Positions 1-40,000 of a stretch of DNA of 40,000 nt are shown piece after piece. The stretch is from contig NZ_FNBC01000020.1 of the NCBI RefSeq assembly GCF_900102145.1, positions 1 through 40,000 on the forward strand. Direction: 5' to 3'. The notes under the pieces are model-generated. The model ran no database searches and was not told the origin of the DNA. It saw only the letters and a list, made by a program, of their open reading frames with translations. Within the stretch, counting starts at the first letter, position 1. Every line of letters starts with the position of its first letter. Made by a program: the position numbers and the translations under genes. Origin of the DNA: Thermus arciformis. Lineage in GTDB: Bacteria > Deinococcota > Deinococci > Deinococcales > Thermaceae.

Positions 1-275
1 ACCTGGGCCAGGAGGTGGAGGAGGGGGAGAAGGAGGGGGTAGAGGGCGTGGAGCCTGCGGTTGAAGCGGCTTGGGGAGGGGACGTGGGTGAAGAGGCCGA
101 GGTCTTTGGCGAGGGCCAGGGCCTTGTTGTGCTTGCCGCCGAACTCTAGGGCGGCAAGGAGGGCGAGGGTGAGGATGGCGGAGGCGGGCGTTTTGGCTTG
201 GGGGTCATCCTTGTAGCCCATGGCTTGCAGGGCGTCGTCTATAATGCAAAAGGCCGCTATGAGACGGGAAAGCAT
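1..275 (-). CDS. IS transposase, N-terminal part (runs off window)
   Basis: Open frame from ATG at 275 to the window edge, about 91 residues. It begins MLSRLIAAFCIIDDALQAMG and contains a leucine/alanine-rich helix and then the motif RFNRRLHALYPLL at about residues 72-84. An N-terminal 'F-IIDD' followed by 'S-RFNRR' is typical of IS982-family DDE transposases; the catalytic acidic residues would lie outside the window. No clear Shine-Dalgarno sequence precedes the ATG. The frame is also open upstream and is continuous with the interrupted restriction gene, so a fusion protein could be made. Family assignment is from motif memory only; another DDE family is possible. Confidence 0.6.
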   Translation of the reverse strand, partial: MLSRLIAAFCIIDDALQAMGYKDDPQAKTPASAILTLALLAALEFGGKHNKALALAKDLGLFTHVPSPSRFNRRLHALYPLLLPLLHLLAQ

Positions 276-320
276 AGCGGCCACTATTTTTTCAGATCCA
301 GGGGATAGGTAGCAACTTGG

Positions 321-322
<2 letters not shown>
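1..322 (-). mobile_element. Insertion sequence, IS982-like, one end only
   Basis: The restriction-gene homology stops abruptly near 322 and is replaced by sequence encoding a transposase N-terminus on the same strand. The inferred outer end, read on the minus strand, begins ACCCAAGTTGC, compatible with IS982-family ends that often start ACC. The other end lies outside the window, so the inverted repeat and target duplication cannot be checked. The family call rests on the transposase; the exact boundary is inferred to within a few bases. Confidence 0.7.
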
Positions 323-1752
<1,430 letters not shown>

Positions 1753-2940
1753 TTAGCGGATTATACCGAGCTTCCGCCCCACCTTGGCGTAGGCCTCGAG
1801 GGCCCTATCCAGCATCTCCTTCGTGTGGGCGGCGGTGACGATGTTGCGGATCCTCGCCTTCCCCCGGGGCACGGTGGGGAAGCCGATGCCCACGGCGAAG
1901 ACCCCCTCTTCCAGGAGGAGGCGGCTCGCCTCAAAGGCCAGGGGGGCCTCGCCGAAGAGGACCGGGGTGATGGGGGTCTCGCTCCCCAGGGTGTCGTAGC
2001 CCAGGCGGGCGAGTTCCCGCTTGAAGTAGCGGGTGTTCTCCCAGAGCCTTTCCACCCGCTCGGGCTCCTTCTCTATCAGCTCCAGCGCCCCAAGAAGCGC
2101 CCCCACCACCGCCGGGGGGTGGCTTGTGGAGAAGAGGAAGGGCCTGGCCTTGTTGATGAGGAGGTCCTTGAGCTCCCGGGCCCCCGCGGCGTACCCTCCG
2201 ATCCCCGCCCAGGCCTTGGAGAGGGTGGCCACCTGGACCACGTCCGGGTCCTGGTGGAAGCCGAAGTGGTGGACCGTGCCCTTCCCCTTTTCCCCGAGGA
2301 CCCCCGAGCCGTGGGCGTCGTCCACGTAGACCACCGCCCCGTACTTCTTGGCCAGGGGGACGATCCGGTCCAGGGGGGCGATGTCCCCGTCCATGGAGAA
2401 GACCCCGTCGGTGACGATGAGCTTGAGCCCCTCGGTGTCGTGGGCTTTAAGGAGCTCCTCCAGGTGGGCCACGTCCGCGTGGCGAAAGACCAGCCGGGTG
2501 GCCTTGGTGAGGCGGAGGCCGTCAATGATGCTGGCGTGGTTCAGCTCGTCGGAGAAGACCAGGTCCCCTTCCTGGAGAAGCGCCCCCAGCACCCCCTGGT
2601 TGGCGGTGAAGCCCGACTGGAGGACGAGGGCGCTTTCCGTGCCCTTGAAGCGGGCCAGGGCCTCCTCCAGCTCCAGGTGGTAGGTGAAGGTGCCGGCGAT
2701 GGTGCGCACCGCCCCGCTTCCCGCCCCCCACTTTTCCAGGTACTGCCGGGCCTTCTCCTTGAGGTAGGGGTGGTTGGCGAAGCCGAGGTAGTTGTTGGAA
2801 GCGAGGTTCACCACCTCCCGCCCCTCCACCCGGGTGACGGGCTCCTGGGGGGCCTCGAGGACCTTGGGGGAGATGTAAAGCCCCTCCCGCTTGAGCCTTT
2901 CCAGCTCCTCGCAGACGCGTGCGCGCAAGTCCAGGCTCAT
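1753..2940 (-). CDS. kbl: 2-amino-3-ketobutyrate CoA ligase / 8-amino-7-oxononanoate synthase family
   Basis: A 395-residue PLP enzyme of the alpha-oxoamine synthase family. It would convert 2-amino-3-ketobutyrate and CoA to glycine and acetyl-CoA in threonine breakdown; the T. thermophilus member is also known to act as an 8-amino-7-oxononanoate synthase for biotin. Motifs: NLASNNYLGFANHP near the N-terminus, SDELNHASIIDG, the DDAHGSGVLG loop with the PLP-binding Asp and His, and the Schiff-base lysine in TLSKAWAGIGGY. The ATG at 2940 gives the usual family length; the longer open frame upstream has no homology. It reads into the methyltransferase gene with no gap. Confidence 0.93.
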   Translation of the reverse strand: MSLDLRARVCEELERLKREGLYISPKVLEAPQEPVTRVEGREVVNLASNNYLGFANHPYLKEKARQYLEKWGAGSGAVRTIAGTFTYHLELEEALARFKGTESALVLQSGFTANQGVLGALLQEGDLVFSDELNHASIIDGLRLTKATRLVFRHADVAHLEELLKAHDTEGLKLIVTDGVFSMDGDIAPLDRIVPLAKKYGAVVYVDDAHGSGVLGEKGKGTVHHFGFHQDPDVVQVATLSKAWAGIGGYAAGARELKDLLINKARPFLFSTSHPPAVVGALLGALELIEKEPERVERLWENTRYFKRELARLGYDTLGSETPITPVLFGEAPLAFEASRLLLEEGVFAVGIGFPTVPRGKARIRNIVTAAHTKEMLDRALEAYAKVGRKLGIIR

Positions 2941-2945
2941 GGCCT

Positions 2946-2976
2946 TATCTAACCGCCTTGGCCCCGGGGCTGTCCA
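2946..2976 (-). promoter_or_regulatory. Candidate kbl promoter
   Basis: On the minus strand TGGACA (2976-2971) is followed by an 18-base spacer and TTAGAT (2952-2947), six bases before the kbl ATG. The -10 element is weak, but its distance from the start codon matches other leaderless-looking promoters in this window. Confidence 0.35.
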
Positions 2977-3037
2977 GGGCCTCACCTTCCTCTGACCGAA
3001 AAGCGCTACCCTAAGGATGGGAGGTGGTAGCGGTTCC

Positions 3038-3955
3038 ATGAGGGCCGAGCTGCAAGCCGAAACCGAGGCCGAGCGCCTGGAGCGCCGGGCGAAGCTCCAC
3101 GAGCTCCTCCACCGCTTGCGGGGGGAGCCGAACCTCCTCCTTCCCTTCCACCAGGCCCTCGCCTTGAGGCCCAAAGGGGAGCACCACCTGGGCCTCCAGA
3201 CCATTGAGGTGGACAAGGTGGTGGGCTCCGTGGACCGCTACGAGGACTTTGACCGCCACTTCCTCCCCAAGACCCCCCACACCCTGGAGCGCTGGAAGCG
3301 CCTCCGCGCCCTCCAGCTTGAAGGGGTGGAGTTTCCCCCCATAGAGGTCTACCAGGTGGGGGAGGCCTACTTCGTGAAGGACGGGAACCACCGGGTGGCC
3401 CTGGCCAAGGCCACGGGGCAGAAGTTCATTGACGCCCACGTCATCGCCCTGGACGTCCCCGTGCCCGTGGAGCCCGGGGACACGCCCAAAGACCTCCTCC
3501 TCAAGGCCGAGTACGCCCACTTCCTGGAGAAGACCCGGCTCAAGGAGCTCCTTCCCGAGGCGGAGGAGATCCGCTTCACCACCTTGGGCCGCTACGACCT
3601 CCTCCTGGACCACATCGCCACCCGCCGCTACTTCAAGGGGCTGGAGGAGGGCCGGGAGATCCCTTGGGAGGAGGCGGTGGTGGACTGGTACCAGAACCTC
3701 TACAAGCCCACGGTGGAGGCCATCCGCCGCCTGGGCCTCCTCAGGGACTTCCCGGGCCGCACCGAGGCCGACCTCTACCTCTGGGTCATGGACCACCGCT
3801 ACTTCCTGGCCCAGGAGCTCGGGGTGGACCCCGGTCCCGAAGGGGCGGCGGAGAGCTACGAAGCCCGCTTCGGGGGCGTGTGGAAGCGGCTCGGCGGGGG
3901 GCTTAAGCGCCAGTTGAAGGCTTTTTTCTTGGCGAAGGGGAGAGAAGAATTTTAG
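3038..3955 (+). CDS. DUF4032-family protein with ParB/sulfiredoxin-like nuclease fold
   Basis: A 305-residue protein of unknown role. The N-terminal half contains VKDGNHRVALAKATG (about 116-130), the DG-H-RV signature of the ParB/sulfiredoxin-like fold. The C-terminal half has DLLLDHIATRRYF, VVDWYQNLYKPTVEAIRR and DFPGRTEADLYLWVMDHR, which I recognise as the DUF4032 signature found in Thermus-Deinococcus and actinobacteria. GGAGGTGGT (3019-3027) suits the ATG at 3038 rather than the earlier in-frame ATG at 3017, which lies within this ribosome site. It diverges from kbl. It is often labelled a ParB-like regulator, but nothing here shows a partition role: no parA or parS is nearby. Confidence 0.75.
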   Translation: MRAELQAETEAERLERRAKLHELLHRLRGEPNLLLPFHQALALRPKGEHHLGLQTIEVDKVVGSVDRYEDFDRHFLPKTPHTLERWKRLRALQLEGVEFPPIEVYQVGEAYFVKDGNHRVALAKATGQKFIDAHVIALDVPVPVEPGDTPKDLLLKAEYAHFLEKTRLKELLPEAEEIRFTTLGRYDLLLDHIATRRYFKGLEEGREIPWEEAVVDWYQNLYKPTVEAIRRLGLLRDFPGRTEADLYLWVMDHRYFLAQELGVDPGPEGAAESYEARFGGVWKRLGGGLKRQLKAFFLAKGREEF

Positions 3956-3975
3956 CGGCCCGAATTGCCGTGTCA

Positions 3976-3989
3976 AGTGCATATGCACT
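3976..3989. promoter_or_regulatory. 14-bp perfect palindrome upstream of csgG-like gene
   Basis: AGTGCATATGCACT is a perfect 14-base palindrome in an AT-richer stretch after the DUF4032 stop codon. It could be an operator for the following lipoprotein gene. No matching promoter elements around it are convincing. Confidence 0.4.
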
Positions 3990-4011
3990 CGCTTCTCTTT
4001 GGTTTTCCCCT

Positions 4012-4074
4012 TAGGCTCACCCTAGCCCCAAGCTGTGTGGGGTAAGGTCAAGGGTCAAAAGGGAGGTGAGCCTA
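4012..4074 (+). promoter_or_regulatory. Long-range stem that would sequester the csgG-like ribosome binding site
   Basis: TAGGCTCACC (4012-4021) is the exact reverse complement of GGTGAGCCTA (4065-4074). The latter includes most of the Shine-Dalgarno sequence GGGAGGTGAG (4061-4070) for the GTG at 4077. The 43-base loop holds a second inverted repeat, CCCCA (4026-4030) with TGGGG (4038-4042). If transcription starts upstream of 4012, the stem would hide the ribosome site. Confidence 0.5.
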
Positions 4075-4076
4075 CA

Positions 4077-4871
4077 GTGAAGAGGGCTTGGTTTCTTCTG
4101 AGCGCTTTTGCCCTGGCCGCTTGCGCACCCCAGGTGACGACCAAGGTGGATTCGGGGCTTTCCCCGGACAACCCTTATGCCACCTACACGGGGCCTCGGG
4201 CGAAGGTAGTTGTGGCTTCATTCCCGTGTAAGGCGGAAAAGTGCGGTCCTGGTGTGGATTCGTCCCAAGTGGGTGCGGCCGTTTTGGGTAAGCTTTTCGG
4301 CATCGAGGTGTCCACCAGCAAGGGCGATGTTGGGGCTGGGATTGCCGATATGCTTACCACTACTCTTATTAACTCCAACCACTTTATCGTCTACGAGCGC
4401 TCTATCCTAGATCAGCTGCAAAAAGAGAGCCAAATCGGCAATCAGGCTCAGCAACTGCAGGGGGCGGAGATTTTGATCACCGGGACCATCACTGCCTTTG
4501 AGCCGGACGCCGGCGGTACCCGTGGTGGAGGCGGTGGGTTAATTGGAGGCCTCTTGGGAGCCGTTACGGGAGGTCAAAAGAAGGCCTACGTGGCCGTGGA
4601 CTTCCGTGCGGTGGATGTTCGCACGGGAGCTGTGGTGGCCGCCTTCCGGGTGGAGGGAGAGGCTTCGGACACGGACTTTGGGGGCTTGCTTGGAGCCTTG
4701 GTACCCGGGGCTGCCTTGGGTGGCGCTTTGAGCCAGTACCAGAAAACCCCCATGGGTAAGGCCTTGGCTGTGATGGTGGGCAAGGCGGTTGAAGAGCTGA
4801 TCCGTCGCATCCCCCCCTCTTACTTCAAGTACGGCCCGGACGGGCAGCCTGTGCCTCAACCTGCGAAGTAG
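4077..4871 (+). CDS. CsgG/HfaB-family lipoprotein
   Basis: A 264-residue predicted lipoprotein: MKRAWFLLSAFALAAC gives a signal peptide with lipobox LAAC. The mature part resembles CsgG (curli secretion/assembly): KVVVASFPC near residue 50, ADMLTTTLINSNHFIVYERS, AEILITGTITAFEP, and later YVAVDFRAVDVRTGAVVAAFRVEG. CsgG-type proteins sit in the outer membrane, some as secretion pores. No curli subunits or CsgE/F homologues are nearby, so a curli role is not supported. A glycine-rich stretch (GGTRGGGGGLIGG) takes the place of part of the canonical domain. The GTG at 4077 is chosen because GGGAGGTGAG lies six bases upstream. Codon use is more AT-rich than in neighbours, hinting at transfer or weak expression. 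Confidence 0.75.
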   Translation: MKRAWFLLSAFALAACAPQVTTKVDSGLSPDNPYATYTGPRAKVVVASFPCKAEKCGPGVDSSQVGAAVLGKLFGIEVSTSKGDVGAGIADMLTTTLINSNHFIVYERSILDQLQKESQIGNQAQQLQGAEILITGTITAFEPDAGGTRGGGGGLIGGLLGAVTGGQKKAYVAVDFRAVDVRTGAVVAAFRVEGEASDTDFGGLLGALVPGAALGGALSQYQKTPMGKALAVMVGKAVEELIRRIPPSYFKYGPDGQPVPQPAK

Positions 4872-4883
4872 GTGTGTGAGGAT

Positions 4884-4909
4884 GGGGAGCGGCCTTAAGG
4901 CCGCTCCCC
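4884..4909 (+). terminator. Hairpin after csgG-like gene
   Basis: GGGGAGCGGCCTTAAGGCCGCTCCCC-type perfect palindrome (26 bases; arms 4884-4892 and 4901-4909, centre CCTTAAGG) starts 12 bases after the stop codon. There is no clear T-run, as for many hairpin terminators in this GC-rich DNA. Confidence 0.65.
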
Positions 4910-4911
4910 GC

Positions 4912-4948
4912 TTGACGTTCCGGTCTTTTCGCTGCATTCTGTATACAG
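4912..4948 (+). promoter_or_regulatory. gntR-putA-rocA promoter with GntR-type operator
   Basis: TTGACG (4912-4917), a 17-base spacer and CATTCT (4935-4940) form a candidate promoter. CTGTATACAG (4939-4948) is a perfect 10-base palindrome with the TGTATACA core common in operators of FadR/FCD-type GntR regulators. It overlaps the end of the -10 and stops two bases before the gntR ATG. Autoregulation of the proline operon is inferred. Confidence 0.55.
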
Positions 4949-4949
4949 G

Positions 4950-5609
4950 ATGCACGCCCTGGGCTTCCGCCGCCCCAACCAGGTGCGCGAGGCGGTCTAC
5001 CGCCACCTCAAGGACCTTCTCCTTTCGGGCCGCTTTGCCCCGGGGGAGAGGCTTTCCGAGCCCCTTTTGGCCCAGGAGCTCGGCGTCTCCCGCACCCCCG
5101 TGCGGGAGGCCCTGATGCGCCTCGCCGAGGAGGGCCTGGTGGAGCTCGTCCCCGGGAGGGGGGCGAGGGTTAGGGTCTTCGCTCCCGAGGAGGTGGAGGA
5201 GGTCTACGGGGTGCGGGCCCTTTTGGAGGGGGAGGCGGCGCGGGAGGCGGCCCTTAGGGCCACGCCCTGGGAACTCGCCGAGCTTGAGCGCCTCCTTCGG
5301 GCCATTGACGAGGCCCCCCGGGAAGACTACCCGGAGCAGATGCGCCGCGACCTGGAGTTCCACCGCGCCTTGGTGCGGCTATCCGGAAACCGGACGCTTT
5401 ACCGCCTCTACGAGGACCTCCTCGCCACCCTGGCCCTGGCCCGGAGCGCCCTGCCCACCCTCTCCCAGGAGGAGGCCACGAGGCGGGAGCACCGGGCGAT
5501 CCTCGAGGCCCTAAGGGCCCGGGACCCCGAGGGGGCGAGGCGGGCGGTGGAGGCCCACGTCTTCCGCTTCCGCGACCTGGTGGTGGGGCGGCTGAAAGGA
5601 GGAGCATGA
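4950..5609 (+). CDS. GntR-family regulator, FCD (FadR/VanR-like) type
   Basis: A 219-residue regulator. The N-terminal winged helix-turn-helix is clear ([21 protein letters not shown], then [21 protein letters not shown] at about 45-65, and [11 protein letters not shown]). The C-terminal FCD ligand-binding domain has [14 protein letters not shown] and [20 protein letters not shown] with a histidine at each end, as in metal-binding FCD domains. It overlaps putA by four bases (ATGA). Its position suggests it senses proline or a related metabolite and controls gntR-putA-rocA. The start at 4950 has no Shine-Dalgarno sequence and may be leaderless. Confidence 0.88.
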
Positions 5610-6529
5610 ACCTGGATCTGGCCTACCGTTCCTTCGTGCTAGGCGTGGCGGGAAACCCGCGGGTGGAGCGCCTCATCAAGGACCGGGCCAAGGGCCTGGT
5701 GCGGCGCTACGTGGCGGGGGAGACCCTGGAGGAGGCCCTTCAGGCGGCGGAGGCCCTGGAGCGGGAGGGGGTCCACGCCATCCTGGACCTTCTGGGCGAG
5801 GGGGTGAAGACCGAGGAGGAGGCCCGGGCCTTCCAACGGGGCATTTTGGAACTCGTATGGGCCCTTGCGGAAAGGCCCTGGCCTAAATACGTCTCCCTTA
5901 AGCCCACCCAGCTCGGCCTGGACCTTTCCGAGGCCCTCGCCCTCTCCCTTTTGCGGGAGGTCCTGAGGGAGGCCGAGCCCCGGGGGGTCTTCGTGCGCCT
6001 GGACATGGAGGACTCCCCCCGGGTGGAGGCCACCTTGCGCCTCTATAAGGCCCTGAGGGAGGAGGGGTTTTCCCAGGTGGGGGTCGTCCTGCAAAGCTAC
6101 CTCTACCGCACGGAGAAGGACCTCTTGGACCTCCTTCCCTACCGCCCCAACCTCCGCCTGGTGAAGGGGGCCTACCGGGAGCCCAAAGAGGTGGCCTTCC
6201 CGGACAAGCGCCTCATTGACGCCGAGTACCTGCACCTGGGGAAGCTCGCCCTAAGGGAGGGGCTTTACGTGGCCTTCGCCACCCACGACCCCAGGATCAT
6301 CGCCGAGGTCAAGCGCTACACCCAAGCCATGGGGGTTCCCAAGGAGCGGTTTGAGTTCCAGCTCCTCTACGGGGTGCGCCCCGAGGAGCAGAGGCGGCTT
6401 GCGCGGGAAGGGTACACGGTGCGGGCCTACGTGCCCTACGGCACCCACTGGTACCCCTACCTCGCCCGCCGCATCGCCGAGCGCCCCGAGAACCTCTTTC
6501 TGGTGCTGAGAAGCCTCTTTGGAGGCTAG
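5606..6529 (+). CDS. putA: Proline dehydrogenase (monofunctional)
   Basis: A 307-residue FAD enzyme that oxidises L-proline to pyrroline-5-carboxylate and passes electrons to the quinone pool. It is the stand-alone PRODH type known from T. thermophilus. Visible features are a (beta/alpha)8 barrel pattern with [11 protein letters not shown] (about 92-102), [22 protein letters not shown] (about 188-199), the FATHD motif, and the proline-binding [10 protein letters not shown] with adjacent arginines at 288-289. The ATG overlaps the gntR stop. The product P5C is the substrate of the next gene. Confidence 0.95.
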
Positions 6530-6538
6530 GAGGAGCCC

Positions 6539-8089
6539 ATGACGGTGGAGCCTTTCCGCAACCAGCCGGTGGAGACCTTCAAGGACGAGGCGGCCAAACG
6601 GGAGATGAAGGAGGCCCTGAGGCGCGTCCGGGCGGAGTTCGGCCGCCACTGGCCCCTCTACATCGGGGGCGAGTGGGTGGACACGAAGGAGCGCCTCGCC
6701 TCCCTCAACCCCTCGGCCCCGAGGGAGGTGGTGGGGACGGTGGCCAAGGCGGGAAAGGCGGAGGCCGAGGCCGCCCTCGAGGCCGCCTGGAGGGCCTTCG
6801 CCACCTGGAAAGACTGGCCCCAGGAGGACCGAAGCCGCCTCCTCCTCAAGGCCGCGGCCCTCATGAAAAGGAGGCGGCGGGAGCTGGAGGCCACCTTGGT
6901 CTACGAGATCGGCAAGAACTGGGTGGAGGCCAGCGCCGAGGTGGCCGAGGCCATAGACTTCCTGGAGTACTACGCCCGCCAGGCCTTGAAGTACAAGTAC
7001 CCCTCCGTGGAGGTGGTGCCTTACCCCGGGGAGGACAACGAGAGCTTCTACATCCCCCTGGGGGCCGGGGTGGTCATCGCCCCCTGGAACTTCCCCATCG
7101 CCATCTTCACCGGGATGATCGCCGGGCCCGTGGTGGTGGGGAACACCGTGGTGGCCAAGCCCGCCGAGGACACGGTGGTCATCGCCGCCAAGGTCTTTGA
7201 GATCTTCCACGAGGCGGGCTTCCCCCCGGGGGTGGTGAACCTCCTTCCGGGGGAGGGGAAGGTGGTGGGGGCCTACCTGGTGGAGCACCCCAGGACCCGG
7301 TTCATCAACTTCACGGGAAGCCTCGAGGTGGGCCTTTACATCCAAGAGGCCGCGGCCAAGCTGGCCCCGGGCCAAAGGTGGCTCAAGCGGGTCTTCTTGG
7401 AGCTCGGGGGGAAGGACGCCATCCTCGTGGACGAGACCGCCGACCTGGACGCCGCCACCGAGGGCATCCTCGTCTCCGCCTACGGCTTCCAGGGGCAGAA
7501 GTGCTCCGCGGCGAGCCGCCTCATCGTCACCGAGAAGGCCTTTGAGCCCCTGATGGAGCGGGTCCTCGAGGGGGCAAGGAGGCTTTCGGTGGGCCCGGCG
7601 GAGGAGAACCCCGACCTCGGCCCCGTGGCCTCCAAGGCCCAGGAGGAGAAGATCCTCTCCTACATTGAGCTCGGCAAGGGGGAAGGCCAGCTCGTCCTCG
7701 GGGGGAAGCGCCTGGAAGGAGAGGGGTACTTCATCGCCCCCACGGTCTTCACCGAGGTGCCCCCCAAGGCCAGAATCGCCCAGGAGGAGATCTTCGGCCC
7801 GGTGCTTTCCGTGATCCGGGTGAAGGACTTCGCCGAGGCCCTGGAGGTGGCGAACGACACCCTCTACGGCCTCACGGGCGGGGTCTACTCCAGGAAGCGG
7901 GAGCACCTGGAACGGGCCAGGCGGGAGTTCCACGTGGGGAACCTCTACCTCAACCGCAAGATCACCGGGGCCCTGGTGGGGGTCCAGCCCTTCGGCGGCT
8001 TCAACCTCTCCGGCACGGACACCAAGGCCGGGGGCCCCGACTACCTCCTCCACTTCCTGCAGATGAAGACCGTGGCCGAAAGGTTCTGA
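6539..8089 (+). CDS. rocA: 1-pyrroline-5-carboxylate dehydrogenase
   Basis: A 516-residue aldehyde-dehydrogenase-superfamily enzyme that oxidises glutamate semialdehyde/P5C to glutamate with NAD, completing proline catabolism. The nucleotide-binding region contains APWNFPIAIFTGM and KPAEDTVV. The general base is in FLELGGKDA and the catalytic cysteine is residue 322 in GFQGQKCSAAS. EEIFGPVLSVIRV and PFGGFNLSGTD are the late ALDH motifs. Length and N-terminus match the T. thermophilus P5C dehydrogenase group. AGGAGG lies just before the ATG, nine bases after putA. Confidence 0.96.
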   Translation: MTVEPFRNQPVETFKDEAAKREMKEALRRVRAEFGRHWPLYIGGEWVDTKERLASLNPSAPREVVGTVAKAGKAEAEAALEAAWRAFATWKDWPQEDRSRLLLKAAALMKRRRRELEATLVYEIGKNWVEASAEVAEAIDFLEYYARQALKYKYPSVEVVPYPGEDNESFYIPLGAGVVIAPWNFPIAIFTGMIAGPVVVGNTVVAKPAEDTVVIAAKVFEIFHEAGFPPGVVNLLPGEGKVVGAYLVEHPRTRFINFTGSLEVGLYIQEAAAKLAPGQRWLKRVFLELGGKDAILVDETADLDAATEGILVSAYGFQGQKCSAASRLIVTEKAFEPLMERVLEGARRLSVGPAEENPDLGPVASKAQEEKILSYIELGKGEGQLVLGGKRLEGEGYFIAPTVFTEVPPKARIAQEEIFGPVLSVIRVKDFAEALEVANDTLYGLTGGVYSRKREHLERARREFHVGNLYLNRKITGALVGVQPFGGFNLSGTDTKAGGPDYLLHFLQMKTVAERF

Positions 8090-8098
8090 GGCCCGGCT

Positions 8099-8115
8099 CC
8101 CCTGGACGCCAGGGG
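8099..8115 (+). terminator. Hairpin after rocA
   Basis: CCCCTGG (8099-8105) and CCAGGGG (8109-8115) form a perfect 7-bp stem with a 3-base loop, followed by more G residues but no T-run. It overlaps the -35 region of the trp promoter. Confidence 0.45.
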
Positions 8116-8131
8116 GGGCTTGGGCTATTCT
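8103..8131 (+). promoter_or_regulatory. trp operon promoter
   Basis: TGGACG (8103-8108), a 17-base spacer and TATTCT (8126-8131) lie so that transcription should start at or next to the ATG of the leader peptide at 8138. The leader peptide would then be translated from a leaderless 5' end. Confidence 0.65.
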
Positions 8132-8137
8132 GGGAAC

Positions 8138-8173
8138 ATGCGCCTTGCCTCCCTCCTCTGGTGGCCCGGCTAG
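8138..8173 (+). CDS. trpL: trp leader peptide
   Basis: An 11-codon ORF, MRLASLLWWPG, with two adjacent TGG tryptophan codons at positions 8 and 9. It stops at TAG 8171-8173, directly before the attenuator hairpins and 63 bases before trpE. There is no Shine-Dalgarno sequence; the -10 hexamer ends six bases upstream, so translation is probably leaderless. Ribosome stalling at the Trp codons would sense charged tRNA-Trp. The tandem Trp codons, position and hairpins together make this a confident call despite its size. Confidence 0.85.
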   Translation: MRLASLLWWPG

Positions 8174-8226
8174 GCCCCGGGAGGGAGGCGGCCTTTCCCC
8201 CGGGGTACACCCCGGGGGGTTTCTTT
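8165..8226 (+). promoter_or_regulatory. trp attenuator (competing hairpins and terminator)
   Basis: Three alternative pairings can be read. Segment 1:2 pairs CCCGG (8165-8169, overlapping the leader codons) with CCGGG (8177-8181). Segment 2:3, the antiterminator, pairs CCCCGGG (8175-8181) with CCCGGGG (8199-8205). Segment 3:4, the terminator, pairs CCCCCGGGG (8197-8205) with CCCCGGGGG (8210-8218) around a TACA loop, followed by the T-rich 8220-8226. Stalling at the Trp codons (8159-8164) would cover segment 1 and favour 2:3, allowing read-through into trpE. Confidence 0.8.
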
Positions 8227-8236
8227 AGGGGGTGGC

Positions 8237-9625
8237 ATGGAGACCATAAGGCCTTTTCGCAAGACCCTCCTGGCGGACCTGGAGACCCCGGTGACCGCCT
8301 ACCTGAAGCTCTCCGAGAAGGCCCCCGTGAGCTTCCTCTTGGAGTCGGTGGAGCGGGGGCGCCAAAGCCGCTTCTCCATCGTGGGGGTGGGGGCGCGGCG
8401 CACCTTCCGCCTGAAGGACGGGGTCTTCGCGGTGAACGGGGAGCGGGTGGAGGCCCAAGACCCCCTGCGCGCCCTCTACGAGCGGGTCTACGCCCCCTTG
8501 GAGCGCCCCCCCGACCTCCCCCCCTTCTTCGGCGGGGTGGTGGGCTACGCCGCCTACGACCTCATCCGCTACTACGAAAGGCTTCCAAGCCTCAAGCCCG
8601 ACGACCTGGGCCTCCCCGACCTCCTCTTCGTGGAGCCCGAGGTGGTGGCCGTGTTTGACCACCTCAAGAACCTCCTCCACCTCGTGGCCCCGGGGGAGGA
8701 CCCCGAGGAGGCGGAATCCCGCCTCCTCTGGGCGGAAAGGAGGCTCAAGGGCCCCTTGCCCGGGGTGCCGGGGGAGAGGGCGGGGGGGAGGGCCCGCTTC
8801 CAGGAGGACTTTTCCCGGGAGGACTACCTGAAGGCGGTGGAAAAGGCCCTGGACTACATCCGGGCCGGGGACATCTTCCAGGTGGTCCTCTCCTTGCGGC
8901 TCTCCTCCCCCCTCACCGTCCACCCCTTCGCCCTCTACCGGGCCCTGAGGAGCGTGAACCCAAGCCCCTACATGGGCTACCTGGACCTGGGGGAGGTGGT
9001 CCTGGTCTCCGCAAGCCCCGAAAGCCTCCTCCGCTCGGACGGCCGAAGGGTGGTCACCCGGCCCATCGCGGGCACGAGGCCGAGGGGGAAGGACGAGGAG
9101 GAGGACAAGAGGCTTGCCGAGGAGCTCCTTAAGGACGAGAAGGAGGTCGCGGAGCACGTGATGCTCCTGGACCTCTCCCGCAACGACATTGGCCGGGTGG
9201 CCGCCTTCGGCACGGTGCGGGTCCTCGAGCCCATGCACGTGGAGTACTACTCCCACGTGATGCACCTCGTCTCCACGGTGGAAGGGGTCTTGGCCGAGGG
9301 GAAGACCCCCTTGGACGCCCTGGCCAGCGTGCTGCCCATGGGGACGGTCTCCGGGGCCCCGAAGATCCGGGCCATGGAGATCATTGAGGAGCTGGAGCCC
9401 CACCGCCGGGGGCCCTACGGGGGAAGCTTCGGCTACCTCGCCTACGACGGGGCCATGGACATGGCCCTCACCCTGCGCACCTTCGTGGTGGCCAAGGGCT
9501 GGATGCACGTCCAGGCGGGGGCGGGGATCGTGGCGGACTCGGTGCCGGAGAGGGAGTACCAGGAATGCCTGAACAAGGCGCGGGCGCTCCTCAAGGCGGT
9601 GGAGATGGCGGAGGAGGGGCTATGA
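8237..9625 (+). CDS. trpE: Anthranilate synthase component I
   Basis: A 462-residue enzyme that makes anthranilate from chorismate using ammonia from TrpG. The N-terminal domain includes the feedback-inhibitor region (SFLLESVERGRQSRFSIVG). The C-terminal chorismate-binding domain has AGDIFQVVLSLRL, RPIAGTRPRGKDEEED, EHVMLLDLSRNDIGRV, STVEGVLAEG, GTVSGAPKIRAMEII and QAGAGIVADSVPE, all standard TrpE signatures. GGGGGTGG precedes the ATG. It is the first structural gene after the attenuator; trpG follows after 67 bases. Confidence 0.97.
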   Translation: METIRPFRKTLLADLETPVTAYLKLSEKAPVSFLLESVERGRQSRFSIVGVGARRTFRLKDGVFAVNGERVEAQDPLRALYERVYAPLERPPDLPPFFGGVVGYAAYDLIRYYERLPSLKPDDLGLPDLLFVEPEVVAVFDHLKNLLHLVAPGEDPEEAESRLLWAERRLKGPLPGVPGERAGGRARFQEDFSREDYLKAVEKALDYIRAGDIFQVVLSLRLSSPLTVHPFALYRALRSVNPSPYMGYLDLGEVVLVSASPESLLRSDGRRVVTRPIAGTRPRGKDEEEDKRLAEELLKDEKEVAEHVMLLDLSRNDIGRVAAFGTVRVLEPMHVEYYSHVMHLVSTVEGVLAEGKTPLDALASVLPMGTVSGAPKIRAMEIIEELEPHRRGPYGGSFGYLAYDGAMDMALTLRTFVVAKGWMHVQAGAGIVADSVPEREYQECLNKARALLKAVEMAEEGL

Positions 9626-9692
9626 TCCCACCCCATGCCGGCAAGGAGGCCTGGCGGGTATTGCCCTTGGCGGAGCGAAGGGGAGGGAGGTT

Positions 9693-10274
9693 ATGAGGGT
9701 CTTGGTGGTGGACAACTACGACAGCTTCACCTACAACCTGGTGCAGTACCTGGGGGAGCTCGGGGCAAGCCCCATCGTGTGGCGGAACGACCAGTTCCGG
9801 CTGGAGGAGGTGGAGGCTTTGGACCCGGACCGGATCCTGGTGAGCCCCGGGCCCTGCACCCCCTTTGAGGCCGGGCTTTCCATCCCCCTGATCCAGCGCT
9901 ACGCTTCGCGCTACCCCATCCTGGGGGTCTGCCTCGGGCACCAGGCCATCGGGGCGGCCTTCGGGGGGAAGGTGGTCCCCGCCCCCGTCCTCATGCACGG
10001 CAAGGTGAGCCCCATCCACCACGACGGCACCGGGGTCTTCCGGGGGCTAGCTAGCCCCTTCCCCGCCACCCGCTACCACTCCCTGGCGGTGGCGGAGGTG
10101 CCGGAGGCCCTGGTGGTGAACGCCTGGGCGGAGGAGGCGGGGGGGCGGACGGTGATGGGCTTCCGCCACCGGGACTACCCCACCCACGGGGTGCAGTTCC
10201 ACCCGGAAAGCTACCTCACGGAGGCGGGTAAACTCATCCTCAAGAACTTCCTGGAGGACCCATGGACGCGGTGA
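9693..10274 (+). CDS. trpG: Anthranilate synthase component II (glutamine amidotransferase)
   Basis: A 193-residue class I glutamine amidotransferase that supplies ammonia to TrpE. Motifs: VVDNYDSFTYNLVQYLGE at the N-terminus, VSPGPCTP (oxyanion region), the nucleophile Cys80 in GVCLGHQAIG, the TRYHSLAV motif, and the catalytic His and Glu in HGVQFHPES. GGGAGGGAGG lies just before the ATG. The 3' end overlaps trpD by 13 bases, so the two are translationally coupled. Confidence 0.96.
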   Translation: MRVLVVDNYDSFTYNLVQYLGELGASPIVWRNDQFRLEEVEALDPDRILVSPGPCTPFEAGLSIPLIQRYASRYPILGVCLGHQAIGAAFGGKVVPAPVLMHGKVSPIHHDGTGVFRGLASPFPATRYHSLAVAEVPEALVVNAWAEEAGGRTVMGFRHRDYPTHGVQFHPESYLTEAGKLILKNFLEDPWTR

Positions 10275-11251
10275 AGAAGGCCATTCTGGGCGAGGTTTTG
10301 GAGGAGGGCGAGGCCTACGAGGTCATGCGGGCCCTGATGGCGGGAGAGGTCTCCCCGGTGCGGGCGGCGGGGCTTTTGGTGGCCATGAGCCTGAGGGGGG
10401 AGCGGCCCCACGAGATCGCCGCCATGGCCCGGGCCATGCGGGAGGCGGCGAGGCCCCTCAAGGTGCACCGGCGCCCCCTCTTGGACCTCGTGGGCACCGG
10501 GGGGGATGGGAAGGGGCTTCTCAACCTCTCCACCCTGGCCGCCCTGGTGGCGGCGGCGGGGGGCGTGGCCGTGGCCAAGCACGGGAACCGGGCGGCGAGC
10601 TCCAAGGCGGGGAGCGCGGACCTCCTCGAGGCCCTGGGGGTGGACCTCGAGGCCCCTCCTGAGAGGGTGGAAGAGGCCATAGAGGAGCTGGGCTTCGGCT
10701 TCCTCTTCGCCCGGGTCTTCCACCCCGCCATGCGCCACGTGGCCCCGGTGCGGGCCGAGCTTGGCGTGCGCACCGTCTTCAACCTCCTCGGGCCCCTCAC
10801 CAACCCCGCCGGGGCCGACCGGTACGTCCTCGGGGTCTTTAGCCCCGCGTGGCTCGCCCCCATGGCCGAGGCCCTGGAGCGGCTTGGGGCCCGGGGTCTC
10901 GTGGTCCACGGGGAGGGGGCGGACGAGCTCGTCCTCGGGGAGAACCGGGTGGTGGAGGTGGGGAAGGGGGCCTACACCCTCACCCCCGAGGAGGTGGGCC
11001 TAAGGAGGGCCCCCCTCGAGGCCCTAAAAGGAGGCGGCCCCGAGGAGAACGCGGCCCTCGCCCGCCGCCTCCTCAAGGGAGAGGAGGAGGGCCCCCTGGC
11101 GGACGCCGTGGCCTTGGCCGCGGGGGCCGGGTTCTACGCCGCGGGGAAAACCCCCTCCCTGAAGGAGGGGGTGGCGTTGGCCCGGGAGGTCCTGGCCTCG
11201 GGGGAGGCCTACCTCCTCCTGGAGCGCTACGTGGCCTTCCTCAGGGCCTAA
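10262..11251 (+). CDS. trpD: Anthranilate phosphoribosyltransferase
   Basis: A 329-residue enzyme that transfers phosphoribosyl from PRPP to anthranilate. The PRPP loop is DLVGTGGDGKGLLNLST (about 77-93), followed by AKHGNRAASSKAGSADLLEALG and the anthranilate site HPAMRHVAPVRAELG. FNLLGPLTNPAGA and VVHGEGADEL are further family motifs. It is the last gene of trpL-E-G-D here; trpC, F, B and A are not in the window. A repeat element follows its stop codon. Confidence 0.97.
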   Translation: MDAVKKAILGEVLEEGEAYEVMRALMAGEVSPVRAAGLLVAMSLRGERPHEIAAMARAMREAARPLKVHRRPLLDLVGTGGDGKGLLNLSTLAALVAAAGGVAVAKHGNRAASSKAGSADLLEALGVDLEAPPERVEEAIEELGFGFLFARVFHPAMRHVAPVRAELGVRTVFNLLGPLTNPAGADRYVLGVFSPAWLAPMAEALERLGARGLVVHGEGADELVLGENRVVEVGKGAYTLTPEEVGLRRAPLEALKGGGPEENAALARRLLKGEEEGPLADAVALAAGAGFYAAGKTPSLKEGVALAREVLASGEAYLLLERYVAFLRA

Positions 11252-11255
11252 GTGC

Positions 11256-11331
11256 CTGCGCCAGAGCGGGAGCCCCAAAAAGGGGCTTCGCAAAGCCCTA
11301 CCGCCGGCGTCTGGGGTGAAATCAAGGTGCG
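11256..11331 (+). repeat. Intergenic hairpin repeat, copy A (after trpD)
   Basis: Shares with 22888-23002 the blocks TGCGCCAGAGCGGG at the left, GCCCCAAAA-GG in the middle, CAA-GCC after it, and GAAATCAA-GTGC at the right, in the same order and orientation. Two competing hairpins can form: AGCCCC/GGGGCT (11271-11287) and GGGCTT/AAGCCC (11283-11298). It lies between the convergent trpD and purA genes, where it could act as a terminator. Confidence 0.6.
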
Positions 11332-11440
11332 GGCGCTTAGGCCCACGTAAAGCTCCTCCAGGTCCAGGCCCGCCTCCACCACCTCGTAGCGCCAACCGCC
11401 GTCGGGCAGGCGGCGGTAGACCCCCACCCGTCTCGCCTCC
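11320..11440 (-). pseudogene. Possible C-terminal remnant of a Uma2/DUF820-like gene
   Basis: Between purA and trpD the minus strand has an open frame without a start codon. It reads RRVGVYRRLPDGGWRYEVV, then EAGLDLEELYVGLSA, before entering repeat copy A. The pattern 'V-YRR-DG-W' followed by 'L-LEELY-GL' resembles the end of Uma2 (PD-(D/E)XK-fold) proteins, which are abundant in Thermus. No N-terminal part is present, so this would be a decayed or truncated gene end. The evidence is thin, and a chance open frame in GC-rich DNA is possible. Confidence 0.3.
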
Positions 11441-11446
11441 TGGGAT

Positions 11447-12673
11447 TTACACCCAGCTCACCGCCCCGAAGGTGTCCTCCCGCCTCGGGCTCGTGGAGAA
11501 GAGGACCACGGGGACCCCGGTGTGCTCCTCCACGAGCTCCAGGTAACGGAGGAGGTTTGCGGGGAGGTCCTCCCGGCGCTTCACGTGGGAGAGGTCGCCC
11601 CAGCCCGGAAGCTCCAGGTAGCGCACCGCCTCCGGGCTCGCCTCCCCCGGGCGGGCCCCGTCCAGGTACTCCACGGCCACCTTCACCTTCTCCAGCCCGG
11701 AGAGCACGTCCAGCTTGGTGAGGGCGAGGCCGTCAAAGCCGTTCACCTCGCAGGCGTACCGGAGGGCCACCAGGTCCAGCCAGCCCACCCTGCGGGGCCT
11801 TCCCGTGGTGGTGCCGTACTCGCCCCCCTTTTCCCGGAGGTACTGGGCGAGCTCCCCCTGGAGCTCCGTGGGGAAGGGGCCTTCCCCCACCCTCGTGGCG
11901 TAGGCCTTGGCCACGCCGTAGACCTTGGTGATGGCCTTGTGGGAGAGGCCCGTGCCCACCAGGACCCCCCCCACCGTGGGGTGGGAGCTCGTGACGTAGG
12001 GGTAGGTGCCGTAGTTCAGGTCCAGAAGGGTGGCCTGGGCTCCTTCAAAGAGGAGGCGCTTCCCCTTGCGCCAGGCCTCCCGGAGGATGGCCCCCGTGTC
12101 GGCGATGTAGGGGCTTAGGATCTCCCGCATGCGGTGGAGGTCGGCGAGGGCCTTTTCCTCCGTGTCCCAGCCCGCCTCCCGGGTGGAGTTGGGCTTCTCG
12201 GCGAGGAGGCGGCGCACCCTCTCCCTCAGGGTGGCCTCGTCCAGGAGGTCCCCGGCCCGGATCCCCACCCTTCTCGCCCGGTCGGAGTAGGCGGGGCCGA
12301 TGCCGCGCCCCGTGGTGCCCACGAAGTTGTGGCGGCTTTCCACGTGCTTGTGGTGGGGGAGGACGAGGTGGGCCCTTTCCGAGACCAGGATCTTGGGGTC
12401 AAACCCCTCCTTCCGCAGGCCTTCCACCTCCTCCTGGAAGCGGAAGGGGTCAATGACCATCCCGTCGGCCAGGACGTTCACCGCGTGGGGGTGGATGACC
12501 CCCGAGGGCAGGAGGTTGAGCTTGAAGACCTTGCCCTCGGCCACCACGGTGTGCCCGGCGTTGGCCCCGCCCTGGTAGCGGACCACGTAGTCCGCCTCGG
12601 GGGCCAGGGCGTCCACCACCTTGCCCTTGCCCTCGTCTCCCCACTGCGCCCCGATGATGGCGATCCCCGGCAT
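11447..12673 (-). CDS. purA: Adenylosuccinate synthetase
   Basis: A 408-residue enzyme that makes adenylosuccinate from IMP, aspartate and GTP, the first committed step to AMP. The N-terminal GAQWGDEGKGKVVDALA carries the GTP loop with catalytic Asp and Lys. VRYQGGANAGHTVV holds the catalytic His, GTTGRGIGPAYSD the IMP-binding loop, and LLFEGAQATLLDLNYGTYP and GTTTGRPRRVGWLDLVAL the later motifs. The ATG at 12673 gives standard length; the longer upstream frame is noise inside the aldo/keto reductase gene. It is the last gene of a six-gene minus-strand run that also contains hpt, the IMP/GMP salvage enzyme. Confidence 0.97.
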   Translation of the reverse strand: MPGIAIIGAQWGDEGKGKVVDALAPEADYVVRYQGGANAGHTVVAEGKVFKLNLLPSGVIHPHAVNVLADGMVIDPFRFQEEVEGLRKEGFDPKILVSERAHLVLPHHKHVESRHNFVGTTGRGIGPAYSDRARRVGIRAGDLLDEATLRERVRRLLAEKPNSTREAGWDTEEKALADLHRMREILSPYIADTGAILREAWRKGKRLLFEGAQATLLDLNYGTYPYVTSSHPTVGGVLVGTGLSHKAITKVYGVAKAYATRVGEGPFPTELQGELAQYLREKGGEYGTTTGRPRRVGWLDLVALRYACEVNGFDGLALTKLDVLSGLEKVKVAVEYLDGARPGEASPEAVRYLELPGWGDLSHVKRREDLPANLLRYLELVEEHTGVPVVLFSTSPRREDTFGAVSWV

Positions 12674-12684
12674 CCCCCTAAAGC

Positions 12685-13572
12685 TTACGCCCCTTCCTCC
12701 AGAAGGGCCAACTCCTCCGGGGTGAGGGCGATCCTTAGGGCCTCGGCGTTGGCGCGGGCCTGGGCCTCGTTCTTGGCTCCCGGGATGGGGAGGGCGCCCT
12801 TTTCCACGAGGTAGCGGAGGGCGATGGCCGAAGGGCTTACCCCCTTGGCCTCCGCCAGGCGGAGGAGGCGGGGGAGAAGCCCCTTGAGCCTTCCCAGAAA
12901 GGGCCGGTACTTGCGCCCCCGGTAGTCCCTCGGGGGGTTTTCCGGGCTCAGCTTCCCCGTGAGCCAGCCCATGGCCAGGGGGCTGTAGGCCATGAGGGCG
13001 ATGCCCTCCCGGCGCAGTTGGGGGAGGTGGGGCTCCCAGGCCCTTTGCAGGAGGTTGTACTCCACCTGGAGGGCGAGAAGGGGCACCCTGTGGGCCTCGA
13101 GGACCCCCCTCACCTCCTCCAGCTGGGCCAAGGAGACGTTGCACACCCCCACCCCCCGGGCCAGGCCCCTCTCGTAGGCCTCCGCCAGGGCCTCGGCCCA
13201 GACCCTTAAGGGCACGGGGGGCCAGGGCCAGTGGAGGAGGTAGAGGTCCACGGCCTCCACCCCAAGCCGCAGGAGGCTTCCCCGGAGGGCCCTTTGCAGG
13301 TCCTTCCGGGAGAGGCGCCAGGGGTAGGGGAAGAACTTGGTGACGAGGTAGGGCCTCTCCCCGCCCTCCGCCATGAAGCGGCCAAGGAGCCTCTCCGAGA
13401 GGCCGAAGCCGTAGAACTCCGCGGTGTCAAAGAGGCGGAGGCCCGCCTCGAGGCTCGCCCGGTAAGCCCCAAAGAGCTCCCTTTCCCCGTAGCCCCGGCC
13501 GTAGCCCCAGAAAAGCCGGTCCCCCCAGGCCCAGGTGCCCACGCCCATGGCGTGTCCAAAAAGAGGGTTCAT
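12685..13572 (-). CDS. Aldo/keto reductase
   Basis: A 295-residue NADPH-dependent oxidoreductase of the aldo/keto reductase superfamily, (beta/alpha)8 barrel. The catalytic tetrad can be placed: Asp49 and Tyr54 in LFDTAEFYG, Lys79 in LVTKFFP and His114 in LYLLHWPWP. GVGVCNVSLAQL and AYSPLAMGWLTG are family motifs, and LPIPGAKNEAQARANAEAL is the NADPH-binding end. The overall type is close to the oxidoreductase group found beside plant pyridoxal reductase-like proteins. The physiological substrate cannot be told. It overlaps the upstream transporter gene by four bases and precedes purA by 11. Confidence 0.9.
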   Translation of the reverse strand: MNPLFGHAMGVGTWAWGDRLFWGYGRGYGERELFGAYRASLEAGLRLFDTAEFYGFGLSERLLGRFMAEGGERPYLVTKFFPYPWRLSRKDLQRALRGSLLRLGVEAVDLYLLHWPWPPVPLRVWAEALAEAYERGLARGVGVCNVSLAQLEEVRGVLEAHRVPLLALQVEYNLLQRAWEPHLPQLRREGIALMAYSPLAMGWLTGKLSPENPPRDYRGRKYRPFLGRLKGLLPRLLRLAEAKGVSPSAIALRYLVEKGALPIPGAKNEAQARANAEALRIALTPEELALLEEGA

Positions 13573-14237
13573 GTCAGGCGGAAGGGGTTGAAGTCCGTGT
13601 CCCGGTCGTAGACGTCCATCCCCTCGGCCCGCTTCAGGAAGCCCACCACGGCGTAGGTGAAGGGGAGCATGAGGGCTTCCACCCCGAGCTTGAAGGCGTA
13701 GTTGGAGAGGAAGACGGCGAGGAGGACCTCGCTCGGGAAGACCCCATAGAAGGCCACGAGGAGGAAGACCCCGGTGTCCAGCCCCTGGCCCACCAGGGTG
13801 GAGGCCAGGGCCCGGAGCCAGAAGAAGCGCCCCTCCGTCCGCACCTTCAGCTTGGCGAGGACGTAGGCGTTGGCGAACTCCCCGAGGAAGTAGGCCGTGA
13901 GGCTTCCCAGGACGATCCTCGGGGTGAGGCCGAGGAGGAGGCCGAAGGCCTCGCCGAGGCGCTGGCTCTCCGCGTCGGGCGGGGCGGGGAGGGCGGCCAC
14001 CGCTTGGAAGGTGAGGGTGGCGAGGAGGAGGGCGAAGAAGCCCGTCCAGATGACCCGGCGGCTCCTTTTATAGCCATAGACCTCGGTGAGGACGTCCCCG
14101 AAGATGTAGGCCAGGGGGAAGAGGAGGGTGCCCCCGTCAAAGGTGAAGGGCCCCAGGACCACGAGCTTGGTGGAGGCCACGTTGGAGACGAGGAGGACCG
14201 TGGCGAAGAGGGCGGTGAGGAGGTCCAGGTACCTCAT
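13569..14237 (-). CDS. Queuosine precursor transporter (YhhQ/QPTR, DUF165)
   Basis: A 222-residue inner-membrane protein with about six hydrophobic segments. It carries the DUF165/QPTR features: LLVSNVASTKL near the N-terminus, FPLAYIFGDVLTEVYGYKRSRRVIW at about 41-65 (family signature around D-LTEVYGY), LGEFANAYVLAKLK and STLVGQGLDTGVFL. The family takes up preQ0/preQ1 or related bases for queuosine synthesis. It sits between hpt and the aldo/keto reductase gene with ATGA overlaps on both sides. Co-transcription with purine salvage and RNA modification genes fits a nucleobase role. Confidence 0.88.
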   Translation of the reverse strand: MRYLDLLTALFATVLLVSNVASTKLVVLGPFTFDGGTLLFPLAYIFGDVLTEVYGYKRSRRVIWTGFFALLLATLTFQAVAALPAPPDAESQRLGEAFGLLLGLTPRIVLGSLTAYFLGEFANAYVLAKLKVRTEGRFFWLRALASTLVGQGLDTGVFLLVAFYGVFPSEVLLAVFLSNYAFKLGVEALMLPFTYAVVGFLKRAEGMDVYDRDTDFNPFRLT

Positions 14238-14779
14238 TCCTCCTCCGGGCGGATGGAGGTGATGAAGGGCAGGTTGCGGTCAAACTGGGCCCGGTCCAGG
14301 CCGTAGCCGTAGACGTAGGCGTCCTCAATCTCAAAGCCCAGGTAGTGGATGGGCACCTCCACCTGGCGGCGGCTGGGCTTGGAGAGGAGGGCGGCCACGC
14401 GGACGGAGGCGGGCTTCCGGGCCTCGAGGTAGTCCAGGAGGTAGGCGAGGGTGAGCCCCGTGTCCACGATGTCCTCCACCACGATCACGTCCCGGCCGTG
14501 GATGGGAAGGCGGAGGTCCTTAAGGAGCTCCACCTCCCCGCTCGTTTTAAAGGCGTTCCCGTAGGAGCTGATGGCGATGAAGTCCAGGGTGAGGGGGAGG
14601 GGGATGGCCCGCACCAGGTCGGCCATGAAGATGAACGCCCCGTTCAGGACGCAGACGAGGTGGGGGGTCTTGCCCTGGTAGTCCCGGGCGATCTCCCCCC
14701 CGAGCTCCTCCACCCGCTTCCTTATGGCCTCGGCGCTGATCTGCACGGGTCCGTTGCCCGGCGTGAACATGCCCTTCAT
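14234..14779 (-). CDS. hpt: Hypoxanthine phosphoribosyltransferase
   Basis: A 181-residue PRTase that salvages hypoxanthine/guanine to IMP/GMP. The flexible loop is FIAISSYGNAFKTSGEV, the PRPP motif is VIVVEDIVDTGLTLAYLLDYL and the late motif is FEIEDAYVYGYGLDRAQFDRNLP (DAYVVGYGLD type), here kept short. The ATG at 14779 overlaps the stop of the pseudouridine synthase gene (ATGA), which decides the start against the longer frame. An internal ATG at 14770 is a less likely alternative. Confidence 0.94.
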   Translation of the reverse strand: MKGMFTPGNGPVQISAEAIRKRVEELGGEIARDYQGKTPHLVCVLNGAFIFMADLVRAIPLPLTLDFIAISSYGNAFKTSGEVELLKDLRLPIHGRDVIVVEDIVDTGLTLAYLLDYLEARKPASVRVAALLSKPSRRQVEVPIHYLGFEIEDAYVYGYGLDRAQFDRNLPFITSIRPEEE

Positions 14780-15483
14780 TCTAGCCCCACGAGCCGGAGG
14801 AGGGCCTTGACCTCCTCCTCGGAAAGCCTCCGCCACTTCCCGGGGGGGAGGTCCCCGAGGCGGACGGGCCCCACCTGGAGCCTCAGGAGGCGCCGCACCG
14901 GGTAGCCCACCGCCTTAAGCATCCGCCGCACCTCCCGCTTCCTGCCCTCTGCCAGGGTGAGGAGGGCCCCCCCGGGCACGGGGCGGCAGGCGAGGGCCCG
15001 GGCGGGGCCGTCCTCGAGGTCCACGCCCAAAAGGAGCCTCCTGCACACCTCCTTGGGCAGCGTCCCCCCCTCGGTCCAGACCCGGTAGACCTTCCGCACC
15101 CCGAAGCGGGGGTGGGTGAGGCGGTGGGTGAGGTCGCCGTCGTTGGTGAGGAGGAGGAGGCCCTCGGAGTCTTGGTCCAGGCGGCCTATGGGGTGGAGGC
15201 CGGGGATCTTGGGGAGGAGGTCAAAGACGGTGCGCCGGGCGTGGGGGTCGCGGCGGGTGGTGGTGTACCCCTTGGGCTTGTTTAGGGCGAGGACCACCCG
15301 CTCTTGGGGGGGTTCCACCCGCTTCCCGTCCACCTCCACGAGGTCCCCAGGCCCCACCTTCTGGCCGAGGACCGCCACCTCCCCGTTCACCCGCACCCGC
15401 CCCTGGCGGATGAGGTCTTCCGCCTTGCGCCGGCTCGCCACCCCGGCCCGGGCGAGGAAGGCCTGGAGGCGAAAGGGCTTCAT
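14776..15483 (-). CDS. RsuA/RluB-family pseudouridine synthase
   Basis: A 235-residue rRNA pseudouridine synthase. The N-terminal S4 RNA-binding domain is LQAFLARAGVASRRKAEDLI (first 25 residues), and LALNKPKGYTTTRRD starts the catalytic domain. The catalytic Asp is in HPIGRLDQDSEGLLLL, with TNDGDLTHRLTHPR and EGRKREVRRMLKAVG following. Length and S4 domain fit RluB (23S rRNA) or RsuA (16S rRNA); the exact target cannot be decided from sequence alone. Overlaps hpt downstream and the crotonase-family gene upstream by four bases each. Confidence 0.92.
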   Translation of the reverse strand: MKPFRLQAFLARAGVASRRKAEDLIRQGRVRVNGEVAVLGQKVGPGDLVEVDGKRVEPPQERVVLALNKPKGYTTTRRDPHARRTVFDLLPKIPGLHPIGRLDQDSEGLLLLTNDGDLTHRLTHPRFGVRKVYRVWTEGGTLPKEVCRRLLLGVDLEDGPARALACRPVPGGALLTLAEGRKREVRRMLKAVGYPVRRLLRLQVGPVRLGDLPPGKWRRLSEEEVKALLRLVGLE

Positions 15484-16268
15484 GGGAAGCGGGGAGGGCG
15501 CTTCTCCTTGAGGGCCCTTAGGCCCTCCTCCAGCTCCTCCCCGGAGAACCCCAGGAACTCCAGGGCCAAGGAGAGCTCAAAGTGGGGGAGGAAGCTCCGG
15601 TACCAGTGGTTTAGGGCGTGCTTGGTGTGGTGGAGGGCCTCCTTGGGGCCTTGGGCGAGCCTTTCCGCCACCTCCAGGGCCTTCTCGTAGACCCTTTCGT
15701 CCTCCACCGCCAAGGCCACGAGGCCCAGGCGCTCCGCCTCCTCCCCCGTGAGGGGCTCGTTCAGGAGGAGGTGGTACTTGGCCTTGGCCATGCCCACCAT
15801 GAGGGGCCAGAGGAGGACGGCGTGGTCCCCCGCCGCCACCCCGAGGCGGAGGTGGCCGTCAAGAAGCCTCGCCCCCTTCCCCACCACGGCGATGTCGGCG
15901 GCGAGGGCCAGGGCGAGCCCCGCCCCCACCGCCACCCCCTCCACCGCCGCCACCACGGGCCTCGGGAAGTTGAGGGGCCCGAGCACCAGGTCGCGGGCCT
16001 CCCAGAAGACCCGGAGGAGGGCCTCGCGGGAGGCCCGCATCTCCTCAATGAGGCCGAAGGAGCCCCCGGCGGAGAAGACCCCGCCTTCCCCCCGTAGGAG
16101 GACGGCCCTCAGGCCCTCCACCGCCTCGAGGTCCCGCCACACCCGGGCGAGCTCCCGGTGGGCGGCGGGCCCCAGGGCGTTAAGCCTTTCCCCCCGCAGG
16201 GTGAGCTCCAGCACCCCGGGCCGGGGCCAGGCGAAGCCGAGGCTAGGGTACCGCTCTTGTAGGTCCAC
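15480..16268 (-). CDS. Crotonase-family protein (enoyl-CoA hydratase/isomerase-like)
   Basis: A 262-residue crotonase-fold protein. The oxyanion-hole regions are GGVFSAGGSFGLIEEM and AVEGVAVGAGLALALAADI. In hydratases the two catalytic glutamates sit in 'GGGCELA' and 'QPE'; here those places read GAGLALA and DGHLRLG, so both are missing. LGVAAGDHAVLLWPLMVG instead resembles a subgroup with an Asp/His-containing loop. A true hydratase reaction is therefore doubtful; isomerase, hydrolase or lyase activity is possible. The GTG at 16268 is preceded by GGGAGG and by TAGAAT, so it may be leaderless. First gene of the minus-strand run ending in purA. Confidence 0.82.
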   Translation of the reverse strand: MDLQERYPSLGFAWPRPGVLELTLRGERLNALGPAAHRELARVWRDLEAVEGLRAVLLRGEGGVFSAGGSFGLIEEMRASREALLRVFWEARDLVLGPLNFPRPVVAAVEGVAVGAGLALALAADIAVVGKGARLLDGHLRLGVAAGDHAVLLWPLMVGMAKAKYHLLLNEPLTGEEAERLGLVALAVEDERVYEKALEVAERLAQGPKEALHHTKHALNHWYRSFLPHFELSLALEFLGFSGEELEEGLRALKEKRPPRFP

Positions 16269-16274
16269 CCTCCC

Positions 16275-16295
16275 ATTCTAGGGCGGTGATACAAT
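16275..16295. promoter_or_regulatory. Divergent promoters for truB (+) and the crotonase gene (-)
   Basis: Plus strand: the extended -10 TGATACAAT (16287-16295) ends nine bases before the truB ATG. Minus strand: TAGAAT (16280-16275) ends six bases before the GTG at 16268. The two -10 elements are only nine bases apart, so each promoter's upstream region overlaps the other's core. No convincing -35 is visible for either. Confidence 0.55.
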
Positions 16296-16304
16296 CCCCT
16301 AGGC

Positions 16305-17243
16305 ATGGCCCTCTTCGCGGTGGACAAGCCCCTCCACCTCACCTCCCACGACGTGGTGGAGGAGGCGAGGAAGCGCCTTGCCACCCGCCGGGTGGGGCAC
16401 ACGGGCACCCTGGACCCCTTGGCCACCGGGCTTCTCCTCCTGGTCTCCGAGGAGACCACCAAGCTCGTCCCCTTCCTCTCGGGGGAGGACAAGGAGTACA
16501 TCGCCTGGGTCTCCTTCGGGGCCACCACGCCCACCCTGGACGCGGAGGGGCCCATCAGCGAGGAGGCCCCGGTGCGGTTTGACCGCCGGGAGCTGGAGGC
16601 CGCCTTGGCCTCCTTCCTCCAGGTCAAGGAGCAGGTGCCCCCCCTTTACTCCGCCATCAAGGTGGGGGGGAAGCGGGCCTACGAGGCGGCCCGGGAGGGA
16701 AAGCCCCTGGAGCTTGGCCCAAGGCCCGTGCGGTACCTCGAGGTGGAGCTCCTGGCCCTGGACCCCGAGCCCCTGCCCCATCCCCTGGCCCCCTCGGCCA
16801 AAGGGTGGCGCCTGGCGGAGAAGGGGGGGAGGAAGGTGGAGCTTCCCAAGCCCCTGGGGCCCTACCCCACCGCCGTGGTGCGCCTCGTGGTGGGGCCGGG
16901 CACCTACGTGCGGGCCTTCGCCCGGGACCTCGGGGAAAAGCTCAGGACCAAGGCCTTCCTCTCGGGGCTCGTGCGCACCCGCATCGGCAAGATCGGCCTG
17001 GAGCGGGCGGTGAGCCTTAAGGAGCTTGCCCCCGACAAGGCCATCCCCGAGGTGGACGCCCTCTCCTTCCCCGTGGTGGAGCTTTCCCACACCGAGGCCA
17101 GGCGTGTCCTGGAGGGCATTCCCCTTCCCATCCCCGCCCTGGGCTACGTGACCTTGGTGGACTCCCGCAGGCGGCTTTTAGCCATCGCCGAGGGGGACGG
17201 CTTCAAACTCAAGATCAAGCGCGTCTTCGTGAAGGAGGTCTAG
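16305..17243 (+). CDS. truB: tRNA pseudouridine-55 synthase
   Basis: A 312-residue enzyme that makes pseudouridine 55 in the tRNA T-arm. The N-terminus [15 protein letters not shown] is the TruB opening motif, the catalytic Asp37 lies in [17 protein letters not shown], and [18 protein letters not shown] is the family's second signature. [21 protein letters not shown] follows, and the C-terminal part resembles a PUA-like extension ([15 protein letters not shown]). A leaderless or near-leaderless start is likely. The stop is two bases before ald. Confidence 0.96.
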
Positions 17244-17245
17244 GT

Positions 17246-18355
17246 ATGGTGATCGGCGTACCCAAGGAGATCAAGACCATGGAGAACCGCGTGGCCCTCA
17301 CCCCCGGGGGGGCGGAGAGCCTGGTGCGGCGGGGGCACACCGTCTTGGTGGAGCGGGGGGCGGGGCTAGGCTCCGGCCTCACCGACGCCGAGTACGAGCG
17401 GGCCGGGGCCCAGCTCGTGGGCCGGGAGGAGGCCTGGGGGGCGGAGATGGTGGTGAAGGTGAAGGAGCCCCTGCCCGAGGAGTACCCCTTCCTGCGGGAG
17501 GGGCTCATCCTCTTCACCTACCTGCACCTGGCCGCGGACCGCGCCCTCACCGAGGCCATGCTCCAAAGCGGGGTCACGGGCATCGCCTACGAGACGGTCC
17601 AGCTTCCCGACGGCTCCTTGCCCCTCCTCGTCCCCATGAGCGAGGTGGCGGGGCGCATGGCCCCCCAGGTGGGGGCCCAGTTCCTGGAGAAGCCCAAGGG
17701 GGGACGGGGGGTCCTCCTCGGGGGGGTGCCGGGGGTGGCCCCGGCCAGCGTGGTGATCCTGGGCGGCGGGACCGTGGGCACCAACGCCGCCAAGATCGCC
17801 CTGGGGATGGGGGCCCAGGTGACCATCCTGGACGTGAACCACAAGCGGCTCCAGTACCTGGACGACGTCTTCGGCGGGCGGGTGGTGACCCTCACCGCCA
17901 CCGAGGCCAACATCAAGAAGAGCGTCCAGCACGCCGACCTCCTCATCGGGGCGGTGCTCGTCCCCGGGGCCAAGGCCCCCAAGCTCGTCACCCGGGACAT
18001 GCTCCCCACCATGAAGGAGGGTTCGGTCATCGTGGACGTGGCCGTGGACCAGGGGGGGTGCGTGGAGACCATCCGCCCCACCACCCACGCCGAGCCCACC
18101 TACGTGGTGGACGGGGTGGTCCACTACGGGGTGGCCAACATGCCGGGGGCGGTGCCCAGGACCAGCACCTTCGCCCTCACCAACCAGACCCTGCCCTACG
18201 TGCTGAAGCTCGCGGAGAAGGGCCTCGAGGCCCTCCTGGAGGACGAGCCCCTTCGGAAGGGCCTCAACACCCACAAAGGCCTCCTCACCCACCCCGGGGT
18301 GGCCGAGGCCTTCGGCCTCCCCTACACGCCTCCGGAGGAGGCCCTGAGGAGGTAG
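17246..18355 (+). CDS. ald: Alanine dehydrogenase
   Basis: A 369-residue NAD enzyme that interconverts L-alanine and pyruvate plus ammonia. The N-terminal [20 protein letters not shown] (substrate Arg15), VVKVKEP with the catalytic Lys near 74, and [10 protein letters not shown] with the catalytic His near 95 are visible. The Rossmann loop is [21 protein letters not shown], and the late motifs are [13 protein letters not shown] and [11 protein letters not shown]-like [16 protein letters not shown]. It follows truB by two bases, an odd metabolic partner, so the coupling is probably simple operon crowding. Confidence 0.97.
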
Positions 18356-18356
18356 G

Positions 18357-18698
18357 ATGCAAGGCCGCGTGACCCTCACCGAAAGCGCCCTCGCCTCCCT
18401 CCTGGCCCTGGCGGCCCACGAGGTGCCCGGGGTGGTGGGGATGGCCCCCGCCGGGCTCAAGGACCAGGTGGTGCGGATCCTCGGGCGGCAGGAGGCGAGC
18501 GAAGGGGTCTTAGTCCGCCCGGACCCCCAGGCCCCGGGGAAGTACCAGGCGGACTTTTACGTGGTGGTGGCCCCGGGGGTGCGCATCCCCACGGTGGTGG
18601 AGTCCTTGGCGGAGCGGGTGGCCTTCGCCGCCCAGAGGCTCGCCGGGGTGGAGCTTTCCCAGGTGCGGGTCCATGTGGTGGGGGTGGGGCGTGGCTAG
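18357..18698 (+). CDS. Asp23/YloU-family protein
   Basis: A 113-residue protein of the Asp23/Gls24 family (YloU). It starts GRVTLTESALASLLALAAHEVPGVVG, the typical 'V-I-V-LA-EVPGV' opening, and has YVVVAPGVRIPTVVESLAERV in the middle. The C-terminus VSQVRVHVVGV-like (LSQVRVHVVGVG) fits. Its function is unknown in most bacteria. It overlaps the following FakA/YloV-like gene by eight bases; the yloU-yloV pair is conserved in Firmicutes and Deinococcus-Thermus. Confidence 0.88.
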   Translation: MQGRVTLTESALASLLALAAHEVPGVVGMAPAGLKDQVVRILGRQEASEGVLVRPDPQAPGKYQADFYVVVAPGVRIPTVVESLAERVAFAAQRLAGVELSQVRVHVVGVGRG

Positions 18699-20256
18699 CT
18701 GGACCCCCGAGGCCCTGGCGGAGGCCTTCCGTTACGCCACGGACTGGTTTGGGGTCTACGTGGAGGAGCTCAACGCCCTCAACGTCTACCCCGTGCCCGA
18801 CGGGGACACGGGGACCAACATGCACCTCACCCTCCAGTCCGCCCGGCGCGAGCTGGACCTCGCCGACACCTCCAAGATGGCCGAGGTGGCCCGGGCCATC
18901 GCCTACGGGTCCCTCCTCGGGGCCCGGGGGAACAGCGGGGTCATCCTCTCCCAGATCCTCAAGGGCTTCAGCGAGGCCATCCGGAGAAGGGAGGTCCTGG
19001 ACGCCGAGGCCCTGGCCGAGGCCCTGCGCCAGGGGGCGCAGGCGGGTTACCGGGCGGTGATGCGCCCCGTGGAGGGGACCATTCTCACCGTGGCCAAGGC
19101 GGCGGGGGAGGGGGCTAGGGGGGAGACCCTGGAAGTGGTTTTGGAAAGCGCCCTCGAGGCCGCCCGCCAAGCCCTGGAAAAGACCCCCGAGCTCCTGCCC
19201 GTCCTCAAGCAGGCGGGGGTGGTGGACGCGGGCGGGGCGGGGTACGTGCGGTTTCTGGAGGGCCTGCGGGGCTACGCCCTAAGGCTTCCCCTCCCTGAGC
19301 CCCCAAAGGTGGAGCGCTACGCCCAGACCGCCTTCGCCACGGAGGAGTTCGGCTACTGCACGGAGTTCCTCATGGAGGGGGTGGAGGTGCCCATAGAGAA
19401 GATCCGCGAGGCCGTGGCCCCCTTCGGGGACTCGCTCCTCGTGGTGGGGGCCGAGGGGTACGTGAAGGGGCATATCCACACGAACGACCCCGACGGCCTC
19501 CTCGCCACCGTAGCCCGCTTCGGGCGCATGGTGCGCACCAAGGTGGAGGACATGGCCGAGCAGCACACGGAGATCCTGGCCATGGCGGGGCTTTTGGAGG
19601 AGGCCCCGCCCCCCACGGGCCTGGTGGCCGTGGCCCCGGGGCACGGGGTGGCCCGGGTCTTCCGGAGCCTGGGGGCGCGGGTGGTGGCCGGGGGGCAGAC
19701 GCAAAACCCCAGCGTGGAGGACCTCCTCGCCGCCATCAGGAGCGTGCCAAGCCCCAAGGTGATCCTCCTCCCCAACAACCCCAACGTCCTCCTGGCGGCG
19801 GAGCAGGCGGCGGCTTTGGCCAAGGAGGCGGGGAAGGAGGTCCACGTGCTCAAGACCCGCACCCTGGGCCAGGGCCTGGCGGCGGCGGTGCGCTACACCC
19901 CGGAGGCCCTTCCCGAGGAGCTCCTTCCCGAGATGGAGGAGGCCATGAAGGGGGCGGTGACCCTCGAGGTCACCTGGGCGAGCCGCGACGCCGAGCTGGA
20001 CGGCCTAAAGGTCCTGAAGGACAAGCCCATCGGCCTCCTGGACGGGAAGCTGGTCCTGGTGGGGGAGACCCCCGAGGAGGTCCTGGAAGGCCTTATTCGC
20101 CTGGCCCAGGAGGGCAAGGAGGTCCTCACCCTCTTCCTCGGGCCCAACACCCCTCCGGAAAAGGCCCAGGAGGTGGCGCAGAAGTTCCCCGAGCTCGCGG
20201 TGGAGATCCTCCCCGGCGGGCCCGACCTCTACGCCTATCTGGGCGTGCTGGAGTAG
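18691..20256 (+). CDS. FakA/YloV-type DAK2-domain kinase (fatty acid kinase subunit A-like)
   Basis: A 521-residue protein. The N-terminal DhaL/DAK2 ATP-binding domain has LNALNVYPVPDGDTGTNMHL-type metal-binding aspartates and SLLGARGNSGVILSQILKGF. The middle FakA region carries GYCTEFLMEGVEVP, DSLLVVGAEGYVKGHIHTND and PGHGVARVFRSLGA, then ILLPNNPNVLLAAEQAA and VHVLKTRTLGQGLAA. FakA works with a fatty-acid-binding FakB (DegV) to make acyl-phosphate for phospholipid synthesis; no degV is in the window, although plsX is further along. The GTG at 18691 is preferred to the upstream ATG at 18673, which lies deeper in the yloU-like gene. Confidence 0.88.
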   Translation: MASWTPEALAEAFRYATDWFGVYVEELNALNVYPVPDGDTGTNMHLTLQSARRELDLADTSKMAEVARAIAYGSLLGARGNSGVILSQILKGFSEAIRRREVLDAEALAEALRQGAQAGYRAVMRPVEGTILTVAKAAGEGARGETLEVVLESALEAARQALEKTPELLPVLKQAGVVDAGGAGYVRFLEGLRGYALRLPLPEPPKVERYAQTAFATEEFGYCTEFLMEGVEVPIEKIREAVAPFGDSLLVVGAEGYVKGHIHTNDPDGLLATVARFGRMVRTKVEDMAEQHTEILAMAGLLEEAPPPTGLVAVAPGHGVARVFRSLGARVVAGGQTQNPSVEDLLAAIRSVPSPKVILLPNNPNVLLAAEQAAALAKEAGKEVHVLKTRTLGQGLAAAVRYTPEALPEELLPEMEEAMKGAVTLEVTWASRDAELDGLKVLKDKPIGLLDGKLVLVGETPEEVLEGLIRLAQEGKEVLTLFLGPNTPPEKAQEVAQKFPELAVEILPGGPDLYAYLGVLE

Positions 20257-20295
20257 CTAAAGAAAACCCCAACCTCGCCCCGGCCTTCCCTCGGG

Positions 20296-20301
20296 TATCC
20301 T
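20296..20301 (+). promoter_or_regulatory. Candidate -10 for the 20320 lipoprotein gene
   Basis: TATCCT lies 18 bases before the ATG, with GGAAAGGAGC between as ribosome site. No good -35 is visible. Confidence 0.35.
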
Positions 20302-20319
20302 GGGGGAAAGGAGCGGGTC

Positions 20320-21111
20320 ATGTGGCGGATTCTTGTCCTCCTCGCATCTTTGCTTGCGGCCTGCAACCTCTCGGTGGGCCCCGTGGCGGGGGACCTCCCG
20401 GTGGGGGGAAGCCGGGTGGCCACCCTGCCCCCGGCCCAGGAGGCCTCCGGCGGAAGCCTGCGCCCGGGGGTGGCCGTCTTTCGCCTTCCCCTCGCCCAGG
20501 ACGGGGCCGTGGAGGTGGCGGCGGTTTCGGCCAGGCTAGAGCTCAGCGCCCGGCTCCGCCTGGTCCTTCTGGACGAGCGGGGCGTGGTCCAGGCGGTGAG
20601 CGTGGCCCGGAACTGGTTCGGGGCCTACCCCGAGGTGGCCCCCTTGGGCCTAAAGCCCCAGGGGCTCACCTCTGACCCCGGGGTGCGCCTCAACCTCAAG
20701 GGGCAGGCGGGCCAGACCTTCTATCTCCGGGTGGAAAACTACGCCCTGGCCGAGGACCAGGTGGGCCTCTACGCCAGGGGCTTTACCCCCAACCCTGCGG
20801 GCCAGGGCGAGGCCTTCTCTGGCACCCGGGTGGGGGCGGTGGAGTTCATCGGGGAGTTTGACCGGTACAACGTGGCCTCGGCCACGGGCTACCTGCGCCT
20901 TAGCTACGTAGGCCCCCTGGACCTGGTGGCCCTCCTCTACAACGGGCCTGGCGACCCCTATCCCAGGACCCTGGATCCGGTGCAAAACTGCGCCCCCGTC
21001 TCCCCGGCCACCCTCCTGGTGGTGCGGGACCGGGGCCTGGCCCGGGCGGGGTTTGACGAGGAGGGAAGCGGCCGGTACCGCTTGGAGCTTTCCGGCACCC
21101 CGTGCCCCTAG
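20320..21111 (+). CDS. Predicted lipoprotein of unknown function
   Basis: A 263-residue protein that I do not recognise. The N-terminus MWRILVLLASLLAAC is a lipoprotein signal with lipobox LAAC, so the mature protein should be anchored at the cell envelope. The rest is soluble, beta-rich and valine/leucine-rich (VAVFRLPLAQDGAVEVAAV, LVLLDERGVVQAVSV, FYLRVENYALAEDQVGLYA). This suggests two immunoglobulin- or pre-peptidase-C-like beta domains, each with a D-x-Y/F pattern (DRYNVASATGYLRLSY). Two cysteines near the end (ONC at about 226 and TPCP) may form a disulfide. Stand-alone, with a terminator downstream. Confidence 0.7.
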   Translation: MWRILVLLASLLAACNLSVGPVAGDLPVGGSRVATLPPAQEASGGSLRPGVAVFRLPLAQDGAVEVAAVSARLELSARLRLVLLDERGVVQAVSVARNWFGAYPEVAPLGLKPQGLTSDPGVRLNLKGQAGQTFYLRVENYALAEDQVGLYARGFTPNPAGQGEAFSGTRVGAVEFIGEFDRYNVASATGYLRLSYVGPLDLVALLYNGPGDPYPRTLDPVQNCAPVSPATLLVVRDRGLARAGFDEEGSGRYRLELSGTPCP

Positions 21112-21167
21112 CCCCCCTTTGAGCGGAATGAAGGAAAGCTAAAGGGTTTTATCCTTTTTCTCATCCA

Positions 21168-21204
21168 CCCCCGCCCCAAAAGCTCCCTTGGCGGCGGGGG
21201 TTTT
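21168..21204 (+). terminator. Terminator after the lipoprotein gene
   Basis: CCCCCGCC (21168-21175) pairs with GGCGGGGG (21193-21200) over a 17-base loop and is followed by TTTT (21201-21204). It lies 57 bases after the stop codon. Confidence 0.6.
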
Positions 21205-21308
21205 AAGAGCACAAAACCATTCCAATATGGCAGGATAGCCCTCCCATGAGGAAGGAGCCTCATGGTTCTCAGGTTCCTCCCGCCCATTTGGGCATACTCG
21301 GGTTCGCT

Positions 21309-21725
21309 ATGCGGATTTGGTGGTTGCCCCTCCTCTTCGCCCTCGCCCTTGCGGGGGCCTTCGCCCAGAAGAGCATGGTCCTCGAGGCCACCGCCTACAC
21401 CTCCAGCGTGCGGGAGACCGACAGCACCCCCTTCGTCACCGCCACGGGGATGCGCACCCGCCTGGGGGTGATCGCGGTGAGCCCGGACCTCCTCAAGGTC
21501 CTCCCCTACGGGACCAAGGTGCGCCTGGTGGACCTGGGTTCGGTCTACGGCCGGGGCCGGGGGCAGTTTGACGCCCTCTTCGCCGGACGCCTTTTCGTGG
21601 TGGCCGACGTGATGCACCCCAGGATGCGGGAGAAGGTGGACGTGTGGCTCCCGGACCGGGCCACCGCCTTGCGCTTTGGCCGCCGCTTGGTGCGCCTGGA
21701 GGTGGTGGAGTACCCCAGGCGCTAG
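21309..21725 (+). CDS. Secreted 3D-domain protein
   Basis: A 138-residue protein with a signal peptide (MRIWWLPLLFALALAGAFAQ, probable cleavage after AFA). The mature part is a 3D (Asp-Asp-Asp) domain: LEATAYTSSVRETDSTPFV, ATGMRTRLGVIAVSPDLLKV, LPYGTKVRLVDLG, VVADVMHPRMREKVDVWLPD and RATALRFGRR. Such domains share the double-psi barrel of RlpA and MltA and are linked to peptidoglycan cleavage; the aspartates ADVM and VDVW are the likely active-site pair. The internal ATG at 21309 gives the signal peptide; the longer frame from 21246 would bury it. Confidence 0.78.
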   Translation: MRIWWLPLLFALALAGAFAQKSMVLEATAYTSSVRETDSTPFVTATGMRTRLGVIAVSPDLLKVLPYGTKVRLVDLGSVYGRGRGQFDALFAGRLFVVADVMHPRMREKVDVWLPDRATALRFGRRLVRLEVVEYPRR

Positions 21726-21731
21726 ACCCCG

Positions 21732-21737
21732 TATCCT
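21732..21737 (+). promoter_or_regulatory. -10 element of the FtsX-like permease gene
   Basis: TATCCT ends seven bases before the GTG at 21745, a leaderless-type layout. It lies just after the 3D-protein stop codon. No clear -35. Confidence 0.4.
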
Positions 21738-21744
21738 AAAGGGC

Positions 21745-22860
21745 GTGCGCTTCGCCCTCTTTCTGGCCCTGGCCCACCTGAGGCGCCGACCCCTGCAGAC
21801 CGCCCTGGCCCTGGGCGGGGTGGGGGTGGGGGTGGCGGTCCTCCTGGCGGCCCTCTCCTTGGCCAACGGCTTCACCCATGGCCTGGTGCGGGCCACCCTG
21901 AAGGCCTACCCCCATTTGGTCCTCTTCCGCCTGGGGGAGGGGCTTCCGCCTCTACCCCCCCACCCCGAGGTGGAGGCCAGCGCCCCCTTCGCCGCCACCA
22001 AGGCCCTCCTGGTGCGCCCGGCCGAGGGGGCCAGGGGCCCCGGGGTGGACTTCGCCACCCTGGTGGGCCTGGGGGAGGGAGGGGAGGCCCTTTACCCGGA
22101 GCTCGGCCTGAGGCTCAAGCCGGGGGGGATCTACCTGGGGGCGGCCCTGGCCCAGTCCCTGGGCGTCTTCCCGGGGGAGGACCTCACCGCCCTTTCCGCC
22201 ACCCAGGAGCGGGTCCGGCTTAGGGTGCTGGGCTCCTTCCGCACGGGGAACTACCTCCTGGACTCGGGGTACGCCTTCGTGGACCTGGCCTCGGTGGAAA
22301 GGCTTTCCGGGGCGAAGGCCCAGGGGTACCAGGTGCGCCTCAAGGACCCCTTCCGGGCCAAGGAGGTGGGCGAGGCCCTGGCGGGCACCCGCTTTTTCCC
22401 CCAGGCCTGGCAGGACACCCAGCGCACCCTCCTGGAGCAGCTTGCTCTGCAGAAGCGGGTCCTTGGGGTCCTCATCTTCCTGATCGTGGCCGTGGCCGCC
22501 CTGGGGGTGGCCAACCTGTTGGTGCTGAAGGTGGTGGAGAAGGTCCCGGAGATCGCCCTCCTTCGGGCCATGGGCGCCTCGAGGCTCGCCGTGGGGATGG
22601 TCTTCGCCTGGGAAGGGGCCCTCTTGGGCCTAGGGGGGGTGGCCCTGGGCAACCTCTTGGGCTACCTCCTCTGCCTCTACCTCTCCTGGCGCCCCGTGGC
22701 CTTGCCGGGGGAGCTCTACTTCCTCACCCACCTCCCCGTGGAGATGCGGGGGGAGGACTTCCTGCAGGTGAGCGGGGCGAGCCTCCTCGCCACCTTCCTC
22801 TCGGCCCTCCTCCCCGCCCTCCGGGCCTTGCGGGTCCAGCCCGGGGTGGTCCTCCGCTGA
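21745..22860 (+). CDS. ABC transporter permease, FtsX/LolC/MacB type
   Basis: A 371-residue inner-membrane protein of the MacB/FtsX superfamily. One transmembrane helix lies near the N-terminus (LALGGVGVGVAVLLAALSLA), followed by a periplasmic domain of about 190 residues and three C-terminal helices (VLIFLIVAVAALGVANLLVL, then the segments around GALLGLGGVALGNLLGYLL and ASLLATFLSALLPAL). The signature EIALLRAMGASRLAVGMVF and the ending PALRALRVQPGVVLR are typical of LolC/MacB permeases. The GTG at 21745 is chosen for a proper membrane-inserting N-terminus and the -10 just before it. No ATPase gene (lolD/macB) is adjacent. Confidence 0.85.
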   Translation: MRFALFLALAHLRRRPLQTALALGGVGVGVAVLLAALSLANGFTHGLVRATLKAYPHLVLFRLGEGLPPLPPHPEVEASAPFAATKALLVRPAEGARGPGVDFATLVGLGEGGEALYPELGLRLKPGGIYLGAALAQSLGVFPGEDLTALSATQERVRLRVLGSFRTGNYLLDSGYAFVDLASVERLSGAKAQGYQVRLKDPFRAKEVGEALAGTRFFPQAWQDTQRTLLEQLALQKRVLGVLIFLIVAVAALGVANLLVLKVVEKVPEIALLRAMGASRLAVGMVFAWEGALLGLGGVALGNLLGYLLCLYLSWRPVALPGELYFLTHLPVEMRGEDFLQVSGASLLATFLSALLPALRALRVQPGVVLR

Positions 22861-22887
22861 GGAGGGCTTGTGCCACCCCATGCTGGC

Positions 22888-23002
22888 TTGCGCCAGAGCG
22901 GGGTACTTAAGTACCCCACCGCGGCTTTCGCCGCGGTGGGGGCCCCAAAAGGACCTTCCCAAGCCTTATTTCGGGCAACCCGTGTTGCGAAATCAACGTG
23001 CA
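22888..23002 (+). repeat. Intergenic hairpin repeat, copy B
   Basis: Starts with TTGCGCCAGAGCGGGG, ends with GAAATCAACGTGCA, and is related over its length to copy A after trpD. Its inner part 22908-22946 matches 37 of 39 bases of copy C at 31788-31826 in reverse orientation. It contains an 18-base palindrome (22900-22917) overlapping a 12-bp perfect stem (22914-22925 with 22930-22941, loop TTTC). Confidence 0.7.
22914..22941 (+). terminator. Strong hairpin after the permease gene
   Basis: CCCCACCGCGGC / GCCGCGGTGGGG forms a perfect 12-bp stem with a TTTC loop. It is shared with copy C between two convergent genes, which supports a terminator role. No T-run follows; GGGGCCCCAAAAGG does. Confidence 0.6.
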
Positions 23003-23193
23003 GCTACGTAGCCGGGCGGAGGAAACGGGAAGAAAGGGTGTTACCCCCCTGGCCGGGGTGCCCGGTCACCTGAGGGCGTGGGTTTAGGGACATTTGTCCC
23101 TTGCCTCTTGGGGTAGTGTACCCGTGTAACGGCCTTGCTAAAGGGTAAGGGCGGGGACCACCGGTTCGCTTATGGAATCCGCGTAACCCTTGA

Positions 23194-23223
23194 TTGACCC
23201 AGCCGGGCGCGCTCCCGTAGCCT
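23194..23223 (+). promoter_or_regulatory. Candidate act operon promoter
   Basis: TTGACC (23194-23199), an 18-base spacer and TAGCCT (23218-23223) lie 23 bases before actA. CGGAGGCGG (23237-23245) would be the ribosome site. The -10 equals that of the lysJ leader promoter. Confidence 0.55.
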
Positions 23224-23246
23224 TGCCCCTTAAGACCGGAGGCGGC

Positions 23247-23882
23247 ATGCGGCGGAGAAACCGTTGGGTCAAGACCCTCTTCTGGGGTTCCGTGCTCGGG
23301 GTGTTCGTCCTCCTCGGCGTGGTCTTCTCCGGGGTGGCGGTGGGGGCCTTTGAGCAGCGCACCCTGCCCGTGGAGCAGCCCGTGCCCTTCAGCCACGCCT
23401 TCCACGCGGGGGGCCTAGGCCTTTCCTGCCGCTACTGCCACTCGGCGGTGGAGCACGCCCCCTACGCCGGGCTTCCCCCCACGGAGACCTGCATGACCTG
23501 CCACACCTTCATCAAGCCGGATAGCCCCAACCTGGCCCTGGTGCGCAGGAGCTGGGAGACGGGGGAGCCCATTCCCTGGAACCGGGTCATTAACCTTCCC
23601 GACTTCGTCTACTTCCACCACGCCGCCCACGTGGCCAAGGGGGTGGGCTGCGCCGAGTGCCACGGCCGGGTGGACCAGATGGCCGTGGTCTACCAGCCCC
23701 AGGCCTTCACCATGAAGTTCTGCCTCTCCTGCCACCGGAACCCCGAGGCCCACCTGCGCCCCAGGGAGCAGGTCATGAACATGGCCTACGCCCCGGACCC
23801 GGCGCTGGGCGAGAAGCTTAGGGCGCTTTATCAGGTGCGTTCCGCCGAGGCCTTGACCAGCTGCAACACCTGCCACCGTTAG
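23247..23882 (+). CDS. actA: Alternative Complex III pentaheme cytochrome c subunit ActA
   Basis: A 211-residue membrane-anchored multiheme cytochrome. One N-terminal helix (TLFWGSVLGVFVLLGVVFSG) is followed by a periplasmic domain with exactly five CxxCH heme motifs: CRYCH (Cys61), CMTCH, CAECH, CLSCH and CNTCH. This matches ActA of Alternative Complex III, a quinol:cytochrome c oxidoreductase unrelated to bc1. The ATG at 23247 follows GGAGGCGG; the longer frame from 23190 lacks a ribosome site. First gene of actA-B-C-D-E-F. A NrfH/c7-type reductase partner is the alternative, but the gene order argues against it. Confidence 0.93.
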   Translation: MRRRNRWVKTLFWGSVLGVFVLLGVVFSGVAVGAFEQRTLPVEQPVPFSHAFHAGGLGLSCRYCHSAVEHAPYAGLPPTETCMTCHTFIKPDSPNLALVRRSWETGEPIPWNRVINLPDFVYFHHAAHVAKGVGCAECHGRVDQMAVVYQPQAFTMKFCLSCHRNPEAHLRPREQVMNMAYAPDPALGEKLRALYQVRSAEALTSCNTCHR

Positions 23883-23890
23883 GGGGAAGC

Positions 23891-26527
23891 ATGGAGACGC
23901 GACGTGGTTTTGAGGACGCCCTGGAGAAGGAGCTTTTCCGGGAGGAGTTTCCTTTTGGCCCCGTGAGCCGCCGGGGCTTCCTCGCCCTTGGGCTTTTGTC
24001 CCTGGCGGCCTGCACCCCTGTGGTGCGGCGGAAGGGCGTTCCTTACGTGCGCCAGCCGGAGTGGGTGGTGGAGGGGGGCCGGGCGGAGTTCGTCACCGCC
24101 ATCCCCCACGCGGGCTTCGCCGAGGCGGTGCGGGTCAAGGTCTACCAGGAGCGCCCCCTTTTCCTGGCGCCCTTGGGGGAGGCCATGAGCCCGTACCCCC
24201 TGGCGGGGCTTTACAGCTTCTACGACCCCGCCCGCAAGGGCAAGGCCCCAGACTGGGAGGGCTTTTACGCCGCCTGGCGGAAGGCCTTGGGGGAAGGGGA
24301 GACCCTCCTCGTCCTCCCCCGCACCACCTCGCCCCGCCTCGAGGCCCTCCTCCAGCGGGCCCAGGCCCGCTACCCCAACCTCCGGGTGGCCCGGTTTGAG
24401 GCCTGGAGCCTGGAGAACGTCTACCGGGGGGCGGAACTCGCCTTCGGCCAGAGGGCCTGGCCCGTCTACGCCCCGGAGAAGGCGGAGACGGTCCTCCTCC
24501 TGGACGTGGACCTCCACGAGCACCCCGCGGGCTACGCCTGGTGGGCCGCCCTAAGCGGAAGGCGCCTTCCCCCCATGAACCGCATCTACGCCGTGGAAAG
24601 CGGGGCGGGGCTCCTTGGCGCCATGGCCGACCACCGCCTGGCCCTAAAGCCCAGCGCCCTCGAGGCCTTCCTCCTGGACCTGGCGAAGGCCCTCGGGGTC
24701 CTCCCGGGAAGCCCCGCCTCGGACCACGGGGGCTTCCTCCCCGCCCTGGTGGAGGACCTCGGGCGTGGAGGGCTTCTCCTCCCCGGGGTCCACCTCACCC
24801 CCGCGGCCCAGGCCCTGGCCATGGCGGTGAACGCGAGGCTTGGGGCCCCCGTGGCCTACGTGCCGCCCCCCGAGGCCGAGCCCGCCACCCCCCGGGCCTT
24901 CCTCGAGGCGGAAGAGGCTTCCCGCCTCGTCTGGGCGGCGGAAGGCCCCCTCCCTAGCCTCCAGGGCAAGGCCTTCGCCGCGGCGCTTTCCCTCTACCCG
25001 AAGGAGGCCCCCTATAGCCTCCCCCTGGCCCACCCCCTGGAGGCGGCAAGCCCTGCCCGGGACGCCTGGGGCCGCCTCTGGCCCGCCCAGGCCCTGGTCC
25101 AGCCCCTCTACGGCGGGAAGGGCCTGGAGGAGGTGCTGGCGGGGCTTCTTGGGGAGGAACTTCCCGCCCTCTCCCCGGAGGAGAAGCGGGCCCTGGCCGA
25201 GGGCCGCCCCCTGGAGGAGGCCAGGCCCTTGGCCTTGGAGCCCCTCCCCGGCCTGGAGGGCCGCCTCCCCCCCTTGCGGCGGGAGGCCCCCCTGGAGCTC
25301 ACCCTCCGCCCCGACGCGAGCCTTTTTGACGGCCGCCACCGGCAAAACCCCTACCTCCAGGAGCTCCCCCGTCCCCTAAGCCGCCTGGTCTGGGACGGGG
25401 CCCTCCTCGCCGGGGAGGAGGAGGCTGAGAAGCTCGGGCTCCTTCAGGAGGTCCGCGCCCGGGAGCGGCGCGCCGACCCCAGGAGGCCCCTCCTCCGGGT
25501 GCGGGCTGGGGGGCGGGAGGCCCTTCTTCCCCTCTGGCCCCTCCCCCTCCTTCCCGAGGGGAGCTTGGTGGCCCCCCTCGCCCACTTCTTCCACCCCGAG
25601 GGGACGGTCTTCGCCGCGGAGGTCCTCCCCACGGGCCGGGACTACCCCCTCATCTCCACCCAGTACCACGGCGAGTTGGGCGAGGTGGAGGCGGTGAAGG
25701 TCCTCACCGAGGAGGAGGCGCGAAAAGCCGAGCCTAAGGAGGAAAAGCGCGTCTCCTTCTACCCTCCCTGGCCCCAGGGGGAGCACGCCTGGGCCATGAC
25801 CGTGGACCTAAGCCGCTGCGTGGGCTGTGGGCTTTGCGTCCTCGCCTGCCAGGTGGAGAACAACATCCCCGTGGTGGGGAAGGAGGAGGTGGGGAAGGGC
25901 CGGGAGATGCACTGGATCCGCCTGGACCGCTACTTCGCCGAGGAGGGCGTCTTCCACCAGCCCGTGATGTGCCAGCACTGCGAGAAGGCCCCCTGCGAGG
26001 CGGTCTGCCCCGTGGCGGCCACGGAGCACTCCTCCGAGGGGCTCAACCTCATGGTCTACAACCGCTGCGTGGGCACCAAGTACTGCTCCGCCAACTGCCC
26101 CTACAAGGCGCGGCGCTTCAACTTCTTCCCCTACACCGAGGCCTTCCTAGGCCAAGGGGACCCCAGGCGGGCCAAGGAAAGCCCCCTCGCCCTCCTCATG
26201 AACCCCGAGGTCACGGTGCGAAGCCGGGGCGTCATGGAGAAGTGCACCTACTGCGTGCAGCGGATTGAGCTCACCCGGGCCGAGGCCGCCAAGGAGGGGC
26301 GGGGGATCCGCACCGGGGAGGTGGTGACCGCCTGCCAGGAGGTCTGCCCCGGGAAGGCCATCCACTTTGGGGACCTCCTGGACCCCGAGGACCCCATCCA
26401 GGCCTACCGGAAGGAGGGGCGGCACTACGTCCTCCTGGAGGAGGCCAACACCTGGCCCCGCACCACCTACCTCGCCCACCTCAAAAACCCCAACCCCCGC
26501 CTAAGGAAGGAGGAGGCCCATGGCTGA
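23891..26527 (+). CDS. actB: Alternative Complex III subunit ActB (molybdopterin-like + Fe-S fusion)
   Basis: An 878-residue periplasmic subunit. The N-terminus has a twin-arginine signal with lipobox (VSRRGFLALGLLSLAAC). Residues about 50-620 form the molybdopterin-oxidoreductase-like domain, but no cysteine appears there, so it lacks the N-terminal Fe-S site and a Cys metal ligand, as in known ActB. Residues about 640-870 form the ferredoxin-like domain with 15 cysteines in four groups (CVGCGLCVLAC, CQHCEKAPCEAVC, CVGTKYCSANC, CTYC plus CQEVC). This fits three [4Fe-4S] and one [3Fe-4S] cluster. Overlaps actC by eight bases. Confidence 0.93.
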   Translation: METRRGFEDALEKELFREEFPFGPVSRRGFLALGLLSLAACTPVVRRKGVPYVRQPEWVVEGGRAEFVTAIPHAGFAEAVRVKVYQERPLFLAPLGEAMSPYPLAGLYSFYDPARKGKAPDWEGFYAAWRKALGEGETLLVLPRTTSPRLEALLQRAQARYPNLRVARFEAWSLENVYRGAELAFGQRAWPVYAPEKAETVLLLDVDLHEHPAGYAWWAALSGRRLPPMNRIYAVESGAGLLGAMADHRLALKPSALEAFLLDLAKALGVLPGSPASDHGGFLPALVEDLGRGGLLLPGVHLTPAAQALAMAVNARLGAPVAYVPPPEAEPATPRAFLEAEEASRLVWAAEGPLPSLQGKAFAAALSLYPKEAPYSLPLAHPLEAASPARDAWGRLWPAQALVQPLYGGKGLEEVLAGLLGEELPALSPEEKRALAEGRPLEEARPLALEPLPGLEGRLPPLRREAPLELTLRPDASLFDGRHRQNPYLQELPRPLSRLVWDGALLAGEEEAEKLGLLQEVRARERRADPRRPLLRVRAGGREALLPLWPLPLLPEGSLVAPLAHFFHPEGTVFAAEVLPTGRDYPLISTQYHGELGEVEAVKVLTEEEARKAEPKEEKRVSFYPPWPQGEHAWAMTVDLSRCVGCGLCVLACQVENNIPVVGKEEVGKGREMHWIRLDRYFAEEGVFHQPVMCQHCEKAPCEAVCPVAATEHSSEGLNLMVYNRCVGTKYCSANCPYKARRFNFFPYTEAFLGQGDPRRAKESPLALLMNPEVTVRSRGVMEKCTYCVQRIELTRAEAAKEGRGIRTGEVVTACQEVCPGKAIHFGDLLDPEDPIQAYRKEGRHYVLLEEANTWPRTTYLAHLKNPNPRLRKEEAHG

Positions 26528-27866
26528 GAGGCACCCCGACCACGACCTGATCCAGGGGGAGTGGACGGAAAAGACCCTGGTGGAAAAGCTCCTGGAGCCC
26601 GTGGAGAAGCCCCCGCCCAGGCCCTGGAAGGTGGTCTTGGCGGTGGGCTTCGCCCTGACCCTGGCCTGGCTCTACGCCATCTTCGTCACCTTCGTCAAGG
26701 GCCTCGGCGCCTGGGGGATCAACCAGCCCGTCCTCTGGGGGTTTGACATCGTCCACTTCGTCTGGTGGATCGGCATCGGCCACGCGGGAACCCTCATCAG
26801 CGCCATCCTGGTCCTCATGCGCCAGAACTGGCGGGACTCCCTGAACCGGGTCACGGAGGCCATGACCCTCTTCGCGGTGCTGGCAGCGGCCACCTACCCC
26901 CTCATCCACATGGGCCGGCCCCAGCATTTCTACTGGGTGATGCCCTACCCCACCCACATGGCCCTCTGGCCCCAGTACAAAAGCCCCCTCTCCTGGGACG
27001 TGCTGGCCATCATGACCTACCTCACCATCTCCACCCTCTTCCTCTACCTGGGGCTCATCCCCGACCTGGCCCTCCTCAGGGAGAGGAGCACCGGCTGGCG
27101 GAGGAAGCTTTACGGCTGGCTTTCCTTAGGCTGGACCGGGAACGCCGTCCACTGGCAGCGCTACCGGGCGGTGTACGTGCTCCTCGCGGGCCTGGCCACC
27201 CCCGTGGTCATCTCCGTGCACTCCGTGGTGAGCATGGACTTCGCCTACGGCCTGGTGCCGGGCTGGCACCTCACGGTCTTCCCCCCCTTCTTCGCCGCCG
27301 GGGCCATCTACTCGGGTTTCGCCATGGCCCTCACCCTGATCATCCCCCTGAGGCGGTGGTACCGCCTCGAGGGGGTCATCACGGAAAGGCACCTGGACTG
27401 GATGGCCAAGGTGACCCTGGCCAGCGGCCTCGGGGTGGCCTACATCTACCTCTTGGAGATCTTCATCGCCTGGTACGCGGGGGAGCCTGCGGAGTGGGCT
27501 CAGCAGCTTTGGCGCATGACCGGGCCCTACGCCCCTTACTACTGGGCCATGATGCTCATCAACGTGGTCCTCCTCCAGACCCTCTGGTTTCCCCGCTTCC
27601 GCAAAAACCTCGCCTGGCTCTTCGTCTTCTCCCTCCTGGCCAACGTGGGCATGTGGCTTGAGCGCTTCGTCATCGTGGTCATCAGCCTCTCCCACGACTT
27701 CCTCCCCGGGAACTTCCACCTCTACCACCCCACCTGGGTGGACTGGACCCTCTTCCTGGGCACCATCGGCTTCTTCCTCTTCGGCCTTGCGGTCTTCATC
27801 CGCCTCTTCCCTCCCATCGCCGTGGCCGAGATGGTGCACCTCTTCCACAAGCTGAGGAGGCACTAG
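26520..27866 (+). CDS. actC: Alternative Complex III quinone-site subunit ActC (NrfD/PsrC-like)
   Basis: A 448-residue integral membrane protein with about ten transmembrane helices, of the NrfD/PsrC family. In Alternative Complex III it holds the menaquinol oxidation site. The segment around 76-100 (DIVHFVWWIGIGHAGTLIS) and HMGRPQHFYWVMPYP are the conserved ActC loops; polar helix residues in the first set could form a proton path. The hydrophilic N-terminus (MAERHPDHDLIQGEW) and the charged tail HLFHKLRRH are cytoplasmic in the family. Translation is coupled to actB by overlap. Confidence 0.93.
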   Translation: MAERHPDHDLIQGEWTEKTLVEKLLEPVEKPPPRPWKVVLAVGFALTLAWLYAIFVTFVKGLGAWGINQPVLWGFDIVHFVWWIGIGHAGTLISAILVLMRQNWRDSLNRVTEAMTLFAVLAAATYPLIHMGRPQHFYWVMPYPTHMALWPQYKSPLSWDVLAIMTYLTISTLFLYLGLIPDLALLRERSTGWRRKLYGWLSLGWTGNAVHWQRYRAVYVLLAGLATPVVISVHSVVSMDFAYGLVPGWHLTVFPPFFAAGAIYSGFAMALTLIIPLRRWYRLEGVITERHLDWMAKVTLASGLGVAYIYLLEIFIAWYAGEPAEWAQQLWRMTGPYAPYYWAMMLINVVLLQTLWFPRFRKNLAWLFVFSLLANVGMWLERFVIVVISLSHDFLPGNFHLYHPTWVDWTLFLGTIGFFLFGLAVFIRLFPPIAVAEMVHLFHKLRRH

Positions 27867-27875
27867 GAGGGCGGG

Positions 27876-28394
27876 ATGCTCTACGGACTCATGGCCTACT
27901 TTGACGCGCCGGAGAAGCTCTTGCGGGCGCTAAAGGTCTTGCGGGAAAGAGGTTACCGCCGCCTCGAGGCCCTCACCCCGAACCCGGTGGAGGGCGTTGA
28001 GGAGGTCCTGGGCGGGGACGGGCGCATCCCCTGGGTGGCCTTCGGCCTTGGGGTTTTGGGCGTGGGCCTGGGGCTTTTCCTCCAGGTCTACACCACCTTG
28101 GACTATCCCCACAACGCCGGGGGCAAGCCCCTTTTGGGCTGGCCCGCCTTCATCCCCGTGACCTTTGAGCTCACCATCCTCACCATCACCGTGGGGATTT
28201 TCCTCTTCCTCCTTTACATAAACGGCCTCCCCTTGGCGGCCCACCCCGCGGTGAAGGCCAAGGAGTATGTGCGGGTCCTTCTGGACGAGTACGGGGTTTT
28301 CGTCTACGCCACGGACCCCCGCTTTGACCTAGAGGGCACCAAGGCCCTTCTTCGGGAGCTGGGGGCGGAGGTGGAGGAGGTGCGGCGTGACTAG
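27876..28394 (+). CDS. actD: Alternative Complex III subunit ActD (DUF3341)
   Basis: A 172-residue protein of the DUF3341 family. It begins YGLMAYFDAPEKLLRALKVL, a small cytoplasmic alpha/beta domain with 'Y--LEALTPNPVEG'. Two transmembrane helices follow (WVAFGLGVLGVGLGLFLQVY and FELTILTITVGIFLFLLYI), joined by the conserved GKPLLGWPAFIPVTFE loop. The C-terminal part (EYGVFVYATDPRFDLEGTKALLRELGA) is the usual closing motif. Nine bases after actC; overlaps actE by eight. Confidence 0.92.
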   Translation: MLYGLMAYFDAPEKLLRALKVLRERGYRRLEALTPNPVEGVEEVLGGDGRIPWVAFGLGVLGVGLGLFLQVYTTLDYPHNAGGKPLLGWPAFIPVTFELTILTITVGIFLFLLYINGLPLAAHPAVKAKEYVRVLLDEYGVFVYATDPRFDLEGTKALLRELGAEVEEVRRD

Positions 28395-28902
28395 GCTCTG
28401 GCTTCTTCTGCTTCCCCTCCTCGCCGCCTGCGGTTGGATGTGGGACCAGCCCAAGGTCAAGACCTTCCGAGAGGCCCCCTTGAAGGTGGAGACCTCCCCC
28501 GAAAGGGTGCGCTTCGGGGAGAACCTGAACCCCGAGGTGCGCCTAGGCCTCAAGCCCGAGGGGGGCTTCGCGGAAAACCCCTTCGCTTTCACTGGGGACG
28601 ACCTCCTCCGGGGGAAGGCGCTTTTCCAAAGCTTCTGCGCCGTCTGCCATGGGGTAAGGGGGGAAGGGGACGGGAGGGTCATCCCCTTAGGGATGCCGAA
28701 GCCTCGCTCCTTCCACGACCCCGCGGTGCGGGGCCAGCCCGAGGGCTACTTCTACTTCGCCGCCACCAACGGCTTCGGCCGCATGCTCTCCTACAAGAGC
28801 CGCATCCCCGAGAGGGAGCGCTGGCTCATCGCCCATTACGTCAAGCGGTGCCTCCTCCTGGAGGCCTGCCCCAAGGAGGTGGGGAATGCAGAGGTCTATT
28901 GA
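28387..28902 (+). CDS. actE: Alternative Complex III monoheme cytochrome c subunit ActE
   Basis: A 171-residue lipoprotein cytochrome. The signal MTRLWLLLLPLLAAC has lipobox LAAC. One heme site, CAVCH, lies at about residue 80 in LFQSFCAVCHGVRGEGDG; a methionine in NGFGRMLSYKS or LGMPKPRSFH can be the second ligand. The C-terminus ERERWLIAHYVKRC is the closing helix of class I cytochromes. In the complex it should receive electrons from ActA/ActB and pass them to a soluble cytochrome c or an oxidase. The start is GTG, inside the end of actD. Confidence 0.92.
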   Translation: MTRLWLLLLPLLAACGWMWDQPKVKTFREAPLKVETSPERVRFGENLNPEVRLGLKPEGGFAENPFAFTGDDLLRGKALFQSFCAVCHGVRGEGDGRVIPLGMPKPRSFHDPAVRGQPEGYFYFAATNGFGRMLSYKSRIPERERWLIAHYVKRCLLLEACPKEVGNAEVY

Positions 28903-29887
28903 GGCCAACCGCTCGGGGTCTTGGTTCCTGGGCTTGGCGCTTTACGCCCTGGCCTTTCTCTTCGGAGCCCCTGCCGCCTACTTCCCCTTCGCCTTCTTCC
29001 TCCTCCTCTCCTTGGGGGCCCTCCTCGTCCTCCTCCTGCACAACGCCCTCCAAAGCCGCTGGGGGGTGCCTTTGGAGCCCTACCTCTACCCCTTGGCCCG
29101 GCTCCTTCCCCTCATGGGCCTTTTGGGCCTCCCCTTCTTCCTCTTCCTCCCGGAGCTTTTCCCCTGGGCGAGGCCCGAGGCCCGCCTGGACCCCATTTTG
29201 GCCCACCGGGCCCCCTACCTGAACGCCCCCTTCATGCTTTTGCGCTACGTCCTCTTCTTCGCCCTCTTCGCCTTCGTCCTCGCCAGGCTCCGCCCCGGGG
29301 AGCACCGGGCGGAGGTGGGGGCCTGGGGGCTTCCCCTGGTCTTCGTGGCCGGCACCTTCCTCTCCTTTGACCTCTTCATGGGCCTCGAGGCCCACTTCTA
29401 CTCCGCCTCCTTCGGGGCCATCCTCCTCCTCTCCGCCGCCCTCCTGGCCCTCGCCGCGGCCGTGGCCCTGGCTTCCCGGAAGGGCACGGCCGCCCTCCTC
29501 GGCCAGGCCCAGAACCACACCAACCTCCTCCTCGCCCTTTCCATCATCTGGATTTACGTGGAGGCCACCACCCTCATCATCGTCTGGGGTGGGGACCTGC
29601 CCCACGAGGTGGAGTTTTACGTAAAACGCCTCCATGGTCCCTGGGACGGGGTGGCCGCCTTTTGGGTGGTGGGAGGGTTCTTCCTCCCCTTCCTCTACCT
29701 CCTCACCAACCTGCCCAAGCGGGAGGCCCGCTACCTCCTCCCCGCCGCCCTTTGGGTGGCCTTCTTCCGCCTGGTGCACCTCGCCTGGTACCTGCTTCCC
29801 GCCTTGGGGCGGGGCGTGGGGGTGGGGGAGGTCCTGGGCTTCTTGGGGCTTGGGCTTGTATTCCTCCTGCGCCTGCGCCAGGCCTAA
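28886..29887 (+). CDS. actF: Alternative Complex III membrane subunit ActF
   Basis: A 333-residue membrane protein with about ten hydrophobic helices, the last member of the act set. Typical ActF features are LGALLVLLLHNALQSRWG near the N-terminus, HRAPYLNAPFMLLRYVLFF, FLSFDLFMGLEAHFYSASFG, QAQNHTNLLLALSIIWIYVE and FYVKRLHGPWDGVAAFW. The family is related to ActC but has no proven quinone site. It overlaps actE by 17 bases and is followed directly by a hairpin. No cytochrome oxidase genes come next, unlike in several other bacteria. Confidence 0.9.
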   Translation: MQRSIEANRSGSWFLGLALYALAFLFGAPAAYFPFAFFLLLSLGALLVLLLHNALQSRWGVPLEPYLYPLARLLPLMGLLGLPFFLFLPELFPWARPEARLDPILAHRAPYLNAPFMLLRYVLFFALFAFVLARLRPGEHRAEVGAWGLPLVFVAGTFLSFDLFMGLEAHFYSASFGAILLLSAALLALAAAVALASRKGTAALLGQAQNHTNLLLALSIIWIYVEATTLIIVWGGDLPHEVEFYVKRLHGPWDGVAAFWVVGGFFLPFLYLLTNLPKREARYLLPAALWVAFFRLVHLAWYLLPALGRGVGVGEVLGFLGLGLVFLLRLRQA

Positions 29888-29903
29888 AGGCCCCAAAGGG
29901 CCT
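29888..29903 (+). terminator. Hairpin directly after actF
   Basis: AGGCCC (29888-29893) and GGGCCT (29898-29903) form a perfect 6-bp stem with loop CAAA right after the stop codon. No T-run follows. It may partly end act transcripts before the SQR-like gene. Confidence 0.4.
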
Positions 29904-29985
29904 GCCTGCGGCTTGGGGGCGGCCCGGAGGGGGGAGGGGCATTTGCACCTACCTTCACGAGTTGGGGAGGGGGAAACTCAACTTA

Positions 29986-30006
29986 GGGGTACGAGGTACC
30001 GGTACC
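29986..30006 (+). promoter_or_regulatory. GGTACC palindrome upstream of the SQR-like gene
   Basis: GGTACCGGTACC (29995-30006) is a perfect 12-base palindrome, preceded by GGGGTAC (29986-29992). It ends 14 bases before the ATG, next to the ribosome site GAGGAGGTAGGAG. A similar GGGGTA...TACCC lies before the act operon. It may be an operator or an mRNA hairpin. Confidence 0.45.
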
Positions 30007-30020
30007 CGAGGAGGTAGGAG

Positions 30021-31157
30021 ATGGCGACGAAGGTTTTGGTCCTGGGAGGCGGTTCGGGCGGCCTGGTGGCGGCCAACAAGGTGAAGCGGCTCTTGGGCAA
30101 GGAGGTGGAGGTCACCCTGGTGGACAGGAACACCCACCACGAGTTCATGCCCGCCTATCCCTGGGTGGCCTTCGGCATGCGGGAGCCCGAGGACATCCGC
30201 CGCCCTCTGGCCAACCTGGAGAAGCGGGGCATCCAGTACCTGCAGGCCACGGTGGAGGCCCTGGACCCGGCCCACAACAAGGTGAAGACCACCGCCGGGG
30301 AGCTCGCCTACGACTACCTCATCGTTTCCTTGGGGGCGGAGGCCATGCCCTCCCCGGCCCCAGACGGCCACGCCCCCTGGAGCCTGGCGGGGGCTTTACG
30401 GCTCCGCGAGGCCCTGAAGGCGTTTAAGGGCGGCAAGGTGGTGGTGGGGGTCTCCTCCCCCTACTACCCCTGCCCCCCGGCGCCCTACGAGGTGGCGGGC
30501 CAGGTGGAGTTCGCCCTCAAGGTCAAGGGGGTGCGGGGAAAGAGCACCGTGGAGGTCTTCCACCTGAACCCCGCGCCCCTTGCGGGCATGGGGCCGGTGA
30601 TCTCGGGGAAGGTCTTGGAGATCCTCAAGTCCAAGGGCATCGCCTTCCACGGGGAGTTTGAGCCCGTGGCCTTTGAGGGAGGCCGGGTCAAGGCCAAGGA
30701 CGGCCGGGAGCTTTCCTACGACCTCCTCATCCTGGTGCCCCCCTTCGCCCCCAACCGGGTGGTGCGGGAAAGCCCCCTCGCCGGGCCCCAGGGCTTCCCC
30801 GAGGTGGACCGCATGACCTTCCGCTCCACCAAGTTCCCCAACGTCTTCGTCATCGGGGACACGGTGAACCCCGCCCTCATGCTTCCCCCGGCCGGGGTGG
30901 TGGCCCACTTCCAGGGGGAGTACGTGGCCGGGGTGATCGCCTCCGACCTCAAGGGGGCCTACATCGGCGAGCCCTTCAACCCCGTGGCCATGTGCATCAT
31001 GGACTTCGGCGACAACGCCCTCCTGCCCCAGTGCGCCTTTGACCGGGTGCTCGCGGGGACGGGGATGCCCTCCTGCGGGGTCATGGCCGTGGGCAAGTGG
31101 GTGCGGGTGACCAAGATGCTCTTTGAAGGCTTCTGGTTCGCCACGCTGATTGAGTAG
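30021..31157 (+). CDS. Sulfide:quinone reductase-like FAD oxidoreductase
   Basis: A 378-residue flavoprotein of the SQR/flavocytochrome c family. The N-terminal dinucleotide fold is VLVLGGGSGGLVAANKV and the late FAD motif is NVFVIGDTVNPALMLPPAG. Cysteines lie at about 151 (PYYPCPPAPYE), 325, 338 and 352; the first and one of the last group match the paired redox cysteines of SQR, but no Cys is near 128. The C-terminal KMLFEGFWFATL is amphipathic and may bind the membrane. It should oxidise sulfide and reduce quinone. Placement after the quinol-oxidising act operon and before DUF1641 supports this. Confidence 0.82.
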   Translation: MATKVLVLGGGSGGLVAANKVKRLLGKEVEVTLVDRNTHHEFMPAYPWVAFGMREPEDIRRPLANLEKRGIQYLQATVEALDPAHNKVKTTAGELAYDYLIVSLGAEAMPSPAPDGHAPWSLAGALRLREALKAFKGGKVVVGVSSPYYPCPPAPYEVAGQVEFALKVKGVRGKSTVEVFHLNPAPLAGMGPVISGKVLEILKSKGIAFHGEFEPVAFEGGRVKAKDGRELSYDLLILVPPFAPNRVVRESPLAGPQGFPEVDRMTFRSTKFPNVFVIGDTVNPALMLPPAGVVAHFQGEYVAGVIASDLKGAYIGEPFNPVAMCIMDFGDNALLPQCAFDRVLAGTGMPSCGVMAVGKWVRVTKMLFEGFWFATLIE

Positions 31158-31166
31158 GAGGCGGCC

Positions 31167-31778
31167 ATGGAGAAGACCTTGACGGTGGAAGAACGCCTAG
31201 ACCGCATTGAGGAGGTCCTGGAAAAAAGCGGCCTCGCCCTCCTCGCCCGGATGGAGGTGGGGGAGACCCTTGCCGAGAACCTGGGCCTCCTCATGGACCC
31301 CAAGAACCTCCAGCTCGTCTCCCTCCTGGCCCGCTTCCTGGACCAGGTGGAGGCCCTGGAGAAGCTGGCCGAGACCCTGGAGAAGCTGGACAAGTCCGGG
31401 GCCCTCGCCTTCCTCGGGCACCTCTCGGAGAACTTCGGGGAGGGCCTGGGGATGCTCATGGAGCCCCAGCTCCTCCGCCTCGTCTCCCACGGGGCCAACG
31501 TCTTGGACCTCCTTTCCCGCATTGAGCCCGCCGCGGTGGGTATGATGGCGGGGGCCCTGCAAAAGGGCCTGGCGGAGACCTTCACCCCCGAGGTGATGCA
31601 AGACCCGCCCCGGGTGGGCCTCGCCGGACTCTTGAAGCAGCTTTCCGACCCCGAGGTGCAGAAGGCCCTGGGGGTACTCTTCCTCCTCCTTAAGGCCCTG
31701 GGCAAGGCCTTCGGCCACATGAGCGAGGAGCGGAAGGCCCTCGAGGCCATGATGGCCAAGATGATGCCCAAAAAGTAG
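31167..31778 (+). CDS. DUF1641 protein
   Basis: A 203-residue, mostly helical, leucine-rich protein. Two similar halves can be seen: LGLLMDPKNLQLVSLLARFL and LGMLMEPQLLRLVSHGANVL. It ends in the DUF1641 signature VGLAGLLKQLSDPEVQKALG with VLFLLLKALGKAFG. The function is unknown, but DUF1641 proteins are repeatedly found beside SQR-type flavoproteins, as here (nine bases downstream, same operon). It may be an accessory or membrane-docking partner. GGAGGCGGCC precedes the ATG. Confidence 0.82.
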   Translation: MEKTLTVEERLDRIEEVLEKSGLALLARMEVGETLAENLGLLMDPKNLQLVSLLARFLDQVEALEKLAETLEKLDKSGALAFLGHLSENFGEGLGMLMEPQLLRLVSHGANVLDLLSRIEPAAVGMMAGALQKGLAETFTPEVMQDPPRVGLAGLLKQLSDPEVQKALGVLFLLLKALGKAFGHMSEERKALEAMMAKMMPKK

Positions 31779-31787
31779 CCCTTCCTC

Positions 31788-31826
31788 GGGGCCCCCACCG
31801 CAGCGAAAGCCGCGGTGGGGTGCTTA
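31788..31826 (-). repeat. Intergenic hairpin repeat, copy C, bidirectional terminator
   Basis: On the minus strand it matches 22908-22946 with two differences in 39 bases. The stem is CCCCACCGCAGC (31793-31804) with GCCGCGGTGGGG (31809-31820), loop GAAA, with one mismatch. It lies between the convergent DUF1641 and GGDEF genes and includes the TAA stop codon of the latter, so it probably ends transcription from both sides. Confidence 0.75.
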
Positions 31827-33428
31827 GGCCAGGGTCACCCGGTCCCGCCCCGTTTCCTTGGCCCGGAGGAGGGCGTAGTCGGCCTTGAGGATCCACTCCT
31901 CCAGGGTCTCCCTCCCTTCAGGCACCTCCCCCCCAGCGATCCCCGCGGAGAGGGTGAGGGGGTGGGGGATGGGTGGGATCCGCTCGGCCCGGAAGCGCTG
32001 GCGGATCCGCTCCACCGCCTCCTTGGCCGCCTCCCGCTCGGCGCCGAAGAGCACCAGGAGGAACTCCTCCCCCCCGTAGCGCACCGCCAGGTCCTCCTGG
32101 CGGACGCTGGCTTTAAGGATGCGCCCCAGGCGCCTCAGCACCTCGTCCCCCACGGGGTGGCCGTAGGTGTCGTTCACCCGCTTGAAGCGGTCTATGTCCA
32201 GCATGACCACGCTCGCCGGGGTCCCGTAGCGGCGGGCGAGGGCCAGGAGCTTGGGGAGCTCGGCCTCGAGGCCCCGCCGGTTCAGGAGGCCCGTGAGGGG
32301 GTCGGTGAAGGCCAGGGTGCCCCACTCCACCTGCTTCAGCACCTGCTTGAGGCGCTCCCCCAAGAGGGCGAGGAAGCTTCCCGGCACCTTCCCCTCAGGG
32401 GGGGCCTTGAGGTAGAGGTAGGCCGTCTCTCCCTGGAGGGGCACGGGGAGGGCGTGGGGGGTGCGCTCCCCCACCAGGCCCCGGCGGCTTAGCACCTCGA
32501 GCCCCACGGCCTCCGGCAGGAGGGTGTGGGCCGCCTCCAAGGCTTCCAAGAGCACTCCCTCGGGACTTAAGGTCTGGGTGATGCGGGGGGAAAGCCGGGC
32601 GAGCTTTTCCAGGAAGCGAGTCCAGCGCCCCTGGACCTCCGCCGCCCGCTGCCGGCGGAGGTGGAGGGCGTAGAGGAGCCCCAGGCTCCCCACAAGCCCC
32701 CCGTAGAGGGCCAAAAGGCGCACCCCCAAGGGGGTGGGGTCCTGGGTGAGGAGGGCGGGCATGAGGAAAAGCCCGCTTAAGGTCAGGGCCAGGGCGGGAA
32801 AGGAGGCCTCCTCCTCTTCCTCAGCCCCGGTCCCCAGGGCTAGGAAGAGGTAGCCCAGGGTCCAGAGGAGGTGCACGGGGTGCCCCGTGGGGTAGCCCGG
32901 CCCCGCCTCCAAAAAGGCGTAGGCCATGTCCGCCACCAGGAAGAGGAGAAGCCCGCTTCCCAGGAAGACCCTCCCCGGAAAGAGGCCCTCAAAAATCCCT
33001 TCCAGCTTCGGTAGAAGGAGGAGGAGCAAAAGGGCGTCCCAGGCGCTGTATACCCGGTCCACGCCCAACTGGGGCTCCAAGGCGGTGAGCAGGCCCAGCC
33101 CCCCCAGGGGCAGAAGGGCCAGGGTGAGGCGGGGAGGCCTCCCGGGAAGCCGGAGGATGCCCAGGGTGAGGAAGGGGTAGCCTAGGAAGTAGGGCACCTC
33201 CAGGTAAAGCCGCTCTGGAAGAAGCCCCAGGTCCTCCAGGCTCCAGAGGAAGTCCCCAAGGCCAAAGAGCACCAGGGCAAGCCCGAAGAGCCTTTCCTTC
33301 TTCAAGACCAGGTAGGCCCCGCCCGCCAGGGCCACCAGAGGGGTGAGGAAGCGCTCGCTCCAAGGGGCGGTGGGGGGGAATAGGGCCAGGAATAATAGGG
33401 CGAGAAGCCCGAGGGCATAAGGAACCAC
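31824..33428 (-). CDS. Membrane-bound diguanylate cyclase (GGDEF)
   Basis: A 534-residue protein. Residues 1 to about 260 hold about seven to eight transmembrane helices (a 7TM-type sensor), about 270-360 is a GAF-like linker, and 370-534 is a GGDEF domain. The domain has DPLTGLLNRRGLEAELP, VVMLDIDRFKRVNDTYGH and the active site YGGEEF (452-456). The inhibitory RxxD site is RQED at 443, so product inhibition is likely. It should make cyclic di-GMP in response to an unknown signal. Start GTG; the -10-like TAAACT (33440-33435) lies six bases before it, within the end of lysK. Same strand as the lys genes. Confidence 0.9.
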   Translation of the reverse strand: MVPYALGLLALLFLALFPPTAPWSERFLTPLVALAGGAYLVLKKERLFGLALVLFGLGDFLWSLEDLGLLPERLYLEVPYFLGYPFLTLGILRLPGRPPRLTLALLPLGGLGLLTALEPQLGVDRVYSAWDALLLLLLLPKLEGIFEGLFPGRVFLGSGLLLFLVADMAYAFLEAGPGYPTGHPVHLLWTLGYLFLALGTGAEEEEEASFPALALTLSGLFLMPALLTQDPTPLGVRLLALYGGLVGSLGLLYALHLRRQRAAEVQGRWTRFLEKLARLSPRITQTLSPEGVLLEALEAAHTLLPEAVGLEVLSRRGLVGERTPHALPVPLQGETAYLYLKAPPEGKVPGSFLALLGERLKQVLKQVEWGTLAFTDPLTGLLNRRGLEAELPKLLALARRYGTPASVVMLDIDRFKRVNDTYGHPVGDEVLRRLGRILKASVRQEDLAVRYGGEEFLLVLFGAEREAAKEAVERIRQRFRAERIPPIPHPLTLSAGIAGGEVPEGRETLEEWILKADYALLRAKETGRDRVTLA

Positions 33429-33450
33429 GAGCCCAGTTTAGCCCGAGGGC

Positions 33451-34734
<1,284 letters not shown>

Positions 34735-34738
<4 letters not shown>

Positions 34739-34938
34739 GCCGCTTCAATTTCCAGCGCGCCCTCCAGGCCTACGACTTCCGCCCTCTCCTCCTCCAGGGA
34801 TACGGCGATGGCCTCCTGCAGGCGCCGGAGGAGCTCCTCAAAGCTTTGGGCCTGGGTGTGGGCGTGGAGCTCGGGCACGTGGGCCACGAAGTAGCCCTCC
34901 TCGTCCCGCTCCACCACCACGCGGTAACGCCGCCTCAT
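34735..34938 (-). CDS. hicB: HicB-type antitoxin, short form
   Basis: A 67-residue HicB-like protein: YRVVVERDEEGYFVAHVPELH is the beta-strand core, AQSFEELLRRLQEAIAVSLEE the helix. Many HicB proteins carry an added ribbon-helix-helix or HTH domain of 40 or more residues that represses their own promoter; none is present here. The unit therefore probably relies on the lysJ promoter. The ATG is four bases after the lysJ stop, with GGGAG overlapping that stop, so it is coupled to lysJ. Confidence 0.86.
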
Positions 34939-34942
34939 CTCC

Positions 34943-36130
34943 CTATGCTAGCACCGCCCGCACCGCCTCCACCACCCGCTCCAGGTCTTCCTTTTCAATG
35001 ACCAAGGGCGGCAGGAAGCGGATCACCGTGGGGCCCGCCTGGAGGGTGAGGACGCGGTGTTCCTTCTCCAGCCTGGCGATATAGGGGGCCACCTTTTCCT
35101 TGAGCTCCAGGCCCACCATGAGGCCCATGCCCCGCACCTCCCGGACCTTGGGGGAGGGGATTTCCCTGAGCCTTTCCATGAACCAGGCCCCAAGCTCCGC
35201 GGCCCTCTCCCAAAGCCGCGTCCGCTCCAAGTAGCGGATGGCCGCCACCCCTGCCGCCATGGCCAAGGGGTTCCCGCCGAAGGTGGTGCCGTGGCCGCCC
35301 TTGGGCATGCTCCGGGCCACCTCCTCCCGCATCACCGCAGCCCCAATCGGCACCCCGCCCCCCAGGGCCTTGGCCAGGGTGAGGATGTCGGGGACGATGC
35401 CAAAGTGCTCAAAGGCGAAGCGCTTCCCCGTGCGGCCCATGCCGGTCTGGATCTCGTCCAGGATGAGGAGGGCCCCCTTCTCCTGGGTGATCTCCCGGGC
35501 GGCCTTCAGGAACTCCGGGGTGGCCGGGCGCACGCCCCCTTCCCCTTGCACGGGCTCCAGGATCACCGCCGCCGTCTCCTCGTCCACGGCCCGCCTAAGG
35601 GCCTCCACGTCGTTGTAGGGGATGAACTCCACGGGCTCCACCAGGGGCAAAAAGGGTTCCCGGTACTTGGGCTCCCAGGTGACGGAGAGGCTTCCCATGG
35701 TCCTTCCCGAGAAGCCCCGCATGGCGGCCACGAACTTCTTCCTGCCCGTGTGGGCCCGGGCGAACTTGAGGGCGGCCTCGTTGGCCTCGGTGCCCGAGTT
35801 CACCGGGAAGACCCGGTTGAGCTCCGGGGGGAGGATGGCCGTGAGGGTCCGGTAGAACTCCCCCCGCATGGGGGTGGGGAGGGTCTGGGGCATGGCCATG
35901 AGGGTCTCCGCCTGCCGCTTCACCGCCTCCACCACCTCGGGGTTGCCGTGGCCCAGGTTGGCCACCCCGTAGCCCCCCACGCAGTCTATGTACTCGTTGC
36001 CCTCCGCGTCCCACACCTTCGCGCCTTGGCCCCGGACGAGGAGGAGGTCGTGCTTGGTGTAGACCCCGGTGTCCAGGGTCTTCTCCACCTCCAGAAGGGC
36101 CCGCCAGTCTTCCAGGGTGCTCGTCTTCAC
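34943..36130 (-). CDS. lysJ: [LysW]-aminoadipate semialdehyde / glutamate semialdehyde transaminase
   Basis: A 395-residue class III PLP aminotransferase. It aminates LysW-bound aminoadipate semialdehyde in lysine synthesis and also acts in the ornithine branch. Motifs: [80 protein letters not shown] with the PLP Asp, and the Schiff-base Lys in [12 protein letters not shown]. The GTG at 36130 (V read as Met, [13 protein letters not shown]) is chosen because GGGAGGTG lies just upstream and family length fits. The residues near [12 protein letters not shown] differ slightly from the T. thermophilus HB8 protein as I recall it, so this is another strain. Confidence 0.94.
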
Positions 36131-36145
36131 GCCCGCACCTCCCAT

Positions 36146-36216
36146 AAAGAAAAGCCCCGGGGGGCCGCCCGGGAAGCGCCGCTTCCCAGGCCGCTTCACG
36201 TTTTGCCCCGGGGCTT
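36146..36216 (-). terminator. lysJ leader attenuator (terminator overlapping leader ORF)
   Basis: AAGCCCCGGGG (36216-36206, inside the leader ORF) pairs perfectly with CCCCGGGGCTT (36162-36152), and TTCTTT (36151-36146) follows directly. Inside it lies a second stem, GCCTGGGAAGC with GCTTCCCGGGC (one G-U pair, loop GGC). A ribosome stalled on the leader codons would cover the 5' arm and block the terminator. Confidence 0.72.
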
Positions 36217-36219
36217 CAT
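36196..36219 (-). CDS. Leader peptide upstream of lysJ (M-K-P-R-G-K-T)
   Basis: A seven-codon ORF ATG AAG CCC CGG GGC AAA ACG followed by TGA. It starts seven bases after the -10 element TAGCCT, so it should be leaderless. Three of its six codons after the start specify Lys (two) or Arg (one), the two end products that depend on LysJ/LysK. Its codons 2-5 form the 5' arm of the terminator. The layout repeats that of trpL. It is too short for homology, so the call rests on position, codon content and the overlapping hairpin. Confidence 0.6.
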
Positions 36220-36226
36220 GTCCTTA

Positions 36227-36255
36227 AGGCTAGGAGGATTGACCCAGGGTGTCAA
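36227..36255 (-). promoter_or_regulatory. lysJ leader promoter
   Basis: On the minus strand TTGACA (36255-36250), a 17-base spacer and TAGCCT (36232-36227), seven bases before the leader ATG. Confidence 0.72.
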
Positions 36256-36267
36256 CCCAAATAGCAT
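36239..36267 (+). promoter_or_regulatory. Promoter of the outer-membrane-like gene, overlapping the lysJ promoter
   Basis: TTGACC (36239-36244), a 17-base spacer and TAGCAT (36262-36267), six bases before the ATG at 36274. Together with the opposing TTGACA it forms the inverted repeat TTGAC-N7-GTCAA (36239-36255), so the two promoters interlock. Confidence 0.65.
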
Positions 36268-36273
36268 GGAGTT

Positions 36274-37089
36274 ATGCCAAGGTGGTTGGCGCTACTTGCC
36301 CTGTTTTCCCTGGCCCAGGCCCAGTTCTTCTTCAGCTTGAGCGCGGTGGACAAGAGCGTCTTCGGTTTCGGCCAGGCCCTCCCCGCTGGGGTGTGGTGGC
36401 GGGTGGGGGTGGACCACAACCTGGAGGCGAGCGCCCACCTCTACCTGCGCCGGGAAGGGCTTACCAATTCCCTCTTTCCCCGTTTGGGCTTTATGGGGCT
36501 CGGCCTCCCCGGGGCCTACTACCTGGGGCTTGGGGTGGAGGTGGGGCCTGACGGGAGGCGCGTTTCCGGCCTCGTGGGCCTCGAGGCCTTCTTGGGCGAG
36601 GGTTTTGCGGTCTTCCTGGAGGGCATGGGCCCAGTCCAAAACGTCGGCGGGCCCCACTTCGGGGTGGGCCTCCGCTATTACCCCTCCGGGCGGGAGACCT
36701 TCACGCCCATCTTTGACCCCGAGCGCCGCTTCCGCCTGTACGTGCCCATCCCTGTCGGCACGCCCGTGGTCGCGGCCCTGGCCTACGAGGAGGAGGGCTA
36801 CGCCCTCTGGCTTGGCGGCTGGGCCTTCTCTCTTTTTGGGGCCCTCTGGCCCGCTTTGGGCGCCCACGCCTACCTGGGGGACGCCTTCTTCGGCCTGGGA
36901 ACGGGCTACGGTTTGGGGGACGCCTGGATGGTCTTCCCCTACCTGGGCTACCGCTTCCGTCTGGGAGAGGGGATGGAGGGCCAGCTCCGGCTGCAGGCCC
37001 CCTTCCGCCTCACGGACCGGAAAACCCTAGGCGATTTCTATGGCTTTGTGTACAACCTTCTGGGCTTCGCCCTGAGCTTCTCCCTGTGA
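36274..37089 (+). CDS. Predicted outer-membrane beta-barrel-like protein
   Basis: A 271-residue exported protein. MPRWLALLALFSLAQAQ is a signal peptide (cleavage probably after AQA). The rest alternates hydrophobic and aromatic/glycine residues (VWWRVGVDHNLEASAHLYLR, YYLGLGVEVGPDGRRVSGLV, PHFGVGLRYYPSG, FPYLGYRFRLGEG). It ends with a hydrophobic strand, GFALSFSL, like the last strand of outer-membrane barrels. About 10-12 strands seem likely. No specific family is recognised, and a soluble beta-rich envelope protein is an alternative. It diverges from the lysJ leader. Confidence 0.68.
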   Translation: MPRWLALLALFSLAQAQFFFSLSAVDKSVFGFGQALPAGVWWRVGVDHNLEASAHLYLRREGLTNSLFPRLGFMGLGLPGAYYLGLGVEVGPDGRRVSGLVGLEAFLGEGFAVFLEGMGPVQNVGGPHFGVGLRYYPSGRETFTPIFDPERRFRLYVPIPVGTPVVAALAYEEEGYALWLGGWAFSLFGALWPALGAHAYLGDAFFGLGTGYGLGDAWMVFPYLGYRFRLGEGMEGQLRLQAPFRLTDRKTLGDFYGFVYNLLGFALSFSL

Positions 37090-37090
37090 G

Positions 37091-37096
37091 TAAAAT
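37091..37096 (+). promoter_or_regulatory. -10 element of folK
   Basis: TAAAAT lies six bases before the GTG of folK, a leaderless layout, directly after the previous stop codon. No clear -35. Confidence 0.5.
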
Positions 37097-37102
37097 CCCC
37101 CT

Positions 37103-37600
37103 GTGCGCGCTTACGTGGGACTGGGGAGCAACCTGGGGGACCGGGCGGCCCACCTCCTTTTGGGGCTTTCCGCCCTCTCCCGGCTTCCCGAGACCCACCT
37201 CCTCAGGCTTTCCCCCCTCTACGAGACCGAGCCTTTGGGCCCGCCCCAGCCCCGCTACCTGAACCTGGTGGCCGAGCTGGAGACGGGGCTTCCGCCCCGG
37301 GCCCTCCTCTCCGAGATGCTCCGCATAGAGGAGGCTTTGGGCCGGGAGCGCAAGGAGCGGTGGGGCCCCAGGACCCTGGACCTGGACCTCCTCCTTTACG
37401 GCGACCTGGTCTTGGAGGAAGAGGGCCTGGAGCTTCCCCACCCAAGGCTCCACGAAAGGGCCTTCGTCCTGGTGCCCCTCTTAGACCTCCTCCCCGAGGG
37501 GCGCCACCCCCTCTTGGGCCGCACCTTCGCCGAGCTCCTCGCCGCCTTGGGCCCGCAAGGGGTGTGGCCCTACCGCCCCCAGAGGGGCCTTGTGCTATAG
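37103..37600 (+). CDS. folK: HPPK (folate pyrophosphokinase)
   Basis: A 165-residue 6-hydroxymethyl-7,8-dihydropterin pyrophosphokinase, which transfers pyrophosphate from ATP in folate synthesis. It starts RAYVGLGSNLGDRAAHLL, then has LSPLYETEPLGPPQPRYLN. The signature RERKERWGPRTLDLDLLLYG carries the catalytic aspartates, and LPHPRLHERAFVLVPLLDL follows. The start is GTG with no ribosome site; the -10 six bases upstream suggests a leaderless mRNA. Folate genes are not adjacent. Confidence 0.93.
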   Translation: MRAYVGLGSNLGDRAAHLLLGLSALSRLPETHLLRLSPLYETEPLGPPQPRYLNLVAELETGLPPRALLSEMLRIEEALGRERKERWGPRTLDLDLLLYGDLVLEEEGLELPHPRLHERAFVLVPLLDLLPEGRHPLLGRTFAELLAALGPQGVWPYRPQRGLVL

Positions 37601-37601
37601 T
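37593..37601 (+). promoter_or_regulatory. Extended -10 promoter of the S1-domain gene
   Basis: TGCTATAGT is an extended -10 (TGn + TATAGT) at the end of folK. It would give a 5' leader of about 30 bases that includes GAGGAGAAGGA as ribosome site. Confidence 0.5.
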
Positions 37602-37638
37602 GGGGGCATCGCGGCAGGTCCGCGCGAGGAGAAGGAAA

Positions 37639-38016
37639 GTGGAGCTAGAAGCGGGAAGCATCGTAGAGGGCCGCGTGGTGCGGGTGACGGACTTTGGCGC
37701 GTTTGTGGAGCTCCCGGGAGGCGAGCAAGGCCTGGTGCACATCTCCCAGATCGCCCACGAGTTCGTGAAAAACGTCCGGGACTTCCTCAACGAGGGGGAC
37801 ATCGTCCAGGTGATGGTGAAGGGGCGCGACCCCAAGGGCCGCCTGGACCTCTCCATCAAGGACCTGACCCCCCCTCCCGAAGGGGGCCCTCCCCCCAGGC
37901 CCCGGCGCCTGCCCAAGCAGTCCCCCGAGTTTGAGAACAAGCTCAAGAGTTTCCTCCGGGGCACGGGGGGCTTCGGCGGGGGCAAGGGGAAGAAGGGCGG
38001 CAAGCGGAAGCGCTAG
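37639..38016 (+). CDS. S1 RNA-binding domain protein (GSP13/YugI-like)
   Basis: A 125-residue protein made of one S1 domain ([20 protein letters not shown] to [10 protein letters not shown], about residues 1-75). Features are [20 protein letters not shown] and [21 protein letters not shown] proline/basic tail follows and ends in [16 protein letters not shown], which is probably disordered and RNA-binding. It is of the same plan as the general stress protein 13/YugI ribosome-associated proteins. The GTG at 37639 follows AGGAGAAGGA and begins right at the domain; upstream frame inside folK is noise. Confidence 0.88.
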
Positions 38017-38030
38017 GCGGCGCCATGCTC

Positions 38031-38056
38031 CCCGGGGGTGTGCGCCCCCGGGTTTT
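38031..38056 (+). terminator. Terminator after the S1-domain gene
   Basis: CCCGGGGG (38031-38038) and CCCCCGGG (38045-38052) form a perfect 8-bp stem with loop TGTGCG, followed by TTTT. Confidence 0.82.
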
Positions 38057-38060
38057 GCCG

Positions 38061-38066
38061 TAAAGT
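38061..38066 (+). promoter_or_regulatory. -10 element of trx-plsX
   Basis: TAAAGT lies eight bases before the thioredoxin ATG and just after the terminator. GGAGGGG between them could still serve as ribosome site if transcription starts slightly earlier. No good -35. Confidence 0.45.
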
Positions 38067-38074
38067 GGAGGGGT

Positions 38075-38407
38075 ATGGGGAAGCCCCTGGTGGTGACCGA
38101 CCAGAACTTTGACCAGACCCTAAGCCAGCACCCCCTGGTCCTCGTGGACTTCTGGGCGGAGTGGTGCGCCCCTTGCCGGATGATCGCCCCCATCCTGGAG
38201 GAGCTCGCCAAGGAGTACGAGGGCAAGCTGGTGGTGGCCAAGCTGGACGTGGACGAGAACCCCAAGACGGCCATGCGCTACCGCGTCATGAGCATCCCCA
38301 CGGTGATCCTCTTCAAGAACGGCCAGCCCGTGGAGGTCCTGGTGGGGGCCCAGCCCAAGCGCAACTTTGAGGCCAAGATCCAGAAACACCTGCCCCCAAG
38401 CGCATGA
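38075..38407 (+). CDS. trxA: Thioredoxin
   Basis: A 110-residue cytoplasmic disulfide reductase. The active site is WCAPC in [17 protein letters not shown] (about 32-36), a WCGPC variant with alanine instead of glycine. The cis-proline is in MSIPTVILF, and the buried Asp in LVDFW is present. Length and lack of a signal peptide fit a classical thioredoxin. It overlaps plsX by four bases (ATGA). Confidence 0.95.
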
Positions 38408-39384
38408 GGATCGCCCTGGACGCCATGGGGGGGGACCACGCCCCCCGGGTGACCGTCCTCGGGGCCCTTTGGGCCTCCCGCGAGGGGGTGGAGGTGGTCC
38501 TGGTGGGGGACGAGGAGGCCCTGAAGGCCGAGCTCGCCCGCCACGGCGGAAGCCTTCCCCTGGTCCATGCCCCGGACCGCATCCGCATGGAGGAGCACGC
38601 CACCGAGGTGCGCCGCCGCCCCCAAAGCTCCATCGCCGTGGCCATGGAGCTCCTCAAGCGGGGGGAGGTCCAGGCGGTGGTCTCCATGGGGCACACCGGG
38701 GCCACCATGGCCGCGGCCCTCTTCACCCTGGGCCGGGTCAAGGGGGTGGAGCGGCCCGCCCTCCTCGTGGAGTTCCCGAGCCTAAGGGGGCGCACCTTTC
38801 TCCTGGACGGGGGGGCGAACGCCGACTGCCGCCCCAGCTTCCTGGTGCAGTTCGCCGCCATGGGCCTGGCCTACGCCGAGGCCCTGGGAGCACCGGCGCC
38901 CAAGGTGGGCCTCCTCTCCATCGGGGAGGAGGAGGGGAAGGGAAACGCCCTGGTGCTGGAGGCCTTTCCCCTCTTGAAGGCGGCCCTGGGCGGGCGGTTT
39001 TACGGCAACGTGGAGGGGCGGGACATCTTCCTGGGCACCGCGGAGGTGGTGGTCACCGACGGCTTCACCGGCAACGTGGCCTTGAAGCTGGCGGAAGGGG
39101 AGGCCAAGGTCCTCTTCACCTGGATCAAGGAGGCCCTCGCCTCGAGCCCCCTGGCCAGGCTGGGGGCCCTCCTGGCCCGGGGGGCCCTGCGCCGGGTGCG
39201 CGAGCGGGTGGACCCCGCCCAGTACGGGGCCATGCCCCTCCTCGGCGTGGAGGGGGCGGTCTTCATCGGCCACGGCTCCGCGGACGCCCTGGCGGTAAAA
39301 AACGCCCTCCTTCGGGCCAAGGCCCTGGTGGAGGCGGGCCTCCTGGAGCGGGTGCGGCGGGCCATCGCCGCCCTACACGTCTAG
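38404..39384 (+). CDS. plsX: Phosphate acyltransferase PlsX
   Basis: A 326-residue enzyme that converts acyl-ACP to acyl-phosphate for phosphatidic acid synthesis. It begins [20 protein letters not shown], the PlsX signature, and contains [54 protein letters not shown] and [16 protein letters not shown]. The ATG overlaps the thioredoxin stop. It works in the same pathway stage as the FakA-like kinase at 18691. The 3' end overlaps the convergent archease gene by 12 bases. Confidence 0.96.
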
Positions 39385-39792
39385 GATCACCTGGGCCTTC
39401 CAGCGCCCCCCTTCCCGGGCCACGCTAAGGCCGTGGTAGGTGGCGCTCTTCACCTCCCCTTGGAAGCCGAAGGCCTCCTGGAAGGGCTCCCCAAAGAGGG
39501 TGGCCTCCAGGCGAAACCCCCCTTCCTTAGGCTGGAGGCGGACCCTGGCCTTCCCCGGCACGAAGCCCTTGGTCTGGATCAGGTAGATGAGTTCGTTCAG
39601 GTAGCGCACCAAGAGGGTCTCCAGGTCCTCCGCCTCCAGCGCTACCCGGCGCCGCCTCCTTCCCCCTTGGGGAGGGTTTTGGAACATCACCTGTAAAAGC
39701 CCCTGAAGGGCCGCCTGGAAGAGGCCCTCGAGGCTTTCCGCCTCCAGGAGGAAGCCCACGTCGGCGGTGTGCTCCAGGGGCTTTACCACCAT
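39373..39792 (-). CDS. Archease
   Basis: A 139-residue protein of the archease family, activator of the RtcB RNA ligase. It begins VKPLEHTADVGFLLEAESLE, the archease opening with H-TADVG, and has RVALEAEDLETLLVRYLNEL and the ending VKSATYHGLSVAREGGRW with VILDV, where the C-terminal acidic residue takes part in metal binding. The ATG at 39792 follows GGGAGGGACC; the longer open frame upstream is noise. No rtcB lies in the window; the neighbour upstream is an unknown gene. Confidence 0.9.
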   Translation of the reverse strand: MVVKPLEHTADVGFLLEAESLEGLFQAALQGLLQVMFQNPPQGGRRRRRVALEAEDLETLLVRYLNELIYLIQTKGFVPGKARVRLQPKEGGFRLEATLFGEPFQEAFGFQGEVKSATYHGLSVAREGGRWKAQVILDV

Positions 39793-40000
39793 GGTCCCTC
39801 CCGAAGGCCGGAGGCGCCTAAGAGGTGGAAGGTCTCCGTCCAAAGCCTTTGGGGGTGACGCTCCATGAAGGCCAAAACGGAGAGGGCCTGGGTCTTGTGC
39901 TGGGCCAGGGCCTGGAGCTTCCGGGCGAGGGCCCACTCGGGAAGGCGGAGCCGGTGGGTCACGGGAAGGGGGCCCTCGGGGCGGACGAAGTAGACCACCT
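39783..40000 (-). CDS. C-terminal end of an unrecognised gene (runs off window)
   Basis: Open to the right edge of the window, with 71 or more residues visible. The end reads HRLRLPEWALARKLQALAQH, then KTQALSVLAFMERHPQRLW and LLGASGLREGPWW. It is helical, leucine- and arginine-rich, with a possible DNA- or RNA-binding helix. I do not recognise a family. An ATG occurs at 39998, but the true start is probably outside. It overlaps the archease start by 10 bases, so the two are co-transcribed. Confidence 0.6.
   Translation of the reverse strand, partial: VVYFVRPEGPLPVTHRLRLPEWALARKLQALAQHKTQALSVLAFMERHPQRLWTETFHLLGASGLREGPWW

Follow-up and report, generated by a model that had tools for sequence, protein, structure and literature searches.

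The lysJ gene of Thermus arciformis and the genes behind it are very probably controlled by a ribosome-mediated, lysine-responsive transcription attenuator built around a leader ORF of seven codons. The ORF, its conservation and four RNA arms with alternative predicted pairings are found in the window, by which we mean the whole 40,000-nucleotide stretch analysed here (contig NZ_FNBC01000020.1, positions 1 to 40,000; Table 1). lysJ was detected in all 27 Thermus genomes, and the leader occupies the same place before it in 26 of them. A transcription start, translation of the leader, termination and a response to lysine may be deduced from these sequences. The ORF MKPRGKT, which the original prediction had placed before lysJ, is present on the minus strand. 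Orthologous leaders were also checked for joint loss of the Lys/Arg codons and the terminator arm, and 26 of the 27 Thermus genomes came out in favour of the prediction.

Table 1. Features of the lysJ leader and the genes behind it, with positions in the window.
Feature	Position	Strand	Basis
-35 element TTGACA	36250..36255	-	sequence; 17-18 nt 5' of TANNNT in 26/26 leaders
-10 element TAGCCT	36227..36232	-	sequence; 17 nt from -35, 7 nt to leader ATG
Leader ORF MKPRGKT-stop, 7 codons, ATG-AAG-CCC-CGG-GGC-AAA-ACG-TGA	36196..36219	-	sequence; 7 codons in 26/26 leaders
Lys AAA, codon 6 of leader ORF	36204-36202	-	AAA in 26/26 leaders
Arm 1, inside leader ORF, pairs with arm 4	36206..36217	-	folding; P(1:4) at least 0.84 in 26/26 at 37 C
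Arm 2, 5' side of antiterminator hairpin 2:3	36181..36191	-	folding
Arm 3, pairs with arm 2 or arm 4	36167..36177	-	folding
Arm 4, 3' arm of terminator	36151..36162	-	folding
U-tract TTTTCTTT	36146..36153	-	sequence
lysJ, [LysW]-aminoadipate semialdehyde transaminase	34943..36130	-	NF042418 LysJ_Th_th, 804.7 bits vs cut-off 700
HicB-like ORF	34735..34938	-	no Pfam or NCBIfam match; co-transcription inferred
hicA, HicA-family gene	34499..34738	-	PF07927, E 7e-22; co-transcription inferred
lysK, [LysW]-lysine hydrolase	33451..34527	-	NF003367, 482 bits vs cut-off 363

The promoter elements lie very close to the leader. In the 26 genomes, TA[CG]CCT or a near variant is found 7-10 nt 5' of the leader ATG, and the transcript is predicted to start at about 36221-36219, on the ATG or no more than about 2 nt from it. 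The leader mRNA is thus probably leaderless or nearly so. A start at the leader ATG is plausible because about 40% of genes in Deinococcus-Thermus are leaderless and carry a TAnnnT signal (PMC3160421). The lysJ start codon is a GTG at 36130, preceded by the ribosome site GGGAGG. A divergent promoter-like site (TTGACC-17-TAGCAT, 36239-36267, plus strand) overlaps the lysJ promoter and points towards an ORF of 271 aa without family match at 36274-37089.

The order of the genes behind the leader had been correctly anticipated as lysJ-hicBA-lysK, and family matches (NF042418, PF07927 and NF003367) give lysJ-(hicB)-hicA-lysK, the HicB-like ORF having no family match. In 8 of the 27 Thermus genomes, lysJ and lysK are separated by a hicBA-like pair (34499-34938 in the window); the leader occurs whether or not the pair does. 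Here, a toxin-antitoxin pair may be under lysine attenuation.

A short ORF between promoter and terminator, as expected of a ribosome-mediated transcription attenuator, was found in 26/26 leaders. Its length is exactly 7 codons in each of them, with TGA (16), TAA (8) or TAG (2) as the stop, although the leaders come from related species and these counts are not independent events. The peptide itself varies: MKPRGKT in the window, and for example MAARGKT, MAAWGKT, MRARGKS and MGPRGKA elsewhere. On the lysJ tree, codons 2 to 7 require a minimum of 7, 8, 5, 1, 0 and 6 changes, respectively, and the stop requires 6 (among TGA, TAA and TAG). Codon 6, the invariant Lys AAA, is the regulatory codon matching the operon product that an attenuator should have, present singly and not as a run, and it sits in an unpaired stretch of the leader RNA. 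AAA is also rare among Lys codons, with 23 AAA vs 365 AAG in the lysJ genes (23/388, ~6%) and 4 vs 61 in the genes of the window (4/65).

The leader had been proposed to sense both arginine and lysine. The lysine part is supported by the AAA at codon 6 of all 26 leaders; the arginine part does not stand, as codon 4 is Arg (CGG or CGC) in 19 of the 26 and Trp (TGG) in the other 7. A single attenuator responding to Arg and Lys together would make sense, since LysJ and LysK may serve both pathways, and it could draw on K2, R4 and K6 of the window leader (the only one of the 26 with Lys at codon 2), on the 19 Arg codons, and on the Arg codon directly before Lys in two sister genera (SRKP) and in another genus (PRKP). 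It is nevertheless unlikely. Codon 4 has changed at least 5 times on the tree vs never for Lys6, and Arg4 of the leader of the hcs lysine cluster varies too (R/L/F). Arg4 appears to be a side effect of the RNA arm, because replacing CGG by TGG keeps the CC[CU]GGG pairing core. Dual sensing as a conserved property was rejected, the Arg codon not being kept alongside the Lys codon.

The RNA from 36222 to 36146 (minus strand) folds at -49.2 kcal/mol, against -34.2 +/- 3.6 for shuffled sequences (z -4.2; 0/200 as good). The original prediction had codons 2-5 of the ORF pairing with the 3' arm, and they do so within a perfect 12-bp stem that runs from the G of the ATG to base 2 of codon 5 (ORF bases 3-14, 36217-36206, with 36162-36151) and encloses the hairpin 36191-36181/36177-36167. 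The same 3' arm had been said to precede TTCTTT; the arm is where it was placed, and the U-tract is longer, TTTTCTTT (36153-36146). Arm 3 can also pair with arm 4 via CCCGGG (36173-36168) and 36161-36156, which is the classical terminator form. A CC[CU]GGG core is present in all four arms, and 1:2, 2:3, 3:4 and 1:4 are all possible. Sequence and fold together predict the intrinsic terminator that an attenuator should carry 5' of the first structural gene.

Conservation is concentrated in these elements. The hairpin arms are 100% identical across the 26 genomes (promoter spacer 55%, region after the U-tract 48%), and the last 12 bases of the terminator are 96% identical vs 48% immediately 3'. 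Hairpin 2:3 comprises 11 bp, with 99.5% of cells paired and an almost invariant sequence, and because its arms hardly vary the 26 leaders yielded no covariation for it and are uninformative on this point. As for the 1:4 stem, random in-frame 18-mers from lysJ genes pair as well in 0.5% of cases for the window leader and in 4% for the average leader. Selection for, or co-evolution of, this stem itself is weakly indicated, because synonymously recoded leaders match its pairing in 27% of cases on average and 1:4 pairing suffers little when arms are exchanged between species (p ~0.05).

A hairpin sequence conserved beyond the needs of pairing could also belong to a riboswitch-like leader RNA that binds a metabolite or protein at its conserved AAAA loop and hairpin. 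Such a function is very improbable, however, as the length and stop of the ORF are conserved and arms that each have two partners to pair with would also be expected to stay invariant. An Rfam scan of the window returned no family at gathering score, with the lysine riboswitch, the T-box and the Leu, His, Thr and Trp leaders included, and its other matches were weak and chance-like.

Each of the 26 leaders was folded free, with a ribosome at Lys6 and with a ribosome at the stop, using textbook values for the footprints. In the free RNA, arm 4 pairs with arm 1 of the ORF in 26/26 (P at least 0.84). With Lys6 in the A site, the predicted structure is mostly hairpin 2:3, and arm 4 keeps a weak pairing (~0.4-0.7). 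With the ribosome at the stop, arm 4 is paired again, mainly as 3:4, at P of at least 0.9 in most leaders and with a minimum of 0.59 in L082. The switch index was 0.38 vs -0.07 after shuffling the region 3' of the ORF. The folding thus predicts an antiterminator whose formation excludes the terminator and hinges on where the ribosome stands, as attenuation demands; the predicted switch is poor in two species (L082 and L102).

Even with no ribosome present the stem is very stable, and in some species the element is wholly absent, as might be expected of a simple terminator or a stable 5' hairpin whose sole effect is to damp lysJ, with an incidental ORF and no sensing. This simpler explanation is quite improbable, given that the 7-codon length is exact despite changing stop codons, that the rare AAA is invariant within an unpaired stretch, and that the leaders of sister genera also carry a Lys codon.

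For the lysine-responsive attenuator, the following sequence of events is proposed. Transcription would start at or next to the ATG of the 7-codon leader and translation would be immediate, while the four arms with their common CC[CU]GGG core compete for pairing. The stretch from the leader ATG through the U-tract measures just 74 nt, and the ribosome must therefore load very early. When Lys-tRNA is scarce, the ribosome would halt with the AAA of codon 6 in the A site, covering arm 1 and leaving arm 2 free. Hairpin 2:3 would then form, arm 4 would be left partnerless beside the U-tract, and RNA polymerase would continue into lysJ. When Lys-tRNA is ample, the ribosome would proceed to the stop, six bases further on, and cover the 5' part of arm 2, so that 3:4 terminates transcription. 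If the ribosome has departed or was never loaded, 1:4 would form around 2:3 and likewise terminate. This extra 1:4 terminator, an addition to classical attenuation, would make termination the default in the absence of a ribosome. As the stop codon lies only 4-6 nt 5' of arm 2 in all 26 leaders, a six-base shift in ribosome position would decide whether arm 2 is available. The switch had originally been attributed to masking of the ORF arm. Pairing of that arm is upheld, but hiding arm 1 cannot by itself account for the switch, since arm 1 is also covered when the ribosome is at the stop; the modelled folds suggest that the choice between hairpins 2:3 and 3:4 discriminates the stall from the stop state.

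Several regulatory codons are usual in classical attenuators, whereas the lysJ leader has one conserved Lys codon. In both Thermus lysine leaders, the sensing positions are exclusively AAA (26/26 at lysJ; 50/50 codons in 25 hcs leaders). The invariant AAA suggests that codon choice, and not the amino acid alone, is part of the sensor. A more specific version can be offered only tentatively, namely a minimal attenuator resting on one rare sensor codon, in which AAA would read the charging of a single Lys isoacceptor (UUU anticodon) and the 1:4 and 3:4 stems would make termination the default save for an early stall in the probably leaderless 7-codon ORF.

Tsubouchi et al. reportedly described, in 2005, a lysine attenuator of the main lysine cluster (hcs) in Thermus thermophilus. 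The hcs leader of the genomes studied here, which we take to be that same attenuator, reads MLARAKKLGRRGVG or near variants and has AAA AAA at codons 6-7 in 25/25 detected copies. Its codons 2-4 (CTGGCCCG; L141-L166) are complementary to the 3' arm of the hcs terminator. In folding, codons 2-4 of the ORF pair with the 3' terminator arm in the free RNA, a Lys stall gives 2:3, and a ribosome at the stop gives 3:4. The 1:4 stem could here, too, make termination the default in untranslated RNA. A leader ORF that is itself a terminator arm is thus not unique to lysJ, given that these genomes have an hcs leader that folds alike. The two leaders share the amino acid, phylum, pathway and a Lys AAA at codon 6, as well as the predicted 1:4, 2:3 and 3:4 topology with arm 1 inside the ORF. 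However, the hcs leader has 14 codons, tandem AAA AAA and arm 2 within the ORF, whereas the Thermus lysJ leader has 7 codons with a single conserved Lys, and its arms 2 and 3 lie wholly 3' of the stop. With 7 codons and one conserved Lys, the lysJ leader does not qualify as an hcs-type 14-codon lysine leader.

In 23 Thermus genomes the exact hairpin pattern has a single occurrence, at lysJ, and all other Thermaceae genomes searched lack it. A covariance model scored 80-100 bits (E 7e-18 or better) at lysJ only; its other matches (at most 30 bits, E ~1e-4 to 0.05) mainly fell on the opposite strand of this hairpin or looked like chance, and were set aside. Longer leaders precede lysJ in two other Thermaceae genera, g2 and g3 (MLPRSRKPRHRGLG, MFASSRKP[MV]QREVG), and in genus g12 of family f4 (MK[ATV][LW]KPRKPEVRGKP); no comparable leader at lysJ was seen in the other families sampled. 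In the sister genera, as in Thermus, the leader precedes the same gene and a Lys codon lies before the antiterminator arm, here an arm of the ORF that pairs with the 5' arm of the terminator. Unlike the Thermus leader, those of g2, g3 and g12 run to 14-15 codons and end in a separate terminator hairpin of the ordinary type. Presence in other Thermaceae genera and in g12 implies that, judging from sequence, the lysJ attenuator either predates Thermus or arose more than once, the Thermus form being the short one. The g12 leaders (L171, L173, L174 and L176) end in VRGKP before the stop, similar to the ARGKT of Thermus. The Thermus leader might be what remains of a longer one, derived from its C-terminal part.

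The single Thermus genome without the leader is G009 (L083, ~1460-1510), in which TTGACA/TAGCCT is followed directly by AAGGAGGAT and the lysJ ATG. This arrangement reads as a natural deletion of the whole leader, and the genome retains its hcs leader (L154). Genus g5 (L134) also lacks a lysJ leader. The lysJ match is split over two frames in five Thermus genomes (L103, L104, L105, L106 and L107), most likely by sequencing errors.

The principle of ribosome-mediated attenuation is classical and already known; the lysJ device is unusually compact. Like the trp, his and leu attenuators and the ilvB leaders of Actinobacteria, it is predicted to combine a leader peptide, a terminator and an antiterminator, but those systems respond to other amino acids through longer leaders with runs of regulatory codons. 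Actinobacterial ilv leader ORFs that overlap candidate terminators have been reported (PMC1262725). A description of the lysJ leader was not found in the searchable literature, a body to which most subscription papers do not belong. What sets the leader apart is its size (7 codons, 74 nt from the ATG to the end of the U-tract), its single invariant AAA, and the series of longer, shorter and lost leaders to which it belongs. To our knowledge, a 7-codon, probably leaderless design is close to the lower limit for an attenuation mechanism, and it is simple enough for base-by-base testing.

With the lysJ leader, lysine attenuation in Thermus is probably not confined to the hcs cluster but also takes in the lysJ-lysK genes, which are located separately, and this suggests that the split parts of the lysine pathway share one translational signal. 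The natural losses in G009 and genus g5, together with the longer relatives, illustrate how switches of this kind become smaller and disappear.
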